Origin: Rikenellaceae bacterium
Lineage (GTDB): Bacteria; Bacteroidota; Bacteroidia; Bacteroidales; Rikenellaceae
Length of the DNA stretch: 64,000 bases
NCBI GenBank assembly: GCA_015059945.1
Contig: SUZJ01000006.1
Span: 1-64,000, forward strand
Direction of reading: 5' to 3'
The notes under the pieces were generated by a model. That model was given only the letters and a program-made list of their open reading frames with translations. It made no database searches and was not told the origin of the DNA. This document shows positions 1-64,000 of this stretch, in pieces. The position numbers and the translations under genes are program-made. Each line of letters begins with the position of its first letter. The stretch's first letter is position 1.

Positions 1-49
1 ACTTTGTGAAGTGGTATCTCTTTCTGCAAAGTAATCAGGGAAAGGCAAG

Positions 50-85
50 CAAAAAATAGGGCGAGAAATACTCCGTTTCTCGCCC
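50..85 (-). terminator. Rho-independent terminator, minus strand
   Basis: A perfect 10-bp stem (59-68 with 76-85, loop of 7) is followed on the minus strand by an A/T-rich run that reads as TATTTTTT. It lies about 180 bp beyond the stop of the helicase gene, so it may end that transcript. Confidence 0.6.
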
Positions 86-158
86 ATAATTTAGAATCTA
101 AAAAGCGCCACTTTGGGCATCATTACCCTTTTTTGTACTCTTAAATTATAGGGCGTGT

Positions 159-187
159 GGGGCTTTTAAGGCCCCTAATTTTTTTGT
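159..187 (+). terminator. Rho-independent terminator, plus strand
   Basis: The stem GGGGC/GCCCC (159-163 with 171-175) is followed by TAATTTTTTTT. It probably ends a plus-strand gene located left of the window; no coding region is visible in bases 1-267. Confidence 0.5.
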
Positions 188-220
188 CTAACGTCTAACG
201 TCGATAGACCTAAGTCTTTA
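186..220. repeat. Imperfect heptamer tandem repeat (GTCTAAC type)
   Basis: Five consecutive 7-base units: GTCTAAC, GTCTAAC, GTCGATA, GACCTAA, GTCTTTA. The same unit recurs between tilS and murB at 33091-33118. A second short heptamer run (AATTCTC type) follows at 257-273. Confidence 0.7.
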
Positions 221-267
221 AGGGCTTTATGGTAATTAGATAATTTTCAATTTTCCATTCTCAATTC

Positions 268-1728
268 TCAATTCCCCTGAAATTCCTCCTCGGGGGTGTA
301 GGTCGTGGGGTCGAAGAAGCTCTCGTCGAAGCCCACCAAGTAGACCTGCTCTGTGGCACGCGAAATGGCCGTATAGAGCCAGCGCAGAAACTCCTTGTTC
401 ATACGCTCCTCGCCAAACAATAGGCGGTCGATAAATACCGCACTCCACTGGCCACCCTGCGCCTTGTGGCACGTTACGGCGTAGGCAAACTTAATCTGCA
501 TAGCGTTGTAGTAGCTATCCTCGCGCACCTGGCGGTAGCGCTTGGCCTTGCCCTGCACATCGGCATACTCCTCGGCTTCGATGTTGAAGAAGAGCTCCTT
601 CTGCTGGTCGCGAGTGAGCGATGGGGTGTTCGACATAAGCGTGTCGAGCAGCACGTTGCACTCAATTTCGTAGTCGTCGTAGTCGGGGAAGCGCAGCGTG
701 GCCTCGGCAAAGCGAAATCCATACTGCTCCTTGAAACGACGTATGCGACGCAATTGGGCCACATCGCCATTGGCTATGAAGTCGACCTTGCTCTCCTCAT
801 CGCGCTCGGTGTAGTGATAGTTGTTCTTGACCACCATAACCATATCGCCCGAGTCGATCTCCTCCTCGGCATAGAGCACACGCGCACGAATACCGCCGTT
901 GAAGTGGGCTGCACGCTTGTTTGAGCGGGTAATGACTATCACCTCATCCTTGCCGTAGCGCGAGTAGCACTCTTCGAGCGTTTCGAGAAAACTGCGCCCA
1001 TTGAGCGACTTAAAGTCGGGGTAGCTCATATCAAACAGAGGGGTCTCCCAGATGCGGTTCTCGATCATACAGCGCACCATAGTGGCGTTGAACAATATGC
1101 CACTCTGCTCCTCCTGACGCACTACCTCGTCGAGGGTGTTGTAGCTCACAGGGCCGTAGATGGCGAGCTTTTGTGGGTCGAGGGCGGGTGAGATGTCGTG
1201 GCCTACGGGGGGCAGCTGGGCCGAGTCGCCCACAAACATTATGCGGCAACGCTGACCACTGCGTACATATTCAAACAGGTCGTCGAGCAACGAGCCCGAG
1301 CCAAACAGGCTGCCCTCCTCGGAGTAGTCGGCAATCATCGAGGCCTCGTCGATGATAAATACGGCATCCTTCTCTCGATTTTGGTTCAGGTCGAACTTCG
1401 ACTCGTACGAGGCCGAGGTGCGCTCGCGATAGATGCGCTTGTGTATGGTGTAGGCGCTGTGTCCTGGGGTATGCTGGGCGAGCACTTTGGCGGCGCGACC
1501 TGTGGGGGCGAGTAGTATGGGCTTGATTTTCAACTCGGTGAGGGTGGCCACACAAGCGGCAATGAGCGTAGTTTTGCCCGTTCCGGCATAGCCGTTCAGT
1601 ACAAAAATGCGCTCAAAGTCGTCGTCAGAAATCCAGTCGGCGAAAGATTCTATAATTTTTTTTTGCCCAAAAGTTGGAGTAAACGCAAATTTGGCGTAAA
1701 TTTGGGTCGCAATGTGCTCGTTAAGCAT
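268..1728 (-). CDS. RecD-like ATP-dependent DNA helicase
   Basis: Superfamily 1 DNA helicase of the RecD2/Dda type, likely acting in DNA repair or recombination. The 486-residue protein has Walker A GYAGTGKTT at 46-54, a Walker B block FIIDEAS near 124, the motif III block GDSAQLPPVG near 168, and a UvrD_C_2-type C-terminus with CHKAQGGQW and LYTAISRA. This length and layout are usual for the short RecD-like helicases of Bacteroidota; no separate RecB or RecC is seen. The ATG at 1728 is supported by a minus-strand promoter box just upstream (1757-1750). Its gene is divergent from the plus-strand cluster that follows. The exact cellular role is inferred from family only. Confidence 0.88.
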   Translation of the reverse strand: MLNEHIATQIYAKFAFTPTFGQKKIIESFADWISDDDFERIFVLNGYAGTGKTTLIAACVATLTELKIKPILLAPTGRAAKVLAQHTPGHSAYTIHKRIYRERTSASYESKFDLNQNREKDAVFIIDEASMIADYSEEGSLFGSGSLLDDLFEYVRSGQRCRIMFVGDSAQLPPVGHDISPALDPQKLAIYGPVSYNTLDEVVRQEEQSGILFNATMVRCMIENRIWETPLFDMSYPDFKSLNGRSFLETLEECYSRYGKDEVIVITRSNKRAAHFNGGIRARVLYAEEEIDSGDMVMVVKNNYHYTERDEESKVDFIANGDVAQLRRIRRFKEQYGFRFAEATLRFPDYDDYEIECNVLLDTLMSNTPSLTRDQQKELFFNIEAEEYADVQGKAKRYRQVREDSYYNAMQIKFAYAVTCHKAQGGQWSAVFIDRLLFGEERMNKEFLRWLYTAISRATEQVYLVGFDESFFDPTTYTPEEEFQGN

Positions 1729-1749
1729 AGTTGTTACATTTTTACGCTA

Positions 1750-1757
1750 CAAACTTA
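1750..1757 (-). promoter_or_regulatory. -7 promoter box of helicase gene
   Basis: Reads TAAGTTTG on the minus strand, matching the Bacteroidota consensus TAnnTTTG, and would give a leader of roughly 15-20 nt before the ATG at 1728. Confidence 0.5.
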
Positions 1758-1772
1758 ATATTAAAAATAGAA

Positions 1773-2420
1773 ATGAAAAAGACCCTTCTTCAAATCGTTC
1801 TTGCAATCGTAATGGTTGTGTTGGCCTATATGCTGTATGACAGCATTATGACCCCTGTACGTTTCGACAAAACTACCGAGGCTCGTAAAGCAGCAGTTAT
1901 CGAGCGTATTATCGACATCCGTTCGGCGCAGCGCGGCTACAAACAGGTCTATGGTACCTACACCGGCTCGTTCGACACCCTGATTAACTTTGTGCTCACC
2001 GCCGATATGGAGTTTGAGCGCCAGTTGGTATCGAATGACGACTCGGTTGGTCTGGCCCGCCTGAAAAAACTTCGCAAGAAAAATATCGAGAAATTTACCG
2101 TTAAGGCTATCGATACCGTATTTGGTGCCAAGAAACTCACCCCCGAGCAGATCCAGCAGTTGCGCTACATTCCCTACTCGGCAGTCGCTAATGGTGGCGA
2201 GCCCGTTGAGTTCATTATGGGTGCAGCAGAGGTAGAGGTTGGTAACGTGAAGGTGCCCGTATTCGAGGCTAAAGCTCCTTATAAAGCATTCCTTCTCGAC
2301 CTCAATGAGCAGTTGCTCATCAACCTGATTGACGAGCAGAAAAATGTGCTCCGTAACTACCCCGGTGTTAAGGTGGGTGATTTGACTCAGGCTACCAACG
2401 ATGCAGGTAACTGGGAGTAA
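1773..2420 (+). CDS. Membrane-anchored protein of unknown function
   Basis: I do not recognise this 215-residue protein. It starts MKKTLLQIVLAIVMVVLAYM, one N-terminal transmembrane helix (about residues 4-21) with no lipobox or clear cleavage site, followed by a charged, mostly soluble domain presumably in the periplasm. The ATG at 1773 is chosen over an in-frame TTG at 1731 because it begins directly with the membrane anchor. Its stop codon overlaps the start of the DUF3822 gene by 20 bp, so the two are probably co-transcribed and translationally coupled. A possible promoter box TAAATTTG lies at 1697-1704 inside the divergent helicase gene. Function unknown. Confidence 0.75.
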   Translation: MKKTLLQIVLAIVMVVLAYMLYDSIMTPVRFDKTTEARKAAVIERIIDIRSAQRGYKQVYGTYTGSFDTLINFVLTADMEFERQLVSNDDSVGLARLKKLRKKNIEKFTVKAIDTVFGAKKLTPEQIQQLRYIPYSAVANGGEPVEFIMGAAEVEVGNVKVPVFEAKAPYKAFLLDLNEQLLINLIDEQKNVLRNYPGVKVGDLTQATNDAGNWE

Positions 2421-3054
2421 TAACAGGCCTTACGTCTACAATGCAAAATTGTCCATTCGGCTTAGGCAGGATGGACAATTTTGCTCTTTGGATGAAGCCG
2501 AGGGGCAGACTATTGTGCCCGGGGCGACCATAGAGGTTGTGGTCGATGGGGCGGTGTGTGTGTCTTACCCACGTCGCGAAGAGGGACGCATCGACCTGAG
2601 GGCGCTGCTGAGCGATGCGGGAGTGCCCGTGGCTGAGGCCGATGGGGTGGTGACGGTGAGCAACGATGGCCCCGTAGCCTATGCCCTGTGTATCGAGGCC
2701 GAGCAGTATGGCCGCCTGGTGGGGCTAGCCGAGAGGAGTGGGGCAGAACTGCGCTTTACGACACCCCTGAGTGCGGTGGTGGCAAGGGCAGTGGTGGGTA
2801 GCCGCCACGACAAATGCGTTGTGCTGAGCCGCTCGAATGGAACCCTCTATGTTGCCTATACCGAGGGCCGACGACTGCTCTATGCCGAGGCATTGCCACT
2901 GACCGATAATGCCGATGAGGATATGCTCTATGTTATGGCGGTGCTCAATGGCGACTTTGACCTGCGCAGGGCCGATATTATAATAATAGGTATGGGGGCA
3001 AAGGAGCACTACAAGGTGCTGCGCCACTATTTCCGCCGCTGTAAGTGCGAGTAA
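2401..3054 (+). CDS. DUF3822 family protein
   Basis: A 217-residue protein that resembles the Bacteroidota-only family DUF3822, judged by overall character and by the position directly upstream of rsmD, where that family is normally found. It has no signal peptide or membrane segment. The ATG at 2401 lies inside the last codons of the preceding gene in another frame, which suggests translational coupling; there is no better internal ATG nearby. It is somewhat shorter than the family members I recall (about 250-270 residues). The biochemical role of DUF3822 is unknown. The family call rests on context as much as on sequence. Confidence 0.65.
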   Translation: MQVTGSNNRPYVYNAKLSIRLRQDGQFCSLDEAEGQTIVPGATIEVVVDGAVCVSYPRREEGRIDLRALLSDAGVPVAEADGVVTVSNDGPVAYALCIEAEQYGRLVGLAERSGAELRFTTPLSAVVARAVVGSRHDKCVVLSRSNGTLYVAYTEGRRLLYAEALPLTDNADEDMLYVMAVLNGDFDLRRADIIIIGMGAKEHYKVLRHYFRRCKCE

Positions 3055-3087
3055 ATTGACCAACAACACAACAAGACCAAAAAATAG

Positions 3088-3624
3088 ATGCGAATTGTAA
3101 GCGGAAAATATAGGGGTAGGGTGATTACCCCACCACGCAACCTGAGGGCCCGCCCCACGACCGATTTTGCCAAAGAGAACCTGTTTAATGTGCTGGGCAA
3201 TCTGGTCGATTTTGAGGATATAGACGTGCTTGACCTGTTTTCGGGTACGGGCTCTATCAGCTACGAGTTTTGCTCGCGTGGGGCCAAGAGCGTTACGAGC
3301 GTAGAGGTTAATTCGGTGCACCACGCCTTTATCCGCAAGATGGCGAAGGAACTGGGCTTTGCGACTCTGTATGCCACCCACGCCAATGTATTTCTGTATT
3401 TGAAGAGCTGCTCTAAGCAGTTTGATGTGATTTTCTCGGATGCTCCGTACGATTTGGAGGGTAGCGAGGAGGTCATAGAGCTGGTGCTGGGGCGCGATTT
3501 GCTCAGAGAGGACGGTTTTTTGGTTTTTGAGCACTCGAAAGATAAAGATTTTTCTGAGCACCCTAATTTTTGGCAATCAAGAAGTTACGGTAGTGTTCAG
3601 TTTAGCTTCTTCAAAAAAGTTTAA
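3088..3624 (+). CDS. rsmD: 16S rRNA (guanine966-N2)-methyltransferase RsmD
   Basis: A 178-residue class I SAM-dependent methyltransferase that modifies 16S rRNA G966. The N-terminus MRIVSGKYRGRVITPP is typical of RsmD, followed by the SAM-binding motif DLFSGTGSISYEF (about residues 50-62) and the catalytic block SDAPYDL (DPPY-type, here DAPY) near residue 117. Length is normal for the family. It follows the DUF3822 gene by 33 bp, so it is probably the last gene of that operon. The first P of the usual DPPY motif is A here (DAPY), a variant that keeps the second P and the Y. Confidence 0.9.
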   Translation: MRIVSGKYRGRVITPPRNLRARPTTDFAKENLFNVLGNLVDFEDIDVLDLFSGTGSISYEFCSRGAKSVTSVEVNSVHHAFIRKMAKELGFATLYATHANVFLYLKSCSKQFDVIFSDAPYDLEGSEEVIELVLGRDLLREDGFLVFEHSKDKDFSEHPNFWQSRSYGSVQFSFFKKV

Positions 3625-3664
3625 TTTTTTTTGCGAAAATGCTTGCGGAATCAAAAATTAGTGC

Positions 3665-3672
3665 TACTTTTG
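3665..3672 (+). promoter_or_regulatory. -7 promoter box of tRNA-Asp
   Basis: TACTTTTG, 20 nt upstream of the tRNA 5' end, with a TTG-containing -33 region near 3645. Confidence 0.7.
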
Positions 3673-3691
3673 TACCGCAATCGAAAAGCAC

Positions 3692-3765
3692 GGTGTGGTA
3701 GTTCAGCTGGTTAGAATGCCTGCCTGTCACGCAGGAGGTCGCGAGTTCGAGTCTCGTCCATACCG
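3692..3765 (+). tRNA. tRNA-Asp (GTC)
   Basis: A 74-nt cloverleaf. The 7-bp acceptor GGTGTGG pairs with CCATACC (one G-U pair). The anticodon stem CCTGC/GCAGG encloses the loop CTGTCAC, giving anticodon GTC. The T-arm contains GTTCGAG. CCA is not encoded. A promoter box lies 20 nt upstream and a terminator hairpin follows directly. Confidence 0.95.
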
Positions 3766-3772
3766 CAAAACA

Positions 3773-3806
3773 AAAACGGATACCGAAAGGTATCCGTTTT
3801 GTTTTT
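3773..3806 (+). terminator. Terminator of tRNA-Asp
   Basis: Stem AAAACGGATACC/GGTATCCGTTTT with a GAAA loop, then GTTTTT. A second identical copy is at 3933-3966. Confidence 0.9.
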
Positions 3807-3932
3807 ATGTATAGTATTGGTGTCGAACTCGCGACCGACAAAGCCTCCCCTATCAAGGGGAGGTTTGGAGGGGTTGTAAAAAATGAGCGCCACGCAATGC
3901 GTGGGTTCGAGTCTCGTCCATACCGCAAAACA

Positions 3933-3966
3933 AAAACGGATACCGAAAGGTATCCGTTTTGTTTTT
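3933..3966 (+). terminator. Duplicated terminator copy
   Basis: Exact copy of the tRNA-Asp terminator, carried by the 160-bp-period duplication; no complete gene precedes it. Confidence 0.85.
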
Positions 3967-4103
3967 ATGTATAGTATTGGTGTCGAACTCGCGACCGACA
4001 AAGCCTCCCCTATCAAGGGGAGGGGTTTAAGGTCATTAAGGGCTTTAAGGACCTTAGGACCCTTAAAAACATTTTGTCCCTTTCGGTCGGCCGAAATTTG
4101 TTG

Positions 4104-4111
4104 TACCTTTG
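4104..4111 (+). promoter_or_regulatory. -7 promoter box of GNAT gene
   Basis: TACCTTTG with a TTTG about 8-10 bp upstream overlapping the -33 side weakly; it places transcription start near 4115 and so favours the ATG at 4139 over the upstream TTG at 4109. Confidence 0.6.
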
Positions 4112-4138
4112 TGGCAGAACAACGAGATTTGTGATACT

Positions 4139-4582
4139 ATGCAGCCGATGAGTTTTGAGATATTGCGCCTTACGGAGGCTACCGAGGATGTTGCCCGACA
4201 GCTCGATGCACTGTTTTGCCACCTGACATCTGTACCTCGCCCCGAGCTTACGGCCGAGCGCCTGCGAGATATTGTGGCACAGCCCGATGCAGCGTTGTTT
4301 GTGGCCATTGCCGAGGGCCAGGTGGTGGGTAGCCTGACCATCTGCCACAACCTGTTGCCTGTGGGCGAGAAGTGGTGGATTGAGGATGTGGTTACGCTCC
4401 CTGCTGTCAGGGGCAAGGGAGTGGGGCGTGCGCTCGTGGAGAGGGGTGTGGCCTATGCGGCCGAGATCGCTCCAGGTGTGCCCATATACCTAACCTCAAA
4501 CCCAGCCCGCACCGCTGCCCGCGAGCTCTACCGCTCGGTCGGCTTCGAGGAATACCAGACGGGAGTGTTTAGGCTTAAATAG
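4139..4582 (+). CDS. GNAT family N-acetyltransferase
   Basis: A 147-residue acetyl-CoA-dependent N-acetyltransferase with unknown acceptor. The GNAT fold signature is clear: the beta-4 strand EDVVTLPAVRG leads into the acetyl-CoA pyrophosphate-binding loop RGKGVGRALV (about residues 93-102), and the C-terminal part has YLTSNPARTAARELYRSVGF, the usual alpha-4/beta-6 region. The gene stands alone with its own promoter. A later ATG at 4148 is an alternative start. It has no signal peptide, so it acts in the cytoplasm. The substrate cannot be read from sequence. Confidence 0.88.
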   Translation: MQPMSFEILRLTEATEDVARQLDALFCHLTSVPRPELTAERLRDIVAQPDAALFVAIAEGQVVGSLTICHNLLPVGEKWWIEDVVTLPAVRGKGVGRALVERGVAYAAEIAPGVPIYLTSNPARTAARELYRSVGFEEYQTGVFRLK

Positions 4583-4609
4583 TTGTCAGCAATAAGTAAT
4601 CAGTTTTTA

Positions 4610-4668
4610 CAGACCTCTCCGTCGCTTTGCGCCACCTCTCCTAACTTAGGAGAGGAGTAGTCGTGGGC
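4610..4668. repeat. REP-like palindromic element, copy 1
   Basis: Contains CTCCGTCGCTTTGCGCCACC followed by the perfect palindrome CCTCTCCTAACTTAGGAGAGG. The same element in reverse orientation is at 21588-21646 and, interrupted by an insertion, at 22360-22655. The gap 4583-4920 holds this element, then low-value sequence and the promoter of the next gene. Confidence 0.85.
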
Positions 4669-4867
4669 CTACAATTGATGGTGGTTGATATCCGCTCCAC
4701 CGACACGCCTCCATCATCACTTCTCCCTCATTGTCGCGGGTATCTTTTTTAATACCCGGGCTCTGGGGGGGGTATTTCGAGGAAAATTTTTAGGTAACAA
4801 AGTTACCTAACTGCTGATGCGGTGAAAAATAATGTAAATTTTATTTGTCGTTTTGTAAAGTATGTTT

Positions 4868-4875
4868 TACATTTG
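4868..4875 (+). promoter_or_regulatory. -7 promoter box of membrane protein/HTH pair
   Basis: TACATTTG with a TTTG around 4843-4846 at the expected -33 distance; the ATG at 4921 lies about 40 nt downstream. Confidence 0.65.
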
Positions 4876-4920
4876 TGCTGTAATCGATTGCATTTTTACA
4901 CTAACGAAAACAGAACGCTT

Positions 4921-5382
4921 ATGAAAACATTACTTTTTCCACACCGCTTTCAGAAGGTAGGGTGGGTGATTCTTTCGATTGCACTGCTTGTCGATGTCTA
5001 TGTGATGATTGGCTGGTGGGGCAATGGCAACATTATGGAGTTTTTTACGATTTCGGGCGATGTTACCCCCTCGGCAGTGGTGTCGCTCTATGGCGGATAC
5101 GTCATCAACAACATCGCCATTATTAGTACTATTGTGGGTGCCCTGCTGGTGACCTGCTCGCGCGAGAAGGTCGAGGATGAGATGATTACGGCCATCAGGC
5201 ACAACTCGTTGCTGGTTGCGCTATATGTCAATTATGGATTGCTGATTATTGCAGCCTTGGTGTTCTACGACCTCGATTTCTTGACCGTAATGATTTATGG
5301 AATGTTCTCCATATTGTTGATTTTTCTTGTTGTTTTTCGCTACAAATTGTGGCAGGCAAGGAAAGGGGGCGCAGATGAATAA
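4921..5382 (+). CDS. Four-helix membrane protein paired with HTH regulator
   Basis: A 153-residue integral membrane protein of unknown function. Four hydrophobic segments are visible: around residues 14-32 (GWVILSIALLVDVYVMIGWW), 52-78, 92-113 and 117-140. An in-frame GTG at 4822 would add 33 residues but lies upstream of the promoter box, so the ATG at 4921 is preferred. Its 3' end overlaps the next gene, an XRE-type regulator, by 8 bp, so the two are translated together. Membrane-protein plus small Cro-like regulator pairs are common in bacteria; the regulator often controls the pair. No enzymatic motif is seen. Confidence 0.8.
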   Translation: MKTLLFPHRFQKVGWVILSIALLVDVYVMIGWWGNGNIMEFFTISGDVTPSAVVSLYGGYVINNIAIISTIVGALLVTCSREKVEDEMITAIRHNSLLVALYVNYGLLIIAALVFYDLDFLTVMIYGMFSILLIFLVVFRYKLWQARKGGADE

Positions 5383-5575
5383 CAAGATTCGTATAGCTCG
5401 TGCCGAGGTGCGAATGACTCAGCAGCAGTTGGCCGAGGCAGCAGGGGTTAGTCGTCAGACTATAAACGCTATCGAGAGTGGCAAGTTTGTCCCCTCGACG
5501 GTGTTGGCCCTCAAAATGGCCCGCATATTTGGCAAGTCGGTCGAGGAGATTTTCTCGCTCGACGAGGAGGATTAG
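5375..5575 (+). CDS. Small XRE/Cro-like HTH transcriptional regulator
   Basis: A 66-residue protein that is essentially a single HTH_3 domain. The helix-turn-helix reads TQQQLAEAAGVSRQTINAIE (about residues 13-32), followed by GKFVPSTVLALKMARIFGKSVEEIF, the typical YozG/Cro-like C-terminal half. It starts inside the end of the membrane protein gene (8-bp overlap), which implies coupled translation. It probably binds its own operon promoter. The ATG at 5375 gives the canonical start for this family; an upstream extension in frame has no family resemblance. Confidence 0.92.
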   Translation: MNNKIRIARAEVRMTQQQLAEAAGVSRQTINAIESGKFVPSTVLALKMARIFGKSVEEIFSLDEED

Positions 5576-5620
5576 TTGCCCAGTTGTGGCCCAAAGTTAG
5601 AGTGGCCGCATATCAGACAA

Positions 5621-5661
5621 CAAGCGGTTGCCCTACACTCTTTTGGTGGGGCAACCGCTTG
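5621..5661. terminator. Bidirectional terminator between HTH gene and decarboxylase
   Basis: A perfect 13-bp stem CAAGCGGTTGCCC/GGGCAACCGCTTG with a 15-nt loop, between two converging genes. The U-tracts are weak on both sides. Confidence 0.6.
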
Positions 5662-5682
5662 CTTATTACATAATAGGTACTT

Positions 5683-7077
5683 TTAGTAACCCAGGATTCG
5701 CATCATCGAGCGGTAGCTCTGCTCCTTGGCAAATAGTCGGGTGTAGTACTCGCCAGTCTCTTTGTCGATGTCGATGAGGATGTGTTTGGGGGCAGGAGTG
5801 AGGCAGTGCTGTATGCCGCCAAAGCCACCCACCGACTCTTGGTAAGCGCCCGTGTGGAAGAAGCCTACATAGAGGGGCTCGTTCTCGTCAATCTTGGGCA
5901 GAAAGACAGCGTTGGAGTGCGACTCGCCACTGTAGAAGTCCTCGCTATCGCAGGTCAGGCCGCCCAGGAATACGCGCTGGTACTCCTTGTCCCAGTGGTT
6001 GATAGCCAGCAGTGGATAGCGCTGGTCGATACCCCAAATGTCGGGCAGGGTAGTCATAAACGAGCTGTCGATCATATACCACCTCTCGCGGTCGTTCTGC
6101 TGCTTCTGGTTGAGCACCGAGAAGAGGGTTGCACCACTCTCGCCAACGGTAAATGAGCCAAACTCGGTGAAGATGTTGGGCTCCTCTACGCCGTTCAGAT
6201 TACAGTTGCTCTTGATTTGTGCGACAATCTCTTCGGCCATATACTCGTAGTCGTAATCGAAGTTAAGTGAGTTCTTGATTGGAAATCCACCTCCGATATT
6301 TAGGCTGTCGAGCTCTGGACAAATCTTCTTCAATTCGCAATAAACCTGTATACATTTGTTCAACTCGTTCCAGTAGTATGCTGTATCCTTCATACCGGTA
6401 TTGATGAAGAAGTGGAGCATCTTGAGTTTGAGTTTTTTGTTGGGCTTGATGCGTTTTTTGTAGAACTCGATGATGTCGTTGTAGCGAATACCGAGCCTCG
6501 AAGTGTAGAAGTCAAACTTGGGTTCCTCCTCGGCTGCAATGCGTATGCCCAGCTTGCAGGGCTTTTCGAGTACGGCCTCCAACTGGTCTAACTCCTCTTT
6601 GTTGTCGAGTACGGGAATGGTGTTCTCGAAGCCGTTGTTAATCAGTCCGGCAATGTTCTCGACATAGAGCTGACGCTTGAAACCATTGCAAACCACATAC
6701 ATATCCTTATTTATAAGGCCCTGTTCGTAGAGTGCGTTGATGATGTAGATGTCGTATGCCGACGATGTTTCGAGATAGATGTCGTTCTTCAGAGCCTCCT
6801 CCAATACGAACGAGAAGTGCGAACTCTTGGTGCAGTAGCAATAGTTGTACGAGCCCTTGTAGTCTACCTTTGCCATTGCCACATTGAAGAGCCTTTTGGC
6901 CCTCTGGATTTGCGACGAAATCTTGGGCAGGTAGGTAATTTTCAGTGGGGTACCATACTGCTTGATGATATCCATCAGGGGCACATCGTGAAAGTGCAGT
7001 TCGTTGTCTTCGACCGAAAATTCGGCCTGTGGCCAGTCGTAAGTTTGTTCGATTAGGTCGGTGTACTTGTTCTTCAT
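5683..7077 (-). CDS. speA: Arginine decarboxylase (fold III PLP enzyme, short type)
   Basis: A 464-residue PLP-dependent decarboxylase of the alanine-racemase (fold III) group, as used by Bacteroidota to turn arginine into agmatine. The PLP lysine is probably K84 (CTKSSHF); a glycine-rich phosphate-binding loop LNIGGGFPI is near residue 275; a catalytic cysteine block GLTCDSEDFYSG is in the C-terminal part, and the end has GAYQESVGGFGGIQHC. It is shorter than E. coli SpeA (about 650 residues), which is normal for this family. With carboxyspermidine dehydrogenase and decarboxylase at 16.7-21.5 kb it completes much of an alternative spermidine route. Substrate (arginine rather than ornithine or diaminopimelate) is inferred from family. 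Confidence 0.85.
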   Translation of the reverse strand: MKNKYTDLIEQTYDWPQAEFSVEDNELHFHDVPLMDIIKQYGTPLKITYLPKISSQIQRAKRLFNVAMAKVDYKGSYNYCYCTKSSHFSFVLEEALKNDIYLETSSAYDIYIINALYEQGLINKDMYVVCNGFKRQLYVENIAGLINNGFENTIPVLDNKEELDQLEAVLEKPCKLGIRIAAEEEPKFDFYTSRLGIRYNDIIEFYKKRIKPNKKLKLKMLHFFINTGMKDTAYYWNELNKCIQVYCELKKICPELDSLNIGGGFPIKNSLNFDYDYEYMAEEIVAQIKSNCNLNGVEEPNIFTEFGSFTVGESGATLFSVLNQKQQNDRERWYMIDSSFMTTLPDIWGIDQRYPLLAINHWDKEYQRVFLGGLTCDSEDFYSGESHSNAVFLPKIDENEPLYVGFFHTGAYQESVGGFGGIQHCLTPAPKHILIDIDKETGEYYTRLFAKEQSYRSMMRILGY

Positions 7078-7134
7078 TTCGACAAAAAGTTAAATAAAAA
7101 ACCAAACGGGCTCGGCTACTTTGACCATAAAAAT

Positions 7135-7142
7135 CAAAAGTA
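7135..7142 (-). promoter_or_regulatory. -7 promoter box of arginine decarboxylase
   Basis: Reads TACTTTTG on the minus strand, 57 nt before the ATG at 7077. Confidence 0.6.
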
Positions 7143-7274
7143 ATCGACTTACTTTCCCAAAAATTTTATAATGCAAAGCAAATAATTTTTTCGCATACTA
7201 CCAACACATATACCAAAAAACATCCGATTTGGCAGAAAAACTGACTTTTTGTCAGTTATTTCATAAATAATTAG

Positions 7275-7305
7275 TACCTTTGGAAATCATTTTTGACTAC
7301 TTTTG
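7275..7305 (+). promoter_or_regulatory. Two overlapping candidate -7 boxes upstream of HU-CCDC81 gene
   Basis: TACCTTTG at 7275-7282 and TACTTTTG at 7298-7305. The TTTG of the first could serve as the -33 region of the second. Either gives a short leader before the ATG at 7333. Confidence 0.55.
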
Positions 7306-7332
7306 CGTTATAACTATAAAAACAATACAGAT

Positions 7333-8151
7333 ATGGTTACAAAGATTAGTGCTATCATAGAGGCCTACCTCCAGCGCGAAAACCGCCTCATTATCCCCAA
7401 TGTGGGTACCCTGCTCAAACGTAAAGAGAGTGGTGAGATTGTATTTGTAGAGATGCTCAAAAAGAACGACGGCAAGCTCGAAGCTCTGGTGGCTGTCCAG
7501 TTTGGTGTGGCTGCCGAGGAGGCTGCCGCTATCGTAGAAGGGTATGTCGAGGAGATTGGTCGCCAGATTAGCGCCAGTCGCAAGTTTATTATCGATGGCG
7601 TGGGCGTGTTGCTCGTAGGTGCCAATGGTGCGCTTGACTTCGCCTTCAACCCCTTCTCGCACACTATTCCCGAGCCTGAGGCAAAGGCTGCTGAGCCCGA
7701 GGTGAAAACAGTTGAGCCCGAAGTGAAGGCTGTCGAGCCCGAAGTAAAGGCTGCCGAGCCTAAGGTTATCGTAGAGCAGTTTGAGGATGATGAAGAAGAG
7801 GAGGAAGAGGAAGTGAAAGTGGAGGAGCCCAAGGTGGTTGCACCCGAGCCCACTAAGCCTGTGGCACCTCAGGTTAAGCCCAAAGTATCGGCTACTGCCC
7901 GTAAGCAGAGCGCTCTGTATGACGATGACGACGAGGAAGAGGTGCCAACGGAGGCTCCCCGCAAGATGAATATCCGTCGCCCCGCATCCCGCAAAAAGGT
8001 CGATCCTATTACGATTATAGCAATCGTGGCTGTGGTTTTGGCTATGATTACGCTGCTGTGGGGTGCTTTCAGCAACAATAGCAAGGATCTCGAACTTGAC
8101 ACCACCGAGCAGTACGAGATGGGTAGCGACTTCTTGCTCGAAGATAACTAA
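7333..8151 (+). CDS. HU-CCDC81-type DNA-binding domain protein with transmembrane segment
   Basis: A 272-residue protein. Residues 1-100 (ISAIIEAYLQRENRLIIPNV, FVEMLKKNDGKL) resemble the bacterial HU-CCDC81 domain found in Bacteroidota envelope-associated proteins. A low-complexity acidic linker of EPEVKA/EPKV repeats with a run of glutamates covers about 115-210, then a single transmembrane helix near 230-250 (TIIAIVAVVLAMITLLWGAF). Related proteins usually end in a SPOR domain; none is seen here, only a short acidic tail. The order suggests cytoplasmic N-terminus and a small outside tail. The ATG at 7333 is preferred over an upstream GTG/TTG because of the promoter position. Exact function unknown. 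Confidence 0.75.
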   Translation: MVTKISAIIEAYLQRENRLIIPNVGTLLKRKESGEIVFVEMLKKNDGKLEALVAVQFGVAAEEAAAIVEGYVEEIGRQISASRKFIIDGVGVLLVGANGALDFAFNPFSHTIPEPEAKAAEPEVKTVEPEVKAVEPEVKAAEPKVIVEQFEDDEEEEEEEVKVEEPKVVAPEPTKPVAPQVKPKVSATARKQSALYDDDDEEEVPTEAPRKMNIRRPASRKKVDPITIIAIVAVVLAMITLLWGAFSNNSKDLELDTTEQYEMGSDFLLEDN

Positions 8152-8213
8152 CAGAGAAGTGTGTCAATATCACAACCAAAGAAGAGTAGAAAGCAACTCA
8201 GACTTGATAGAGA

Positions 8214-9437
8214 ATGGAGCTTTTTGAAGTAAAACAACGCTTGGGCATCATAGGTACCAGCGAGGCGATGAATAGGGCTATAGAGATGGCTCTGAAAGTT
8301 GCTTCGACCGACCTGTCGGTGCTCATTACGGGCGAGAGTGGTGTGGGTAAGGAGTACTTCCCACAGATTATTCACCAGAACAGCCCCCGCAAGCACAACA
8401 AATACATAGCCGTCAATTGTGGCGCAATTCCCGAGGGCACTATCGACTCGGAGCTGTTTGGCCACGAGAGGGGCTCGTTTACGGGCGCTACCGAGGCCCG
8501 CAAGGGCTACTTCGAGGAGGCCGGTGGTGGTACCATATTTCTCGACGAGGTGGCCGAGCTGCCCCTCTCGACCCAGGCGCGACTGCTGAGGGTATTGCAG
8601 AGTGGCGAGTTCCTGAGGGTGGGCTCGAGCGAAATTCGCAAGACCAACGTGAGGGTAGTGGCCGCAACCAATGTAGACCTCACAAAAGCCATTGCCGATG
8701 GGCGCTTCCGCGAGGACCTCTACTACCGCTTGGCCACTGTGCCCATCAACGTACCCCCACTGCGCCAGCGCAAAGAGGATATCCACCTGCTCTTCCGCAA
8801 GTTCGCATCCGATGTGGCTGTGAGCTACAAGATGCCCGTCATCACGCTCGATGAGGGGGCTCGCAGGTTGCTCGAAAACTACTACTGGAAGGGCAACGTA
8901 AGGCAACTGAAAAATGTAGCCGAACAGATTTCGGCTATCGAGGAGGCCAGGGTTATCACCGAGCCCATACTGCGCAAATATCTGCCCGCAGGGGGCACCG
9001 ATGCAAGCCCTGTGGTTATGGGGCAGCGCACCGACGAGTACTCCGACGAGCGCGAGCTGCTCTACAAGATACTCTTCGATATGCGCAGCGATATTACCGA
9101 CATAAAGCGTATGCTGTTGGAGGTGATGAGTGGTGGCTATACTCCCCACTCGGCTCCTGCTCCTACGGCCCAACCATCGGCCGAGGTTTATGGTCTGTTG
9201 CAACCCCACGGCTCGCACTATGCTCCCTATGCCGACGAGCCCCAAGATGCCATTGGCGAGGAGGTTACCGATGATGAGCCTGCAAGGCCACTGACCAAGG
9301 ACGACATTCAGCGCGAGGCTATTGTGAAGGCCCTGCGCAAGACGGGCGGCAAGCGCAAAGAGGCCGCCAAAGAGCTCTTTATGTCGGAGCGAACATTGTA
9401 CAGAAAAATTAAACAACTCGGAATAGATGAATTTTAG
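8214..9437 (+). CDS. Sigma-54 dependent transcriptional activator without receiver domain
   Basis: A 407-residue AAA+ activator that remodels RNA polymerase-sigma54. Walker A GESGVGKE is at 40-47; the sigma-54 contact loop reads GSFTGA at 87-92 (the usual form is GAFTGA); Walker B GGTIFLDEVAEL follows; a sensor II region ends the AAA+ domain. The C-terminus has a Fis-type HTH (KTGGKRKEAAKELFMSERTL). There is no N-terminal receiver or GAF domain, so it is either constitutively active or controlled by a partner. Its 3' end overlaps lptE by 11 bp. The regulator-lptE-TPR-secG order is a conserved Bacteroidota arrangement as far as I recall. Confidence 0.93.
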   Translation: MELFEVKQRLGIIGTSEAMNRAIEMALKVASTDLSVLITGESGVGKEYFPQIIHQNSPRKHNKYIAVNCGAIPEGTIDSELFGHERGSFTGATEARKGYFEEAGGGTIFLDEVAELPLSTQARLLRVLQSGEFLRVGSSEIRKTNVRVVAATNVDLTKAIADGRFREDLYYRLATVPINVPPLRQRKEDIHLLFRKFASDVAVSYKMPVITLDEGARRLLENYYWKGNVRQLKNVAEQISAIEEARVITEPILRKYLPAGGTDASPVVMGQRTDEYSDERELLYKILFDMRSDITDIKRMLLEVMSGGYTPHSAPAPTAQPSAEVYGLLQPHGSHYAPYADEPQDAIGEEVTDDEPARPLTKDDIQREAIVKALRKTGGKRKEAAKELFMSERTLYRKIKQLGIDEF

Positions 9438-9951
9438 GACTCTGATGCGTAGTGCCATTATCACTACGCTGCTCTGTGTGGCAACCTTAGCGATTGGTTG
9501 TACCGTCAAGTACTCATTTTCGGGCGCTTCAATTCCGCTCGAAGCCAAGACTGTGAGCATACCCTACTTCCCCAATAACGCACCAATGGTTGCACCCACG
9601 CTCAGCTCGACGCTTACCGATGCCCTGCAAGACAAGTTTGCAAGGCAGACCAAGCTGCAGCTTGTGCCTACGGGTGGCGACCTGGCATTCGAGGGCGAGA
9701 TTACCAACTATACCTCCACCCCCGCAGCAATTACGGCCAACGAGACGGCCGCAATGAACCGCTTGACAATTACCGTGAAGGTTAAGTTCACCAACATCTA
9801 CGAGCCCCAGTTCAACTACAACAAGTCGTTCAGCTCGTTTGTAGAGTACGATGCCAACCAGCTGCTACAAGATGTTCAGGACTCGCTTATTACCGACATT
9901 GTAGACCTGCTGGTGCAGGATATCTTCAACGCTGCTGTGGCCAACTGGTAG
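9427..9951 (+). CDS. lptE: LPS assembly lipoprotein LptE family
   Basis: A 174-residue lipoprotein resembling the Bacteroidota LptE family, the plug partner of the LptD outer-membrane LPS translocon. The signal peptide ends in a lipobox LAIGC with lipidation at C25. The mature part (VKYSFSGASIPLEAKTVSIP, then LTDALQDKFARQTKLQLV) shows the typical LptE/secretin-like pattern of a beta strand followed by an amphipathic helix. It overlaps the upstream sigma-54 activator by 11 bp and is followed 30 bp later by the next gene, so the four genes form an operon. Function by family resemblance. Confidence 0.85.
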   Translation: MNFRTLMRSAIITTLLCVATLAIGCTVKYSFSGASIPLEAKTVSIPYFPNNAPMVAPTLSSTLTDALQDKFARQTKLQLVPTGGDLAFEGEITNYTSTPAAITANETAAMNRLTITVKVKFTNIYEPQFNYNKSFSSFVEYDANQLLQDVQDSLITDIVDLLVQDIFNAAVANW

Positions 9952-9981
9952 AAACAAAACTTATTAGACACAAGCAAAAAA

Positions 9982-10608
9982 ATGGCAAATAACACTTCCA
10001 CACTCTGCCAGATGGGGTATGACTACCCTTGGTTCTCGGGGGCGCACTTGGCCACACGTGAGCAGGGCAAGATGGTGGCCGAGAGCTACCTGCTCGGTGT
10101 GCGCCTTAGGGAGAGAGCCTACGGGCGCAGAGCACTGCTCAAAGAGATTAGTGCCGAAGAGTTTGCTCGCCCTACCGTAGCGACCGCGAAGGTAGAGGAT
10201 GTAGCGACCGATAGGGTAGAAGTGTCCGAGGTTGTGGAGTCGGGAGTGCCCGAAATTACGGAGTTGATGGCGCCCGAAGCGGCAGAAATAGATGCACCCG
10301 AGGAGGGCGACTCGACACTGAGCCTGATAGACGATTTTATAAGCAGTGGCGACCACCACCGCATAGTCATTGGCGAGCAGACAACCGAGGAGTCTATGGC
10401 CACTTTTGGGGGCGAAACCGACGACGAAGATGACTTTGTGAGCGAAGAATTGGCAGAAATTTACGCAAAACAGGGACTTTTTGACGATGCAATTGCAATA
10501 TATAGAAAATTAAGTTTGCAGGATTTGCAAAAAAGTGTTTACTTTGCCGAACTTATTGGGCAACTTTGTGAACGGAAGGCCCAAGAGGGTGAGAAAAAAG
10601 ACAAATAA
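9982..10608 (+). CDS. TPR-like hypothetical protein between lptE and secG
   Basis: A 208-residue cytoplasmic protein without signal peptide. Most of it (residues 60-150) is acidic and low in complexity, rich in V, E, A and D, and likely disordered. Only the C-terminus looks structured: SEELAEIYAKQGLFDDAIAIYRKLSL (about 154-179) is a single TPR-like helical hairpin. Homologs occur between lptE and secG in other Bacteroidota, to my knowledge without an assigned role. The position suggests a link to envelope protein or LPS export, but that is inference. Confidence 0.7.
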   Translation: MANNTSTLCQMGYDYPWFSGAHLATREQGKMVAESYLLGVRLRERAYGRRALLKEISAEEFARPTVATAKVEDVATDRVEVSEVVESGVPEITELMAPEAAEIDAPEEGDSTLSLIDDFISSGDHHRIVIGEQTTEESMATFGGETDDEDDFVSEELAEIYAKQGLFDDAIAIYRKLSLQDLQKSVYFAELIGQLCERKAQEGEKKDK

Positions 10609-10629
10609 TAATTAAAAAACCATAACAAA

Positions 10630-10968
10630 ATGTACACTTTTCTTGTAGTATTGATCATTATCGCCAGCATCATCCTTATTTTGGCAGTGTTGGCCCAGAG
10701 CCCCAAAAGCGGTATGGCAGCAAACTTTGGCGCATCGAACCAGGTAATGGGCGTGCGTCAGACCGCTAACTTCCTTGAGAAAACCACTTGGTATGTTGCA
10801 GTAGCAATCGTGGTATTGAGCCTTCTTTCGACTGTAGCAATGTCGTCGTACAAGAAGTCGTCGATGCCCCAGGGCGATGCAGTATTGGAGCAGCTGATGG
10901 ATGTTGAGCAGGACGCTGTTATGCCCAACCAGGTAGAGACTCCCGTAGCAGAGGAGGTTGCCGAGTAA
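10630..10968 (+). CDS. secG: Preprotein translocase subunit SecG
   Basis: A 112-residue inner-membrane protein, the small SecG subunit of the SecYEG translocon. Two transmembrane helices are visible (residues 2-22 and about 55-75), joined by the conserved loop AQSPKSGMAANFGASNQVMGVRQTANFLEK, which contains the SecG signature. The C-terminal tail of about 35 residues is acidic and poorly conserved in the family. It is the last gene of the regulator-lptE-TPR-secG operon and is followed directly by a terminator hairpin. Confidence 0.93.
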   Translation: MYTFLVVLIIIASIILILAVLAQSPKSGMAANFGASNQVMGVRQTANFLEKTTWYVAVAIVVLSLLSTVAMSSYKKSSMPQGDAVLEQLMDVEQDAVMPNQVETPVAEEVAE

Positions 10969-10997
10969 GCAATTCCGCTTAGGGATAAGTATTTTAA

Positions 10998-11030
10998 TAA
11001 GGGCTCTCCGATAAACGGAGGGCCCTTATT
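10998..11030 (+). terminator. Terminator after secG
   Basis: Stem AAGGGCTCTCCG/CGGAGGGCCCTT with an ATAAA loop, then ATTGTGTC. Confidence 0.75.
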
Positions 11031-11072
11031 GTGTCTTGACCAATAACCATAATATGGTGGGGTAACACAATG

Positions 11073-11139
11073 CAGAGGGAGCACAGCAACAAAAAAAGGC
11101 TATCCGTTTGGATAGCCTTTTCCGTCAGTGCTCCCTCTG
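11073..11139. repeat. 12-bp inverted repeat of tRNA-Lys 3' end around a terminator
   Basis: CAGAGGGAGCAC (11073-11084) and its complement GTGCTCCCTCTG (11128-11139) flank the terminator hairpin 11094-11121. Both arms equal the 3' end of the tRNA-Lys gene at 13427-13499. Confidence 0.85.
11094..11121. terminator. Bidirectional terminator, probably the original tRNA-Lys terminator
   Basis: Perfect stem AAAAGGCTATCC/GGATAGCCTTTT with loop GTTT, with A7 on its left so that the minus strand reads a T-run. It sits just outside the left end of the R-M islet. Confidence 0.75.
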
Positions 11140-11247
11140 GGGGTATAACGTATTGGGTTTTATGCGCCTCAAACGCCTAATTCACTACATTTGGTTCTGT
11201 ATAGGTTCAACACTTTTGTCGCATTTTGTCGCAATGGGCAGATAGGT

Positions 11248-11928
11248 TTATTTTGTTAGTCGTTCTATTTCTGTCTTAATATTGTCAATAACCTCTTTGT
11301 TTGCTATTTCACCATCAAGACTAAGAACAACAAACACCTCTCCACCATACTGTTCTTTGAATGCATCAAAACTCGCCTGCATTCTCTCGGTTAAAGAGTA
11401 ACTCCCAAAATTAGCTTTTGCTGTAATTGGCTTAACTTGAATACCGATTGAGCTATTTCCAACCTTTGCCACATAATCTATATCTCCAGCATGATCCAAC
11501 TCTGGGTCACTCTCTTCAAACTTGACATCAGGAAAAATCTTTGCTAAGCCATCATTAATAACAGACTTTTCGCGAATATACCCATCATATGTTCTATTAA
11601 TGGTCAAGTTGTATATATAGTCAATACAATCTTGTTCTGTTAGTTCTCGAAATGCACTCTCCCACTCAGGTATTACTATCTCGGTAATTTTCGCATAGAG
11701 TCGCTCACCCAACTCCTTTAAGCTGTCTACAGTGATTTTTGTAGGGGTTTTACCTGTTGTTTGAGCATTCTGGAAATACCAAGTTTGCCACTCATCATAA
11801 GTTTTAGGTTGACACTCTCTGATAAGAGCCATTACTGCACCGACCTTGTTAGGTCGAGATAATTGGTATGTCTGGCAAGCATAATTCAAAACCCTCTCTT
11901 TCTTGCCAAAGTTCATAGAGTACTTCAT
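11248..11928 (-). CDS. Type II restriction endonuclease, MjaI-like
   Basis: A 226-residue protein that I assign to restriction endonucleases, probably the MjaI family (CTAG cutters), because it follows a TSPPYW-type DNA methyltransferase by 6 bp and carries a PD-(D/E)XK-like core: D149/D151 in GDIDYVAKVG and Q164-V-K166 in IGIQVKP. The usual acidic residue of the E-x-K element is Q here, a known variant. The gene is AT-rich and differs in codon use from its neighbours, in line with horizontal transfer. The CTAG specificity is a family inference and is not shown by the sequence. It could be another PD-(D/E)XK type II enzyme. Confidence 0.68.
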   Translation of the reverse strand: MKYSMNFGKKERVLNYACQTYQLSRPNKVGAVMALIRECQPKTYDEWQTWYFQNAQTTGKTPTKITVDSLKELGERLYAKITEIVIPEWESAFRELTEQDCIDYIYNLTINRTYDGYIREKSVINDGLAKIFPDVKFEESDPELDHAGDIDYVAKVGNSSIGIQVKPITAKANFGSYSLTERMQASFDAFKEQYGGEVFVVLSLDGEIANKEVIDNIKTEIERLTK

Positions 11929-11934
11929 ATGTAT

Positions 11935-13221
11935 TTATGCGTTTACTAATTTTTCAAATTTTTTCTGATACTTGAACTCTATCGAGCAATCCACATCTGC
12001 TAATCCATGTTTTAGCAGATGGGCGTTAATAAATGTTTTGTTATCTAAATATAGATATCCCAACAACACATTATCAGAATCGTATTTTAGAGAATCATAC
12101 CTAAGAAATACTCTGCGACCTTTCGTTTTTTCAATAATAAATTTTGCCGCACCGCCATTTACACCTGCTCTCTCTTTGATTCCGATTAACCGAACAGTCA
12201 ATCCATTACTTAAAACAACCATATTAGGAGCTATCACACTTTTTACGGTAAAATACTCCTCACGTTCTTTACTATCCTTGTCTATTTTGGAGCCAAATTG
12301 AAGTTTTTTAACATCAATTTTACTATTCATCTTGTGGGGATCGACAAACCGATATGGTAGTTTAGACAGCAAATCTTCATTATCAATCACAGAAGAGTCC
12401 TCCTCATATAGACATATGGCATTGTTGAAAGGAAGAGCAGAATCCACCTTTTGCTTATAGTAAGTAAAGAAGTCTGGATTTATCTCATAGCCAATAGAGT
12501 TTCTCTGTAAGTTACGAGCAGCCAATGCAGTCGTTCCGCTACCCATAAATGGATCAAAAATAGTTTCTCCAGCAAAAGAGAACATTTTTATCAATCTATG
12601 AGGGAGTTCTTCAGGGAATACTGCTATATGACCATCCTGTTTTGCTCCTCCAAAAGTCCAATGTGAAGCGAAATATGTATTCCACTCTTCTTTGGTCATT
12701 TCAGATAATTTTTTCTGTTCGGCAGACGGTGTTGGTGCCTTACCTTGCTTTTTGAATACCAAGATAAATTCATAATCAATCTTGAGTATTCCATTTCTTG
12801 GATAAGGGAAGCTACCCATAACAGCACCGCCACCTGAAGTATTCATAGTAGTTTGTTTCTGCCAGATTATAGCTCCCATATAATCCATGCCGAGTGTTTC
12901 ACAGAAACGAATTATCTCCGTTCTAATAGGAATAACTTTATATCGACCATAGTAAACAGAGCGAGCAAATTGATCTCCAATATTTATACACAAACGACAG
13001 CCATCATGCAATACTCTATTACACTCCGACCATACCATATTTAAGTTATTGATATAGCATTCGTAACTGTCGTGAAAACCAATTTGGTTACTACTGCCAT
13101 AGTCCTTTAACTGCCAATATGGGGGCGATGTAATAATGAGATGAACAGACTTGTCTGGAATATGAGAAAGATTTCTGCTATCTCCGATAACTAATTTATG
13201 TTCTGTAATATTTTTCATCAT
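11935..13221 (-). CDS. DNA methyltransferase (TSPPYW type) fused to SNase-like domain
   Basis: A 428-residue beta-class DNA methyltransferase. The catalytic motif TSPPYW is at 31-36 and the SAM motif DPFMGSGTT at 223-231; TSPPYW enzymes are usually N4-cytosine, sometimes N6-adenine methylases. Residues about 325-425 form an extra domain that resembles staphylococcal nuclease (VRLIGIKERAG, KGRRVFLRYDS, LLGYLYLDNKTFINAHLLKH), but the SNase catalytic Asp/Glu/Arg positions appear replaced, so it is probably a DNA- or protein-binding module. It lies 6 bp upstream of the restriction enzyme and protects host DNA from it. AT-rich, foreign-looking composition. Confidence 0.88.
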   Translation of the reverse strand: MMKNITEHKLVIGDSRNLSHIPDKSVHLIITSPPYWQLKDYGSSNQIGFHDSYECYINNLNMVWSECNRVLHDGCRLCINIGDQFARSVYYGRYKVIPIRTEIIRFCETLGMDYMGAIIWQKQTTMNTSGGGAVMGSFPYPRNGILKIDYEFILVFKKQGKAPTPSAEQKKLSEMTKEEWNTYFASHWTFGGAKQDGHIAVFPEELPHRLIKMFSFAGETIFDPFMGSGTTALAARNLQRNSIGYEINPDFFTYYKQKVDSALPFNNAICLYEEDSSVIDNEDLLSKLPYRFVDPHKMNSKIDVKKLQFGSKIDKDSKEREEYFTVKSVIAPNMVVLSNGLTVRLIGIKERAGVNGGAAKFIIEKTKGRRVFLRYDSLKYDSDNVLLGYLYLDNKTFINAHLLKHGLADVDCSIEFKYQKKFEKLVNA

Positions 13222-13390
13222 CCGCTAATATCTACTGCAAATATAACAAGAATTTTAATACAATAGTATATCAAATTTGGTTCACGCAATTTTTCTTTTG
13301 GTTCAGCATAGGTTCAACAAATCTTGCGGAGAGGTTTATTATTGCCTAATTCCGCCACAGAACGCCACCAAACCAAGCGTATTTATACGA

Positions 13391-13424
13391 AAAAAGGACG
13401 GAAATCGTTGTGATTTCCGTCCTT
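13391..13424 (-). terminator. Terminator downstream of tRNA-Lys
   Basis: Stem AAGGACGGAAATC/GATTTCCGTCCTT, followed on the minus strand by TTTTTTCG. It lies inside the R-M islet and appears to replace the original terminator now displaced to 11094-11121. Confidence 0.85.
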
Positions 13425-13426
13425 CG

Positions 13427-13499
13427 TGCTCCCTCTGGGGCTCGAACCCAGGACCCCAACATTAAGAGTGTCGTGCTCTACCAGCTGAGCTAAAGAAGC
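13427..13499 (-). tRNA. tRNA-Lys (CTT)
   Basis: A 73-nt cloverleaf read on the minus strand. Acceptor GCTTCTT pairs with AGGGAGC using two G-U pairs; the anticodon stem CGACA/TGTTG encloses CTCTTAA, giving anticodon CTT; the T-arm CTGGG/CCCAG encloses TTCGAGC. CCA is not encoded. Its 3' end is the insertion point of the R-M islet and remains intact. Confidence 0.93.
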
Positions 13500-13510
13500 A
13501 TTTGCGAGTG

Positions 13511-13518
13511 CAAATGTA
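13511..13518 (-). promoter_or_regulatory. -7 promoter box of tRNA-Lys
   Basis: TACATTTG on the minus strand, 12 nt before the mature tRNA 5' end. The rest of 13500-13857 has no gene; it holds a C/G homopolymer-rich stretch near 13640 and the terminator at 13762-13798. Confidence 0.65.
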
Positions 13519-13761
13519 CTAACTTTATTCGTTCCTCCAAATTTTTTCGGCAAAAAATGTGCTTTTTGTGCCCGCTTTTTCAAAAAAATCCCCCTCGTAC
13601 TCCCTCTTTCGGGTAGTTTGCGCCCCCAGGGGCGCACCCGCCCCCCCCCACGCAACGGGCACCCTGCGCCCATTGCTCCCTGATTTGGTGGAGTGCCGAG
13701 AGGTTGTGGTTTGTGGTGGGGATGTCGTTGGTGGGTATAAATGAATATGGTGCCCAAAGAG

Positions 13762-13798
13762 AAAGCCCCGAGCTGCATTTCGAGCAGCTCGAGGCTTT
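13762..13798 (-). terminator. Terminator of fimbrillin-like lipoprotein gene
   Basis: Long stem AAAGCCCCGAGCTGC/GCAGCTCGAGGCTTT with one mismatch, 60 bp beyond the stop codon at 13858; weak U-tract TCTCTTTGG on the minus strand. Confidence 0.65.
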
Positions 13799-13857
13799 AG
13801 TCAAATTGGTTGCAATGTAGCCCTATTATGTGCCATTTGCAACACTATTGGTGTGGA

Positions 13858-15963
13858 TCACAAGCCACGGTCAGCTTTGCACTGTGCGGTATAAGCATCT
13901 GCCTCTGCCTGGCTCCACTCGTTGAGAGTGTGAGGCAACCAGCCATCCATATTATACCATGCCTCGTTGCCGGTATTGGCAGCATCATAGTTAGGCATAC
14001 GGTGATTACTCCAAGTGGTGAGGTCATCCTCTGCACCTTCGCCAAATTTTACATAACGATTCTGTCCCCAGCCAATCTCAAAGCCTTTCCAGTTGTTGTA
14101 ATAGCCGGGTGTAAATTTGAGCTGAACCTTGTCGCCTTGTGCAACTCGCTGATCGGGAAGTACAACATTGAACGATGCAGGTATCATATATCCCAAGCCA
14201 GTGTTACCACCCTCAAAGAGCAAAACTTCAAGTTTGTCACTTGCCCAATAGTGGGGTAGTGCACCATAGAAATCGTTTTGGTTGGCATAAACCTCGGCCA
14301 ATTTGGGACTTGCGGCAAGACCTGCTGGAATGGTACCAGTCATTCTGTTCCAACTCAATCGTACAAATGTCAACTCGGGAGTATTCCAATCTTGTGGTAA
14401 CTCTTTCCCATTGAGAGAAGATACGCCATTATAGTCAAACCTTTCGAGATGAGGCAAGTGCATCTTTTGGGGGAAGCTATTGATGACAACTTTTTTGCTT
14501 ACCGACACTCCGTCGACATCAATATTGCGTGATGAAGGAGCGGAAAGACTAGTAATGTAATATACACTACCGTCGCCAATCAGTTCGCCGGCAAGAGTTT
14601 TGTTAGATATGGTAATGCCAGCACCAGGCAGCCAGCCATCAAAACCAGTAGTACCGAAATTCTCGGGCTGCAAATCTGCGTGGAGTTGATAACGAGTACC
14701 ATCTTCATGTTTCAAGTGCCCCTCGCTTACCAATGCGGCAAGGAACTCGATATCCGAAGGATTGAGAACGTAAGTAGCAGCCTGTTTGATAATAATATCG
14801 TAGTGGTATACACCATTAACGTCTACTACATAATAGTAAGCAGTACGCTCAATACCCGAGTTGTTAGCTTTAGCAGTGAAGGTGATGTTCTCGCGGAAAG
14901 GGTCAGCCTGCTGCGACTCCCATTTGTTGGGGGTTACCCAATCGTACTCTTCTTTTGCTTTGAGGTACCAATGTGCGTGGAGGGTGTCCATATCGGCATA
15001 GATAGCACTGCTACCAGCAGCTGCAACCTCTTTGTTGTATACACCTACGGTGCGGTTTGCTTTCAAAGCAACTTTTTTAATCTTACCAGCATTGAGAGAG
15101 AGGTCGTTTACAAGCACTTTATCCATAACGATATCACCCTTGTCAGTGGTGATGGTGAATTTCATTGTTTCACCAGCCTTTGCGGTAAAGGGTTTTACCG
15201 AAATATAGAATTTAGCAACCTCGTTGGTAGCCATTTTGGTACCCTCATTTACTGTAAGGGTTGCGCTATTGGTCGAATTGGCTGTATCGCCATAAACAAC
15301 AACATCGCGACCAAAGTTTACGACAAACTCACCAGCAATCTTCTGTTCTGCCTCAACTTTGATGCTCTTAATAGTGAATTCCTCGGTAGAAGCATTGGTT
15401 ACGTTGAGCTCCATAATAGCAGCCAAGTGGTTCATTGTGATTGCGGGGGTATTGGTAGCCTCGGTTTTGCCAATCAGAGGTGCATTAGCACCGCAAAGGT
15501 GTGCTGTATTATTATGTCCAACCTGAGTCTGAGTAGTCTGACCAACAATAATAGTTGTGCTACCATTGTTGGGGGTGGTCAGATTGGCGTTGTATGGGTA
15601 AACAGCATAGAAGCTATACGCAGCTGTCTCGTCAAAGTCTGAGGGAACTTTACCGGTAAAGGTCTTGCTTGCAAGATTTGCTGCGGTGATGGTAAAGTTG
15701 TTTGCCGAAGCGTAGAGATAATCGTAGTGTTTGTTGTCGCTGTCATTTCGAGTCCAGCCGTAGAACAGGTTAATCTGGTCGCCGGCAGCCCAGCTGGTAG
15801 TGAAGTCTTCGATAGTGGTACGAGTCTGGTCGCCTGCCGATACGGTCAGCGCGAACTCTTTGGTTGCGGTCTCGGGAGCAATGCTCTCGTCGATGTTGTT
15901 AGTACAGTTTGTGAGGGCCAGTGCGCCAAACACTACACCCATCATAAGGAAAAGTTTTTTCAT
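13858..15963 (-). CDS. Fimbrillin-like surface lipoprotein with BACON-like and LRR-like parts
   Basis: A 701-residue lipoprotein (lipobox LTNC, lipid at C20). Residues about 35-310 have the fimbrillin/Mfa-like pattern common in Bacteroidales: QTRTTIEDFTTSWAAGDQIN and the later MNHLAAIMELNVTN. Residues about 315-395 (AAAGSSAIYADMDTLHAHWY, ITFTAKANNSGIERTAYYYV) look like a BACON-type domain, often used in mucin or glycan binding. Residues about 490-600 hold leucine-rich-repeat-like units (SPKLAEVYANQNDFYGALP). The order is typical of cell-surface adhesins or pilus-tip proteins. A 43-residue peptide gene lies 36 bp upstream on the same strand. Function unknown; no usher or pilin partners are nearby. 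Confidence 0.78.
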   Translation of the reverse strand: MKKLFLMMGVVFGALALTNCTNNIDESIAPETATKEFALTVSAGDQTRTTIEDFTTSWAAGDQINLFYGWTRNDSDNKHYDYLYASANNFTITAANLASKTFTGKVPSDFDETAAYSFYAVYPYNANLTTPNNGSTTIIVGQTTQTQVGHNNTAHLCGANAPLIGKTEATNTPAITMNHLAAIMELNVTNASTEEFTIKSIKVEAEQKIAGEFVVNFGRDVVVYGDTANSTNSATLTVNEGTKMATNEVAKFYISVKPFTAKAGETMKFTITTDKGDIVMDKVLVNDLSLNAGKIKKVALKANRTVGVYNKEVAAAGSSAIYADMDTLHAHWYLKAKEEYDWVTPNKWESQQADPFRENITFTAKANNSGIERTAYYYVVDVNGVYHYDIIIKQAATYVLNPSDIEFLAALVSEGHLKHEDGTRYQLHADLQPENFGTTGFDGWLPGAGITISNKTLAGELIGDGSVYYITSLSAPSSRNIDVDGVSVSKKVVINSFPQKMHLPHLERFDYNGVSSLNGKELPQDWNTPELTFVRLSWNRMTGTIPAGLAASPKLAEVYANQNDFYGALPHYWASDKLEVLLFEGGNTGLGYMIPASFNVVLPDQRVAQGDKVQLKFTPGYYNNWKGFEIGWGQNRYVKFGEGAEDDLTTWSNHRMPNYDAANTGNEAWYNMDGWLPHTLNEWSQAEADAYTAQCKADRGL

Positions 15964-15999
15964 TGTGATTTTTGATTTTTTTAGGGGTTAGTGTTTGAA

Positions 16000-16131
16000 T
16001 TACATCAGATACTCTTCTTCGCCATCGTAGATGAAATCCTGTACGCCTACTTGGTAGCCGCTAACAGCGATGCCTTGTTCGAGTTCAACATTGGTCACCT
16101 CAACTGCGGGTGCCAGATAGTTTTTCTTCAT
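16000..16131 (-). CDS. 43-residue acidic peptide
   Basis: A short gene that begins MKKNYLAPAVEVTNVELEQG and ends in YDGEEEYLM, then TAA. Small proteins starting MKKxYxxPxVEVxxxE with a Gly/Ser segment (here GIAVSGYQVG) are frequent in Bacteroidales next to fimbrillin-like or other surface lipoproteins; none has a known role that I can cite. It has no membrane helix. It lies 36 bp upstream of the 701-residue lipoprotein gene on the same strand, so the two are probably co-transcribed from the promoter box at 16410-16403. Coding potential is supported by codon use (GAG, GGC, GTA) and by the MKK start. Confidence 0.6.
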   Translation of the reverse strand: MKKNYLAPAVEVTNVELEQGIAVSGYQVGVQDFIYDGEEEYLM

Positions 16132-16751
16132 AAGGTTTTGTGTGTTTTTAGTTAAAGTTTGTGTTTATTGTTAGGTTTTTGTCTGTTTTGTGCTCTTGGG
16201 GTGGGCGCTACGGGCCCATAAGCAACCAAAATACCCCCGCCCCGCTGACCTGTGTTTTGGTCATTGGGAGGGGGTAATTCGCTGATTGTCAGTGGGTTGC
16301 AAAATGCAACCTCGACGTCCCGTATGTTTTTTTGCTGTGTGCTGTGTTGCGTGTGGATAAATTATAGGTGTCCCGTGCGCAGTCAAAGCAACTCACCAAA
16401 TACAAAAGTAGCAAATGGGATAGAAGTAAAAGGGCAATATTGTATCACAAAATAGCATTTTTGTATCAATAAGGGCGCTCAACTGCACAAAATGGGCGAC
16501 GAGTGGTAGTTTCAGGGGGTTGGCGGGTATGCTTGGCAAAAGCGCAAGGCGAAAACCGAGCCCCATAGAGGCGTGGAGAATAATTTTAACTCTCAATTTT
16601 CAACTTTCAACCTAATGTTGTATCTTTGTATGTTGCAAGGTGTGTAGACATACAAAGCGTATGGCGCAGGGCACCGACACGACAACAAAGCAGACAATAA
16701 TATAATACATAAACAATATACAACAAACCCACCTAAACGATTACGATTACT
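16132..16751. other. Intergenic region with divergent promoters and heptamer repeat
   Basis: No gene is seen. It holds a minus-strand box TACTTTTG (16410-16403) for the peptide/lipoprotein genes, a heptamer run TCTCAAT, TTTCAAC, TTTCAAC (16591-16611) and a plus-strand box at 16621-16628. Both transcripts would have leaders of 120-270 nt. Confidence 0.6.
16621..16628 (+). promoter_or_regulatory. -7 promoter box of carboxyspermidine dehydrogenase
   Basis: TATCTTTG, about 120 nt before the ATG at 16752; a heptamer repeat lies immediately upstream, in the -33 region. Confidence 0.6.
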
Positions 16752-17942
16752 ATGTGTAGAGTACTCATCATTGGTGCAGGCGGTGTAGGCACCGTAGTTG
16801 CACACAAAGTGGCGGCTAACCCCGTATTTACCGACGTTATGCTGGCAAGTCGTACCAAGAGCAAATGCGACCAGATTGCAGCAGCCATTGGTGGCGACCG
16901 CATCAAAACCGAGCAGGTCGATGCCGACAATGTGGCCGACCTCTGTCGCGTGATGCGTGGCTTTAAGCCCGACATCGTTATCAACGTAGCACTCCCTTAT
17001 CAGGACCTTACAATTATGGATGCCTGCTTGGAGTGTGGCGTAAACTATCTCGACACCGCCAACTACGAGCCACTTGACGAGGCTCACTTTGAGTACTCGT
17101 GGCAGTGGGCCTACCGCGAGAGGTTCGAGAAGGCCGGCTTGACCGCCATTCTGGGTTGCGGTTTCGACCCTGGTGTGTCGGCAATCTTCACTGCCTATGC
17201 AGCCAAACACCACTTCGACGAGATTCACTACCTCGATATTGTCGATTGCAACGCCGGCAACCACGGCAAGGCCTTTGCTACCAACTTCAATCCCGAGATT
17301 AACATCCGCGAGATTACCCAGAATGGCCGCTACTGGGAGAATGGCCAGTGGGTAACCACAGGCTCGCTCGAGATTCACAAGACGCTCAACTATCCCAACA
17401 TTGGCCCTCGCGAGAGCTACCTCTTGTACCACGAGGAGTTGGAGAGCCTTGTAATCAACTATCCCACCATCAAACGCGCCCGCTTCTGGATGACCTTTGG
17501 TCAGGAGTACCTCACCCACCTGCGCGTAATTCAGGATATCGGTATGGCCCGCATCGACCCCATTATGTATAATGGTATGGAGATTGTGCCCATCCAGTTC
17601 TTGAAGGCCGTTCTGCCCGATCCCAAGACTCTGGGCGAGAACTATCACGGCGAGACCTCGATTGGTTGCCGCATCAGGGGTATTAAGGATGGTAAGGAGA
17701 AGACCTACTATATCTACAACAACTGCGACCACGCCGAGGCTTACAAAGAGACCGGTACCCAGGCCGTAAGCTACACCACCGGTGTTCCTGCTGCTCTGGG
17801 CGCTGCAATGTTTGCCAAGGGGCTGTGGGTGATGCCCGGTGTACACAATGTCGAGGAGTTCGATCCCGATCCATTTTTGGCCGAGCTTGGTCCTCAGGGC
17901 CTGCCTTGGGTTGAGCTGCACGATGTAGATTTGGAGCTCTAA
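16752..17942 (+). CDS. Carboxyspermidine dehydrogenase (saccharopine dehydrogenase family)
   Basis: A 396-residue NAD(P)-dependent enzyme of the Lys1/saccharopine dehydrogenase family that condenses aspartate semialdehyde with putrescine (or diaminopropane) to carboxyspermidine (carboxynorspermidine). The N-terminal Rossmann motif IIGAGGVGTVVAHK covers residues 6-19; conserved family blocks include GFDPGVSAIFTAYA and CNAGNHGKAFATNFNPEINIRE. Length is typical. Its decarboxylase partner is 2.5 kb downstream on the same strand (20404), and an arginine decarboxylase is at 5683-7077, so the window encodes an S-adenosylmethionine-independent spermidine route. Whether putrescine or diaminopropane is used cannot be read from sequence. 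Confidence 0.9.
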   Translation: MCRVLIIGAGGVGTVVAHKVAANPVFTDVMLASRTKSKCDQIAAAIGGDRIKTEQVDADNVADLCRVMRGFKPDIVINVALPYQDLTIMDACLECGVNYLDTANYEPLDEAHFEYSWQWAYRERFEKAGLTAILGCGFDPGVSAIFTAYAAKHHFDEIHYLDIVDCNAGNHGKAFATNFNPEINIREITQNGRYWENGQWVTTGSLEIHKTLNYPNIGPRESYLLYHEELESLVINYPTIKRARFWMTFGQEYLTHLRVIQDIGMARIDPIMYNGMEIVPIQFLKAVLPDPKTLGENYHGETSIGCRIRGIKDGKEKTYYIYNNCDHAEAYKETGTQAVSYTTGVPAALGAAMFAKGLWVMPGVHNVEEFDPDPFLAELGPQGLPWVELHDVDLEL

Positions 17943-18037
17943 TTAACTCGAACATACACATGTGTTGCATCGCTCACAACAGCGGGCGTATACACGTTTA
18001 TAATTTCCTTTTTATTAACCATTAAAACATTACGATC

Positions 18038-19243
18038 ATGAAAAAGTTGTATTATCTAAGTGTTGTAGCAGTGTGTGCTACCATTGTGGGGTGTACTAAC
18101 TCTTTGGACGGGTTCGTCCGTTCGGAAAGCATTGATGTGGTGGATCCAAGTGTTTTTGAAAGGTATTCTCCTAAGGGAGAAGTTGTGTCTATAACTTTGG
18201 CAAATGGTGCTAAAGTTTGTATGGATACAGCAGATAGCGTGTACTTTGCTGGGGATATGGTTTTAGCTCCAGAGTTGATTGAAGCATTGTCAATCTCTAC
18301 AACCAAAGGTGCTGTGATTGGTGATTATGAGATGTACTGGCCAAACAAAACTATACCTTATTATGTGTCGTCTGATTTTACTACTTCTGAACGAAATGTA
18401 ATACGTCAGGCGTTAAATGAAATAGAATTAGTTGCAGACCTTTCATTCGTACAGCAAACAACTTACGGAGTAGGAGTAATTAGGTTTGTTCATTCTACGG
18501 ATGGTGTTAATTATTCTCCCGTGGGTAAGCAAGGAAACAGAGCAAATACGATAGAATTGGTTTCTAATTGTGCTAAAGGTAGTATTTTGCATGAAGTAAT
18601 GCATTCGTTGGGATATTTTCATGAGCATTGTAGAACAGATAGAGATCAATATGTGACTATTTATGAAGATAATATCCAAGAGAATTTTTTCTATGCTTTT
18701 GAGAAGTATATTGATGAATACGCTCAAGGTGGATATGATTTAGGAACACTGGATTTTAATTCTATAATGATGTATGGTTCTACTGCTTTCAGAAAGAAAG
18801 GCTGCACTGGATATTCTATGACAAAAAAGGATGGTTCTACATTTTATGGTCAGAGGAGTGGTTTGTCTGACGGAGATAAGGCTGCGCTGTACTATATCTA
18901 TGGTCCTAAGCCAGTTATTACTACTACTGAGACTTATTATGAGGATAATAGTGATGATCAATCCAGGGATGAAAGGTCTGTATATTCTAATGTCCTTTCA
19001 TTTGTTGATGATAATAATAACCCTGTAACTCTTTTATATCCACGAGTCATATGGACTATATTAAAGCATGATATAATGTTTCAAAATGGCGATACGGGGT
19101 CAACATCGGATGTGATTACAAAATTGGTTTTGCCTGCGGGAACATCTTCATATATTCTGCCAAATACGGAATATATCTACCAAGATGATATGGGTGTTCC
19201 TCGCTATCGTTATCGTTCTTATTATACTACTCGTTACTACTAA
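18038..19243 (+). CDS. Astacin-like (M12A) zinc metalloprotease lipoprotein
   Basis: A 401-residue lipoprotein (lipobox IVGC, lipid at C19) with an astacin-type catalytic domain at about 95-295. The zinc site HEVMHSLGYFHEH is at 185-197 (H185, H189, H195 as ligands, E186 as base), and the Met-turn SIMMYGS at 242-248 supplies M244/M245 and the conserved Tyr. The C-terminal 100 residues are rich in D, N, T and Y and match nothing I know. The gene is clearly AT-rich and uses codons unlike the flanking polyamine genes, which suggests acquisition. Its substrate is unknown; an outer-membrane location facing the outside is likely. Confidence 0.88.
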   Translation: MKKLYYLSVVAVCATIVGCTNSLDGFVRSESIDVVDPSVFERYSPKGEVVSITLANGAKVCMDTADSVYFAGDMVLAPELIEALSISTTKGAVIGDYEMYWPNKTIPYYVSSDFTTSERNVIRQALNEIELVADLSFVQQTTYGVGVIRFVHSTDGVNYSPVGKQGNRANTIELVSNCAKGSILHEVMHSLGYFHEHCRTDRDQYVTIYEDNIQENFFYAFEKYIDEYAQGGYDLGTLDFNSIMMYGSTAFRKKGCTGYSMTKKDGSTFYGQRSGLSDGDKAALYYIYGPKPVITTTETYYEDNSDDQSRDERSVYSNVLSFVDDNNNPVTLLYPRVIWTILKHDIMFQNGDTGSTSDVITKLVLPAGTSSYILPNTEYIYQDDMGVPRYRYRSYYTTRYY

Positions 19244-19254
19244 ATATTTCAGCC

Positions 19255-19755
19255 ATGAAACATAAGTTTTTTATTATCGCCTTGGCGGTATTAGCTTTAA
19301 TGGGGTGTGAATATGATAGAGGACAATATATGAAATTTGTGGTCGCTTCTGAGCAAAGCTACATTATTGGTGAGCATGGATTGCCCGAGGTTAGGTATAT
19401 TATGCGAAATGCCGATAATGGTGGAGAATGGAAACAATACATACTGCTCAATGCCACATTGTTAGATTATACTCCCGGATATGAATACACCATCGAGGCT
19501 TATGAGGCACCTTATAAGCCCGACGAATTTCCTGAGTATAAAGATGTGCTGTGGTGGACGGTAGATAGTGTGTTGGACCGGGTTGAGGCAGATTCGGATA
19601 TTTCGAACGACATGTATATTTACACCTACGGGAGCCCCTGGGGATTTGATCCTCGTGATCCAGCGTTGGAGTATATGTTGGAGCATTACAAAGAGATTTT
19701 TGGCGAGGAATATGATATCTTCTATCCATCGTTAGAATCTACACCAATGCATTAA
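19255..19755 (+). CDS. Small lipoprotein with SPWGFDPRDP motif, copy 1
   Basis: A 166-residue lipoprotein (lipobox LMGC, lipid at C18). It shares with the next gene the same layout and many identities: SEQSYIIGEHGLPEVRYIMR, then LDYTPGYEYTIEAYE, and a near-invariant C-terminal block IYTYGSPWGFDPRDP followed by YMLEHYKE. The middle part (W, then DY..GYEY) reminds me of DUF4377, but that match is weak. The gene is AT-rich like the astacin gene 11 bp upstream, so the two look like one acquired unit. Function unknown; a role linked to the protease is possible by context only. Confidence 0.72.
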   Translation: MKHKFFIIALAVLALMGCEYDRGQYMKFVVASEQSYIIGEHGLPEVRYIMRNADNGGEWKQYILLNATLLDYTPGYEYTIEAYEAPYKPDEFPEYKDVLWWTVDSVLDRVEADSDISNDMYIYTYGSPWGFDPRDPALEYMLEHYKEIFGEEYDIFYPSLESTPMH

Positions 19756-19785
19756 TAGGATACTTTACACACATCCTCTTTTATA

Positions 19786-19810
19786 ACTCCCTCCCCGTTG
19801 GGGAGGGAGT
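19786..19810 (+). terminator. Hairpin after lipoprotein copy 1
   Basis: Perfect stem ACTCCCTCCCC/GGGGAGGGAGT with a 3-nt loop and no U-tract; it may be a terminator or an mRNA-stability hairpin. Confidence 0.45.
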
Positions 19811-19848
19811 GAAAGTGTTAATGTTGATCATTTTTGGATAATTACAAA

Positions 19849-20358
19849 GTGTTGAAACGCATTTATTTCTCTCTGCTTGTTGTTGCGACTGCGCTGCTGG
19901 GTGGGTGCGAAAAGGTGCCCGATGGCAGTGTGGAAGTGATTGTGGCATCGAAGCAGAGCTATGTTTTTGGCGAAAATGGACTGCCCGAAAAGAGATATAT
20001 CCTTCGCGAGGCCACCGAGGGCAGCGAGTGGCAGGTGGTAGACCTGCGCTATGCCAAACGCTTGGATTATCAGCACGGGTGGGAGTATAGTGCGTTTGCT
20101 CACGAGGAGACCTACGAGCCGGAGGGCTTCCCACAGTTCAGAGAAAAGTTTTGGTGGGAGATAGACGAACTGATTGAGAAGGTGCAGAAAGAGACCGAAG
20201 TGTCGGAGGATATATACATCTACACCTACGGCAGCCCGTGGGGATTTGATCCGCGCGACCCGATGCTGACCTATCTGCTTGACCACTACAAAGAGGTGTT
20301 GGGCCCCGGAGCCGAGATTGTATACCCCGAGCCGGAAACTCCACCAACGGCCCAATAA
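19849..20358 (+). CDS. Small lipoprotein with SPWGFDPRDP motif, copy 2
   Basis: A paralog of the preceding gene, 169 residues from GTG at 19849 (TTG at 19852 is equally possible; there is no ATG). The signal peptide ends in a lipobox LLGGC. Shared blocks are ASKQSYVFGENGLPEKRYIL, LDYQHGWEYSAFAHEE and the strictly conserved IYTYGSPWGFDPRDP plus YLLDHYKEV. Unlike copy 1 its base composition matches the rest of the chromosome, so this copy is either older and adapted or native, and copy 1 came in with the protease. It sits 46 bp upstream of nspC. Function unknown. Confidence 0.72.
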   Translation: MLKRIYFSLLVVATALLGGCEKVPDGSVEVIVASKQSYVFGENGLPEKRYILREATEGSEWQVVDLRYAKRLDYQHGWEYSAFAHEETYEPEGFPQFREKFWWEIDELIEKVQKETEVSEDIYIYTYGSPWGFDPRDPMLTYLLDHYKEVLGPGAEIVYPEPETPPTAQ

Positions 20359-20403
20359 CCACCACCCGACAAAAGAGTGTAACACATAAACATTTGTAAT
20401 ACA

Positions 20404-21534
20404 TTGAACTACTACAACACCGTTCCGTCGCCTTGCTATGTGCTGGAAGAGGCGGAGCTTTTGAAAAATATGGCCGTCATAGACCGAGTGCGTCGCGAGG
20501 CGGGCGTTGAGATTATTGTGGCCCTGAAAGCCTGTGCTATGTGGAGCATCTTCCCCAAGCTGCGTGAGCACTCCGACGGAGCTACGGCAAGCTCGTTGGC
20601 CGAGGCCCGATTGGTCTACGAAGAGTATGGCCAGAAGGCCCACACCTATGCACCCGTCTACACCGAGGATGAGTGGGAAGAGCTGATGAGTTATAGCGAC
20701 TATATCACCTTCAACTCGCTGGGCCAGTGGGAACGCTTTGCACCAAGGGCTATGAGCAAGGGCATATCGTGCGGCCTGCGCATAAATCACGAGTTCTCGA
20801 CCGTCGAGACCGACCTCTACAACCCTGCATCGCCCGCAAGTAGGCTGGGCGTGAGGGCCGAACTGCTTACCGAGTTGCCCGAGGGTATCGAGGGACTGCA
20901 CTTCCACTCGCTGTGCGAGAGTGGGGCCGATGACCTGGCCGCCACGTTGGAGGTTGTCGAGGCCAAGTTTGGCCACCTTATCGATGGGCTCAAATGGTTC
21001 AATATGGGCGGTGGTCACCTGATGACTCGCGAGGGATATGATGTTGAGCTGCTGATAGATACTTTGCGAGCCTTCCGCCAGCGCCACCCGGGGGTGAGGG
21101 TAATACTCGAACCCGGTAGCGCCTTCACTTGGCGCACGGGCAAACTGGTGTCTACCATCGAGGATATTGTAGAGGGTGGGGGCGAGCGCACAGCGGTACT
21201 CAACGTGTCGTTTGCGTGCCATATGCCCGACTGCTTGGAGATGCCCTATAAGCCCGCTATTGTGGGTGCCCACGACCCTGCCGAGGGCGAGGAACAGTGG
21301 CGTATGGGCGGCAATAGCTGCTTGGCGGGCGACTTTGTGGGCCACTGGGCCTTTGACCGTAGACCTCAGGTGGGCGACCGCATAGTGTTCGAGGATATGA
21401 TTCACTACACTATGGTCAAGACCACAATGTTCAACGGCGTAAGCCACCCCTCGATTGCTATCTGCCACACCGACGGCCTCGTCGAAGTGGTGCGCACCTT
21501 TGGATACGATGACTATAAATACCGAATGGGGTAG
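20404..21534 (+). CDS. nspC: Carboxynorspermidine/carboxyspermidine decarboxylase
   Basis: A 376-residue PLP-dependent decarboxylase (fold III) that converts carboxyspermidine to spermidine, the last step of the alternative polyamine route. The PLP lysine is K42 in VALKACAMW; HFHSLCES (168-173), the phosphate loop NMGGGH (200-205), EPGSA (236-240) and the catalytic cysteine C306 in GGNSCLAGD all fit the family. It uses a TTG start at 20404; no ATG fits the alignment of the N-terminus (NYYNTVPSPCYVLEE). Normally it sits beside carboxyspermidine dehydrogenase; here the protease and lipoprotein genes separate them. Confidence 0.92.
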   Translation: MNYYNTVPSPCYVLEEAELLKNMAVIDRVRREAGVEIIVALKACAMWSIFPKLREHSDGATASSLAEARLVYEEYGQKAHTYAPVYTEDEWEELMSYSDYITFNSLGQWERFAPRAMSKGISCGLRINHEFSTVETDLYNPASPASRLGVRAELLTELPEGIEGLHFHSLCESGADDLAATLEVVEAKFGHLIDGLKWFNMGGGHLMTREGYDVELLIDTLRAFRQRHPGVRVILEPGSAFTWRTGKLVSTIEDIVEGGGERTAVLNVSFACHMPDCLEMPYKPAIVGAHDPAEGEEQWRMGGNSCLAGDFVGHWAFDRRPQVGDRIVFEDMIHYTMVKTTMFNGVSHPSIAICHTDGLVEVVRTFGYDDYKYRMG

Positions 21535-21550
21535 AGGAGAATTAAAAATT

Positions 21551-21564
21551 GAGAATTGAGAATT
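21551..21564. repeat. Heptamer repeat, two GAGAATT units
   Basis: Two exact units of the heptamer that is repeated 11 times at 35766-35842 and 6 times at 62419-62460. A palindrome CCCCCTCTAAGTTAGAGGGGG-type follows at 21566-21586. Confidence 0.7.
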
Positions 21565-21587
21565 TCCCCCTCTAAGTTAGAGGGGGT

Positions 21588-21646
21588 GCCCACGACCACT
21601 CCTCTCCTAAGTTAGGAGAGGTGGCGCAAAGCGACGGAGAGGTCTG
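21588..21646. repeat. REP-like palindromic element, copy 2
   Basis: Reverse-orientation copy of the element at 4610-4668: palindrome CCTCTCCTAAGTTAGGAGAGG followed by TGGCGCAAAGCGACGGAG. Nearly identical to copy 1 over about 59 bp. Confidence 0.85.
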
Positions 21647-21734
21647 TTAGAGGAATTGCACAACCTCACCCAGCCCAACCATAATTGGACTATGGCTACG
21701 GGGGTGTATGTTAAACTTGTAAATATAATTGACT

Positions 21735-22088
21735 ATGAAAATTGCGATACCTACACGCGAGGGACGAGTGGATGACCACTTTGGCCACTGCGACCACTAT
21801 ACGATTTATACTATTGAGGATAAACAGGTTGTTGCTACCGAGGAACTGCCCTCGCCTCAGGGGTGTGGCTGTAAGAGTAATATAGCCTCGGTGCTGGCCG
21901 AGATGGGTGTTGAGGTTATGCTGGCGGGCAATATGGGCGAGGGCGCGAAGAATAAACTCTCGGCGGCAGGCATTAGGGTAATCCGTGGCTGCCGAGGCGA
22001 TATCGACACCCTCATAAAGACCTACCTGCTGGGCTTTGTGTTCGACTCGGGCAACGCCTGCGACCACCACGACTGCCCCGGCCACTGA
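21735..22088 (+). CDS. NifX/NifB-associated domain protein
   Basis: A 117-residue protein of the dinitrogenase iron-molybdenum cofactor family (NifX/NafY/YmfN-like). The N-terminus KIAIPTREGRVDDHFGHCDHYTIYTI is diagnostic, with GCGCKSNIASVLAEMGVEVMLAGNMGEGA following. The C-terminus ends CDHHDCPGH, a Cys/His-rich tail that could hold a metal or Fe-S cluster. Stand-alone members in anaerobes are not tied to nitrogen fixation; no nif genes are in the window. The ATG at 21735 is chosen over the TTG two codons upstream. It is followed by a strong hairpin terminator. Confidence 0.88.
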   Translation: MKIAIPTREGRVDDHFGHCDHYTIYTIEDKQVVATEELPSPQGCGCKSNIASVLAEMGVEVMLAGNMGEGAKNKLSAAGIRVIRGCRGDIDTLIKTYLLGFVFDSGNACDHHDCPGH

Positions 22089-22181
22089 TTAGCTCCTGAT
22101 TTGGTCACTGATTTGTCACTGATTAGGATGCTGATTCGGCTACGCATTTAGTCGCCCCTTTTGCGACTACCTTTTATATAG

Positions 22182-22214
22182 AACAGCCACCCTCCTGCAC
22201 GAAGGGTGGCTGTT
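22182..22214 (+). terminator. Terminator of NifX-like gene
   Basis: Stem AACAGCCACCCT/AGGGTGGCTGTT with a 9-nt loop, then GAGTTATTT. Confidence 0.75.
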
Positions 22215-22225
22215 GAGTTATTTAA

Positions 22226-22233
22226 TACCTTTG
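22226..22233 (+). promoter_or_regulatory. Orphan -7 promoter box
   Basis: TACCTTTG directly after the terminator, with no open reading frame downstream before the repeat region. It may drive a small RNA or be a remnant. Confidence 0.4.
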
Positions 22234-22359
22234 CAGTGTGATGAGGCTTTACTTTTTGTCTTGCCACGACTGACGTTAGTCAGGCGGTTGGCATCTACCG
22301 CTTTTGGTCGTTAGGGGCCTTAATGTCATTAAGGTCCTTAAATCCCTTAAATAACAACT

Positions 22360-22655
22360 CCTCCCCTAAGTTAACGTCAGTTTCGCCAATTGTAAAACAC
22401 TGACTATTAGGCAGAACCACCCTTCAAAGAGCAAGGCTCTTTGACCAAGTCCCCCTTTGTCAAAGGGGGATTTAGGGGGAATGTAAAAGTGTACTGGTCT
22501 GCGAAGCAGACTTGGGCTTTCGCAGAAAGCCTTAACGTGTGTTTGGCGAATTTGCGCACTTGAGATAGCGTTGATTAGCAGCAACTTGCTTTGCGCCAAA
22601 TTCGCGAAACTCACGTTAAGTTAGGGGAGGTGGCGCGAAGCGACGGAGGGGTCTG
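22360..22655. repeat. REP-like element copy 3, split by an insertion
   Basis: The palindrome CCTCCCCTAAGTTAGGGGAGG is broken after AAGTT: its left part is at 22360-22372 and its right part plus the TGGCGCGAAGCGACGGAGG tail is at 22618-22655. The intervening 245 bp are a MITE-like insertion. Confidence 0.85.
22373..22617. mobile_element. 245-bp MITE-like element with 5-bp target duplication
   Basis: Terminal inverted repeats: left AACGTCAGTTTCGCCAATT, right (complement) AACGTGAGTTTCGCGAATT, 17 of 19 identical. The 5-bp AAGTT is present on both sides (22368-22372 and 22618-22622) as target-site duplication. A third copy of the end sequence lies inside (22534-22557) and pairs with the right end. 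The interior has several perfect hairpins (22423-22443, 22450-22470, 22497-22511) and no open frame, so it is non-autonomous. Confidence 0.75.
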
Positions 22656-22656
22656 T

Positions 22657-22670
22657 CAATTTTCAATTTT
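22657..22670. repeat. Heptamer repeat, two CAATTTT units
   Basis: Two exact CAATTTT units directly after the REP-like element, followed by a diverged third. Bases 22089-22826 contain no gene: they hold the terminator, the orphan promoter box, the REP/MITE composite and the tRNA-Thr promoter. Confidence 0.6.
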
Positions 22671-22797
22671 CCATTTGTGTTGCCACGCCACGCAGTTTGT
22701 AGTTATTTGTGGGGCCTTTGGCGGGTGAATTTTGGAGTGGATAGAAACTTTTTTTGAAAAAATGGGCAAAAAAGTTGCAGAATAAAAAAACTTGCCG

Positions 22798-22805
22798 TAC
22801 TTTTG
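22798..22805 (+). promoter_or_regulatory. -7 promoter box of tRNA-Thr
   Basis: TACTTTTG, 22 nt before the tRNA, with TTG at 22775-22777 in the -33 region. Confidence 0.7.
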
Positions 22806-22826
22806 CCTCGCTTTTAGGAAGTAAAT

Positions 22827-22897
<71 letters not shown>

Positions 22898-22898
<1 letters not shown>

Positions 22899-23039
22899 CA
22901 AAGCAAACAATGAGAAGGTGAAACGAAAGTTTCACCTTTTTTTGTTGTGATGGGCTTGGGAGTTTACTCACAAAAGCCCATCGCAACAAAAAAGAAGAGG
23001 GCGACACTCGTTGTCGCCCTTACTCATTGTTTGCTTTGA
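22898..23039. repeat. 17-bp inverted repeat enclosing tRNA-Thr 3' flank hairpins
   Basis: TCAAAGCAAACAATGAG (22898-22914) and its exact complement (23023-23039) enclose three hairpins: the terminator, GATGGGCTT/AAGCCCATC (22949-22981) and GGGCGACA/TGTCGCCC (about 22999-23019). Confidence 0.85.
22915..22944 (+). terminator. Terminator of tRNA-Thr
   Basis: Stem AAGGTGAAAC/GTTTCACCTT with a GAAA loop, followed by TTTTTG. Confidence 0.9.
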
Positions 23040-23381
23040 AAGCGCCCCTGCGGCAGCAGTAGAGGAAAGACAAGCGTAGCGCAGTCAATCCTCGTTTGTC
23101 GCCCCTGCGGTAGCTGCAGAGGGAAAAGACACCATTTGGCGGCTTAATCCTAATCCTCGGCAGCGTCGTCGGGGGAATGGGGGTAAAGCCTATTTGTGGC
23201 CGATTGTGTGCCTAAGGGCGCGCCCACCCGCCCCGCTCGGACAGTGCCCCTCGCTCCCTATTTATCTTCCACCATCACTCCCTATGTCCATTCAATGGGG
23301 GCTTTCGCTTGGAGCTGATACAATTGCAGCACATTTATTGTATTTTTTTGGTCCAATTATTGGGTTGTTGGAAAATAGTGC
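23040..23381. other. Intergenic stretch without recognisable gene
   Basis: The region holds two diverged copies of GCCCCTGCGG-containing sequence (23043 and 23101) with TCAATCCTCG between them, which echo the tRNA-Thr T-arm. No convincing coding region; the only frame of 85 codons lacks codon bias and family resemblance. Confidence 0.5.
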
Positions 23382-23389
23382 TATATTTG
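23382..23389 (+). promoter_or_regulatory. -7 promoter box of gpx/ohrR-like operon
   Basis: TATATTTG with TTGTTG at 23364-23369 in the -33 region. The leader to the ATG at 23590 is about 195 nt and includes a heptamer array. Confidence 0.65.
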
Positions 23390-23540
23390 TTGTGCAAAAT
23401 AAAATTGCATACAACCAAAATTTGGCTAATGCAATAGTAGAAAACCAATAGGCGAAGGCTGAAAGTGCACGACAGACTATCGGTGACAAACTATCGGCGA
23501 CAGATGACCGAAAATTGAAAACCAATAGCCGATGACCTGC

Positions 23541-23582
23541 AACAGACAACAGATAACCGACAACCGATAACCGATAACGAAC
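23541..23582. repeat. Imperfect heptamer array (AACCGAT type) in gpx leader
   Basis: Six units in a row: AACAGAC, AACAGAT, AACCGAC, AACCGAT, AACCGAT, AACGAAC. It ends 7 bp before the start codon of the glutathione peroxidase gene. Confidence 0.75.
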
Positions 23583-23589
23583 AAAAGAG

Positions 23590-24069
23590 ATGACTATTTA
23601 CGATTTCAAGGTACGCAAGGCCGACGGGGCAGAGGTGTCGCTGGCCGACTACAAGGGCAAGGTGTTGCTGATTGTCAATACCGCCACGGGGTGCGGATTT
23701 ACGCCCCAATACAAGGGCTTGCAGGAGCTCTATGATAAATATGCCGGTCAGGGCTTTGAGGTGCTCGACTTCCCCTGCAATCAGTTTGGCAATCAGGCCC
23801 CCGGCACCGATGCCGAGATTGGCCAGTTCTGCGAGATTCGCTACAAGACCACCTTTCCGCGCTTTGTCAAGGTGGATGTCAATGGTCCACAGGCCGAGCC
23901 ACTTTTTACCTATCTGAAAAGCTGCAAGGGCTCGCTGCTGGGCAGCAAGATTAAGTGGAACTTCACCAAGTTCCTGGTGGCTCGTACTGGCGAGGTTGTT
24001 GCCCGCTACGGCTCTGCCACCAAGCCCGAAAAGATCGAGAACGATATCAAAAAACTGTTGGCCCAATGA
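23590..24069 (+). CDS. Glutathione peroxidase-family thiol peroxidase
   Basis: A 159-residue peroxidase of the GPx family that reduces H2O2 or organic hydroperoxides, most likely using thioredoxin rather than glutathione. The peroxidatic residue is C35 in NTATGCGFTPQY (Cys, not selenocysteine); the conserved FPCNQFGNQ block follows at 61-69, and KWNFTKFLV carries the catalytic Trp/Asn. C81 in QFCEIRY is the usual resolving cysteine of thioredoxin-dependent members. No signal peptide, so cytoplasmic. Its stop overlaps the start of the OhrR/MarR-type regulator by 4 bp, which points to a peroxide-responsive operon. Confidence 0.95.
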   Translation: MTIYDFKVRKADGAEVSLADYKGKVLLIVNTATGCGFTPQYKGLQELYDKYAGQGFEVLDFPCNQFGNQAPGTDAEIGQFCEIRYKTTFPRFVKVDVNGPQAEPLFTYLKSCKGSLLGSKIKWNFTKFLVARTGEVVARYGSATKPEKIENDIKKLLAQ

Positions 24070-24482
24070 TGCTCAAACTCGAAAATCAACTCTGCTTTCC
24101 CCTCTACGCTTGTGCCAAAGAGGTCGTAAGGCGCTATACTCCACTGCTGGCTCCGCTGGGGCTTACCTATACACAGTATATTGCAATGATGGTTATGTGG
24201 GAGCATAAGAGCCTGACGGTTAAGCGTCTGGGCGAACTGCTCTACCTCGACTCGGGCACCCTTACACCTATGCTCAAAAAGATGGAGCGTGCGGGGTGGG
24301 TTAGTCGCCAACGCTCGGCCACAGATGAGCGTGTGGTTGTGGTGTCGATTACCGAGTGTGGCGAGGCTCTGCGCGAGCGTGTAGCCGAGGTGCCTGCGCG
24401 TATGACCCAGTGCGTTGGCTTGGAGGCCGACGATGCTAAACAGCTCTACCAGCTGCTACATAAACTGCTCAAAACATTCTAA
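24066..24482 (+). CDS. MarR-family regulator of OhrR type
   Basis: A 138-residue winged-helix repressor. The N-terminus LENQLCFPLYACAKEV matches the OhrR signature, in which the cysteine (C10 here) senses organic hydroperoxides. The winged helix follows (LTVKRLGELLYLDSGTLTPMLKKMERAGWV, then RQRSATDERVVVVSITECG), including the conserved D-E-R of the wing. It overlaps the peroxidase gene by 4 bp, so it probably represses this operon and releases it on oxidation. ATG at 24066 or 24069 are both possible. A membrane protein gene follows after 1 bp. Confidence 0.9.
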   Translation: MMLKLENQLCFPLYACAKEVVRRYTPLLAPLGLTYTQYIAMMVMWEHKSLTVKRLGELLYLDSGTLTPMLKKMERAGWVSRQRSATDERVVVVSITECGEALRERVAEVPARMTQCVGLEADDAKQLYQLLHKLLKTF

Positions 24483-24483
24483 T

Positions 24484-24885
24484 ATGGGCATCAAACGCCG
24501 TTGTTTGTATCTGTTTGCGGCCCTGCTGTGGGGTGTTCCGGGGTTGATAATTACCGCCAAGGGGGTGGGGGCCTACGCCGACCAGCCGCGTGGTGACTTG
24601 TGGTGGTTGCTGCTCATAACGGCTGTGGTGCTTGTGGGCTTTTACTTTATGTTCCGCCGCATCGTGGGGCGCTATACGTCGAGGATTGCTGCACTGCCAG
24701 AGGATGGGCTCAAACTGTGGCACACCTTTCCCACGCGTGGATGGGTGTTGTTGGTCTTTATGATGAGCTTGGGTATGGCATTGAGGTTTGTGCCCGGGGT
24801 GCCTGCGGCATTTACGGCCTCGTTCTATTCGGGCCTGGGCCCTATGCTGCTGCTTTCGGCGGTGAGGTTTGCGGCTCGTAAGTAG
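24484..24885 (+). CDS. Integral membrane protein in peroxidase operon
   Basis: A 133-residue protein of unknown family with three or four hydrophobic segments: about 8-26 (YLFAALLWGVPGLIITAKG), 38-58 (WWLLLITAVVLVGFYFMF), 82-103 (GWVLLVFMMSLGMALRF) and 108-128. Positively charged loops (RRIVGRY) suggest the orientation. It starts 1 bp after the stop of the MarR-type regulator, so it belongs to the same operon and may be controlled by the same redox signal. No catalytic motif is seen. Confidence 0.75.
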   Translation: MGIKRRCLYLFAALLWGVPGLIITAKGVGAYADQPRGDLWWLLLITAVVLVGFYFMFRRIVGRYTSRIAALPEDGLKLWHTFPTRGWVLLVFMMSLGMALRFVPGVPAAFTASFYSGLGPMLLLSAVRFAARK

Positions 24886-24920
24886 TGGGATAGAGGCCGT
24901 AGGGGAGAGTACCAAAAAAC

Positions 24921-24957
24921 AAAAGCCACTCTGCGAGAGTGGCTTTATCGTTGTTTT
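24921..24957. terminator. Bidirectional terminator
   Basis: Stem AAAGCCACTCT/AGAGTGGCTTT with a GCG loop, between converging genes, with A-rich left and T-rich right sides. Confidence 0.85.
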
Positions 24958-25511
24958 TGTAGGTGTCGCATCTGATGGCCGAAGAAAGTGCGCTCGGCCA
25001 CGGGCTCAAAGCCGCTGGCGAGGTAGAGCCTCTCGGCAGCGGGGTTTTGCACGTCTACAATCAGCCCCACGCGCTCGGCTCCCTCGGCAAATGCTCGCTT
25101 GCAGAAGGCCTCGATTAGAGCAGCGCCTACGCCCAGGCCGCGATAGTGGGGCAGGGTGGCCAACGAGTCGAGGTAGTACTCTCCCGCCTCGGTTTCGTCT
25201 ACAATGGTGGGCACGCGCCCTGTGCGCTGGCGGATTATGGCGAGGGTGCCTTGTCGCAACTCTTGCAACTGTGCTCCGTTGTAGCCCACCACGGCTCCTG
25301 CCACCTGACCATCGCACTCGGCAATGAGTGCATTTTGCCAGCTGTACTGCGTGGCTTCTGAGTGGGCGATTTCGGTCAGCACGGCGAGATAGTCGTCTCC
25401 GCAATAGTTGCATAGTGCCCCTGTGTCGCCTATGGCCATCGCCACGGCTTGTGCTATTGTGTGGGCATCGTGTGGTTGTGCGTGTCGGATTGTTATTGTG
25501 TGGTTGTTCAT
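24945..25511 (-). CDS. GNAT family N-acetyltransferase
   Basis: A 188-residue acetyltransferase. The acetyl-CoA-binding motif reads LPHYRGLGVGAALIEAF (about residues 125-141), followed by AERVGLIVDVQNPAAERLYLASGFEP, which is the classic GNAT C-terminal half. The N-terminus TITIRHAQPHDAHTIAQAVA is the typical first strand and helix. The ATG at 25511 is preferred over an upstream codon because a promoter box TACCTTTG ends only 5 nt before it, which would make the mRNA almost leaderless. The substrate is unknown. The gene converges on the peroxidase operon. Confidence 0.88.
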   Translation of the reverse strand: MNNHTITIRHAQPHDAHTIAQAVAMAIGDTGALCNYCGDDYLAVLTEIAHSEATQYSWQNALIAECDGQVAGAVVGYNGAQLQELRQGTLAIIRQRTGRVPTIVDETEAGEYYLDSLATLPHYRGLGVGAALIEAFCKRAFAEGAERVGLIVDVQNPAAERLYLASGFEPVAERTFFGHQMRHLQKQR

Positions 25512-25516
25512 AGGAG

Positions 25517-25524
25517 CAAAGGTA
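25517..25524 (-). promoter_or_regulatory. -7 promoter box of GNAT gene, near-leaderless
   Basis: TACCTTTG on the minus strand, ending 5 nt before the ATG at 25511, so the predicted leader is only a few nucleotides. Confidence 0.6.
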
Positions 25525-25563
25525 GTGAATTTTTCCAAATGAGCCGCGAGGCGGTGTTGTTGG

Positions 25564-25707
25564 ACGGATTACTGCGCCTGCCGATGGCAGGCTTGTGATC
25601 CGTAGGTCGCCAAGGCAAAGCAAAAATGCAAATCCGTATTCGGTACGGCTACATTTGTTTTAGAACGGATTACTGCACTACGCTGCGCTCCATTTGTGAT
25701 CCGTAGG
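25564..25707. repeat. Two 43-bp direct repeats with hairpin ends
   Basis: ACGGATTACTGC..TTGTGATCCGTAGG occurs at 25564-25606 and 25665-25707; each copy can fold on ACGGAT/ATCCGT. The inner sequence differs (GCCTGCCGATGGCAGGC in the first). Together with the tRNA-Val palindrome they fill the gap 25525-25849, which has no gene. Confidence 0.75.
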
Positions 25708-25720
25708 GTGGGGAGGCATC

Positions 25721-25848
25721 AAAGATTCAAGAGCCGTACTGCTACGCAGTAGCGACGCTTTTTTGTTTATATAGTGCCTTCCGAGCAAGCTCGTAGCACC
25801 ATATAAACAAAAAACCGAAACACTCTGTGTTTCGGCTCTTGAATCTTT
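25721..25848. repeat. Nested palindrome at the tRNA-Val 3' flank
   Basis: The outer 16-bp arms AAAGATTCAAGAGCCG (25721-25736) and CGGCTCTTGAATCTTT (25833-25848) are exact complements. Inside, 25759-25814 folds on TTTTTTGTTTATAT/ATATAAACAAAAAA and then GTGC/GCAC and CGAGC/GCTCG, next to the terminator hairpin. Confidence 0.85.
25807..25835 (-). terminator. Terminator of tRNA-Val
   Basis: Perfect 9-bp stem CCGAAACAC/GTGTTTCGG with a 3-nt loop; the minus strand continues TTTTTTGTTT. Confidence 0.9.
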
Positions 25849-25849
25849 G

Positions 25850-25924
25850 TGGGAGTTGACGGATTCGAACCGCCGACCCTCTGCTTGTAAGGCAGATGCT
25901 CTGAACCAGCTGAGCTAAACTCCC
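25850..25924 (-). tRNA. tRNA-Val (TAC)
   Basis: A 75-nt cloverleaf on the minus strand: acceptor GGGAGTT/AACTCCC, anticodon stem CTGC with loop CTTACAA (anticodon TAC), T-arm with GTTCGAATC. CCA is not encoded. A promoter box TACCTTTG is at 25972-25965 and a terminator follows directly. Confidence 0.95.
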
Positions 25925-25964
25925 AAACTCTTTAAGAGTTGCACTACCGTTTGGTTTTGCGATG

Positions 25965-25972
25965 CAAAGGTA
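25965..25972 (-). promoter_or_regulatory. -7 promoter box of tRNA-Val
   Basis: TACCTTTG on the minus strand, about 40 nt upstream of the mature 5' end. Confidence 0.55.
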
Positions 25973-26158
25973 AGCCAAAAAATCATTCCTGCAAATTTTT
26001 GGAGCAAAAAAATCGAAAATTTTTTAATTTTTTTTGCCCGTTTTTCTGCCCTATTTCTCAATGTGTTGATGGCCAGTGGTTTGTGATTTGGCGGCTGTGG
26101 GGCATTTTTTTGTCCCTCGGTCTGCGGGTGGGCATTTTGTCATTTGGGCAATTATGGC

Positions 26159-26166
26159 TATATTTG
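26159..26166 (+). promoter_or_regulatory. -7 promoter box of thioesterase gene
   Basis: TATATTTG with TTTTGTCA near 26133-26140 as the -33 region, 48 nt before the ATG. Confidence 0.65.
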
Positions 26167-26213
26167 TGGTTGCAGAAACGATTTGTCTAACCAAACACTT
26201 ACAAATAACGACT

Positions 26214-26591
26214 ATGACGATAGAGATTGGTATACGCCACACTAGCCGAGTGGTGGTTGATAGCAGCAATGTAGCCAGTGCAGTGGGCTCGGGTGGGCTC
26301 GATGTTTTTGCCACCCCTTCGATGGTTGCCCTGATGGAGAATGCGGCAATGACCGCTGTGGCACCCTTCCTCGAGGAGGGCCAGACCACCGTTGGCGGCC
26401 ATATCAACACCAGCCACCTTGCACCTTCGCCTGTGGGGGCAACTATCGAGGCCGAGGCTGTGGTTACGGCCGTCGAGGGGCGCAAGATTGAGTTTGCGGT
26501 CGAGGCTCGCTGCGATGGCAAGGTTATCGGCAACGGTACCCACCTGAGGTTTGTGGTCGATGCCGCCAAATTTATGAGCAAACTGCTCTAA
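26214..26591 (+). CDS. Hotdog-fold thioesterase, FlK-like
   Basis: A 125-residue acyl-CoA thioesterase-like protein. The blocks FATPSMVALMENAAMTAVAPFL (about 34-55), TTVGGHINTSHLAPSPVGATIEAEAVV (60-86) and FAVEARCDGKVIGNGTHLRFVV (93-115) match the FlK-like hotdog family, with T36, E43 and H64/H69 as candidate catalytic residues. It is a complete single hotdog domain and would work as a dimer in the cytoplasm. It stands alone between its own promoter and a strong bidirectional terminator. The natural acyl substrate is unknown. Confidence 0.85.
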   Translation: MTIEIGIRHTSRVVVDSSNVASAVGSGGLDVFATPSMVALMENAAMTAVAPFLEEGQTTVGGHINTSHLAPSPVGATIEAEAVVTAVEGRKIEFAVEARCDGKVIGNGTHLRFVVDAAKFMSKLL

Positions 26592-26610
26592 GGGTCTATG
26601 GCCATAATAC

Positions 26611-26648
26611 AAAAACACCTTCACGTTGTGCAGTGAAGGTGTTTTTTT
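26611..26648. terminator. Bidirectional terminator
   Basis: Stem AAAAACACCTTCAC/GTGAAGGTGTTTTT with T-runs in both directions, between the converging thioesterase and YeiH genes. Confidence 0.92.
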
Positions 26649-26656
26649 GTTGCGTC

Positions 26657-27586
26657 TTATGCCATAACCACCAGCAGGGTGGTGAGCGAGATTATTGCCC
26701 AGAGCACTACGCCCAGTATGAGCGGCTTGGCTCCCACCTTTTTGATTGAGGCCACCGACAGACCGCAGCCAATCAGAAAGAGCGTTACGCTCAGTGCCTT
26801 CTTCGAGAGCATAACTATTGTGGCGGTAACCTGCTGGGGAATATTTAGATAGGTATTCAGCAGCATTGCCCCTATGAACATAAATATAAACCAGGGAATT
26901 GCAATCTTCTTGCCCTTCGAGCGGAACGCCACAATTGAGGCCAGCGCAAGTGGGAATATCCACAGTGCGCGGGTGAGCTTGATGGTCGTGGCCACCTGCA
27001 ACGCCTCGGCTCCGTAGGCGGCTCCTGCACCCACTACCGAGCTGGTGTCGTGAATGGCAATGGCGGCCCAAGTGCCAAACTGCTGCTCGGTGAGCCCCAA
27101 TGCGTGGCCTATGGGCGGAAAGATAAAAAGCGCAATGGCGTTGAGTATAAAAATAGTAGCCAGTGCAAGCGAGGTGTCGTTCTCGTCGGCATCGATGATG
27201 GGCGAAACGGCAGCAATGGCGCTACCACCGCAAATGGCTGTACCCGAGGCTATCAGATAGGCATTCTTGGGGTTTACTTTCAGCACTCGGCCCAACACTA
27301 CGCCCAGTATCATCACCCCCACAACCGACACGATTGTAAAGAGCATACCCTCGCGCCCGGCTGCGAGCGAGGCGTGTAGGTTCATACCGAAACCGAGCCC
27401 CACCACGGCAGCTTGGAGCAGGTATTTCGACACTTTCTTGTTGGCCTTGGGGTAGGGGGCTCCGATTGTGAGGGCCAGAGCAATGCCCATAAATAGTGCC
27501 ACTGCGGGCGATACCCATAGCGACCCTATGGCGGCGAGCCAGTAGAGCGCCGTGCGAGCCACCTCGACTGTACGATTGCTTTTCAT
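26657..27586 (-). CDS. YeiH/UPF0324 family transporter (putative sulfate exporter)
   Basis: A 309-residue polytopic membrane protein with about ten hydrophobic segments. Signature blocks of the YeiH (PSE, putative sulfate exporter) family are GLGFGMNLHASL, ASGTAICGGSAIAAVSPII (about 110-128), TIFILNAIALFIFPPIGH and WAAIAIHDTSSVVGAG. The ATG at 27586 is chosen because a promoter box lies 37 nt upstream and the sequence before it has no family resemblance. The transported ion is not known with certainty; the sulfate label is historical. It is monocistronic. Confidence 0.9.
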   Translation of the reverse strand: MKSNRTVEVARTALYWLAAIGSLWVSPAVALFMGIALALTIGAPYPKANKKVSKYLLQAAVVGLGFGMNLHASLAAGREGMLFTIVSVVGVMILGVVLGRVLKVNPKNAYLIASGTAICGGSAIAAVSPIIDADENDTSLALATIFILNAIALFIFPPIGHALGLTEQQFGTWAAIAIHDTSSVVGAGAAYGAEALQVATTIKLTRALWIFPLALASIVAFRSKGKKIAIPWFIFMFIGAMLLNTYLNIPQQVTATIVMLSKKALSVTLFLIGCGLSVASIKKVGAKPLILGVVLWAIISLTTLLVVMA

Positions 27587-27622
27587 ATTGTATAAGTTTG
27601 CTTCGTGGTTGTTTTGTTGCCA

Positions 27623-27630
27623 CAAAGGTA
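27623..27630 (-). promoter_or_regulatory. -7 promoter box of YeiH gene
   Basis: TACCTTTG on the minus strand, 37 nt before the ATG at 27586. Confidence 0.65.
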
Positions 27631-27747
27631 GTCATTTGTGGCCAAACGAGCAAAATTTGGTACACCCCATTCACACACAACAAGGGCGGCCCCTCCCGTT
27701 GCGAAAGGATGCCGCCCAGCATAACCGGCACACTGTGCCAGTCGTCG

Positions 27748-28305
27748 TTAGAATCTCCAGCCTGCCGTAATCTGCAACATACCCGAGTATACATCTTTGG
27801 TAGTTGTCGCCAGGGGCGAAAGACCATAGGAGTAGCGACCTTCGAGTACCATACCGAAGTCGAAATCGTAGGCCATACCCGCAATCAGCTGGATGTTGAA
27901 GCGGTTGAATTCGCCATCGATGTTGAAACTGTCGTTGTCGCTCTTGATGCCCGAGTGAATAAGGTAGTCAAACTCGGCACCCATCTGGAGGTTCAGACCG
28001 TCGATAACGTAGTATTTGCCTACTACGGGCATCGACAGGTAGTTGAGGCGAACTTTCGAGTCAAACTCGTCGTTCATCTTGAAGCCCTGCATCGAGAAGA
28101 GCAGATCGGCCTCTACGACAAACCAGTTGCACGCCACGCTCTCGAAGAAAAGACCTGCCGTTACGCCTTCCCTCACCTGTGTGTCACGCACGCCGTTGAT
28201 GGTTGCGAAGGTGGCACCCACTTTGGGACCCCACGCCCAGCCTTGTGCGTTTGCTGCTCCGGCAATCGTTAGTGCCGCAGCACAAAGAAGTAAAAACTTT
28301 TTCAT
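27748..28305 (-). CDS. Outer membrane beta-barrel protein
   Basis: A 185-residue protein with a Sec signal peptide (MKKFLLLCAAALTIAGAANAQ, cleavage after ANA-Q) and a small porin-like barrel of the OMP_b-brl family that is abundant in Bacteroidota. Features are WGPKVGATFATINGV at the N-terminus, alternating beta strands such as LNYLSMPVVGKYYVI and MVLEGRYSYGLSPLA, and a C-terminal aromatic ITAGWRF typical of barrels recognised by BamA. The ATG at 28305 starts the signal peptide. It is upstream of YeiH on the same strand but separated by that gene's promoter. Function unknown. Confidence 0.88.
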   Translation of the reverse strand: MKKFLLLCAAALTIAGAANAQGWAWGPKVGATFATINGVRDTQVREGVTAGLFFESVACNWFVVEADLLFSMQGFKMNDEFDSKVRLNYLSMPVVGKYYVIDGLNLQMGAEFDYLIHSGIKSDNDSFNIDGEFNRFNIQLIAGMAYDFDFGMVLEGRYSYGLSPLATTTKDVYSGMLQITAGWRF

Positions 28306-28464
28306 AACCTTTTTTGTTGGTGTTTTTAATGGTTGGTTAAACTTTTGTTGCCGTCGACAACGATTGCTGACAAACACAAGCGTTGGTAATCGACTCGCCC
28401 TGTCAATTGGCAAATCGAGTGCCAAAAACTGAGCAGAGGTGGCAAAAATCTCGATACTATTTGC

Positions 28465-28472
28465 TATCTTTG
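28465..28472 (+). promoter_or_regulatory. -7 promoter box of prmC, near-leaderless
   Basis: TATCTTTG, 7 nt before the ATG at 28480; the leader would be only a few nucleotides. Confidence 0.65.
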
Positions 28473-28479
28473 TCGTGCT

Positions 28480-29331
28480 ATGACACGTCAAGTTATCTAT
28501 TATAAGCTATTTGCCGCCCTGCGCACGCTCTATACTGCCGACGAGGCGGCTGCTATTGCCGAGCGCTACTGCCAGGATGTGGCAGGCTTTGGCCGCTTCG
28601 ACCTGAGCCTTAACCCCTCGGTCGATGTCGATGATATATCGGAGGTGGGCTTCGAGGGCGACCTGGCCCGCCTTGCTGCAGGCGAGCCTGTGCAGTATGT
28701 CATCGGTTGGACCGATTTCTGCGACTTGCGCTTGTGGGTGCGCCCGGGTGTGCTTATCCCCAGGCCCGAGACCGAGGAGCTGGTGGCTATGATTGTGGCC
28801 GATAACGAGCTCGCCGAGCCCCGAATATTGGATATCGGTACGGGTAGCGGTGCTATTGCCGTTTCGCTGGCCCACAAGATTAGGGGAGCGCGTGTCGAGG
28901 CTATGGACATCTCGACCGAGGCACTCGAAGTGGCTCACTTTAATGCCCGCTCGCACGGGCTGAATGTTGAGTTGTTCCAAGATGATGTGTTTGAGTTTGA
29001 GCCCGAGCCCGAGCCCGAGAGCCTCGATGTGGTGGTGTCTAATCCCCCCTATATTCCCGCATCGGAGAGTGCCCAGATGTGGACCAATGTGGTAGACTAC
29101 GAGCCCTCAATGGCGCTCTTTGTGCCCGATGATAAACCAATAGTGTTCTACGAACGCATAGCCGATGTGGCCTCGGTGGCCCTTGTTAGCGGCGGTAGAT
29201 TGTACTTCGAGGTTCACGAAAACTTTGCCCCCCAGGTGGCCGAGGCGGTGCGCCAGAGGGGCTTTGTGGATGTAGAGGTGGTGGCCGATATCAACTCCAA
29301 ACCCCGTATGCTCCGATGCCGAAAAGCCTAA
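28480..29331 (+). CDS. prmC: Release factor glutamine methyltransferase PrmC
   Basis: A 283-residue SAM-dependent enzyme that methylates the GGQ glutamine of peptide release factors RF1 and RF2. The family-specific N-terminal part ends in VQYVIGWTDFCDLRLWVRPGVLIPRPETEELV (the PRPETE block), the SAM motif is ILDIGTGSGAIAVSLA (about 110-125), and the catalytic NPPY motif is in VVSNPPYIP (about 187-195). The last codons overlap the start of recX by 16 bp, so both are co-transcribed from a promoter whose box is only 7 nt upstream of the start codon. Confidence 0.95.
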   Translation: MTRQVIYYKLFAALRTLYTADEAAAIAERYCQDVAGFGRFDLSLNPSVDVDDISEVGFEGDLARLAAGEPVQYVIGWTDFCDLRLWVRPGVLIPRPETEELVAMIVADNELAEPRILDIGTGSGAIAVSLAHKIRGARVEAMDISTEALEVAHFNARSHGLNVELFQDDVFEFEPEPEPESLDVVVSNPPYIPASESAQMWTNVVDYEPSMALFVPDDKPIVFYERIADVASVALVSGGRLYFEVHENFAPQVAEAVRQRGFVDVEVVADINSKPRMLRCRKA

Positions 29332-29828
29332 CTACTCAACCCCCTGTCGAGGGGCCACGTACCCGCACCAAAACGCCCGAGCAGGCCCTCTCTGCGCTTA
29401 TGCGCCAGTGTGCCCGCGCCGAGCGTTGCAGTGGCGATGCGCTACGGCTTATGCGCCGCTGGGGAGTGGCCGATGACGAAGCTCGCAAGGTACTGGCCCG
29501 ACTGGTGGCCGAGAGGTTTATTGATGACCAGCGCTATGCCGATGCCTATGTGCGCGATAAGAGCCGCTTTTCGGGGTGGGGAGCCCACAAGATACGCCTT
29601 TCGCTTAGGGCCAAAGGTGTTGCCCCTGCTATTATTGAGAAGGCTATGAGCCAGATAGATAAGACCACCTCAAACGAGTCGTTGGCCCAAATTATCGAGC
29701 GCAAAGCATCCCGCACCACCTACAAAGACAAGTGGGACTTGAAGGCTAAACTGATACGTTTTGGATTGAGTCGTGGATTTGATTACGACGATGTAGTCGC
29801 TACCGTAGAACGCTACCTTCCCGAGTGA
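29316..29828 (+). CDS. recX: Regulatory protein RecX
   Basis: A 170-residue RecX family protein that modulates RecA filaments. It is mostly helical, with the repeated three-helix RecX units: PEQALSALMRQCARAERCSGDALRLMRRWG, then LVAERFIDDQRYADAYVRDKSRFSGWGAHKIRLSLRAKGV, which contains the diagnostic FIDDxRYA and GxxKIxxxLxxKG motifs, and a third unit near the C-terminus. It starts 16 bp inside prmC. Its last 29 bp overlap the 3' end of the convergent aminotransferase gene. recA is not in the window. Confidence 0.9.
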   Translation: MPKSLTTQPPVEGPRTRTKTPEQALSALMRQCARAERCSGDALRLMRRWGVADDEARKVLARLVAERFIDDQRYADAYVRDKSRFSGWGAHKIRLSLRAKGVAPAIIEKAMSQIDKTTSNESLAQIIERKASRTTYKDKWDLKAKLIRFGLSRGFDYDDVVATVERYLPE

Positions 29829-30633
29829 GAGCAGTCAAGTGGGGCTCCAAGGCGTGAGCCACTATGCTGTGATAGATAACCTCGCCTGCAGAGCCAATCA
29901 TCTGTATTCCTACGGGCGTAAATGCAAAGACCTCTTCCATCAGGCCCAGTTGGTCGGTAGCAATCTCTTGTTCAACGATTTTTATACCCGCCTTGCCGCA
30001 GAGTGTGGCCATCAGTTCGCGCTCGGCCGAGGGGCGTGCGCCCTTCTCTATTGGCGTGGTCAGCAGTGTGTTACCCCTTAGTGCATAGAGTGGGTTATCG
30101 CCCGTGGAGAGCAGTGCACCCGCACGATTGCCCCTTAGGGCAATGCCCGCACCACTGCGACGCGCAAAGTCGTCGGCAAAACGTGCCGCAGCAAGCGAAA
30201 TAGTGGTGTGGTGGCGCTCAAAGGGTATCTCATAGTTGGTAATGGCGGCTTTGGGCCTTAGGCTCAACAGCGAGTAACCCTCATAGGGGGTTGTAGAGCG
30301 GTGGGCTATGAGTGTTTCGGCCGATCCGTCGGGGCGTGGCAGCAGAAAGATGTCTACCGTATTGCCCCACTCGGGATAGATGCCGTAGTAGAGTAGCGAG
30401 GTTATCTGCTCGGCCACGTCGGTCGCATCAAGCTGTGGCTTTTGACCATAGAGGGCCTTGTGCGATTCGGCTGCGTAGCGCAGTTTCAGGGGCAGATGCA
30501 GGGGCTTGTGGCGAAAGGTATTCACAGTGGTATAGACACAGTTTTGCCCCAGCAGTGTGCCCATATCGAGGTTGCACTCCCGCCAAGTAGTCATCTCGCC
30601 ACCATAGAATATCTTGTCGTTACTGGTCATCAC
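29800..30633 (-). CDS. Class IV aminotransferase-like protein, catalytic Lys not evident
   Basis: A 277-residue protein with the fold of class IV aminotransferases (branched-chain aminotransferase/aminodeoxychorismate lyase). It has the N-terminal FYGGEMTTWRECNL strand pair and the C-terminal pattern NPLYALRGNTLLTTPIEKGARPSAERELM, which corresponds to the usual N-x-F-x-V-x-x-G-x-L-x-T-P-x-x-x-G-x-x-x-G-x-x-R. Where active members have the PLP lysine (x-K-x-x-x), this sequence reads ERHHTTISLAAARFA, without lysine, so activity is doubtful. It is the last gene of the murB-tilS-holA run and overlaps holA by 4 bp. Confidence 0.75.
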   Translation of the reverse strand: MMTSNDKIFYGGEMTTWRECNLDMGTLLGQNCVYTTVNTFRHKPLHLPLKLRYAAESHKALYGQKPQLDATDVAEQITSLLYYGIYPEWGNTVDIFLLPRPDGSAETLIAHRSTTPYEGYSLLSLRPKAAITNYEIPFERHHTTISLAAARFADDFARRSGAGIALRGNRAGALLSTGDNPLYALRGNTLLTTPIEKGARPSAERELMATLCGKAGIKIVEQEIATDQLGLMEEVFAFTPVGIQMIGSAGEVIYHSIVAHALEPHLTALTREGSVLR

Positions 30634-31697
30634 AACATCATTATCTTCATCAGCAGTTCGCGTAGCAGTTCGCCCTCGGTGGCACTGCCTCCGCCAACGC
30701 CTTTGTTCTTCATATCGTACTCCCTGATAAGCCCCAAGATGATGAAAATCTTTTTGTTGGGATAGAGCTTGGCCGCCCTCAGATAGCCCTCCAACAAGAA
30801 TGGGTGTACTTTTATCAGTTGGGCCAACTCCTGCTGAGTCGCTGCGGGCATACCCTTAACCCTCGTTTGCCACTCTTTGTAGTTGATAATAAAGAGCTTC
30901 TGGAAGTAGCCAAACAGAGTCGATACCGTCACCACCATAGGGTTGTTCTTGGGGTTGCGGGCAAAGTAGTCGGCAATCCTCATAGCCTTGGCAAAATCCT
31001 TGCGCGCAATGGCCTCGGTAAGCTCGTAGTTGTTGTACTCTTTGCTTATGCCTATGTTCTGCTCGATGTGGTCGGCGGTTATGAGCTTGGTGCCCTCGGG
31101 CAGACTCACCATCAACTTGTCCAACTCGTTTACAATCTTCGATATGTCCACACCCATATAGTCCGTAACCATACGCAGTGCCTTCTCCTCAATCTGGCAC
31201 CCTTTGCTCTTGCGCAGCCACCCTGCCAACCAAGGGCCCAACTCGTTGTCGTAGGGGCGGGTTGATTCGAACACTACACCTTTGGCGCTGGCGTGTTTGT
31301 AGAACTGGGTGCGCTTGTCTACGCTCTTGCCCTTGTAGGCCACCACCAGTACCGTAGTGGGCGAGGGCGAGGCGGTGTAGAGCGATAGGGTATCGACCTT
31401 GCGCAGCGAGGCGGCATCCTTTACGATTATCACCAACCTGCCACCCATCATAGGCAGCTGTCGGGCGTGGTTGATTATTGTGCCCTCATCGGTATCTTTG
31501 CCGTAGACGATTATCTGGTTGAATGCCTTTTCGTGCTCGGCCAGCAGACTATCGGCCAGCAGGTCGGTGAGGCGGTCGATAAAGAACCCCTCCTCGCCCA
31601 TAAGCAGATATATTGGGGCCACCTTGCCGCCTTTGATGTCGGCTACAATCTGCTCGTACTGGGCATACGAATCGCGAAATTTAACTGCTTTTGCCAT
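30630..31697 (-). CDS. holA: DNA polymerase III subunit delta
   Basis: A 355-residue clamp-loader subunit that opens the beta sliding clamp. The N-terminus KVAPIYLLMGEEGFFIDRLTDLLADSLL (about 25-52) is the HolA signature, followed by QLPMMGGRLVIIVKDA; the C-terminal helical collar part runs from about 215 to the end (ISKEYNNYELTEAIARKDFAKAMRI). The ATG at 31697 starts MAKAVKFRD; the frame is open further upstream but without family resemblance. It overlaps the aminotransferase gene by 4 bp (ATGA) and lies 32 bp after tilS. Confidence 0.93.
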   Translation of the reverse strand: MAKAVKFRDSYAQYEQIVADIKGGKVAPIYLLMGEEGFFIDRLTDLLADSLLAEHEKAFNQIIVYGKDTDEGTIINHARQLPMMGGRLVIIVKDAASLRKVDTLSLYTASPSPTTVLVVAYKGKSVDKRTQFYKHASAKGVVFESTRPYDNELGPWLAGWLRKSKGCQIEEKALRMVTDYMGVDISKIVNELDKLMVSLPEGTKLITADHIEQNIGISKEYNNYELTEAIARKDFAKAMRIADYFARNPKNNPMVVTVSTLFGYFQKLFIINYKEWQTRVKGMPAATQQELAQLIKVHPFLLEGYLRAAKLYPNKKIFIILGLIREYDMKNKGVGGGSATEGELLRELLMKIMML

Positions 31698-31729
31698 AGA
31701 TAGTTGTGCTGCTATATGAGTTTGGTGTC

Positions 31730-33079
31730 CTAAATAATCTCTTTGGTGATTTTTAGTACATTTTCGGTCTGCTTGGTGATGGCGTGGCGGCCGTCGATGC
31801 GTTGGCCCACGAGCCATACAATCTCGCCTGCCGAGGTGAGCACAAACTGACGCCCCTTCTCGGCCATCGACATCTTTTTGTCTATCAGATAGTCGCTCAC
31901 CTTCTTCTCGCCCGTCATCCCGAAGGGGACAAAACGGTCGCCCTCGCTCCACTTGCGCAATACCAGTGGCTCGGCCAGTGTGTCGGCATCCAGCAGGGCC
32001 ACATTTTCGGGCTGAATGAGGGTGTCGATGTTGTCGATATCCTTGTGCTCGATGTAGAGCACCGAGTTGCCACAGTAGACCTTGCTCTTGCTCAGGTCTA
32101 CGGCCACCTGACACTCGTCATCGGCTGCAATGCGCGAAACGGCAATGCGCCCTCGGTCGATGTAGGCCACCCAGTCGCGCGAGTAGAAACGTCGGCCTGT
32201 TGAGCCCGCCCTCAGAGCGTTGCAGAGCGAGTCCACAACATCGCCCTTGAAGCCGTAGTTTTGGCTCATAATCTCATAGATTACAAAGTCCAACGGAAAG
32301 CCCTTGTCTATCTTTTCGGGATTGATGATATCCTCGCTACCAATGTGTTGTACGGCATCGGTCATAATCTTCTCGATGGCGTGGTTGATAAACTGCTGCG
32401 CATCGGTCAGACGGTCGATGTTGCTGCACATTGTGGGGGTAAACTGGGGCACAAACTCCCTCAGTCGGGGCACAATTCCCAACCTTATTTTGTTGCGCAG
32501 ATACTTGGTCGAGCGGTTCGACGAGTCCTCTCGGAAGGGTATCTTGTGCGCCTTGGCGTAGTCGTAAATCTCGTGGCGGGTGGCAAAGAGCAGGGGGCGG
32601 ATTATGCGCCCGTTGATGACGCTAATGCCGGTGAGCCCTTTGAGGCCGGTACCTCGGAGCAGGTTGATGAAGAAGGTCTCGATGCTGTCGTCGGCGTGGT
32701 GAGCAACGGCAATGGTGTCGTAGCCCTCGTCGGTACACAGCTCGGCAAACCAGCCGTAGCGCAGCCTGCGTGCAGCCATCTGTACCGACTCGCCCGTGGC
32801 GGCCATCTCCTCGCGGGTGTTGAAACGGCGGTTGTAGCAGGGCACACCCAACTTGGCGGCTTGCTCGGCTACCAACACCTCATCCTCCTCGGCCTCGATG
32901 CCGCGGAGCTGAAAGTTGCAGTGGGCCACGCCCACACTGTATCCTGCCGACACAAACAGGTGCATCATCACCATCGAGTCTACACCACCACTCACGGTGA
33001 GCAGAATCTTGTTCTGACGGCCCACCAACTGGTGGTCGTGGATGTACTTCTCAAACTTTTCTTTCAAGTTCGTAACCAT
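31730..33079 (-). CDS. tilS: tRNA(Ile)-lysidine synthase TilS
   Basis: A 449-residue ATP-dependent enzyme that changes the wobble cytidine of tRNA-Ile(CAU) to lysidine. The PP-loop SGGVDSMVMMHLF is at about 31-43, followed by VGVAHCNFQLRG and the conserved AVAHHADDSIETFFINLLRGTGLKGLTGI block. The C-terminal TilS_C part has GDRFVPFGMTGEKKVSDYLIDKK near residue 385-407. The ATG at 33079 (MVTNLKEKFEKY) fits the family; ten codons more are open upstream. It lies in the murB-tilS-holA run. Confidence 0.95.
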   Translation of the reverse strand: MVTNLKEKFEKYIHDHQLVGRQNKILLTVSGGVDSMVMMHLFVSAGYSVGVAHCNFQLRGIEAEEDEVLVAEQAAKLGVPCYNRRFNTREEMAATGESVQMAARRLRYGWFAELCTDEGYDTIAVAHHADDSIETFFINLLRGTGLKGLTGISVINGRIIRPLLFATRHEIYDYAKAHKIPFREDSSNRSTKYLRNKIRLGIVPRLREFVPQFTPTMCSNIDRLTDAQQFINHAIEKIMTDAVQHIGSEDIINPEKIDKGFPLDFVIYEIMSQNYGFKGDVVDSLCNALRAGSTGRRFYSRDWVAYIDRGRIAVSRIAADDECQVAVDLSKSKVYCGNSVLYIEHKDIDNIDTLIQPENVALLDADTLAEPLVLRKWSEGDRFVPFGMTGEKKVSDYLIDKKMSMAEKGRQFVLTSAGEIVWLVGQRIDGRHAITKQTENVLKITKEII

Positions 33080-33090
33080 ATACTTTTTTA

Positions 33091-33118
33091 GTCTAACGTC
33101 TAACGTCAAACGTCGATT
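33091..33118. repeat. Heptamer tandem repeat (GTCTAAC type) between tilS and murB
   Basis: Four units: GTCTAAC, GTCTAAC, GTCAAAC, GTCGATT. It fills nearly the whole 40-bp gap between the two genes and equals the array at 186-220 in its first two units. Confidence 0.75.
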
Positions 33119-33119
33119 T

Positions 33120-34151
33120 TCAAATGATATTAACTTCGGGTGAGATACTTACCCCAAATTTCTCCTTTACTTGGCGGCAAATCTCCTCGGCCAGAGCAAC
33201 CACCTCGGGGCCCGTAGCACCACCGCGATTGACCAGTACAAGTGCCTGCTTGTCGTGTACCCCTGCGCGCCCCATACCTTTGCCCTTCCAACCGAGGGTG
33301 TCAATCATCCATCCGGTGGCAATTTTCAGTACGTCGGGATTGCCTGCCACCTCATAGACGGGCATTGTGGGGTACTGCTCTTTGAGCTGCTCCACTTGTG
33401 CGCGGGGTAGTACGGGATTTTTGAAAAAGCTGCCCGCATTGCCCGTAACCTCGGGGTTGGGCAATTTGCTGTCGCGAATGGCCACCACAGCCTTGCGGAT
33501 ATTGGCGGGGGTAGCCTCGCCCAAGGCCTCCACCTCGGGGCGCAACGAGCCGTAGTCCAAGCGGGGTGTGCCACAGGTCTGCAAGCGGTAGACCACTGCG
33601 GTAATAATCACTCGCCCTTTGAGGGCCCCCTTGAAGATGCTCTCGCGATAGCCAAAGGCACACTCGGCAGCAGGTATGCGGATTTGCTCAATCGTTTGAA
33701 GGTCAAGACACTCCACCCACGCTATACAATCTTTGGCCTCGGCACCATAGGCGCCAATGTTTTGCACCGCACTTGCACCCACGCTGCTGGGAATGGCCGA
33801 GAGGTTCTCCATACCCCACAGCCCTCGCTCAACGCTCCACGCCACCACATCGTCCCACAACTCACCTGCTGCGGCACGTATCAATACCTGCTGCTCGTCT
33901 TGCTCTACTACCTCTATGCCTTTGGCTACCGAGTGGAGCAAAGTGCCGCCAAAGTCGCCCGAAAAGAGGGTGTTGCACCCTGCACCGAGCACCTCCCAGC
34001 GACCATTCTGCCCCTCGAAGAGTGCGCGCTCGGAGCTCACAAAGTCGGCCAGACTCTGGGCCGAGTCCCACTCGATCAGGCGGTCGGCTGTGGCCTCTAT
34101 GCCAAAGCTGTTGTAGGGGCGTAGTGATATGTTTTCGTAAATCCGTACCAT
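33120..34151 (-). CDS. murB: UDP-N-acetylenolpyruvoylglucosamine reductase MurB
   Basis: A 343-residue FAD enzyme that makes UDP-N-acetylmuramate for peptidoglycan. It has the N-terminal NSFGIEATADRLIEW block, the FAD-binding region WEVLGAGCNTLFSGDFGGTLL (about 52-72), the catalytic NIGAYGAEAKD segment near 130-140, and the C-terminal GNAGSFFKNPVL (about 240-251) with the catalytic Ser, then GWKGKGMGRAGVHDKQALVLVN. Length and domain order fit type I MurB. The promoter box at 34168-34161 leaves a leader of fewer than 10 nt. Confidence 0.96.
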   Translation of the reverse strand: MVRIYENISLRPYNSFGIEATADRLIEWDSAQSLADFVSSERALFEGQNGRWEVLGAGCNTLFSGDFGGTLLHSVAKGIEVVEQDEQQVLIRAAAGELWDDVVAWSVERGLWGMENLSAIPSSVGASAVQNIGAYGAEAKDCIAWVECLDLQTIEQIRIPAAECAFGYRESIFKGALKGRVIITAVVYRLQTCGTPRLDYGSLRPEVEALGEATPANIRKAVVAIRDSKLPNPEVTGNAGSFFKNPVLPRAQVEQLKEQYPTMPVYEVAGNPDVLKIATGWMIDTLGWKGKGMGRAGVHDKQALVLVNRGGATGPEVVALAEEICRQVKEKFGVSISPEVNII

Positions 34152-34160
34152 AATAGCCTA

Positions 34161-34168
34161 CAAAGTTA
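34161..34168 (-). promoter_or_regulatory. -7 promoter box of murB operon, near-leaderless
   Basis: TAACTTTG on the minus strand, 9 nt before the ATG at 34151. Confidence 0.55.
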
Positions 34169-34262
34169 TACTTTTTAGTTGAAAAACGTGCAGTCGGTAA
34201 AATAAAACATCTTTTTGGGGCGAAAATGGTGGGCCATATTTTGAAGTATTCAAAAATATGGA

Positions 34263-34270
34263 TACATTTG
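34263..34270 (+). promoter_or_regulatory. -7 promoter box of DUF4301 gene
   Basis: TACATTTG, 35 nt before the ATG at 34305, with TTG near 34239-34241. Confidence 0.65.
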
Positions 34271-34304
34271 TAGGATAAAATGTAACCCTAAAACCCAATA
34301 CTTG

Positions 34305-35762
34305 ATGTTCACTCATAAAGACATCCAGCAAATAGAGGCTCACGGCCTTTCGGTAGAGAAAGTCAATACACAATTGGCTAATTTTCGCAACGGTTTTCCT
34401 TTTCTCAAAATAGTTTCGTCGGCCACTGTCGGCAATGGCATAAAGGCTGTTGATGACCAGCAGGCCGAGCAATATCGTGCCCTGTGGCGCCAGTCGCTCG
34501 GAGGGCTCAAGGTCGAGAAGTTTGTGCCCGCCAGTGGTGCCGCTACCCGTATGTTCAAGGACTTGTTCGCTTTTGTGAACGAGGATAAGAGTGGTAAGGT
34601 GGTCGAGGCTGTTGAGCAGGGATTGGATAGGTTCGCCTTTGCAGCTGCGCTCAATGCGGTGGTGCCCGAGGGGGCGTCGCTCAAAGATAAGGTGGCCGCC
34701 ATCATTGGCCCCGAGGGGTTAGATTATGGCGCCAAGCCAAAGGGACTCATTCTGTTCCACAACTACCCCGACGGCCCTCGCACAGCCTTTGAGGAGCATC
34801 TGGTCGAGGGGGCTATGTATGCCGCCTCGGAGGGGGTGGTCAATATCCACTTTACCGTTTCGCCCGAGCATATCGAGGGCTTCGAGAGCCTGTTTGAGAG
34901 CGTGAGGGATAAGTACGAACAGAAGTTCGGTGTCAAGTACAACATCTCTATGTCGGTGCAGAAGAGCAGTACCGATACCATTGCGGCCAACCCCGACGGA
35001 ACACCCTTCCGAGAGGACGATGGCCGCTTGTTGTTCCGCCCTGCGGGCCACGGTGCACTTATCGAAAACTTGGGCGAGAGGGATGCCGATGTGCTGTTTG
35101 TTAAGACTATCGACAATGTTGCCCCCGACAGCCTCAAGGGCGACACGATTAAGTATAAAGAGATTTTGGCAGGCCTGTTGATTGCTACCCAGCGCAGGGT
35201 GTTTGACTATGTGCAGCAGATTGAGGCTGGTACGGCTAACCTTGGCGAGGTGGCCGAGTTTGTCGAGGAGGGCTTGTGTGTAAGGCTTCCCGAGGGTGTG
35301 AAGGCATTGGAGGGCGAGGCTCTGGCAGCCGAGTTGCTCCGAGTGCTTGATAGGCCCCTGAGGGTGTGCGGTATGGTGCGCAACGAGGGCGAGCCCGGTG
35401 GTGGCCCCTTCTGGGCCGAGGGTGCCGACGGTAGCGTGGCTCTGCAGATTGCCGAGTCGTCGCAGATTTCGCCCGAGCAGAAACACCTGATGGCCGAGGC
35501 TACCCACTTCAACCCTGTGGATATTGTCTGCGCCACCAAGAATGTGAGGGGCGAGCACTACCGCTTTGCCGACTTTGTAGACCCCCAGACGGGCTTTATT
35601 TCGAGCAAGTCGAAGGGTGGCAGGGAGCTGCTGGCTCAGGAGTTGCCCGGCTTGTGGAATGGCGCTATGGCAAGGTGGAACACTCTGTTTGTAGAGGTGC
35701 CCATCTCGACCTTCTCGCCCGTGAAGGTGGTTAGCGACCTGCTCCGCCGCGAACACCAATAG
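34305..35762 (+). CDS. DUF4301 family protein
   Basis: A 485-residue cytoplasmic protein of the Bacteroidota family DUF4301. Characteristic blocks are FVPASGAATRMFKDLF (about 76-91), PKGLILFHNYPDGPRTAFEEHLVEGA (about 144-169), SVQKSSTDTIAANPDGTPFREDDGRLLFRPAGHGALI (about 222-258) and GGPFWAEG. The SGAATRM and RPAGHGALI blocks look like nucleotide-sugar pyrophosphorylase-type elements, so a nucleotidyltransferase activity is conceivable but not shown. The ATG at 34305 is preferred to the TTG one codon upstream. It is monocistronic and followed by a long heptamer array. Confidence 0.88.
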   Translation: MFTHKDIQQIEAHGLSVEKVNTQLANFRNGFPFLKIVSSATVGNGIKAVDDQQAEQYRALWRQSLGGLKVEKFVPASGAATRMFKDLFAFVNEDKSGKVVEAVEQGLDRFAFAAALNAVVPEGASLKDKVAAIIGPEGLDYGAKPKGLILFHNYPDGPRTAFEEHLVEGAMYAASEGVVNIHFTVSPEHIEGFESLFESVRDKYEQKFGVKYNISMSVQKSSTDTIAANPDGTPFREDDGRLLFRPAGHGALIENLGERDADVLFVKTIDNVAPDSLKGDTIKYKEILAGLLIATQRRVFDYVQQIEAGTANLGEVAEFVEEGLCVRLPEGVKALEGEALAAELLRVLDRPLRVCGMVRNEGEPGGGPFWAEGADGSVALQIAESSQISPEQKHLMAEATHFNPVDIVCATKNVRGEHYRFADFVDPQTGFISSKSKGGRELLAQELPGLWNGAMARWNTLFVEVPISTFSPVKVVSDLLRREHQ

Positions 35763-35765
35763 GGG

Positions 35766-35842
35766 GAGAATTGAGAATTGAGAATTGAGAATTGAGAATT
35801 GAGAATTGAGAATTGAGAATTGAGAATTGAGAATTGAGAATT
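35766..35842. repeat. Perfect 11-copy heptamer repeat GAGAATT
   Basis: Eleven exact GAGAATT units (77 bp), starting 3 bp after the DUF4301 stop codon and ending in a partial unit. It is the longest of the heptamer arrays in the window and has no mismatch, so it is probably young and variable in copy number. Confidence 0.95.
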
Positions 35843-35882
35843 GAGCTCTTTCTCATTACTCGTTATTTGGTAAAGGTAGTAG

Positions 35883-35906
35883 GAGATACAAAGTATCTCA
35901 GAAAAA
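35883..35906 (+). terminator. Hairpin upstream of V-type ATPase operon
   Basis: Stem GAGATAC/GTATCTC with an AAA loop, then AGAAAAATTTTTT. It may end the DUF4301 transcript or act in the ATPase leader. A second A/T hairpin GCTTTTTTATAAAAAAGC follows at 35918-35935. Confidence 0.55.
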
Positions 35907-35989
35907 TTTTTTGCGTAGCTTTTTTATAAAAAAGCGACAAACGAAAGAAGAAAAAACAACAAACAAAATATAAAACAACACGAACAATT

Positions 35990-36592
35990 ATGGAAAACAA
36001 AAAACTTCAAGAACTGACCGATAAACTCTACGAGGAGGGTTTGTCGAAGGGACGTGCCGAGGCCGAGCGACTGGTGGCTGAGGCTGAGCAGAAAGCAAAA
36101 GCACTGGTAGCCGAGGCCGAGCAGAAGGCCGCCTCTATCGTTAAGGCTGCCGAGCAGAAGGCTGCCGAGATTAAGAAAAACAACGAGACCGAGGTTGCTC
36201 TGGCCACTCGCGGTGCTGTTGCAGCCTTGAAGGAGAATATCGCCAACCTGGTGGTTGCAAAGAGCACTGCCGAGGCTGTTCATTCGGCCACTATCGACCC
36301 CGCATTTGTTAAGGAGATGCTACTGGCTGTGGCCAAAGGCTGGGGTGGCGACAATGTGGCATTGGAGGCTGTGCTGCCTGCCGAGATGAAGGCCAAGTTT
36401 GAGGCCGAGGCCGAGGGTGCTGTTAAGGCTCTGCTGGCCGAGGGCGTTGAGGTTGGCTACTCGGAGAAGGTGAAGAGTGGCTTTAAGGTGGCTCCCAAAG
36501 ATGGTGGCTACTATATCAGCTTCACCGATGAGGACTTTGCCGCACTGCTTGGCGAGTATCTGAAAGAGAAAATTACCAAACTGCTCTACTAA
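35990..36592 (+). CDS. V-type ATP synthase subunit E
   Basis: A 200-residue peripheral-stalk subunit. The N-terminal half (residues 1-100) is a long helix with repeated AEAEQKAxxLV units, typical of the coiled-coil stalk of subunit E; the C-terminal half (AVAKGWGGDNVALEAVLPAE, YSEKVKSGFKVAPKDGGYYI) is the globular head that contacts the A3B3 part. It is the first gene of the operon E-DUF2764-A-B-D-I-K. The repeat-like character of the coiled coil is normal for the family. Confidence 0.92.
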   Translation: MENKKLQELTDKLYEEGLSKGRAEAERLVAEAEQKAKALVAEAEQKAASIVKAAEQKAAEIKKNNETEVALATRGAVAALKENIANLVVAKSTAEAVHSATIDPAFVKEMLLAVAKGWGGDNVALEAVLPAEMKAKFEAEAEGAVKALLAEGVEVGYSEKVKSGFKVAPKDGGYYISFTDEDFAALLGEYLKEKITKLLY

Positions 36593-36598
36593 ACGACT

Positions 36599-37471
36599 AT
36601 GGCTACTAACTACTACTGCCTTGTGGCAGGCCTTAAAGAGTACACGCTCGATGGCGATGTGAAGGGCTTTGACGCAAGGGTTGTGATAGACGAGATTGCC
36701 GACGAGCTGTCAAAGGCCGACCGCAAGGCGCTGGGGGCACACCTGCTCTTTTGGGATGTGTGCAACCTGGTAAACCTGCGTAGTGGCCGCGAGGGATTCT
36801 CGACATTGGGCAATCTGAGCCGCGAGGAGTTGCAGGCCGAACTGGAGGCACCAATGGTGATGCCCGCCGAACTGCGTGAGGTCATAAGCCTCTATGCCGA
36901 GATGGAGGGTGGCGAGGTAGATGCCGACGATGAGCGCTTGCAGAGGATTGATACCTCCAAGAGCTTCGAGGCAGCCATCTTTGCAGCCTACTACCGCTAC
37001 TGCGCCCAGAGCAGGTGCAGGTTTGTGAGGGAGTGGGCCGAGGCCGACCGCAACCTGCGCAATATCACAGCCGCCCTGACTGCCCGCCAGAGGGGACTCA
37101 ATATTGCCGACGTGGTTGTCGGTGGTGGCGACGTGGTGGCACAATTGAGTCGCTCGTCGGCTGCCGACTTTGGTCTGAAAGGCGAGCTGACCTATGTCGA
37201 TAACCTGATTGCAGCCTTGGGCGACAATCAAGACCTGCTCGACAAGGAGCACCGCATTGACCTGATTCGCTGGAATATGGCCGAGGAGTTGGCCACATTC
37301 GATTACTTCAACATCAACTTCCTGCTGAGCTATGTGGCAAGGTTAGGCCTTGTTCACCGCTGGGCTATGCTCGATGCCGAGAGGGGCAAAGAGATGTTCC
37401 GCAAGCTGGTGGGCTCGCTGGGCGCAAAAGAGCAGATTGCCGAGGCCGAGCGTCGCTATGCTGCCGAGTAG
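36599..37471 (+). CDS. DUF2764 family protein, V-ATPase associated
   Basis: A 290-residue protein of family DUF2764, found in Bacteroidota V-ATPase operons at the place where other bacteria have subunit C. It starts ATNYYCLVAGLKEYTLDG, contains LLFWDVCNLVNLRSGREGF and a long helical C-terminus (IDLIRWNMAEELATFDYFNINFLLSYVARL). The mostly helical make-up and the central motif of paired helices would fit a C-like subunit that links the stalk to the rotor ring, but this is inference. It lies 6 bp after subunit E and 56 bp before subunit A. Confidence 0.88.
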   Translation: MATNYYCLVAGLKEYTLDGDVKGFDARVVIDEIADELSKADRKALGAHLLFWDVCNLVNLRSGREGFSTLGNLSREELQAELEAPMVMPAELREVISLYAEMEGGEVDADDERLQRIDTSKSFEAAIFAAYYRYCAQSRCRFVREWAEADRNLRNITAALTARQRGLNIADVVVGGGDVVAQLSRSSAADFGLKGELTYVDNLIAALGDNQDLLDKEHRIDLIRWNMAEELATFDYFNINFLLSYVARLGLVHRWAMLDAERGKEMFRKLVGSLGAKEQIAEAERRYAAE

Positions 37472-37527
37472 GGGGTGAGAGTTAAATCCGCAAAATAAGA
37501 GAAAACAAAAATATATAGACAGACAAA

Positions 37528-39276
37528 ATGAAAACAACTGGTAAAGTTAAAGGTATTATCTCCAACATCGTGATTGTCGAGACCGAGGGTGCAGTATCGC
37601 AGAACGAGATCTGCTATATCACCGTTGGTGGCGTCAGACTGATGGCCGAGGTAATCAAAGTAAACGGCAAGAACGCCTATGTACAGGTGTTCGACTCGAC
37701 TCGTGGCCTGAGGATTGGCACCGAGGTTGAGTTTGCGGGCCATATGTTGGAGGCAACTCTGGCCCCCGGTATCATCTCGCGCAACTACGACGGTCTGCAA
37801 AACGACCTCGAAAGGATGGAGAGCCTCTTCATCGAGCGCGGTACTCAGACCGACCCCATCGACTACGAGAAATTGTGGGAGTACAAACCTCTGGCCCAGG
37901 TGGGCGACACCGTTACCGCAGGCGACTGGTTGGGCGAGGTCAAAGAGTTGTGGGTTGCACACAAGATTATGGTCCCCTTTGTAATGGAGGGCACCTACAC
38001 CGTTAAGTCGTTGGCCGAGGCTGGCGAGTATAATGTAAATAAGGTGGTGGCTGTGCTGACCGACTCGAAGGGCGACGACCACGAGGTGACTATGGTGCAG
38101 AGGTGGCCCGTTAAGAAGGCTATCAAGGGCTATGTGGCCAAACCACGTCCCAGCCGCATTATGGAGACCGGTGTGAGGGCTATCGACACCTTCAACCCCA
38201 TTGCCGATGGTGGTACGGGCTTTATCCCCGGCCCCTTTGGTGCAGGTAAGACCGTGTTGCAGCACGCCATCTCTAAACAGGCCGAGGCCGACCTTATTAT
38301 TATGGTAGCTTGCGGTGAGCGTGCAAACGAGGTGGTTGAGATTTTTGCCGAGTTCCCCCACTTGGACGACCCCCGCACAGGCCACAAACTGATGGAGCGT
38401 ACAACCATTATCTGTAATACCTCTAATATGCCCGTTGCGGCTCGTGAGGCCTCGGTTTATACGGGTATGACCATTGCCGAGTACTACCGTGCTATGGGCT
38501 TGAAGGTGCTGCTGCTGGCCGACTCGACATCGCGTTGGGCACAGGCACTGAGGGAGATGAGTAACCGCTTGGAGGAGCTTCCCGGTCAGGATGCATTCCC
38601 TATGGACTTGTCGGCTATCATTTCGAACTTCTACTCGCGTGCAGGTTTGGTACACTTGCGCAGTGGTGCTACTGGCTCGGTAACCTTCCTCGGTACCGTA
38701 TCGCCTGCAGGTGGTAACCTCAAAGAGCCCGTGACCGAGTCGACCAAGAAGGCTGCAAGGTGCTTCTACGCTCTGTCGCAGCAGAGGGCCGACTCGAAAC
38801 GCTATCCTGCTATCGACCCCCTCGACAGCTACTCGAAATACTTGGAGTATCCTGAGATTGTAGAGTACCTCGACGAGCACATCGAGCAGGGCTGGGTGAA
38901 GAACGTAATGGAGGGCAAAACCCTTGTTCAGAGGGGTAAAGAGGCCTCGGAGCAGATTAACATTCTGGGTGATGACGGTGTGCCCGTTGAGTATCACGAG
39001 AGGTTCTGGAAGAGCGAGCTGATAGACTTTGTTATCTTGCAGCAGGACGCTTTCGATGACATTGATGCCAACTGCCCCATCGACCGCCAGAAGTATATGT
39101 TTGACTTTGTGATGGAGGTTTGCCGCAAGAGGTACGAGTTTGCCGACTTCGAGGAGTGCTCGGCCTACTTCAAGACTCTTATCAACCTCTTCAAGCAGCT
39201 CAACTACACCCAGTGGAAGAGTGCCGAGTTTGACACCTATCGTGCCAAGATTGATGAATTTGTAGCCACCAAATAA
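37528..39276 (+). CDS. atpA: V-type ATP synthase subunit A (catalytic)
   Basis: The 582-residue catalytic subunit. The P-loop GPFGAGKT is at 235-242; the non-homologous bulge region typical of subunit A lies at about 110-190; Walker B and the catalytic Glu region (MVACGERANEV, LLLADSTSRWAQALREMSNRLEELPGQDAFPMDLS) follow. Length is normal. With subunit B it forms the A3B3 hexamer in the cytoplasm, which either hydrolyses ATP to pump ions or makes ATP from the ion gradient. Confidence 0.97.
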   Translation: MKTTGKVKGIISNIVIVETEGAVSQNEICYITVGGVRLMAEVIKVNGKNAYVQVFDSTRGLRIGTEVEFAGHMLEATLAPGIISRNYDGLQNDLERMESLFIERGTQTDPIDYEKLWEYKPLAQVGDTVTAGDWLGEVKELWVAHKIMVPFVMEGTYTVKSLAEAGEYNVNKVVAVLTDSKGDDHEVTMVQRWPVKKAIKGYVAKPRPSRIMETGVRAIDTFNPIADGGTGFIPGPFGAGKTVLQHAISKQAEADLIIMVACGERANEVVEIFAEFPHLDDPRTGHKLMERTTIICNTSNMPVAAREASVYTGMTIAEYYRAMGLKVLLLADSTSRWAQALREMSNRLEELPGQDAFPMDLSAIISNFYSRAGLVHLRSGATGSVTFLGTVSPAGGNLKEPVTESTKKAARCFYALSQQRADSKRYPAIDPLDSYSKYLEYPEIVEYLDEHIEQGWVKNVMEGKTLVQRGKEASEQINILGDDGVPVEYHERFWKSELIDFVILQQDAFDDIDANCPIDRQKYMFDFVMEVCRKRYEFADFEECSAYFKTLINLFKQLNYTQWKSAEFDTYRAKIDEFVATK

Positions 39277-39290
39277 CCCAAGAGAGTACT

Positions 39291-40613
39291 ATGGAAACAA
39301 AGGCTTTTCAGAAAATATATACCAAAATTGACAATATCACCAAGGCAACCATCTCGCTCCGCGCAACTGGCGTGGGTAACGACGAGCTGGCAACCGTTGG
39401 TGGCCACTTGGCCCAGGTGGTGAAAATTATGGGCGACCAGGTTACCTTGCAGGTGTTCGAGGGTACCGAGGGTATCTCGACCGATGCCGAGGTGGTATTC
39501 CACGGCGTACCCCCAACGCTCAAAGTGGGCGACGGCTTGGCAGGTAGGTTCTTCAACGCCTACGGTCAGCCTCTTGAGGGTGGTGCACCCGTTGAGGGCG
39601 AGGAGAGGGAGATTGGCGGCCCCACCGTTAATCCCTTCAAACGTCGCCAACCCAGTGAACTGATTGCTACCGGTATTGCAGGTATCGACCTTAACAATAC
39701 TATTGTGTCGGGCCAGAAGATTCCCTTCTTTGCCGACCCCGACCAGCCCTACAACCAGGTTATGGCAAATGTGGCCCTGAGGGCTCAGGCCGACAAGATT
39801 ATCTTGGGTGGTATGGGTATGACCAACGACGACTTCCTCTACTTCAAAAACCTGTTTGAGAACGCAGGTGTTTTGGATAGGATTGTATGCTTTGTGAACA
39901 CCACCGAGAACCCTCCCGTAGAGCGTCTGCTGGTGCCCGATATGGCACTGACTGCTGCCGAGTACTTTGCTGCCGACAAGGGCGAGAAGGTACTGGTGCT
40001 GCTGACCGATATGACTCTGTATGCCGATGCTCTGGCTATCGTGTCGAACCGTATGGACCAGATTCCTTCGAAGGACTCGATGCCCGGCTCGCTCTACTCG
40101 GACTTGGCAAAGATTTACGAGAAGGCCGTTCAGCTGCCCAGCGGTGGTTCGATTACCATTATTGCAGTTACCACTCTGTCGGGTGGCGATATTACCCACG
40201 CAGTGCCCGATAATACGGGTTACATTACCGAGGGTCAGCTGTTCTTGCGTAACGATACCGACACCGGTAAGGTTATCGTAGACCCCTTCCGAAGCCTGTC
40301 GCGTCTGAAACAGCTCGTTATTGGCAAAAAGACCCGCGAGGATCACCCTCAGGTTATGAATGCCGCAGTGCGACTCTACTCGGATGCTGCCAATGCAAAG
40401 ACCAAACTGGAGAACGGTTTTGACCTGTCGGACTACGACGAGCGTGCTCTGCGCTTTGCAAAGGAGTACTCGGACAAACTGCTGTCGATCGACGTAAATA
40501 TCGACATTACCGAGATGTTGGATACCGCTTGGGCTCTGTTTGCTAAACACTTCGACAAGAGCGAGGTTACCATCAGGGCCGAGCTCGTTGCCAAGTACTG
40601 GCCAGAGGCATAA
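39291..40613 (+). CDS. atpB: V-type ATP synthase subunit B
   Basis: The 440-residue non-catalytic partner of subunit A. The P-loop position is degenerate (SGQKIPFFADPDQPYNQV, about 143-160), as usual for B. Other signature stretches are GGPTVNPFKRRQPSELIATGIAGIDLNNT, ADKIILGGMGMTNDDFLYF, and ALAIVSNRMDQIPSKDSMPGSLYSDLA. It starts 14 bp after the stop of subunit A. Confidence 0.96.
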   Translation: METKAFQKIYTKIDNITKATISLRATGVGNDELATVGGHLAQVVKIMGDQVTLQVFEGTEGISTDAEVVFHGVPPTLKVGDGLAGRFFNAYGQPLEGGAPVEGEEREIGGPTVNPFKRRQPSELIATGIAGIDLNNTIVSGQKIPFFADPDQPYNQVMANVALRAQADKIILGGMGMTNDDFLYFKNLFENAGVLDRIVCFVNTTENPPVERLLVPDMALTAAEYFAADKGEKVLVLLTDMTLYADALAIVSNRMDQIPSKDSMPGSLYSDLAKIYEKAVQLPSGGSITIIAVTTLSGGDITHAVPDNTGYITEGQLFLRNDTDTGKVIVDPFRSLSRLKQLVIGKKTREDHPQVMNAAVRLYSDAANAKTKLENGFDLSDYDERALRFAKEYSDKLLSIDVNIDITEMLDTAWALFAKHFDKSEVTIRAELVAKYWPEA

Positions 40614-40658
40614 GATTGACAACGGAATTAAGAAAACCATTCTAAATCACGTAATTAG

Positions 40659-41261
40659 ATGGCAATAAAATTTCAATATAACAAAACATCGCTTGGCGAA
40701 CTCGGCAAACAGCTCAAAATGCGCCAAAGGGCCCTTCCGACTATCAAGAGTAAGGAGTCGGCCCTGAGGGTTGAGGTGTCGGCGGCCAAAGAGAAGGCCG
40801 AAGGCTACCTGCGCCGTATGGATGAGCTGATGGAGCGCTATGACTATATGGCGGCTCTGTGGGGCGAGTTCGACAAAGACCTGCTGAGGGTTAAGGATGT
40901 CGAGCTGGGCATATCGAAGATTGCCGGTGTGAGAATTCCTGCCCTCAGGGATGTGGTCTTTGAGCAGAGGCCCTACGACCTCTTCTCGTCGCCTGCTTGG
41001 TTGAGCGATGGTGTGGAGGTACTCAAAGAGATTGCCCGACTGGGCATCGAGTACGAGGTGTTCCAACGCCGCACCGAGCTGCTTGACCACGCACGCAAAA
41101 AGACTACTCAGAAGGTTAACCTCTACGAGAAGGTGCAGATTCCAGGCTACGAGGATGCTATCCGCAAGATTAAACGCTTCCTCGAAGACGAAGAGAACCT
41201 CTCGAAGAGCGCACAGAAGATTGTTAAGACCAAACACGAACAAAATGCCGACACGCTATGA
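40659..41261 (+). CDS. atpD: V-type ATP synthase subunit D
   Basis: A 200-residue central-rotor subunit. The N-terminal (IKFQYNKTSLGELGKQLKMRQRALPTIKSKESALRVEV) and C-terminal (TTQKVNLYEKVQIPGYEDAIRKIKRFLEDEE) long helices form the coiled coil that turns inside A3B3. The LYEKVQIP stretch near residue 150 is diagnostic. It overlaps subunit I by 4 bp (ATGA), so the two are translationally coupled. No separate subunit F is seen next to it. Confidence 0.94.
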   Translation: MAIKFQYNKTSLGELGKQLKMRQRALPTIKSKESALRVEVSAAKEKAEGYLRRMDELMERYDYMAALWGEFDKDLLRVKDVELGISKIAGVRIPALRDVVFEQRPYDLFSSPAWLSDGVEVLKEIARLGIEYEVFQRRTELLDHARKKTTQKVNLYEKVQIPGYEDAIRKIKRFLEDEENLSKSAQKIVKTKHEQNADTL

Positions 41262-43081
41262 TAGTTAAGATGAATAAATATACTCTTGTGCTCTATCACA
41301 AGGCGCAGGAGGAGTTCTTGCAGAGGTTGCAGGAACTCGGTGTGGTCGACATTACTACCACAGGATGGGAGCCCAACGAAGGCGAGAGGGCTCTGTTGCA
41401 GGAGATTGAGGCCCACAAAGAGGCTGCCGAGCAGTTTGCTACGCTGGCCAAGAAAGAGGGCTTTGTGGTGGGCGAGCCTTACGCTACGGGCGAGGAGGCC
41501 TATGACCACTACCGTCAGGCTGCGACCAAGATTGAGGCGCTTAACAACCAGATTGCCAAGGCTACCAAAGAGGCCGAGGAGCTTGCTATGTGGGGCGAGT
41601 TCAGCCCCGAGGCTATCGACCGACTGGCTGCCGAGGGCATCCTGCTACACTTCTACTCGTGCTACACCAGCGAGTATGGCCACGCCATTGACGCTTGGCG
41701 CGAGAAGTATACCATCGAGGAGATTGCCGAACACAACGGCACCACCTACTTTGTAGTGGTGGGCGCTAAGGGCGAGCCTATGCCTGCTATTGATGCCCAG
41801 ATTGTCCGCACCCCCACGACCAACTACCAAGGCAAGATGGCCGAGGTGAAGGCGTTGGAGAGCGAACTGGCCGAGTGGAATGGCGTTATGGGACGCTGCG
41901 TGGCAAGTGCCGAACTGGTTGCCCAACACGCTTGCCAACTTAAGGACTCGTTGCAGTTCAGTAGCGTAAGGCGTAGCGGCAAGGGCGAGGCCGAGGGACA
42001 CCTGATTGTCCTGCAAGGCTGGGCCCCCGAGGAGAACGCTGCCGCCGTAGACGCTATGCTCGATGCCGAGCCCGAGGTAATCTACGCCAAGGAGAAACCT
42101 ACTATGGAAGATGACACCCCAGTGAAACTGCGCAATGGCTGGTTTGCAAAGCCATTCGAGTTTATAGGCGACTTCTATGCTGTACCCAAATATGGCACTA
42201 TTGACCTCACGCCCTACTTCGCACCCTTCTATATGCTCTTCTTCGGCTTCTGTATTGGCGATGCGGGCTATGGTGCTACATTCTTCTTGATAGGTCTGTT
42301 TATGTACCTCAAAAAGATGAAGGGTATGAAGCTTATCTCGCAGTTGGTTATGTGGCTGGGTGCTGCTTCGGTGCTCTTTGGCCTCTGTGTGGGCAACGTC
42401 TATGGCGTGTCGCTCATCGACGGCGGAGTTCCCGAGTGGTACAACGGAGCTATGAAGTTTATCAACGAACAACTGTTCTATATCGCACTGGCTTGCGGTA
42501 TTGTGCAGATTGTCTTTGCGCTGATACTCAATGTGATAAATACCACTATTGCCTATGGCTTCACCAAGTCGTTTGGCACTCTGGGCTGGCTGATTATCCT
42601 GCTCAGCTGCTTGCTGGCCTTTGTGCTGCCAATGGTGGGTGTCGAGGCCTTCTCGTTCTCGTCGCCTGCGTTCTATGTGGCAATGGGCGTGGGTGCGGTG
42701 CTGATGCTGCTGCTCAACAATGTTAAGCGCAATCCACTGGTGAACTTCGGCTCGGGCTTGTGGGATACCTATAACAACCTGACCGGTCTGCTGGGCGACG
42801 TGCTGAGCTATGTGCGTCTGTTTGCTATCAGCCTGTCGGGTGGTGCGTTGGCAGTGGTGTTCAACGACCTGGCAGGTAGCTTGGCTCCCGATACCCCCGG
42901 CTTGCGTCAGCTGGTTATGCTGCTGATTTTGGCCTTTGGTCACGGTATCAACATCTTTATGTCGGCCATTGGCGCATTTGTTCACCCTATGCGTCTGACC
43001 TTCATCGAGTTCTATAAGAATGCGGGCTTTGAGGCTGCAACTCGCGTCTACACTCCTTTCAAAAAGAGCGAAAACAACTAA
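41258..43081 (+). CDS. V-type ATP synthase subunit I (a)
   Basis: The 607-residue membrane stator subunit. The N-terminal 290 residues are a cytoplasmic domain with paired coiled coils; the C-terminal 300 hold about seven or eight transmembrane helices. The segment TPYFAPFYMLFFGFCIGDAGYG (about 320-341) and the later GDVLSYVRLFAISLSGGALAVVFNDLAG (about 508-535), which carries the essential Arg of the ion channel, are typical. It starts ATGATAGTT within the end of subunit D. Confidence 0.95.
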   Translation: MIVKMNKYTLVLYHKAQEEFLQRLQELGVVDITTTGWEPNEGERALLQEIEAHKEAAEQFATLAKKEGFVVGEPYATGEEAYDHYRQAATKIEALNNQIAKATKEAEELAMWGEFSPEAIDRLAAEGILLHFYSCYTSEYGHAIDAWREKYTIEEIAEHNGTTYFVVVGAKGEPMPAIDAQIVRTPTTNYQGKMAEVKALESELAEWNGVMGRCVASAELVAQHACQLKDSLQFSSVRRSGKGEAEGHLIVLQGWAPEENAAAVDAMLDAEPEVIYAKEKPTMEDDTPVKLRNGWFAKPFEFIGDFYAVPKYGTIDLTPYFAPFYMLFFGFCIGDAGYGATFFLIGLFMYLKKMKGMKLISQLVMWLGAASVLFGLCVGNVYGVSLIDGGVPEWYNGAMKFINEQLFYIALACGIVQIVFALILNVINTTIAYGFTKSFGTLGWLIILLSCLLAFVLPMVGVEAFSFSSPAFYVAMGVGAVLMLLLNNVKRNPLVNFGSGLWDTYNNLTGLLGDVLSYVRLFAISLSGGALAVVFNDLAGSLAPDTPGLRQLVMLLILAFGHGINIFMSAIGAFVHPMRLTFIEFYKNAGFEAATRVYTPFKKSENN

Positions 43082-43096
43082 AAATCAAATAATTAA

Positions 43097-43585
<489 letters not shown>

Positions 43586-43614
43586 TTTGCTTGCTCCTTT
43601 GTGGGGCAAAACAG

Positions 43615-43651
43615 AAAAGCCTACCACTTGATTGTGGTAGGCTTTTTTTGT
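43615..43651. terminator. Bidirectional terminator after V-ATPase operon
   Basis: Stem AAAAGCCTACCAC/GTGGTAGGCTTTT followed by TTTT, between converging genes. Confidence 0.92.
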
Positions 43652-43661
43652 GGCTTGCTGC

Positions 43662-44246
43662 CTAAAAGCAGTATCCGATGCGTATGCTGAAACTCATTGC
43701 AATGTTATCGTTGCGAGTACCGAGCCACTTCCATAGCTGAAAGCCGTGATGATAGCCCGTCTCGGCAGGGATGCCCACTGCGGGGCCGCCACCAAACCAA
43801 CCATCCACCAGCAGTCGCCCAAAGGTGGTCTGATAGCCTGCCGTGGCAAGTAGTGTGCCCATTGCCGCTAGTCGCCTGGGGCCACCATTGGAGGGGGTGT
43901 AGTGGTAGCGCGAGTAGATAGCCTCGGGGCGCACGTAGAAGCCGCATAGGGGACCCTTGTCGCTCGGGCTGCCCACAAAGAACTTGTGGCCATAGCGGAG
44001 CGTAAAGCCCAATGGGTCGTTCTGGTACTTGTCGTAGCCTGCACTTATGAGGCTCACGCACACCTCGCCGCTCTGACGGTGGGGTAGGGCGCGCTCGTAG
44101 GATATCTTGGTGCTGCCCGTGGCCCACGACAGAAAGGTGAGCTTGACGGCATTGCGGTAGCCCGTTGGGGCGGTGGCCTCCTGACCATATAGCGAGGTGG
44201 TTAGCACGAGGGCTGCAAGCAAGACGGGTAGTAGTTTGCGTATCAT
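43662..44246 (-). CDS. Putative outer membrane beta-barrel protein
   Basis: A 194-residue protein with a Sec signal peptide (LLPVLLAALVLTTSLYGQ). The mature part begins with AVKLTFLSWATGSTKISYERAL, which resembles the first strands of DUF3575-type small barrels of Bacteroidota, and ends with alternating residues AMSFSIRIGYCF. It has no known function. It lies 13 bp downstream of the patatin-like gene on the same strand and probably shares its transcript. Confidence 0.7.
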   Translation of the reverse strand: MIRKLLPVLLAALVLTTSLYGQEATAPTGYRNAVKLTFLSWATGSTKISYERALPHRQSGEVCVSLISAGYDKYQNDPLGFTLRYGHKFFVGSPSDKGPLCGFYVRPEAIYSRYHYTPSNGGPRRLAAMGTLLATAGYQTTFGRLLVDGWFGGGPAVGIPAETGYHHGFQLWKWLGTRNDNIAMSFSIRIGYCF

Positions 44247-44259
44247 CTCTCTTTGCTAC

Positions 44260-46518
44260 TTAGAAATTCTTGCCAAACGATATGTAGAAGCCTCCTGCGG
44301 GGTTGCGGTTTGTGCCGCTTGCCAGCAGCGTTATGGGGCCCAGCGAGGTGTTGTAGGTGTACTTCAAGCCAAAGCCCAGCAGCGTATCCTCGAAGAGGAA
44401 CATACGGCGGAAGTCGTCGTCTTGGATGGCGTAGTTGGCCACCAACGATATGTATTGGTTCTTCAAAAAGCGGTAGCGAGCTTCCAGAGCGCCCACCATC
44501 ACCGAGTTGTCAAACAGCTCGATGTGTTGCAGGCCCACAAAGGGCATCTGCTGGGGCATATGTCGCCCGGGCAGGGTGCCACCCAACGAGTTGCGATAGG
44601 CGTAGGTAATCTCCTGACCAATCAGCGTGCGACCATAGACCGAGGGGAGCAGTGTCAGCTGCCCATTGTTGAACAGCCCAATGGCGCCCATAATGTTATA
44701 GGCCACCGAGGCGAAGGGCTCGTGGTTGTGCACTTCCAGACCGTTGTTGGTGTGCAGAGTGTAGTCTATCTCGGCCGACCAGCCCGAGGTGGGCACATAG
44801 AAGTCGTCAAGCGACTCGTAGTGGCTGTTTATTTTGTAGTTGATGTAGCCCTCCTTGACGGCCTCGCGCAGGGTGTTGCCATCCTCGAAGAGCGACTCGT
44901 GGAAGTCGAAATACTCATACTCTACACCCGCAGCAAAGTTGAAGTTGCGCAGGTAGATGTCCGAGAACATAACCGACAGGTTGTGCAGGTTGTAGTTGGC
45001 CGAGTTGGAGGTGCGTATGCCGTTTTTGTAGAATACAAAGTCGCTGTACTGGTACTTGTAGTTGAACGTAAACTCGCCAATGAAAACCCTGCTGCTCGAT
45101 GCGCTCAGCTTTACGTAGGGGCTCTGGCTCAGACGTGTCGTAAGGCCAATGCGGGGCTTGAACGAGTTGCCCATCAGTGTCATCTCGGTATTGAGCAACA
45201 GGGCTGCCAACTCGTGCGAGTCGAAGCGGAAGCCTACGTTTACCATCGCGTTGCGCTTGTTGTCTACGCCAATGGTCAGGTCGTAGGGGGCGTTGTGCAT
45301 AAGGCTGTACTTGACAAAGTCAAACCCGCCGAGGTTGCGCACCTGCTCGATGTGGCGGTTGAACTCTTTGCGAGTTACGGTGGTGTAGGGCTTCAGGTCG
45401 AGATACTTGGTTATCATCTTCTGCTCCATATTGTTGAAGCCCCTAAGATGTATGGCACCAATGCGCAGCGGGGTGTCGCTCGAATAGTGCCTCTCGCGCT
45501 TGGGGGGCATATACCCTTCGGGCAGACCAATATCCTTGCGCAGTGCCCACAGACCGTCGCGGTGGGCATCGGCCTCCCTCTGGCCACGCATAACCAGCGA
45601 GTCTACTGCCTCGGTCGAGAAACTGGCGGCCGAGTAGGGGGCCACCTCGGGGTGGATGTAGTAGTCGCAGTCCGACTTGTTGGCCTCGAACTTGTCGCGT
45701 CCCAAGAAGGTGGTTATCTGCTCAAATATGATTACCATATTCTCCAAATCCTTGTCGGTGCGGATTCCGTCGGCAAGGTCTACGCCTATGACAATGTCGG
45801 CACCCATATCACGAATTACGTCTACGGGAAAGTTGTTGTACACACCGCCATCGACCAACATCATATCTTTGTACTTGACGGGGGTAAAGACTCCGGGGAT
45901 AGACATACTCGCCCTAATGGCCACCGCCAAGTTGCCCCCACGAGCCACATACTCGCTGCCTGTGTTCATATCATACGACACACAGGCAAAGGGTATGGGC
46001 AGGTCGTCGAATGACTCCATATTCTGGTAGCCGAGCAATAGCTCGTTCAACTGGTCCATAAACTTGTCGCCCCTGACAATACCGCTCGGCAACGAAATAT
46101 CGTCGGTCGAGAGCATTATGTCGAACATATAGGTGTCGTCTTTCTGCTTGTTGGCAAAGAGCTGCTGGTCGCGTGCTCGGCGGTCGGTAAAGACGTCAAA
46201 CCAGTCCATCGTGGTAAACAACTCTTCAATCTCCTCTACGGTGTAGCCTACGGCATAGAGGCCACCTATGATTGAGCCAATACTGGTGCCCGCAATGTAG
46301 TCGATAGGTATGCCTGCTTCTTCGATGGCTTTGATAACGCGCAATTGGGCAGCACCTTTGGCGCCACCACCGCTCAATACCAGTCCCACACTCTTGCGCC
46401 CGGGGGCTTGTGGGTCCTCAATCTTTTTGGCCACTGCGGGCACAGCCGTTGCCATATAGACCACTGCTGCCACTGCCAGTGCCACCATTTTTTTGGCTAT
46501 GCTACTAATCGGTTTCAT
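44260..46518 (-). CDS. Patatin-like phospholipase with outer-membrane barrel (PlpD type)
   Basis: A 752-residue fusion: a signal peptide, a patatin domain (about 42-300) and a C-terminal BamA-like part with POTRA-like region and 16-strand barrel. The patatin active site is complete: oxyanion loop SGGGAKG (49-55), nucleophile S79 in GTSIG, and the aspartate in MLVDGGVYNNFPVD. Similar PlpD proteins are type Vd autotransporters that display or release a phospholipase A. The start at 46518 (MKPISSIAKK) gives the signal peptide; the frame is open further upstream without resemblance. The next gene downstream encodes a small barrel protein. Confidence 0.9.
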   Translation of the reverse strand: MKPISSIAKKMVALAVAAVVYMATAVPAVAKKIEDPQAPGRKSVGLVLSGGGAKGAAQLRVIKAIEEAGIPIDYIAGTSIGSIIGGLYAVGYTVEEIEELFTTMDWFDVFTDRRARDQQLFANKQKDDTYMFDIMLSTDDISLPSGIVRGDKFMDQLNELLLGYQNMESFDDLPIPFACVSYDMNTGSEYVARGGNLAVAIRASMSIPGVFTPVKYKDMMLVDGGVYNNFPVDVIRDMGADIVIGVDLADGIRTDKDLENMVIIFEQITTFLGRDKFEANKSDCDYYIHPEVAPYSAASFSTEAVDSLVMRGQREADAHRDGLWALRKDIGLPEGYMPPKRERHYSSDTPLRIGAIHLRGFNNMEQKMITKYLDLKPYTTVTRKEFNRHIEQVRNLGGFDFVKYSLMHNAPYDLTIGVDNKRNAMVNVGFRFDSHELAALLLNTEMTLMGNSFKPRIGLTTRLSQSPYVKLSASSSRVFIGEFTFNYKYQYSDFVFYKNGIRTSNSANYNLHNLSVMFSDIYLRNFNFAAGVEYEYFDFHESLFEDGNTLREAVKEGYINYKINSHYESLDDFYVPTSGWSAEIDYTLHTNNGLEVHNHEPFASVAYNIMGAIGLFNNGQLTLLPSVYGRTLIGQEITYAYRNSLGGTLPGRHMPQQMPFVGLQHIELFDNSVMVGALEARYRFLKNQYISLVANYAIQDDDFRRMFLFEDTLLGFGLKYTYNTSLGPITLLASGTNRNPAGGFYISFGKNF

Positions 46519-46665
46519 TGCTTTGTTGTATGTTGTGGTTATTTTAACGCAATCGGGGTGGTAGGTATTGCCTCTGTGCTGTGTCAGTTTGGCAATCTCC
46601 TCCACCCCATTTAGGTCTTTGTGCTCTTATCTTTTGTCCGAGATAGTTGCTCCCTCTCTCTTCTA

Positions 46666-48153
46666 CTACTCGTAGTTGCCCGATTTGAGAAGGCTAACCT
46701 CTTTGTCGGTAAGGAAACGCCACTCGCCACGTTTGAGCTTCTGCTTCGTTAGACCTGCGAAGTAAACCCTGTCGAGCTTGCCCACGCGGTAGCCAACGTG
46801 CTCAAACATACGCCTAACGATACGGTTGCGGCCCGAGTGAATTTCAATACCCACAGCATTTTTCATCTTGGGATCCTCTACATAGCAGATGTCGTCGGCT
46901 GCAATCTCGCCATCTTCGAGCGTGATGCCCATAATCAGACGCTCCATATCGCTGCGCTCCAGACGTTTGTCGAGGCTCACCTGATAGATTTTCTTCTTCT
47001 CGTAGGTGGGGTGGGTGAGCTTTTTGGCCAAGTCGCCATCGTTGGTGAGCAGCAGTACGCCCACACTATTCTTGTCCAGACGGCCTACGGGATATATGCG
47101 CTCGTTGCAGGCGTTCTTCACCAAGTCCATTACGCTCTTGTCGGCGTGGGGGTCGTCGAGAGTGGTAACAAACCCTTTGGGCTTGTTCATAACGATATAT
47201 ACTTTCTTCTCGTTCTGGATTTGCTGACCATTGTAGCATACCACATCACCAGGCATAACTTTGCTGCCCAACTCGGTCACCGTAACGCCATTGACGGTGA
47301 TGGCTCCCGAAGTGATGTACTCGTCGGCCTCCCTGCGCGAGCAGATGCCCGACATAGAGATGTAGCGGTTCAGGCGGATAGCCTCGCTCTGCTTGGGTGC
47401 ATCGTAGCTGGGATAGTTGTCGAGAGTGTAGTGGTTGGCGGTATTGACCATAGCCTTGGGCTCTCGCTTCTCAAAACGGGGCTTGCGGTCGCCGTAGGGC
47501 TTGCGGTCGCCAAATTGTTTGCGCTCACCGAAGGGTTTACGCTCGCCAAACTGCTTGCGCTCTCCACCGAAGGCTCGGCGGTCGCTGTTGAAGCTACGCT
47601 CCTCGCGGTTGAAACTGCGTTCCTCACGATTATTGTAGTTGCCACCCTCGCGATTGTAGTTGCGCTCGCGGTTGTAACCACCCTCGGTGCGGTTGTAGTT
47701 GCGCTCTTTGTTATAGCCGCCCTCGCGGTTGAAATTCCTCTCTTCGCGGTTGTATCCACCCTCGCGATTGTAACCACTCTCGGTGCGATTGTAGTTGCGC
47801 TCGCGGTTGTAGCCACCTCGCTCCTCGCGGTTATTAAAGCTGCGCTCGCCATAATTGCTGCGGCCATAGCTCCTTTCGCCACGAGTCGAGTCGTTTTGGT
47901 GTCGGTTGAAGTCTGTCAGTCGATTGTCCCTCGTAAAATTGGGATTGTAGGAGTGGCGACGCTCGCCTTGTGGCTCTCTGCTGCTCTCGCCATTGTGCGA
48001 GTTGGTCGAGTAGAGGGCCTGATTGTGGCCGCCGGTACGGGCACGTCGGTCTTTGATGAACGACTTGTAAGCCTCATTAGAACTCTTTGAATCTTCACGA
48101 TTGAAATCGTTGTTGTCAGAATGTGCCCTCACGGGGAAGTCTGTTGTTCTCAT
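46666..48153 (-). CDS. RluB-type rRNA pseudouridine synthase with long RGN-rich leader
   Basis: A 495-residue enzyme of the RsuA/RluB family. The C-terminal 240 residues hold an S4 RNA-binding domain (IRLNRYISMSGICSRREADEY) and the catalytic domain with the active-site block YPVGRLDKNSVGVLLLTNDG (catalytic Asp in GRLD), plus RNRIVRRMFEHVGYRV. The N-terminal 240 residues are low in complexity, made of YNREGG/NYNRE/REERSFN repeats rich in Arg, Asn, Gly and Glu, followed by GERKPFGDRKP repeats. Such leaders occur in Bacteroidota members; they probably bind RNA non-specifically. A promoter box lies at 48230-48223. Confidence 0.92.
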   Translation of the reverse strand: MRTTDFPVRAHSDNNDFNREDSKSSNEAYKSFIKDRRARTGGHNQALYSTNSHNGESSREPQGERRHSYNPNFTRDNRLTDFNRHQNDSTRGERSYGRSNYGERSFNNREERGGYNRERNYNRTESGYNREGGYNREERNFNREGGYNKERNYNRTEGGYNRERNYNREGGNYNNREERSFNREERSFNSDRRAFGGERKQFGERKPFGERKQFGDRKPYGDRKPRFEKREPKAMVNTANHYTLDNYPSYDAPKQSEAIRLNRYISMSGICSRREADEYITSGAITVNGVTVTELGSKVMPGDVVCYNGQQIQNEKKVYIVMNKPKGFVTTLDDPHADKSVMDLVKNACNERIYPVGRLDKNSVGVLLLTNDGDLAKKLTHPTYEKKKIYQVSLDKRLERSDMERLIMGITLEDGEIAADDICYVEDPKMKNAVGIEIHSGRNRIVRRMFEHVGYRVGKLDRVYFAGLTKQKLKRGEWRFLTDKEVSLLKSGNYE

Positions 48154-48222
48154 TGTCTTTCTTCCTTAATGAATAGTTGGTCTTATATATAAACTCAGTA
48201 ATCGGATTATTGAAAATCCTCT

Positions 48223-48230
48223 ACAAATGT
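48223..48230 (-). promoter_or_regulatory. -7 promoter box of RluB-type gene
   Basis: TACATTTG on the minus strand, 70 nt before the ATG at 48153. Confidence 0.65.
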
Positions 48231-48308
48231 ACGTTTTTTTTCCTTATTTGTTACACCAGAGCCCCATTTTGGCCACATTTTATACCAATAATAGTGCCGT
48301 AACCATAC

Positions 48309-48356
48309 AAAGAAAGGCCCCTCGGAGCAGAATCTTTCTCTTGGGGCCTTTTCTTT
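48309..48356 (-). terminator. Terminator of acyl-CoA ligase gene
   Basis: Interrupted stem AAAGAAAGGCCCC/GGGGCCTTTTCTTT around a 19-nt loop, 27 bp beyond the stop codon of the minus-strand ligase gene. Confidence 0.7.
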
Positions 48357-48382
48357 GGTCTATTATACCTTTGCCGAGTGGC

Positions 48383-50272
48383 TTAGAATTTGCCTACGTT
48401 GTAGTAGATGTCCTTACCCTCGGGGGTGTACATAGCGTTGAGGCGGTCGGCAAAGTGCTCCTCTACCTTGCCCCTTACGACCTTCATAGTCGAGTTGATA
48501 AGGTGGTTCTGCTCGGTGAAGGGCTCGTCAAGCAGAGCAAAGGTTGCGGGCAACCAGCGCTCGGGGAACTGACCTTCGTACTTGCCACCTTTCTTGTACT
48601 CGTTCAGGTCTTTCTGCACCAGCTCAATAATCTTGCGCTGGCCCTCCTCGCTGTCAATCGAGAGCTTCAGAGGAGCCAGAGCTGCCTTCATAGCCTCTTT
48701 GTTGGGCGAAATAAGCAGGGTGGTGTAGGGGTCCTGATTGTTGTGCAGGATTGCGTGGTCAATAAACTTCGATGTCGAAACGTATGCCTCCTCGATGCCC
48801 TCGGGGCAGTATTTCTCGCCATCGGCAGCAATCAGCAGGCTCTTGAAACGGCCGTAAACATAGAGCAGGTCGCCCTTGATGGCACCCATATCACCGGTGT
48901 AGAGCCAGCCGTCTTTGACGGTGTCGGCGGTCGACTTGTCGTTTTTCCAGTAGCCCATCATCACGTTCTCGCCTTTGCAGACCATCTCGCCCTTTTCGCC
49001 CTCGGGAAGCTCGTTGCCCTCGGTGTCGCAAATCTTCATCTCGAAGGGTTTAACCATCACACCGCTCGAACCGAACTGGTACCTGCGGGGACCATTCGAC
49101 GAGATTACGGGGGTAGCCTCGCTCAAGCCGTAGCCCTGGAACATAGGCATACCTACTGCCATAAAGAATACCTGCAACTCTTTGTCAAGCAGTGCACCAC
49201 CGCCCACAAAGAATCTCAGCTCGCCACCAAAGGCCTCCCTCACTTTCGAGAAGATAACCTTGTCGAACAGCCAAACCAGAGGTTTGCGCAGAGCCTTCAA
49301 ACCCTTGCCGCGCTCTTTGTCGCTGTCGCCATTGTAGGCAATAGCATTTTTGAGGCCCCAGTTGTAGAGTGTCTCAACCACTTTACCTTTGGCCTTGATG
49401 CTGTTTTCGATATTTTTTTTGAAGTTCTTAGCCAGAGTAGGCACACTCAGGATGATGTGGGGTTTAACCTCTTTGATGTTCAGAGGAATGTTGCGCAGGG
49501 TCTCTTTGCCGGTGCGGCCGTTCTGTACGGTAGCCACCTGTGCGCCCTTGTGCATAAAGATATAGAAGCCCACAACGTGTGCGAAGCAGTGGTCCAGAGG
49601 CAGGATAATCAGTGTGCGCCAAGTCTCGTCGATATCCATCAGCGTAAGTGCCTGCTCAACATTGGCGGTGTAGTTGCGGTGCGACAGACATACGCCTTTG
49701 GGGTCGGCGGTGGTACCGCTGGTGTAGGTGATGGTTGCCAGGTCGTCGTTCTGGATAGCCTGACCAATCTTCAAGAAGCCCTCTTTGTCCTCAGCGAGCA
49801 ACTCGCGGCCCAGCTCGATAACGCTCTGCAACGACACCTCTTTGGCCTGATAGTCGTCAATGGGATCGAGTACGATAACTTTCTCTACCAGAGGCAGCTC
49901 GTCGATGATGCGACGGATTTTGGGCAACTGGCCTTTCGATACGATTATGAATTTGGTATCCGAGTGTTTCAGACGGAAAGTAAGGTCGTTGCTCTCTTCG
50001 AGCTTAATCGACAGGGGCACGTTGGCAGCGCCTGCGTAGAACATTGCCAGCTCCGAGATAATCCACAGATTGCGGCCCTCCGACAGCAGTGCCATATTAT
50101 CTTTGGGTGCTACACCCAGTTTGACCAAACCGGCACCAATCTCGTAAACCTGATCGCGCACCTGTGCGTAGGTGGTATCAATCCACTCTTTACCGATTTT
50201 CTCTTTCAGAAATACGTTGTTAGGATACTTTGCGATAGACTCTTCAAAGAGGTCAACCAAGGTTTTCTTCAT
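48383..50272 (-). CDS. Long-chain fatty acid--CoA ligase (AMP-binding)
   Basis: A 629-residue acyl-CoA synthetase that activates fatty acids with ATP and CoA. The AMP-binding signature is ITYTSGTTADPKGVCLSHRN (about 197-216); the A5 motif GYGLSEATPV and the A7/A8 region GWLYTGDMGAIKGDLLYVYGRFKSLLIAADGEKYCPEGIE (about 445-485) follow. This type (FadD15-like, with VKPFEMKI) is common in Bacteroidota. No membrane segment. A promoter box lies at 50332-50325, 53 nt upstream. It is monocistronic. Confidence 0.93.
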   Translation of the reverse strand: MKKTLVDLFEESIAKYPNNVFLKEKIGKEWIDTTYAQVRDQVYEIGAGLVKLGVAPKDNMALLSEGRNLWIISELAMFYAGAANVPLSIKLEESNDLTFRLKHSDTKFIIVSKGQLPKIRRIIDELPLVEKVIVLDPIDDYQAKEVSLQSVIELGRELLAEDKEGFLKIGQAIQNDDLATITYTSGTTADPKGVCLSHRNYTANVEQALTLMDIDETWRTLIILPLDHCFAHVVGFYIFMHKGAQVATVQNGRTGKETLRNIPLNIKEVKPHIILSVPTLAKNFKKNIENSIKAKGKVVETLYNWGLKNAIAYNGDSDKERGKGLKALRKPLVWLFDKVIFSKVREAFGGELRFFVGGGALLDKELQVFFMAVGMPMFQGYGLSEATPVISSNGPRRYQFGSSGVMVKPFEMKICDTEGNELPEGEKGEMVCKGENVMMGYWKNDKSTADTVKDGWLYTGDMGAIKGDLLYVYGRFKSLLIAADGEKYCPEGIEEAYVSTSKFIDHAILHNNQDPYTTLLISPNKEAMKAALAPLKLSIDSEEGQRKIIELVQKDLNEYKKGGKYEGQFPERWLPATFALLDEPFTEQNHLINSTMKVVRGKVEEHFADRLNAMYTPEGKDIYYNVGKF

Positions 50273-50324
50273 AGCGTAAATTATTTATGTGTTTGTTTTG
50301 TGTTTTACATTTTGTGTGGCGCTA

Positions 50325-50332
50325 CAAATTTA
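50325..50332 (-). promoter_or_regulatory. -7 promoter box of acyl-CoA ligase gene
   Basis: TAAATTTG on the minus strand, 53 nt before the ATG at 50272, with TTG near 50353-50351. Confidence 0.6.
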
Positions 50333-50409
50333 ACAAATTTGTCGTGGTTTGCAACAAATGGCCCATTTTTTTGTCCAATTGGCCACTTTTGACCACTTAT
50401 GGCCACTCT

Positions 50410-51051
50410 TTACCCCTTAATTGTTATCTCTTCGGCACTCAGTTTGGGCACATAGTGTACCCCCTGTTCGTCGCGCCAGTAGTCGTGGTTGTCGCCCTCG
50501 GCTATGGTTGTTAGCACAATCTTTTCGTCGGGCTTGCCTATGGCCACCACCAACAGTGGCTCCAACTCAAGGCCCAAGCTCTCCTTCAGCCCTGCGTGGT
50601 CGAAGGCACCAATGCAGATGCCACCCAGACCAATCTCGGTGGCCTGCAACAGCATACTCTGGGCCGATATGCCCAAATCTATCCAGACGTAGTGGTCGCT
50701 CTCGGCCTTGGCGTTGCAGATTACCACAAAGGCTCTGGGCTCGTGGCCCTCAAAGGGCAGGTGCAGGTTGCGCAACGCTCCGCCCAACCTGATGTAGGGC
50801 AGCACCTTATGAGCCTCGTCGGCCAGCACGGGTCTGAAACGCAACACCTGCTGATTGCGTGCCGAGGGTATCTTGGTATTCACCTCGATTATGCGGCTCA
50901 GCTGGTCGGCCCTCACGACAAACGAGTTGTCGTAGCCTCGGTAGCTGCGGTTTTTCTCCAATAGTCGCCCCAGCTTGTGCCCACTCTTTGTGCGGCTTGC
51001 GGGCTGGGCTTTGTAGTCCTCCATCTTCTTCTCTAAATAGTTGTCTGCCAT
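50410..51051 (-). CDS. Nitroreductase family protein
   Basis: A 213-residue flavoprotein of the nitroreductase superfamily. Recognisable blocks are KNRSYRGYDNSFVVRADQLSRIIEVNTKIPSARNQQVLRF (FMN-binding R-S-x-R-x-[FY] and P-S-A-x-N-x-Q, about 34-74), WIDLGISAQSMLLQATEIGLGGICIG (about 130-155) and LLVVAIGKPDE. The ATG at 51051 (MADNYLEKK) is preferred to an upstream GTG/TTG in the same frame. The substrate is unknown; in anaerobes these enzymes often reduce flavins, quinones or nitro compounds. Confidence 0.9.
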   Translation of the reverse strand: MADNYLEKKMEDYKAQPASRTKSGHKLGRLLEKNRSYRGYDNSFVVRADQLSRIIEVNTKIPSARNQQVLRFRPVLADEAHKVLPYIRLGGALRNLHLPFEGHEPRAFVVICNAKAESDHYVWIDLGISAQSMLLQATEIGLGGICIGAFDHAGLKESLGLELEPLLVVAIGKPDEKIVLTTIAEGDNHDYWRDEQGVHYVPKLSAEEITIKG

Positions 51052-51087
51052 AGGTCTTGCGTTTTTTCTTATGGGGTATATCTCTCT

Positions 51088-51130
51088 ACACAAATGGCTG
51101 CCCTTTTAAGTGCGGACAGCCATTTTGTGT
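51088..51130 (-). terminator. Terminator of Omp28-type gene (51159)
   Basis: Near-perfect stem ACACAAATGGCTG/CAGCCATTTTGTGT with a 1-nt bulge, just beyond the stop codon of the minus-strand lipoprotein gene. Confidence 0.6.
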
Positions 51131-51158
51131 GTTTATTGGTTACAACTCTCTCGAGTGA

Positions 51159-52658
51159 TTATTTGTACTCAAACTCGATAGTTGCGTTCAGGGCCGAGGT
51201 CTCAACGGCGTTGGCAACATATACGCCAGCATCCTCTTGGGCAGTAACGAAGAATACCAGGCGGCAGTTGTCGGCATTCCACTTATCGTCGAGCTCCATA
51301 GTAAAGACGTGGTCGGCAACCTGACCTGCCTCCAAGTTACCCACCGAGTGGCCACGATAGCGCAGCTGACCACCGCTGTCGTGGCGGCTGTCGGCAATGC
51401 GGATAACGGCCTCGTGAATGTCGAAGTCGTAGTCATATATCTGTGCACTGTTGGCCTGAGTTGCCTTGATGCCATCCTCTACCAACCAAGCACCCACATA
51501 GTATTCGCCAGTCTGGTGAGCCTTTACGGTCAGGCGGGCAACAACGGTGCTACCCTCAATCGACGAACGGGCCGACAAACCGGCTTTGGCTGCTTCGAGC
51601 TGTGCGGCATCGATATATTTCATAATGTTCTGTTTGTTGCCACTGCGACCATTGTTGCCGTAGCTATAATGCATATCGAGCAGAATGGTGGGGTAAGAAT
51701 TTACACCCATCACATTTGCCAGAGTGGTGTAGGGTGGTTGGAGATACAGTGCGTATTCGGCATCTTCGGGGTCGCCGTTGTAGGTGTGGGCTGCGGCCAA
51801 CACAAATTTGTCGTTGTAGTTGGCATCCTGCATCAGGTCTTTGATAGCCGACGACATATAGGGGCAGTTGGGACAACCTGTACCGGTAAACTGGTTCAGC
51901 AGCGAGCGACGTTTGAACGAGGTGTTCTCGGGGTCGGTGTCGATTGCTCGGCTGGGGATTGCAAAGTCTACTGCGGTGATGCGGATGGGTTTGTCAATGG
52001 TGTTGGCGCTACCATAGCTAACCCAAATATCCCTCACACCCACCTCGGCAGGGGTGTACTGGGGCAGGGTGTAGAGGTCGTCGTTGGCATCAACGTAGTC
52101 TACCATCTCGAAGTCGGTATCGGTAATCTCTACATTGTCGCTACCGCTCAGGTAGAACTTAATCTTGTTGGCATCGTTAACCACCTTGCCATCCTTGCGC
52201 ACGATGATAAATACGGCATCCTCGCCACGCTGGAATACGGTCGAAGTAGCCACTACCGACAGTCCCTCCTGGCCCTCTACGTCGCTCAGGTCGAGTTTGC
52301 TCAGCTTGGCATCTACGGCAGTGATTTTTACGATGTTCGACTTGTTTTCGCCATACATAAAGTAGAACTCATACTCGCCAGGGGTGGTGGTCTTGAATAC
52401 CAGGTTGGTCAAATCCACAACCACAAGGTTGTTGGTTTTGGCATCGTAGGCCTCTACCTCGGCAGCCTCAACGGGCACGCCATCGAGGGTTGCGGTAAAC
52501 GTAACGGTATCGTTGCCGTCGGCATAGATAGTGGTAGCCGAGGCAGTTACTTTGAAGGTGCCCTCGGTTACATCGGTGCCGCCATTGTTGGGGCCCTCGC
52601 AACTTACCAGGGTGGCCACTGCGGCTACCATCAGTGCAAAATACTTAACGATTTTCAT
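51159..52658 (-). CDS. Omp28-type lipoprotein with thioredoxin-like CPNC domain
   Basis: A 499-residue lipoprotein (lipobox LVSC, lipid at C20). Two Ig-like domains come first (about 35-115 and 130-235, e.g. IYADGNDTVTFTATLDGVPV), then an Omp28/thioredoxin-like domain that starts at about 245 with the redox-like motif FTGTGCPNCPYM (C262, C265) and contains NSYPTILLDMHYSYG (the cis-Pro-like loop). A final beta domain ends the protein. The family was first described as Porphyromonas gingivalis Omp28, a putative adhesin. It lies 84 bp downstream of a DUF6029 gene on the same strand and has three paralogs at 60-63.6 kb. Confidence 0.85.
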   Translation of the reverse strand: MKIVKYFALMVAAVATLVSCEGPNNGGTDVTEGTFKVTASATTIYADGNDTVTFTATLDGVPVEAAEVEAYDAKTNNLVVVDLTNLVFKTTTPGEYEFYFMYGENKSNIVKITAVDAKLSKLDLSDVEGQEGLSVVATSTVFQRGEDAVFIIVRKDGKVVNDANKIKFYLSGSDNVEITDTDFEMVDYVDANDDLYTLPQYTPAEVGVRDIWVSYGSANTIDKPIRITAVDFAIPSRAIDTDPENTSFKRRSLLNQFTGTGCPNCPYMSSAIKDLMQDANYNDKFVLAAAHTYNGDPEDAEYALYLQPPYTTLANVMGVNSYPTILLDMHYSYGNNGRSGNKQNIMKYIDAAQLEAAKAGLSARSSIEGSTVVARLTVKAHQTGEYYVGAWLVEDGIKATQANSAQIYDYDFDIHEAVIRIADSRHDSGGQLRYRGHSVGNLEAGQVADHVFTMELDDKWNADNCRLVFFVTAQEDAGVYVANAVETSALNATIEFEYK

Positions 52659-52742
52659 CTCTTTAATACTCTCTCTATTCGGTTGGTTATTGTGTTTTTT
52701 GTTGTTTCTACGTTGTTGGTGTACTACCACACGCTTGGCCTT

Positions 52743-54368
52743 TTAGAACGAGGTGCTGAGCATCAGGTTCAGACCTGTGTAGGCGGGCGAGTAGCGACAC
52801 ACACCGCCCGAGCAGACCATACCTGCCCTGTTGCGGCCATAGCTCAGCTGTGCTCGGGTGCGCCCCTGAGTGTAACTTGCGCCCACGCTGTAATAGTTAA
52901 TCTTCTCTACGCCATTGTGGTAGTTCTGGCGCCTTTCGAGCCTCTGGTGGTTGTACATATCGCTCACAAAGATACTCCACCTTGGGGCCATATTGAACTC
53001 GACCAGAGCAGCAACCCAGTCGCCCTCGTAGTCGTTCGAGAGCAGGTACTGGGCCTCTACGCGCACCGAGTTCTTCTTGTTAATTTTGTAGCTCACGTCG
53101 CCCACGAAGATGTTTGACGTGCAAACCTCGGGGTGAGCCATATCGTTGTGGGGAATAAACTGCTGCAACGAGTAGAAGAACGTAGCCTTCCACTCCCTGC
53201 TCCACTGACGCTCCACATCGAAGTTGAAGTCCCTCCAAAACATCAGCCTCTCCCTGGTGATTGCTTGGTCGCTGCGCAGGGTGTAGGCGGTCGAGAAGTT
53301 GGCGTGCAGTGTCCAACTATCGTACCTCACCTTGCGGTTGCGAATCTTGTAGAACAGATCCACCTGTGCGCCAATCTCGCCATCGGGAATCACTTGCAAG
53401 GGGTTCAAGTTGGCCAACATATAGGTGTGCTGGCGGGTTAGTGCAGGCAGATAGTTGAGCATATTGCCCGTGCCGCTGCCATAGAGCGAGAGCATAGTGC
53501 TCATACGGCTCAGAATCCTGGTTTGGGCCATCACACTGAATGTACCTTTGGTATAGCCTGCCTCGGCCAACAGTGCGGTACCGGGTTTGGCTTGGTCGGC
53601 AACTACCGAGCCCAAGTCGGCACTCTTGCCTGCATACTCGGCTTTGAGCGTCATACCCTTCCAGTCAAACGAGGTGCGGGCCGACCAGAGGTTGAGCAGA
53701 GGCGTTTCGAGGCCCCTCCAACCGAAGCCCATATCCTGCTTGTCGAGCGACTCGTAGCGCATCAGATAGCTGGCCTCCACGGCCATCATAGCCTCGTTCC
53801 AACCGAGCACGTCCGAGAGCCACATACTTGCATCCACACCTGCCAACAGCGACTCGGCATACTCCAAGTAGAGCCTCGGGCGGCCCACAATGGCTTTGAG
53901 CGACAGGTAGTCGGTGGGCTTGAATGTGGCCCTCAATCCCTCGGTCGAGTTGTTAAGGCCCAACTGGCGGTCCTCAAAGCTGCGGTACACAAGGCCGTTG
54001 CCAAACTGGTCGTAGAAGTCGCCCAGCGTGAGGCCAAAGTTGTCGCCCCTGTAACTGATAAACTTGGTCGCCAGGGCAAATGCGGGGTCGGCTGCGCCAT
54101 AGTTGCGCAACTCGTAGCCCTGCAAGGCGGGCAGATAGATGTCGCCCTGCAAACCTGCCGACAGTCGGCCGCGGTTGTAGTCGATTTTGATGTGGTTGTT
54201 CGAGCCGAAGGTGGCATCGAGCTCTTCGCCCACCACCGGGTCGTTGAAGTAGTAGATGCTGTTCGACTCGACGCTACCGGTCAGTGCTCCTCCGCCCACC
54301 AAAATCTGTGCCTTGGCAAGGCCGAGGCCACACATTACGGCCAGCAGAGTGATAAAAAGTCGCTTCAT
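52743..54368 (-). CDS. DUF6029 family outer membrane protein, copy 1
   Basis: A 541-residue protein with a Sec signal peptide (MKRLFITLLAVMCGLGLAKA) and a predicted large beta-barrel of the Bacteroidales family DUF6029. It shares with the copy at 58463 the N-terminal block LTGSVESNSIYYFND, GDFYDQFGNGLVYRSFEDR, the segment VEFNMAPRWSIFVSDMYNH and the C-terminal YGRNRAGMVCSGGVCR (C519, C524) before a final barrel-type STSF. It lies upstream of an Omp28-type lipoprotein and downstream of a 1030-residue lipoprotein. Function is unknown; the paired cysteines and Omp28 neighbours suggest a thiol-related partnership. Confidence 0.85.
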   Translation of the reverse strand: MKRLFITLLAVMCGLGLAKAQILVGGGALTGSVESNSIYYFNDPVVGEELDATFGSNNHIKIDYNRGRLSAGLQGDIYLPALQGYELRNYGAADPAFALATKFISYRGDNFGLTLGDFYDQFGNGLVYRSFEDRQLGLNNSTEGLRATFKPTDYLSLKAIVGRPRLYLEYAESLLAGVDASMWLSDVLGWNEAMMAVEASYLMRYESLDKQDMGFGWRGLETPLLNLWSARTSFDWKGMTLKAEYAGKSADLGSVVADQAKPGTALLAEAGYTKGTFSVMAQTRILSRMSTMLSLYGSGTGNMLNYLPALTRQHTYMLANLNPLQVIPDGEIGAQVDLFYKIRNRKVRYDSWTLHANFSTAYTLRSDQAITRERLMFWRDFNFDVERQWSREWKATFFYSLQQFIPHNDMAHPEVCTSNIFVGDVSYKINKKNSVRVEAQYLLSNDYEGDWVAALVEFNMAPRWSIFVSDMYNHQRLERRQNYHNGVEKINYYSVGASYTQGRTRAQLSYGRNRAGMVCSGGVCRYSPAYTGLNLMLSTSF

Positions 54369-54398
54369 TTTGGTCTTGTCTGTGGTGCTTCTTTTTTA

Positions 54399-54448
54399 TA
54401 AAAAGCCGAACAGAAACCCTCCGCCTTTTGTGGGGCGGAAGATTTCTG
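54399..54448 (-). terminator. Terminator after 1030-residue lipoprotein gene
   Basis: Stem CAGAAACCCTCCGCC/GGCGGAAGATTTCTG (three central mismatches), followed on the minus strand by TTCGGCTTTTTATAAAAAA. It may be partly read through into the DUF6029 gene 30 bp further on. Confidence 0.7.
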
Positions 54449-54484
54449 AAAGGCGTTGATGTTTAGTCTTTTACGCTCGTTGTA

Positions 54485-57400
54485 CTAACGGTTGTAGAAA
54501 CCGCTCTGAACGCGCTCGCGTGCGGTGGCCTCCCACTCCTCTACGCTGCGAATCTTGTAGGGCTCTACCAACTCGTGCATAGTTACGGGGGTGGTGAAGT
54601 TGGTGGGCGAGTAGGTGCGGCTTACAGGAGTTACCTTGTAGGGGTTCTCCACTATTTGTTTCTTGCCTGCAACCTTCTGCTGCTGTGCCTCGGCGGTGTA
54701 GCCACGAGTCAGCACGATATCCGAGATGATGCTCGAAGCGACTGCAAACGAAGAATAGTACTCATCCTGTACCGAACCCATATTGGGATAGTAGCTCTTC
54801 TCGCCAATAACTACGGGCTTGATGGTGATGGTGTTGCCATCGGCCGAAATCTCTACGGGGAACTTGCCATCAAAAATGTTGCCCTCCTCATCCCACAAGT
54901 AGGGGTACATCTCGCTGGTGGTAGTCTCGTAAGCAACCATGTGGTACTCGTTAACGTACTCGCCCCAACCGGTGTTGGTGGTAGTCCACGACGACATGGG
55001 GATATACCTATTCACGTTGAAGGGTACCCAAGCGTTGCCCTCGGCGTCGAACTCGATGTACCATTTGGGACCGAAGTCGTATACGGGAGCATTGCTACTC
55101 CAACCATTGTATGTATCCGAACAGAACAGGTCGAATGGCGACTTATAGCTGTCTTTTGCCTCGCCAGTAAGGTCGAAACTCCAACCTACACAAGTTACTT
55201 GGTTGCGGTTGCGAACATCCTCGTTGTGGCGGTCAACAGCATCGGTAAACTCGGCGTAGTAGTTGTCGGTAGCCTCCTTCGAGATGCCAAACTGTGCGTA
55301 GGTGTCGTAAACCGACTGGGGCAGAGTCTCGGGATAGGTCTGAGCACCGATAGTAACCTTGCTGGTTTTCTCCGAAGTCAGGGCCTGAATCTCGCCGGTA
55401 TCCTCATCTACGACTGCTTTGTAGAGAATGGTTGCTTTGGCAGTCCAGTCGCCATCGAGCGAGGTGAAGTAGTTCGACTCGATTTTGTTTGCGGGGTCGG
55501 TAACTGCCGAAACGGCCTTAACAGTCTCGGTATAATAGTGGTTGCTCTCACCATTGTAGACTTTCATCGCAAAGTAGTTTACGGCATTGGGACGGCTGGG
55601 AATCTCTACGATAAGACCGTCAGCCGAGTTAATCATAGCCACGTCGGCCGCGCTGAGGGGGTTACCATAGTAGTCGAGCAACATCTCGGGGGGGTAAGCT
55701 GCGCCGAGCCACTCGCGCTCGTAGTTGGCGATGTAGTATGCCTGCTTAATCTGCGACGAAGCAGCAGTCTTCTTAACGAGGTAACGCACCTTGTCGGGTG
55801 TAGAATCCAATACGGTTACGGTTACCTCTGGTGCGGGCAACTTAAACTCGCCAAGTTTGAACTCTTTGTGGTAGAAGCTCTGCTTGGTAGCATCGCAAAT
55901 GCCGTCGCCATCTTTGTCGCCACCAGCCATTGCTACGATATATGCGTGGAATACACTATTTCTGTCGGTAAGTACACCATTCACAAAGCTGAAACTACCC
56001 TCCTCAGAGCCATAGTAGTCCTCGCCCAAGTACATCTCTTTGGGGCCGGTCAGGCTGATTGCGCCCTCGTTGAAACCACTGTTAGAGGTTACAAACCACT
56101 GCATATACTTCTCGTCGTTGTCGAGCAAAGGCAGCAGTTGCTGACGCATACCCTCGGTAATTACGAATACACAATACTGCTCAACATCTTCGGTGGGGGT
56201 AAAGCGCAGTTTTGCTTTGGTGTTGTTGTTGTCCGACGACAAAAGCACCTCACAATTGACTGTGCCATCGAAAGGCTCGGGCTGGGTATTGGTTACCAAC
56301 TCCTGTACAGCAAAGCCATACCACCAAGGTACTTGGTTAGATGATACATTGTAGTCCTTCTCCCATGCGGCGTTGTACTCCTCTTCGAGGAACAAGGGTT
56401 GATAGTAACCATCGGTAAAGTTGGCATACCAGTAGTGGTCGCCATAGCGATACTCACCCATCATAAGCATATTGGGCTGACCGGGTACCAAAATCGAGTG
56501 TACTTGCAAGTAGGTGCCATACTCCTCGTCGTAGGCGGGTTTGCCATCAGGACCGAGTACCCAAGCGGAGTTGTTGTCGAAGGTCATCGAGCAACTCTCC
56601 TTAATTTGGTTGTTGTAGTAGTCCTCGTGAAGGTTGATAGAATTAGCAAAGCTCTCGGCACGTCCGTTCTTACCAAACTTGTGGTTGAGGTTGAAGGCGT
56701 ACAAATCCCACAAACCCCACTTCACAATGTGGTTCAGCTCGGCCAACGAGTCGGGCAGCTTGATGTCCACCTTGAAGCTTGCGTAGTCTATGCTGTGAAT
56801 CTTGAACGACTCCGAGAAGTCCTGAGTCTTGATGCCATCCAGAATGAGCACCTCTTCGTAGTACTCCTCCAACTCGGCCACCTCACCGGCGATGTAGATG
56901 GCGTAGTCGTTGTTGGGCATCAGGGCGTTAATCGTAACTTCCTGTTTAGCCTCGTTGATATCGCCCGACTTACCTGTTGCAAAGATAATGTCGGCAGTGG
57001 GAGTCACTTCGGGCAGACCATCTTTTACGCGGTAAACCAGATAGGCGTAGCGCGAAATGCGGGCCGAAGTGATTGCAAACTTGGCAGCAGTGGTACCAAC
57101 CGACACAACCTCAGCACTCATAGTGGGCTGGGCGTAGGTCATAAGGGTAGCCTTTGCAACCTCGGGGAATACATAGGTCTTGTCCTCTACTACCAGACGG
57201 CCTGCAACAAACACGATGTAGCCACTGTCGGGCTCGAGGTCTGTTACGTTGAGCCTTACAACCGACTGACCCTCGGTCAGTTCGATGGGGGTGCCGTTGG
57301 CAAAGATATCCTCGGCAGTGGGAACATCTTTGTACTCGGCGGTGAGGTCGGCCTGTACAACCTGATAGGCCAACTCGTTTACTACGTTGAAGTTGATTTG

Positions 57401-57577
57401 CACCGTTGCATCTTCGATGTTGGTGGCGGTAACTTTCAGACGCAGGCTCGCATCTTTGAGCAGCTCCTCGGCGGTGGGCTCAATGGGCTCATCGGGGGTG
57501 TTTGGTTCGTCACAACCCACCATTGCCACTGCGGCAGCGCAGAGGGCCAAAAGGGCGTAAAATTTAATTTTCTTCAT
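54485..57577 (-). CDS. Large lipoprotein with FN3-like domains
   Basis: A 1030-residue lipoprotein (lipobox MVGC, lipid at C22, followed by DEPNTPDEPIEP, an acidic stretch that fits surface export). The N-terminal 240 residues contain two or three fibronectin-III-like units, e.g. LRLKVTATNIEDATVQINFN..LEPDSGYIVFVAGRLV and AEVVSVGTTAAKFAITSARI..LMPNNDYAIYIAGEVA. The remaining 780 residues hold further FN3-like parts (TVTVLDSTPDKVRYLVKKTA) and a C-terminal region with many W, Y and N that I cannot assign. It is the first gene of the minus-strand group in front of DUF6029 and Omp28. Function unknown. Confidence 0.78.
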   Translation of the reverse strand: MKKIKFYALLALCAAAVAMVGCDEPNTPDEPIEPTAEELLKDASLRLKVTATNIEDATVQINFNVVNELAYQVVQADLTAEYKDVPTAEDIFANGTPIELTEGQSVVRLNVTDLEPDSGYIVFVAGRLVVEDKTYVFPEVAKATLMTYAQPTMSAEVVSVGTTAAKFAITSARISRYAYLVYRVKDGLPEVTPTADIIFATGKSGDINEAKQEVTINALMPNNDYAIYIAGEVAELEEYYEEVLILDGIKTQDFSESFKIHSIDYASFKVDIKLPDSLAELNHIVKWGLWDLYAFNLNHKFGKNGRAESFANSINLHEDYYNNQIKESCSMTFDNNSAWVLGPDGKPAYDEEYGTYLQVHSILVPGQPNMLMMGEYRYGDHYWYANFTDGYYQPLFLEEEYNAAWEKDYNVSSNQVPWWYGFAVQELVTNTQPEPFDGTVNCEVLLSSDNNNTKAKLRFTPTEDVEQYCVFVITEGMRQQLLPLLDNDEKYMQWFVTSNSGFNEGAISLTGPKEMYLGEDYYGSEEGSFSFVNGVLTDRNSVFHAYIVAMAGGDKDGDGICDATKQSFYHKEFKLGEFKLPAPEVTVTVLDSTPDKVRYLVKKTAASSQIKQAYYIANYEREWLGAAYPPEMLLDYYGNPLSAADVAMINSADGLIVEIPSRPNAVNYFAMKVYNGESNHYYTETVKAVSAVTDPANKIESNYFTSLDGDWTAKATILYKAVVDEDTGEIQALTSEKTSKVTIGAQTYPETLPQSVYDTYAQFGISKEATDNYYAEFTDAVDRHNEDVRNRNQVTCVGWSFDLTGEAKDSYKSPFDLFCSDTYNGWSSNAPVYDFGPKWYIEFDAEGNAWVPFNVNRYIPMSSWTTTNTGWGEYVNEYHMVAYETTTSEMYPYLWDEEGNIFDGKFPVEISADGNTITIKPVVIGEKSYYPNMGSVQDEYYSSFAVASSIISDIVLTRGYTAEAQQQKVAGKKQIVENPYKVTPVSRTYSPTNFTTPVTMHELVEPYKIRSVEEWEATARERVQSGFYNR

Positions 57578-57921
57578 TGTTGTTAATGTGTTGTTAGTTA
57601 ATTATTTTTTCTTTTTTGCGGTTATTCTGCGTTTGTCTATTTGTCGAAGCGACTTCCCAATTTTTCGAATGAAGTTAGGTTCGTGCACATTACGTCAAAA
57701 TATCGGGTGCAATATAGGTATTTTTTTTGAAACAGCAACACCAACCCTCCCAAATGGCAACTTTTTTCGATAATATATAAAAATGGGAGCGAAATGTTTG
57801 GAGGACTTGAAAAAATAAGTATATTTGCCGAGATTATTGTAGTTTTTCTCTTTTCGCAAAATTGGTGCAAATAAGTGAAAATTAGTAACTAACGAACATA
57901 AATAAACAATCAAAGAAGATT
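57578..57921. other. Divergent intergenic region between the two envelope gene groups
   Basis: 344 bp that are AT-rich and hold no gene. The plus strand has a good promoter (57820-57827). I see no clear -7 box for the minus-strand lipoprotein gene. The stretch from 57700 to 57800 has homopolymeric T and A tracts. Confidence 0.5.
57820..57827 (+). promoter_or_regulatory. -7 promoter box of TlpA/DUF6029/Omp28 operon
   Basis: TATATTTG with TTTG at 57796-57799 at the expected -33 spacing (20 bp); the leader to the ATG at 57922 is about 88 nt. Confidence 0.75.
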
Positions 57922-58404
57922 ATGAAAAAGTTTATTCTTGCAGCAGTAGTGCTTCTGGCTTGCTCGGTGGCACAGGCACAGATTCCTTCGGTTAAGGTCG
58001 AGAACGGCAAAGGTGAGGTGGTAAACACCAGCTCGCTCGTCGATGGCAAAACCCCTATGATTATCTCGTTCTGGGCAGTTACCTGCAAGCCCTGTATCCG
58101 CGAGCTCGATGCCATCAACGATGTACTGCCCGATTGGCTCGACGAGGCCGATTTCAGGGTGGTGGCAGTGTCGACCGACGATGCTCGTTTCAACGCTCAG
58201 GCTCGCGCATTGGCCGAGGGCCACGGTTGGAGCGACTACACTCTGCTCTACGACAAGAACCAGGAGTTTATGCGTGCTATGAACGTGTCGTTTACTCCCC
58301 AGGTCTATGTTGTCGATAAGGATGGCAAGATTGTCTACTCGCACACCGGCTACACCCCCGGAAGTGAGCAGGAGCTCATCGACGTAATCAAGAAATTGCA
58401 GTAG
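57922..58404 (+). CDS. TlpA-like periplasmic thioredoxin
   Basis: A 160-residue exported thioredoxin-fold protein. The signal peptide (KKFILAAVVLLACSVAQAQ) ends at about residue 20. The active site SFWAVTCKPCIREL has C55 and C58; the cis-Pro loop is SFTPQVYVVDKDGKIVYSH (Pro at about 126). This layout fits TlpA/ResA-type thiol oxidoreductases that reduce disulfides in the periplasm. It is the first gene of an operon with a DUF6029 barrel protein and three Omp28-type CxxC lipoproteins, which suggests that it hands electrons to them; that is inference. Confidence 0.9.
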   Translation: MKKFILAAVVLLACSVAQAQIPSVKVENGKGEVVNTSSLVDGKTPMIISFWAVTCKPCIRELDAINDVLPDWLDEADFRVVAVSTDDARFNAQARALAEGHGWSDYTLLYDKNQEFMRAMNVSFTPQVYVVDKDGKIVYSHTGYTPGSEQELIDVIKKLQ

Positions 58405-58462
58405 TGAGCCAAAAACAACCCAAACAAGAATAACAGAGAACACGAACCTTAAAACTTCACAG

Positions 58463-60109
58463 ATGACACGCAAAAACATACTGATTGCCGCACTCGCACT
58501 GATAATCCCAATTGCTGCAAGTGCGCAACAGTTTGGTGGGACTGCCGACCAGGGTGGCTATCTGACGGGTAGCTTTGAGAATAACTCGATTTACTACCTC
58601 GAAGATGCCCAAAACCCCGGCTGCTACGTTCCCGATGGCAGCTTTGGCTCTAACAGCTATCTGAAGGCCGACTACTATAAGGGCAACTTGGTGGCAGGCT
58701 TGCAGGTCGAGTCTTATCAACCCGCTCTGGTGGGCTATCCGCTCAACCTCGAAGGCAATAAGCTGTCGAACTTCTATATGTCGTGGACCGACGACGACTT
58801 CTCGCTCACAGCAGGCACTTTCTACGATCAGTTTGGTAGTGGCCTGCTGTTCCGCACCTATGCCGACCGCACTCTGGGTATCAACAATGCCCTGCTGGGT
58901 GCCCGCTTGGCCTATAACTACAAAGACATTCTTGCAGCCCGCATCTTGTGGGGTATGCCTCGCTTGGGCTCCGATTGGAAGAGTGTCAGCGATAGGGGCG
59001 TGGTAGAGTGGGCAGGTACTCAGGTTAGGGGTGTCGATGTGTCGCTCTCGCTCTCGTCGCTGCTCGGATGGCAGGGCACAATGCTGGCCGTTGAGGGGTC
59101 GCTGCTGAGCCGCTACGAGCAGATTAAGTACGATATGGAAGAGGAGGGCATCTCGCCAACCACTACGGGCTGGTCGGGCCGCCTGAATTTCGAGAAGAGT
59201 GGCTTTGTGGCCAAGGCCGAGTGGGTAAATGGTGGCCAGTGGTTTGGCTATTACCCAACCGACGAGGCCGACTATCTGAAACGCAACGGCAATGCACAAC
59301 TGCTCGAACTGGGCTATAGCGGTGGTGGCTTGGGCGCCAATCTAACTCTGCGCAGGATGGAGTGGATGGGCTCGAAGATTAACTACGCGTCGGTTGAGTC
59401 GAACAATACGCTCAACTACACCCCTGCACTCTGCGCCCAGTACTCGTATATGCTCACCAACCTCAATCCCTACATCCCCGAGGTGGGTAGCACCGATGGC
59501 CACCTGACAAGTGGCGAGATTGGCGGCCAGCTGGACGTCTACTACAACTTCCGTCGCGGCAGCGCCATTGGTGGCAAGAGGGGTATGAAGGTCAATCTGA
59601 ACGTATCGACCTACTACGCCATTGGCGAGGAGGGTACGGCTCAGATGGGCGAACTGCTCTGGCGCAACGTGAATGTGGGCGTAGAGAAACAGGTGAGCCG
59701 TAAGCTGAAGATGCAGCTGCTGTGGGCTCTGCAACAGGGTGAGGATATGTATCACAACTGGTGCCTGTCCAACATTGTGGTGGCCGACCTGCTCTATAAG
59801 TTCACACCCAAGTTCTCTACCCGTGCCGAGTTGCAATACCTGTCGAGTGCCGACGGTATGAAGGACTGGATGGCGGGCTTGGTCGAGGTCAATATGGCCC
59901 CCAAGTGGAGCGTCTTTGTGAGCGATATGTACAACCACGGCACCTCAAAGGTGCACTATTATAGTGTGGGCGCAAGCTATACCGCTTCGCGCACACGCAT
60001 TGCTTTTAGCTATGGCCGCAACCGCTCGGGTATGGTTTGCTCGGGTGGCGTGTGCCGTACTGTGAAGGCGTTTACGGGTGGCAACCTTACGATTTCTACC
60101 TCGTTTTAA
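58463..60109 (+). CDS. DUF6029 family outer membrane protein, copy 2
   Basis: A 548-residue paralog of the 52743-54368 protein, with signal peptide (RKNILIAALALIIPIAASAQ). Shared parts are LTGSFENNSIYYLED, FYDQFGSGLLFRTYADRTLGINN, GLVEVNMAPKWSVFVSDMYNH and the C-terminal YGRNRSGMVCSGGVCR (C526, C531). A third conserved cysteine lies in WCLSNIVVAD (copy 1: VCTSNIFVGD). It is encoded 58 bp after the TlpA-like gene and 39 bp before an Omp28-type gene, so it belongs to this operon. A barrel fold is inferred from signal, strand pattern and terminal TISTSF. Confidence 0.87.
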   Translation: MTRKNILIAALALIIPIAASAQQFGGTADQGGYLTGSFENNSIYYLEDAQNPGCYVPDGSFGSNSYLKADYYKGNLVAGLQVESYQPALVGYPLNLEGNKLSNFYMSWTDDDFSLTAGTFYDQFGSGLLFRTYADRTLGINNALLGARLAYNYKDILAARILWGMPRLGSDWKSVSDRGVVEWAGTQVRGVDVSLSLSSLLGWQGTMLAVEGSLLSRYEQIKYDMEEEGISPTTTGWSGRLNFEKSGFVAKAEWVNGGQWFGYYPTDEADYLKRNGNAQLLELGYSGGGLGANLTLRRMEWMGSKINYASVESNNTLNYTPALCAQYSYMLTNLNPYIPEVGSTDGHLTSGEIGGQLDVYYNFRRGSAIGGKRGMKVNLNVSTYYAIGEEGTAQMGELLWRNVNVGVEKQVSRKLKMQLLWALQQGEDMYHNWCLSNIVVADLLYKFTPKFSTRAELQYLSSADGMKDWMAGLVEVNMAPKWSVFVSDMYNHGTSKVHYYSVGASYTASRTRIAFSYGRNRSGMVCSGGVCRTVKAFTGGNLTISTSF

Positions 60110-60148
60110 CAGTTAAGATTACACCTTAATATATATTATATACAGCAA

Positions 60149-61291
60149 ATGAAGCGTTTTGTTACTATACTGATGGGTTGTGCGGCTGCGCTGACTATGG
60201 CAGCTTGCGGCACCCCCGAGGGCCCCACTCCCGACGGGCCAAACCCCAATGACCCCGAGAATCCCACTACGGGCGAGGCTGGTGCAGCACCCTATACTAT
60301 CGAGGTAGATAAGACCACTATCGAGGCTAATGGCCTGGATGTGGCAACTTTCCGTGTGCTCGATGCTGCTGGCAACGACCTCTGCGTGGGCGATGATGCC
60401 AAGAAGGTATATATCCAGAACGTAACCGAGAATGTGAGCCTGGGCCGTAAGGTTACCACCTTCAACTCGATTATCAATGGTACCTTCGAGTTTACTGCAA
60501 CTTTCAAGGGCATTGCTACCCAAAACTCGGTGACTGTAACTGCCCAGAACAGAGTGCAGTACGAGAAATACAAACAGATGATTTGCGTCTACGACCTGAC
60601 CGGTACTTGGTGTACTGCCTGCCCCTATATGACCACCACCTTTGAGAAGGTATACGATGGCCCCTGGGGCGACCAGATGATTGTGATGGCCGTACACGCT
60701 GCGGCTACTGCTACCGACCCATTTGCAATCCCTGTGGGTACAAGCGACCTGGGTGGCGTTATGCTTGGTAGGTTTGGCGGTAGTGGCTATCCCACTGTTA
60801 TCTATGACTTTAACGATATGGTTGAGGGTACTCACAGCGAGAGTGAGGTGGTTGAGTTGCTGCGCAAACAGATTATCGACTACCCCTCGACTTGTGGTGT
60901 TAAGATTTCGAAGGCTACGCTCTCGGGTGGCTCTATCTCGATTGAGGCTTCGATGACCTCGACTGCCGATGGCGACTACGATATGGGCTATGCTCTGCTG
61001 GGCAATGGCCTCAAGTACGATGGCGGTACCGAGGAGGACGGCATCTATGACGATGTTGTGGTGGCTGTGTCGCCCAACTTTATAACTATGCAGAAGGATA
61101 GCAAGTTCAGCGCCAAAGAGGGTGTCGAGCAGACCAAGAGCTGGACTATCGAGGGTGTGGGCAATGCCGACCCAAGCAAACTGAGGGTAGTGGTATTTGT
61201 ACTGCGCGAGGTCGAGGGCGGCAGAGTGATTGTCGATAACGCCAATGTGTGCGCTGTGGGTAGCACCGCCGACTACTTGCTCAATGAGTAA
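60149..61291 (+). CDS. Omp28-type lipoprotein with CTAC motif
   Basis: A 380-residue lipoprotein (lipobox MAAC, lipid at C20). After a Pro/Gly/Asp-rich linker (residues 22-45) comes one Ig-like domain (about 48-133) and a thioredoxin-like Omp28 domain with YDLTGTWCTACPYM (C155, C158) and GSGYPTVIYDF. The C-terminus NVCAVGSTADYLLNE is shared in kind with the next two proteins. Compared with the 499-residue member at 51159 it lacks one Ig-like domain. It is the third gene of the operon, 39 bp after the DUF6029 gene. Confidence 0.85.
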   Translation: MKRFVTILMGCAAALTMAACGTPEGPTPDGPNPNDPENPTTGEAGAAPYTIEVDKTTIEANGLDVATFRVLDAAGNDLCVGDDAKKVYIQNVTENVSLGRKVTTFNSIINGTFEFTATFKGIATQNSVTVTAQNRVQYEKYKQMICVYDLTGTWCTACPYMTTTFEKVYDGPWGDQMIVMAVHAAATATDPFAIPVGTSDLGGVMLGRFGGSGYPTVIYDFNDMVEGTHSESEVVELLRKQIIDYPSTCGVKISKATLSGGSISIEASMTSTADGDYDMGYALLGNGLKYDGGTEEDGIYDDVVVAVSPNFITMQKDSKFSAKEGVEQTKSWTIEGVGNADPSKLRVVVFVLREVEGGRVIVDNANVCAVGSTADYLLNE

Positions 61292-61305
61292 TAAATAATA
61301 GACTG

Positions 61306-62427
61306 ATGATGAAGAATTTGGCTAAATATGGCTGGCTGGTAGCTGTGGCTCTGGTTGCAATGGTGGGGTGTGGCCCCGTGGAGCAGCCCGAAGATGGGCC
61401 CGAGCCCTGGGAGAGCGTTCCCGAGGGTGTGTTGCGCCTGTTTGCCGACAAAACCCAGATTGCTGCCGATGGCGAGGATGCGGTGCAGTTCAGGCTGATG
61501 TATGGCTCGGAGGATGTAAGCGAGGCCAAGAACCTGCAACTCATCCGCACCTACGATGGCGAAGAGGTCTATATGCCCTATAGGACTACGACCTTTACTT
61601 CGACCGCCCCGGGTGAGTATACCTTCAAGGCAAAGATTTTCCGCAGTGGCGATATTGTTACCGACAATGAGGTGAAGATTACCGTAGTGCCAGCAGTGGC
61701 CGATGGCGAGCAGAAGGATTACTACCAGAGGCTTGTGGGCTTGCAGTTTACCTCGGTGGGGTGCCAGAATTGCCCCACACTGAGCTACGACCTCAAGGCT
61801 ATTCAGGAGGAGGTGCCTGGGCGTATGAGTGTGCTCTCGTTCCACCAGTACTTCAAGATGGACGACCCAATGGAGCACCCCCTGGCTACGGCCTACCACA
61901 CCTATTTTGGTATGAGCGGCCTGCCCAACTTCAACTTCAACATCATTCCCGACTATGAGGTTAATCACACCAAGAGCGCTATTCTCAGCGGCATAGACTA
62001 TGTGCTGACCAACTATCCCGCAACTTGTGGTGTGGCTATCGAGAGTAGTGTAGAGGGGGGTAAGGCTGTGGTTACGGCCAAGATTACCTCGAACACCAAC
62101 ACCAAGTACCGCTATATGATATTCTTGCTCGAAGACGGAATTGAGTATACACAGTTGGGCGTGTCGGGCACATACGTTCACAACAACGTGGTGGTTGAGG
62201 CCTCGTCGGGCGAGATGTTTGGCGACAAGGTGGCCTCGGGTGCCAAGTTGCAGGTGGGTGTTGAGTATACCGAGACTCGTATGTTTGAACGGCTCGGTGG
62301 CGAGTGGCCTGCCGAGAATATGAGGGTAGTGGTGGCTGCCCTGAGCGCCTATGGCGATGCCTATATTGTCAATAACGCTGCCGAGTGCAAGCTGGGCGAG
62401 AGCGTAGACTATGTGATTGAGAATTGA
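61306..62427 (+). CDS. Omp28-type lipoprotein with CQNC motif
   Basis: A 373-residue lipoprotein (lipobox MVGC, lipid at C22, then GPVEQPEDGPEP, acidic). One Ig-like domain (about 43-130) precedes the thioredoxin-like domain with LQFTSVGCQNCPTL (C153, C156) and GMSGLPNFNFNI in place of the usual cis-Pro loop. The C-terminus NAAECKLGESVDYVIEN matches the family pattern. Its stop codon lies inside the six-copy GAGAATT array, so the last three codons are made of repeat sequence. The gene begins ATGATG, 14 bp after the previous stop. Confidence 0.85.
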   Translation: MMKNLAKYGWLVAVALVAMVGCGPVEQPEDGPEPWESVPEGVLRLFADKTQIAADGEDAVQFRLMYGSEDVSEAKNLQLIRTYDGEEVYMPYRTTTFTSTAPGEYTFKAKIFRSGDIVTDNEVKITVVPAVADGEQKDYYQRLVGLQFTSVGCQNCPTLSYDLKAIQEEVPGRMSVLSFHQYFKMDDPMEHPLATAYHTYFGMSGLPNFNFNIIPDYEVNHTKSAILSGIDYVLTNYPATCGVAIESSVEGGKAVVTAKITSNTNTKYRYMIFLLEDGIEYTQLGVSGTYVHNNVVVEASSGEMFGDKVASGAKLQVGVEYTETRMFERLGGEWPAENMRVVVAALSAYGDAYIVNNAAECKLGESVDYVIEN

Positions 62428-62460
62428 GAATTGAGAATTGAGAATTGAGAATTGAGAATT
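62419..62460. repeat. Perfect 6-copy heptamer repeat GAGAATT over a stop codon
   Basis: Six exact GAGAATT units. The TGA stop of the preceding gene spans units 1 and 2. Another GAGAA follows before the sequence diverges. The same unit is repeated 11 times at 35766-35842. Confidence 0.95.
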
Positions 62461-62513
62461 GAGAAACGGCTCATAACTCCTTTCTGTTAGAGAGGAAAAG
62501 TATTGCAAGAGAG

Positions 62514-63596
62514 ATGATTAAGAACTGTTTGAGATATATCGCTATGCTGGTGGCAGTGATGCTGGTGGCAGTGGGTTGCGGCCCCAAAGAGGAGGTCGAG
62601 CGCCCAGTGTTGAGCGCCAGTGCCGAGAGCGTAGTGGCCGATGGTGTAGAGAGCGTAATCTTTACGGTGAGCTATGGCGGCGAGGATGTTAGTGCCAAAG
62701 CACAGGTGTGGTGCAAGACCAGTGGCGAGCAGCTTGCTGCGCCCGAGTTTAAGACCACTGCCGAGGGCGACTATGAGTTCTATGCTGTTTACAATGGCGT
62801 GCAGTCCAATAGTGTGGCAGTTAGCGCCACCGAGTATGTTGCCCCAGGGCCCCACGTTTCGCGTTTCGAGCGCCACGTCTGCCTGATGGACCTGACGGGT
62901 ACGGGTTGCTCGTTCTGCCCCAAGGGCTACCGCAATATTGTGCTGAACGTGACCAACAACTTCATCTACTCGGGCTTTGTGCACGTTTTGGGCTTCCACG
63001 ATGCCAACTCGAAGCTCAATGACGTGACCGACCCAATGGCTATCGGCGTTACCACCCAGTTGCTCGACGACTTTAAGGTTACGGGTACCCCCTGGTTTAT
63101 TGTAGACCTGCGCGATGGTGGCAGCCTGACCGACAATGTTGGCGAAATGAGCGAGGCCATAGACCGCTCGACCGAGGAGTATGGCGCCCACTCTGACGTG
63201 GCTATCAAGACCACCTTCAATAAGGATGCACAGAGCTGTAAGGTAGATGTGAAGGTCTTTGCCGAGACCACCGACGACTACCGAGTGGCTGTATATGTGG
63301 TCGAGGACAACATCAAGTCGCCCCAGTTGGACGGCTCGGTGGTGATTGAGGACTACAACCATCGCCACGTTGTGCGCCAGATGCTCAGTGGCTCGTACAA
63401 GGGCGACAGCCTGGGCCGATTGAAGGCCGAGAGCGAGGCTCAGAAGAGCTACGAGTTTGCTATTGGCGATGGTGGCTGGAAGGTAGAGAACTTGCAGATT
63501 TATGCAATGGTAATCGACAGCACAGGTACGGTCAATAACGTGGCTGTATGTGATGTCAATAATGGCGAGGTGGACTATAAGTACCTGGCTAATTAG
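62514..63596 (+). CDS. Omp28-type lipoprotein with CSFC motif
   Basis: A 360-residue lipoprotein (lipobox VAVGC, lipid at C22, then GPKEEVE). One Ig-like domain (about 32-106) precedes a thioredoxin-like domain with MDLTGTGCSFCPKG (C132, C135) and KVTGTPWFIVDLRDGG (cis-Pro-type loop). The C-terminus is NVAVCDVNNGEVDYKYLAN. It is the third CxxC Omp28-type protein in a row. The four motifs in this window (CPNC, CTAC, CQNC, CSFC) differ, which may tune redox potential or partner choice. Confidence 0.85.
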   Translation: MIKNCLRYIAMLVAVMLVAVGCGPKEEVERPVLSASAESVVADGVESVIFTVSYGGEDVSAKAQVWCKTSGEQLAAPEFKTTAEGDYEFYAVYNGVQSNSVAVSATEYVAPGPHVSRFERHVCLMDLTGTGCSFCPKGYRNIVLNVTNNFIYSGFVHVLGFHDANSKLNDVTDPMAIGVTTQLLDDFKVTGTPWFIVDLRDGGSLTDNVGEMSEAIDRSTEEYGAHSDVAIKTTFNKDAQSCKVDVKVFAETTDDYRVAVYVVEDNIKSPQLDGSVVIEDYNHRHVVRQMLSGSYKGDSLGRLKAESEAQKSYEFAIGDGGWKVENLQIYAMVIDSTGTVNNVAVCDVNNGEVDYKYLAN

Positions 63597-63633
63597 TGTC
63601 TGATGACAGAGTTGAAAAAACTTATAAATAAAT

Positions 63634-64000
63634 ATGACTATGAAAAGAAAACTTTTTGCACTGATGGCTATTGCGCTGATGGCAATGTTTGCTGTGTCGC
63701 TGACCGCTTGCGACAAGCAGAAACCCGACGAACCCAATACAGAGGAGCCTGGTGAGAACCCTGGCGACGAGCCTGGTGATGAGCCTGGTGACCAACCCGG
63801 TGATGAACCCGGGGATGAGCCCGGTGACGAGCCCGGAGATGACCCCAACCACGGTGTGCAGGTGCCCGACAAGATTCCTACCCCCATCAAGTGGGAGGTT
63901 GAGAAGGTTGAGGCTACCGACGATGGTGTGAGCTTGGAGGTTACACGAGTTGAGAACAAGAACTTTGTGTTTGTGGCTCGCCCAGGTGCAAATGTAGCTT
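63634..64000 (+). CDS. Lipoprotein with PGDE repeats, truncated by window end
   Basis: Start of a further lipoprotein gene, open to the window edge (122 codons visible). The start is ATG at 63634 or 63640 (MKRKLFALMAIALMAMFAVS), the lipobox is SLTAC with lipid at C26. Directly after come eight or so tandem units of the PGDE/PGDQ kind (about residues 38-66), a negatively charged spacer that would hold the domain away from the membrane, then NHGVQVPDKIPTPIKWEVEK. No domain can be named from this part. It is 37 bp after the third Omp28-type gene and likely the same operon. Confidence 0.8.
   Translation, partial: MTMKRKLFALMAIALMAMFAVSLTACDKQKPDEPNTEEPGENPGDEPGDEPGDQPGDEPGDEPGDEPGDDPNHGVQVPDKIPTPIKWEVEKVEATDDGVSLEVTRVENKNFVFVARPGANVA

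Follow-up and report, generated by a model that had tools for sequence, protein, structure and literature searches.

A TlpA-like thioredoxin, a DUF6029 barrel and thioredoxin-fold proteins that are either lipoproteins or T9SS-tailed form a conserved unit in Bacteroidota. In the window, i.e. the whole stretch of 64,000 nucleotides analysed here, this unit is duplicated, the two barrels and four Omp28 proteins having one adjacent TlpA in common. The likeliest reading of the cluster, based on sequences and predicted models and held at about even odds, is a thiol relay across the outer membrane which would keep putative surface thioredoxins reduced.

Composition of the locus

The genes of the locus were called from open frames and Pfam matches (Table 1). 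They bear out the gene set listed in the initial annotation, namely one periplasmic TlpA with a CKPC motif, two DUF6029 proteins and four Omp28 lipoproteins with CxxC. The genome to which the window belongs is 92.7% complete, and its two DUF6029 and four Omp28 genes all lie in the window, no further copies being matched.

Table 1. Features of the DUF6029 locus, with positions in the window
Feature	Position	Strand	Family match
Omp28-type lipoprotein (predicted), CPNC (Cys262, Cys265), lipobox LVSC	51159..52658	-	PF11551 1.3e-31
DUF6029 copy 1, predicted outer-membrane barrel	52743..54368	-	PF19494 4.3e-158
Invariant CSGGVC codons (Cys519, Cys524) of DUF6029 copy 1	52797..52814	-	
Predicted lipoprotein, 1030 aa, without family match, in the strand group of DUF6029 copy 1	54485..57577	-	
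TlpA/ResA-like thioredoxin, Sec signal peptide (by eye), CKPC codons 58084-58095	57922..58404	+	Redoxin 5.9e-20
DUF6029 copy 2, outer-membrane barrel, 24 predicted strands	58463..60109	+	PF19494 2e-158
Invariant Cys526-Ser-Gly-Gly-Val-Cys531 hairpin codons of DUF6029 copy 2	60038..60055	+	
Omp28-type lipoprotein (predicted), CTAC	60149..61291	+	PF11551 2.5e-11
Omp28-type lipoprotein (predicted), CQNC	61306..62427	+	PF11551 1.1e-24
Omp28-type lipoprotein (predicted), CSFC (Cys132, Cys135; codons 62907-62918), modelled thioredoxin fold	62514..63596	+	PF11551 8e-30

The TlpA protein is TlpA/ResA-like by its PF08534 score (72.0 bits against a cut-off of 26.6) and by the presence of CKPC; none of the NCBIfam cut-offs was reached.

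The Omp28-type proteins

All four Omp28-type proteins exceed the gathering cut-off of PF11551 (44.1 to 110.1 bits, cut-off 34.9). Their scores against NF033782, the Omp28 lipoprotein family, are 27.0 to 77.5 bits and below the cut-off of 150, and by sequence they are relatives rather than members of this subfamily. The CxxC motifs had been assigned to a thioredoxin-like domain, and this agrees with the model of the one protein that was modelled, the CSFC protein (pLDDT 93.0), in which the motif stands at the N-terminal end of helix 1. The model showed a strand (122-128), C132 and C135, a helix (135-147) and P193 ahead of a further strand (194-197), that is, the thioredoxin arrangement of a CxxC opening helix 1 after a strand and a near-invariant proline before a later strand.

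In an alignment of 68 Omp28-type proteins from DUF6029 loci the CxxC cysteines were the sole invariant columns. The T9SS sorting domain TIGR04183 was found in 25 of the 68. A lipobox was assigned to 32 of them by a simple script, which overlooks the CPNC protein of the window, the reference lacking a start codon, and whose tail pattern falsely flags this same protein. The NCBIfam model NF045500, "Omp28-related selenoprotein", whose name suggests a redox site, was matched by 57 of the 68 at E<=0.001, whereas the window proteins gave 12.9-31.1 bits or no score against its cut-off of 200.

The best sequence match of a window protein in the PDB is Omp28 of Porphyromonas gingivalis (2r2c, E 6.4e-7), through the C-terminal domain, the matched stretch of the chain lying outside the thioredoxin domain. 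The solved structure closest to the CSFC model is instead HBP35 (PDB 5y1a; E 9.9e-13, TM 0.54/0.61), which also gave a weak sequence match to a window Omp28 protein (E 0.0032) with the CxxC included. According to the available part of the paper on HBP35 of P. gingivalis (PMC2907840), its thioredoxin domain is located at the surface and reduces insulin via its two cysteines; no positive result for oxidative stress had been obtained so far, and neither a barrel nor an electron source is named in that part. HBP35 is a C-terminal-domain (T9SS) cargo, whereas the window Omp28 proteins are predicted lipoproteins. A redox role for Omp28, put forward in the initial annotation as new, is therefore not without precedent, since thioredoxin activity of the nearest fold is on record in the accessible text of PMC2907840 and a family of Omp28-related selenoproteins is already listed in NCBIfam.

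The DUF6029 barrel and its cysteine pair

Both DUF6029 copies match PF19494 over nearly its whole length (527.7 and 528.8 bits, cut-off 27; profile positions 1-538 and 3-538 of 538). The AlphaFold model is a barrel of 24 strands (pLDDT 92.7), a number also counted from the DSSP string of copy 2. The predicted structure has the marks of an outer-membrane beta-barrel: an even strand number, alternation of long loops (outer mean 14.9, median 13 residues in copy 2) with short turns (inner mean 3.9, median 3), and a C-terminal aromatic residue, Phe548. Apart from the signal peptide and short helices the modelled protein is all beta, and no DsbD family was among its Pfam matches. The nearest structural likeness was to the FimD/PapC ushers, and the Foldseek matches included LptD and 6r2q_B, a chain of the Mtr complex.

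The motif VCSGGVCR, reported close to the C-terminus, was found in both copies. Its cysteines form a short cross-strand Cys-x4-Cys hairpin before the last strand, which strand order and loop lengths of the model put in the last extracellular-side loop. The pair is kept far beyond the window: the pattern C..G[VI]C occurred in 77 of 77 full-length homologues of other genomes and, with the two window copies counted in, in every one of the 79 full-length phylum-sample frames, which argues against chance. In 63 of these 79 the barrel domain has no other cysteine. In alignment A1, composed of 18 divergent barrels with 15-45% identity to the window protein, both cysteines are among only 8 invariant columns. 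These counts, like the linkage counts below, derive from the sample collected with the family profile; two incomplete frames, G023 (L057) and G226 (L058), stand outside the 79. A further set of named loci, L112-L191, comprises the best 80 retrieved with two patterns, over the FYEQFGSG loop and the Cys motif, so that Cys conservation within this set is biased; the loop conservation of 0.81 and 0.74 in alignment A3, built on it, is biased high for the same reason.

The third cysteine common to the window copies (Cys416 and Cys434), which had been described as conserved, is not kept by the family, and a part for it in the mechanism is ruled out on that ground. The window copies are richer in cysteine than most relatives, copy 2 also containing Cys54 and Cys324.

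Co-occurrence and linkage

The expected co-occurrence of DUF6029 and Omp28 proved to be almost one to one. Among 296 phylum genomes, PF11551 was found in 58 of the 59 with DUF6029 at E<=1.2e-18, and 58 of the 62 genomes with PF11551 belong to those 59; in the lone exception, G123, a frame that is Omp28-type by our own profile adjoins the barrel (L087). Among 396 class genomes, 280 contained DUF6029, 277 of them with Omp28, and 277 of 288 Omp28 genomes had DUF6029. Omp28 without a DUF6029 match thus occurred in 4/62 phylum and 11/288 class genomes. After inspection of the table, the phylum matches were divided into 59 genomes counted as strong (E<=1.2e-18) and 21 counted as weak (E>=5.3e-13); unsplit, 58 of all 80 DUF6029 genomes had Omp28, none of them among the 21 weak ones. 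Families f2, f4, f5, f6 and f86 have some members with both proteins and others with neither, and 14 control genomes, Bacteroides ihuae among them, gave no match to DUF6029 or Omp28. The Fisher tests disregard phylogeny.

The association with TlpA, suggested by the window, is real. Of 59 loci, 48 had a TlpA-like gene no more than 300 bp away from DUF6029, where the density of such genes in the rest of the loci would give 0.23 near hits; for Omp28, at up to 800 bp, 47 loci were observed against 1.82 expected. Such a neighbour was missing from the remaining 11 and 12 loci, respectively. The profiles used for both neighbours were our own, grown from window proteins, and the Omp28 seed spanned the CxxC region. 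One of the 11 loci, L039, contains a natural fusion, in which a signal peptide, TlpA (24-160) and the barrel (172-671) are joined in a single frame; it is the only such fusion in the frames compared, 81 from the phylum sample and 86 from the named loci. Among the class-sample matches listed, six longer frames (L192-L197) were considered as further fusions and rejected, as they extend upstream of the start and TlpA has a frame of its own.

In genomes devoid of Omp28, 20 DUF6029 loci were found, 18 of them from family f24, after a weak hit (G227, L111) with no DUF6029 frame had been dropped. TlpA is adjacent in all 20, and 19 of them have another TlpA-like thioredoxin no farther than 300 bp away; in the remaining one, L092, a CPSC thioredoxin lipoprotein is directly upstream of TlpA. 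At these loci other thioredoxins, lipoproteins or T9SS-tailed, stand in for Omp28. Twenty-nine downstream replacement thioredoxins, aligned as A5, carry TIGR04183 in 16 and a lipobox (simple script) in 12 cases; this alignment excludes L094, L095 and L110, where the overlap with the barrel exceeds 60 bases, and the upstream thioredoxin of L092.

Proposed relay and alternative readings

For the inner membrane, thiol relays are well established, the helical proteins DsbD, CcdA and ScsB being examples; we know of no thiol relay across the outer membrane, and none turned up in the open-licence literature searched. In the relay proposed here, a DsbD-type protein in the inner membrane would reduce TlpA, whose thiols would pass to the Cys-x4-Cys hairpin of DUF6029 from the periplasmic side of the wide lumen. 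On the cell surface, the hairpin would in turn reduce docked thioredoxins of the Omp28 or CPHC type at their CxxC, and these may then reduce extracellular disulfides. Since strand order places the hairpin on the extracellular side, the relay would need entry of TlpA into the lumen or movement of the hairpin. It is favoured by the co-occurrence, the invariant cysteines, the linkage, the thioredoxin replacement, the T9SS tails, the L039 fusion, the models, DsbD and HBP35. A DsbD-type protein was found in 295 of 296 phylum genomes, that of the window included, so that an inner-membrane thiol source exists; being near universal, its co-occurrence is uninformative.

The proposal resembles DsbD, CcdA and ScsB in its order of a thioredoxin-type donor, a membrane protein with a Cys pair and a thioredoxin-type acceptor on the opposite side. 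It differs in that these are helical proteins of the inner membrane, whereas DUF6029 is a predicted all-beta outer-membrane barrel without a DsbD match. With MtrCAB, which gave one of the Foldseek matches, it would share a large barrel for electrons across the outer membrane. The Mtr conduit, however, works with multihaem cytochromes, and CxxCH haem sites were found in none of the eight window proteins checked.

A structural disulfide in the hairpin is a rather unlikely alternative: the barrel would be a passive receptor for surface thioredoxins, and TlpA would reduce or isomerise barrel and Omp28 during assembly in the periplasm. Structural Cys pairs are possible in outer-membrane proteins, e.g. 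in LptD, itself one of the Foldseek matches, and a staple is plausible in a cross-strand hairpin near the C-terminus. Taken alone, this reading leaves the near one-to-one co-occurrence with Omp28 and the replacement by other thioredoxins unexplained, and a pair invariant at 15-20% identity speaks, in our judgement, for chemistry over a staple.

Transport of a small substrate (cystine, another thiol, heme or a sugar polymer) is an unlikely explanation. The surface thioredoxins would prepare the substrate outside the cell, TlpA would deal with it on the periplasmic side, and the Cys pair would belong to a gate or binding site. In the available text of PMC2907840, hemin binding by HBP35 is independent of its two cysteines, against what this explanation would suggest. 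The neighbours of DUF6029 were screened for TlpA, Omp28 and DUF6029 only, and the missing of a known transporter partner therefore carries no weight.

According to the accessible part of a 2022 paper (PMC9603273), HHpred shows a resemblance to DUF6029 for some of the Wzi barrel hits, and the Wzi-type and OPX-linked polysaccharide porins are described there as 18-stranded, whereas the DUF6029 model has 24 strands. No polysaccharide family of Pfam was matched in the nine proteins scanned.

FimD/PapC ushers consist of a 24-strand pore, which the DUF6029 barrel resembles, together with N- and C-terminal chaperone-binding domains. A role of DUF6029 as an usher- or Slam-like channel for secretion, exporting Omp28 to the surface while TlpA keeps CxxC reduced in passage, is quite improbable, because the barrel match covers residues 32-548 of 548 and leaves no space for the terminal domains of the chaperone-usher class, the thioredoxins with a T9SS sorting domain (25/68 Omp28-type and 16/29 replacement proteins) have their own export route, and export alone does not explain the invariant Cys pair.

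Significance

In the accessible portions of the open-licence literature on DUF6029, Omp28, HBP35, surface and outer-membrane thiols and surface lipoprotein export, the cluster is nowhere described as a relay. Possible protection of surface proteins by a surface thioredoxin resembling HBP35 is proposed in a 2026 preprint (PMC13404670), which in its available part names neither DUF6029 nor an electron source. The conserved DUF6029 barrel, with its invariant Cys pair and its ties to a periplasmic thioredoxin on the one hand and a surface-type one on the other, would offer such a source for surface thioredoxins like HBP35. It is tempting to speculate, with a chance of perhaps one in two, that the DUF6029 barrel is a conduit for thiols in the outer membrane, the first to be known, leading from periplasmic TlpA to surface thioredoxins, and that many Bacteroidota thereby actively hold their surface chemistry reduced. 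If so, a function would be given to a domain found in 280 of 396 sampled class genomes, and gut and marine Bacteroidota, both habitats being represented among the named DUF6029 records, for instance by the gut commensal Phocaeicola coprocola (L115) and the marine Flavobacterium beibuense (L175), would control the redox state of their extracellular proteins.

Gene content of the window

The genes listed in the initial annotation were borne out by open frames and Pfam matches (see table). PF19494 scored about 528 bits for each of the two DUF6029 proteins, predicted outer-membrane barrels, and all four Omp28-type proteins exceeded the PF11551 gathering score. A search of the genome assembly (13 contigs, 92.7% complete) detected no DUF6029 genes beyond the two in the window and no Omp28 genes beyond its four. 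Among the matches listed, Tidjanibacter-labelled MAGs, at no more than 64% identity, are some of the closest named relatives of DUF6029 copy 2.

Features of the window and of three named loci (L numbers; found by sequence-pattern search)
Position	Strand	Feature
	-	Omp28-type lipoprotein (CPNC)
	-	DUF6029 protein (copy 1)
54485-57577	-	Predicted 1030-aa lipoprotein, matched by neither Pfam nor NCBIfam; upstream of DUF6029 copy 1
	+	TlpA-like thioredoxin (CKPC, Sec signal peptide), divergent
	+	DUF6029 protein (copy 2)
	+	Three Omp28-type lipoproteins (CTAC, CQNC, CSFC)
63634-64000	+	Start of another lipoprotein, PGDEPGDEPGD-type repeat shortly past the lipobox; continues beyond the window
46666-48153	-	Pseudouridine synthase-like protein (by eye), long N-terminal GGYNRE/NYNR repeat region
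L116:4991-7990; L119:9633-12197; L131:9604-11958		Omp28-type frames, three CxxC each (e.g. CGYC/CPNC/CSFC), directly after DUF6029

Co-occurrence and gene neighbourhood

Both profiles were searched in a phylum sample of 296 genomes. DUF6029 was present in 80, with 59 strong matches (E<=1.2e-18) and 21 much weaker ones. The co-occurrence with Omp28 that had been proposed as a check was found in 58 of the 59 strong genomes, which make up 58 of the 62 genomes with Omp28 (Fisher P 1.4e-55, a value that ignores phylogeny); in the sole strong genome lacking a PF11551 match, our own profile recognized an Omp28-type frame that follows the barrel. The class sample of 396 genomes gave DUF6029 in 280, Omp28 in 288 and both in 277, with DUF6029 alone in 3 and Omp28 alone in 11. 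Common descent is not an easy explanation for this pattern, since five genome families (f2, f4, f5, f6 and f86) mix members having both genes with members having neither; in f2 both occur in G230, G461 and G623, and neither in G238, G413, G438 and G594.

The surroundings (<=20 kb) of the 80 matches were examined for neighbours. Of the 59 strong loci, 48 have a TlpA-like gene no more than 300 bp from DUF6029 and 47 have Omp28 no more than 800 bp away (0.23 and 1.82 expected, respectively, from the density elsewhere in the loci); 38 have both nearby. The order tlpA, duf6029, omp28 is frequent, the genes often touching; in many Flavobacteriaceae named records among the matches listed, Omp28 lies divergent, immediately upstream of tlpA-duf6029. 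Four named loci (L119, L129, L130, L131) carry two DUF6029 genes on the same strand, about 7.5 kb start to start; the pair is preceded by a TlpA-like frame and followed by Omp28. At L113 and L134 the adjoining TlpA has CSNC, not CKPC.

At one locus (L039) a single protein comprises one signal peptide, TlpA (24-160) and the barrel (172-671), no second signal peptide being seen by eye. Such a fusion was found in 1 of 81 frames of the phylum sample and in none of 86 frames at the best 80 named loci.

Loci in which another thioredoxin replaces Omp28

The PF11551 search detected Omp28 in none of the 21 weak-DUF6029 genomes. These yielded 20 confirmed DUF6029 loci, 18 in one family (f24); TlpA adjoins DUF6029 in all 20, and a second TlpA-like thioredoxin lies within 300 bp in 19. 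Two kinds of second thioredoxin occur, singly or together: a lipoprotein (about 178 aa) and a longer protein (about 270 aa) that carries a T9SS sorting tail. Most have the motif CPHC; among 29 aligned, 16 matched the sorting domain TIGR04183 and 12 had a lipobox (simple script). The exceptional locus (L092) has a CPSC thioredoxin lipoprotein immediately upstream of tlpA. The barrel therefore retains TlpA and a surface-type thioredoxin though the kind of thioredoxin changes. This replacement and the fusion are the most telling observations.

Conserved cysteines

The Cys pair noticed in the two window copies is conserved beyond them: C..G[VI]C ends all 79 full-length DUF6029 frames of the phylum sample, 77 of them from other genomes (two truncated frames were set aside), its second Cys standing 17 or 18 residues from the C-terminal end. 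The barrel domain has no further Cys in 63 of the 79, both window copies being among the other 16. Eighteen aligned barrels, 15-45% identical to the window protein, share only eight invariant columns, including both Cys. Of 68 aligned Omp28-type proteins, 4 come from the window and the remaining 64 lie at DUF6029 loci; no column except the two cysteines of the CxxC is invariant across them, and at least 90% retain the presumed cis-Pro. A structural disulfide remains an alternative role for the hairpin pair.

Proposed thiol relay

HBP35, a thioredoxin-domain protein of Porphyromonas gingivalis, lies on the cell surface and reduces insulin via Cys48 and Cys51; its authors propose a role in the cell-surface redox state, though they describe no positive result for oxidative stress (PMC2907840). 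A similar redox idea for HBP35-like thioredoxins appears in a 2026 preprint (PMC13404670). No description of a trans-outer-membrane thiol relay was found in the open-licence literature searched. In that literature DUF6029 turned up in a single paper, which likens it to Wzi-type barrels (PMC9603273). Alternative functions for DUF6029 are the transport of small molecules and the export of proteins.

The analysis shows the gene unit, the conserved residues, the modelled folds and the export signals of many partners. The most economical reading is that TlpA would contact and reduce the DUF6029 hairpin, which would in turn reduce the surface thioredoxins. Its weak point is geometry, as the hairpin, predicted from strand order on the extracellular side, would have to be reached from the periplasm. 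Electrons would probably flow outward, because proteins of the TlpA/ResA type generally act as reductants and 295/296 genomes of the phylum sample encode a DsbD-type protein. The lipoprotein-type partners would be located at the cell surface, and the substrates of the relay may lie outside the cell.
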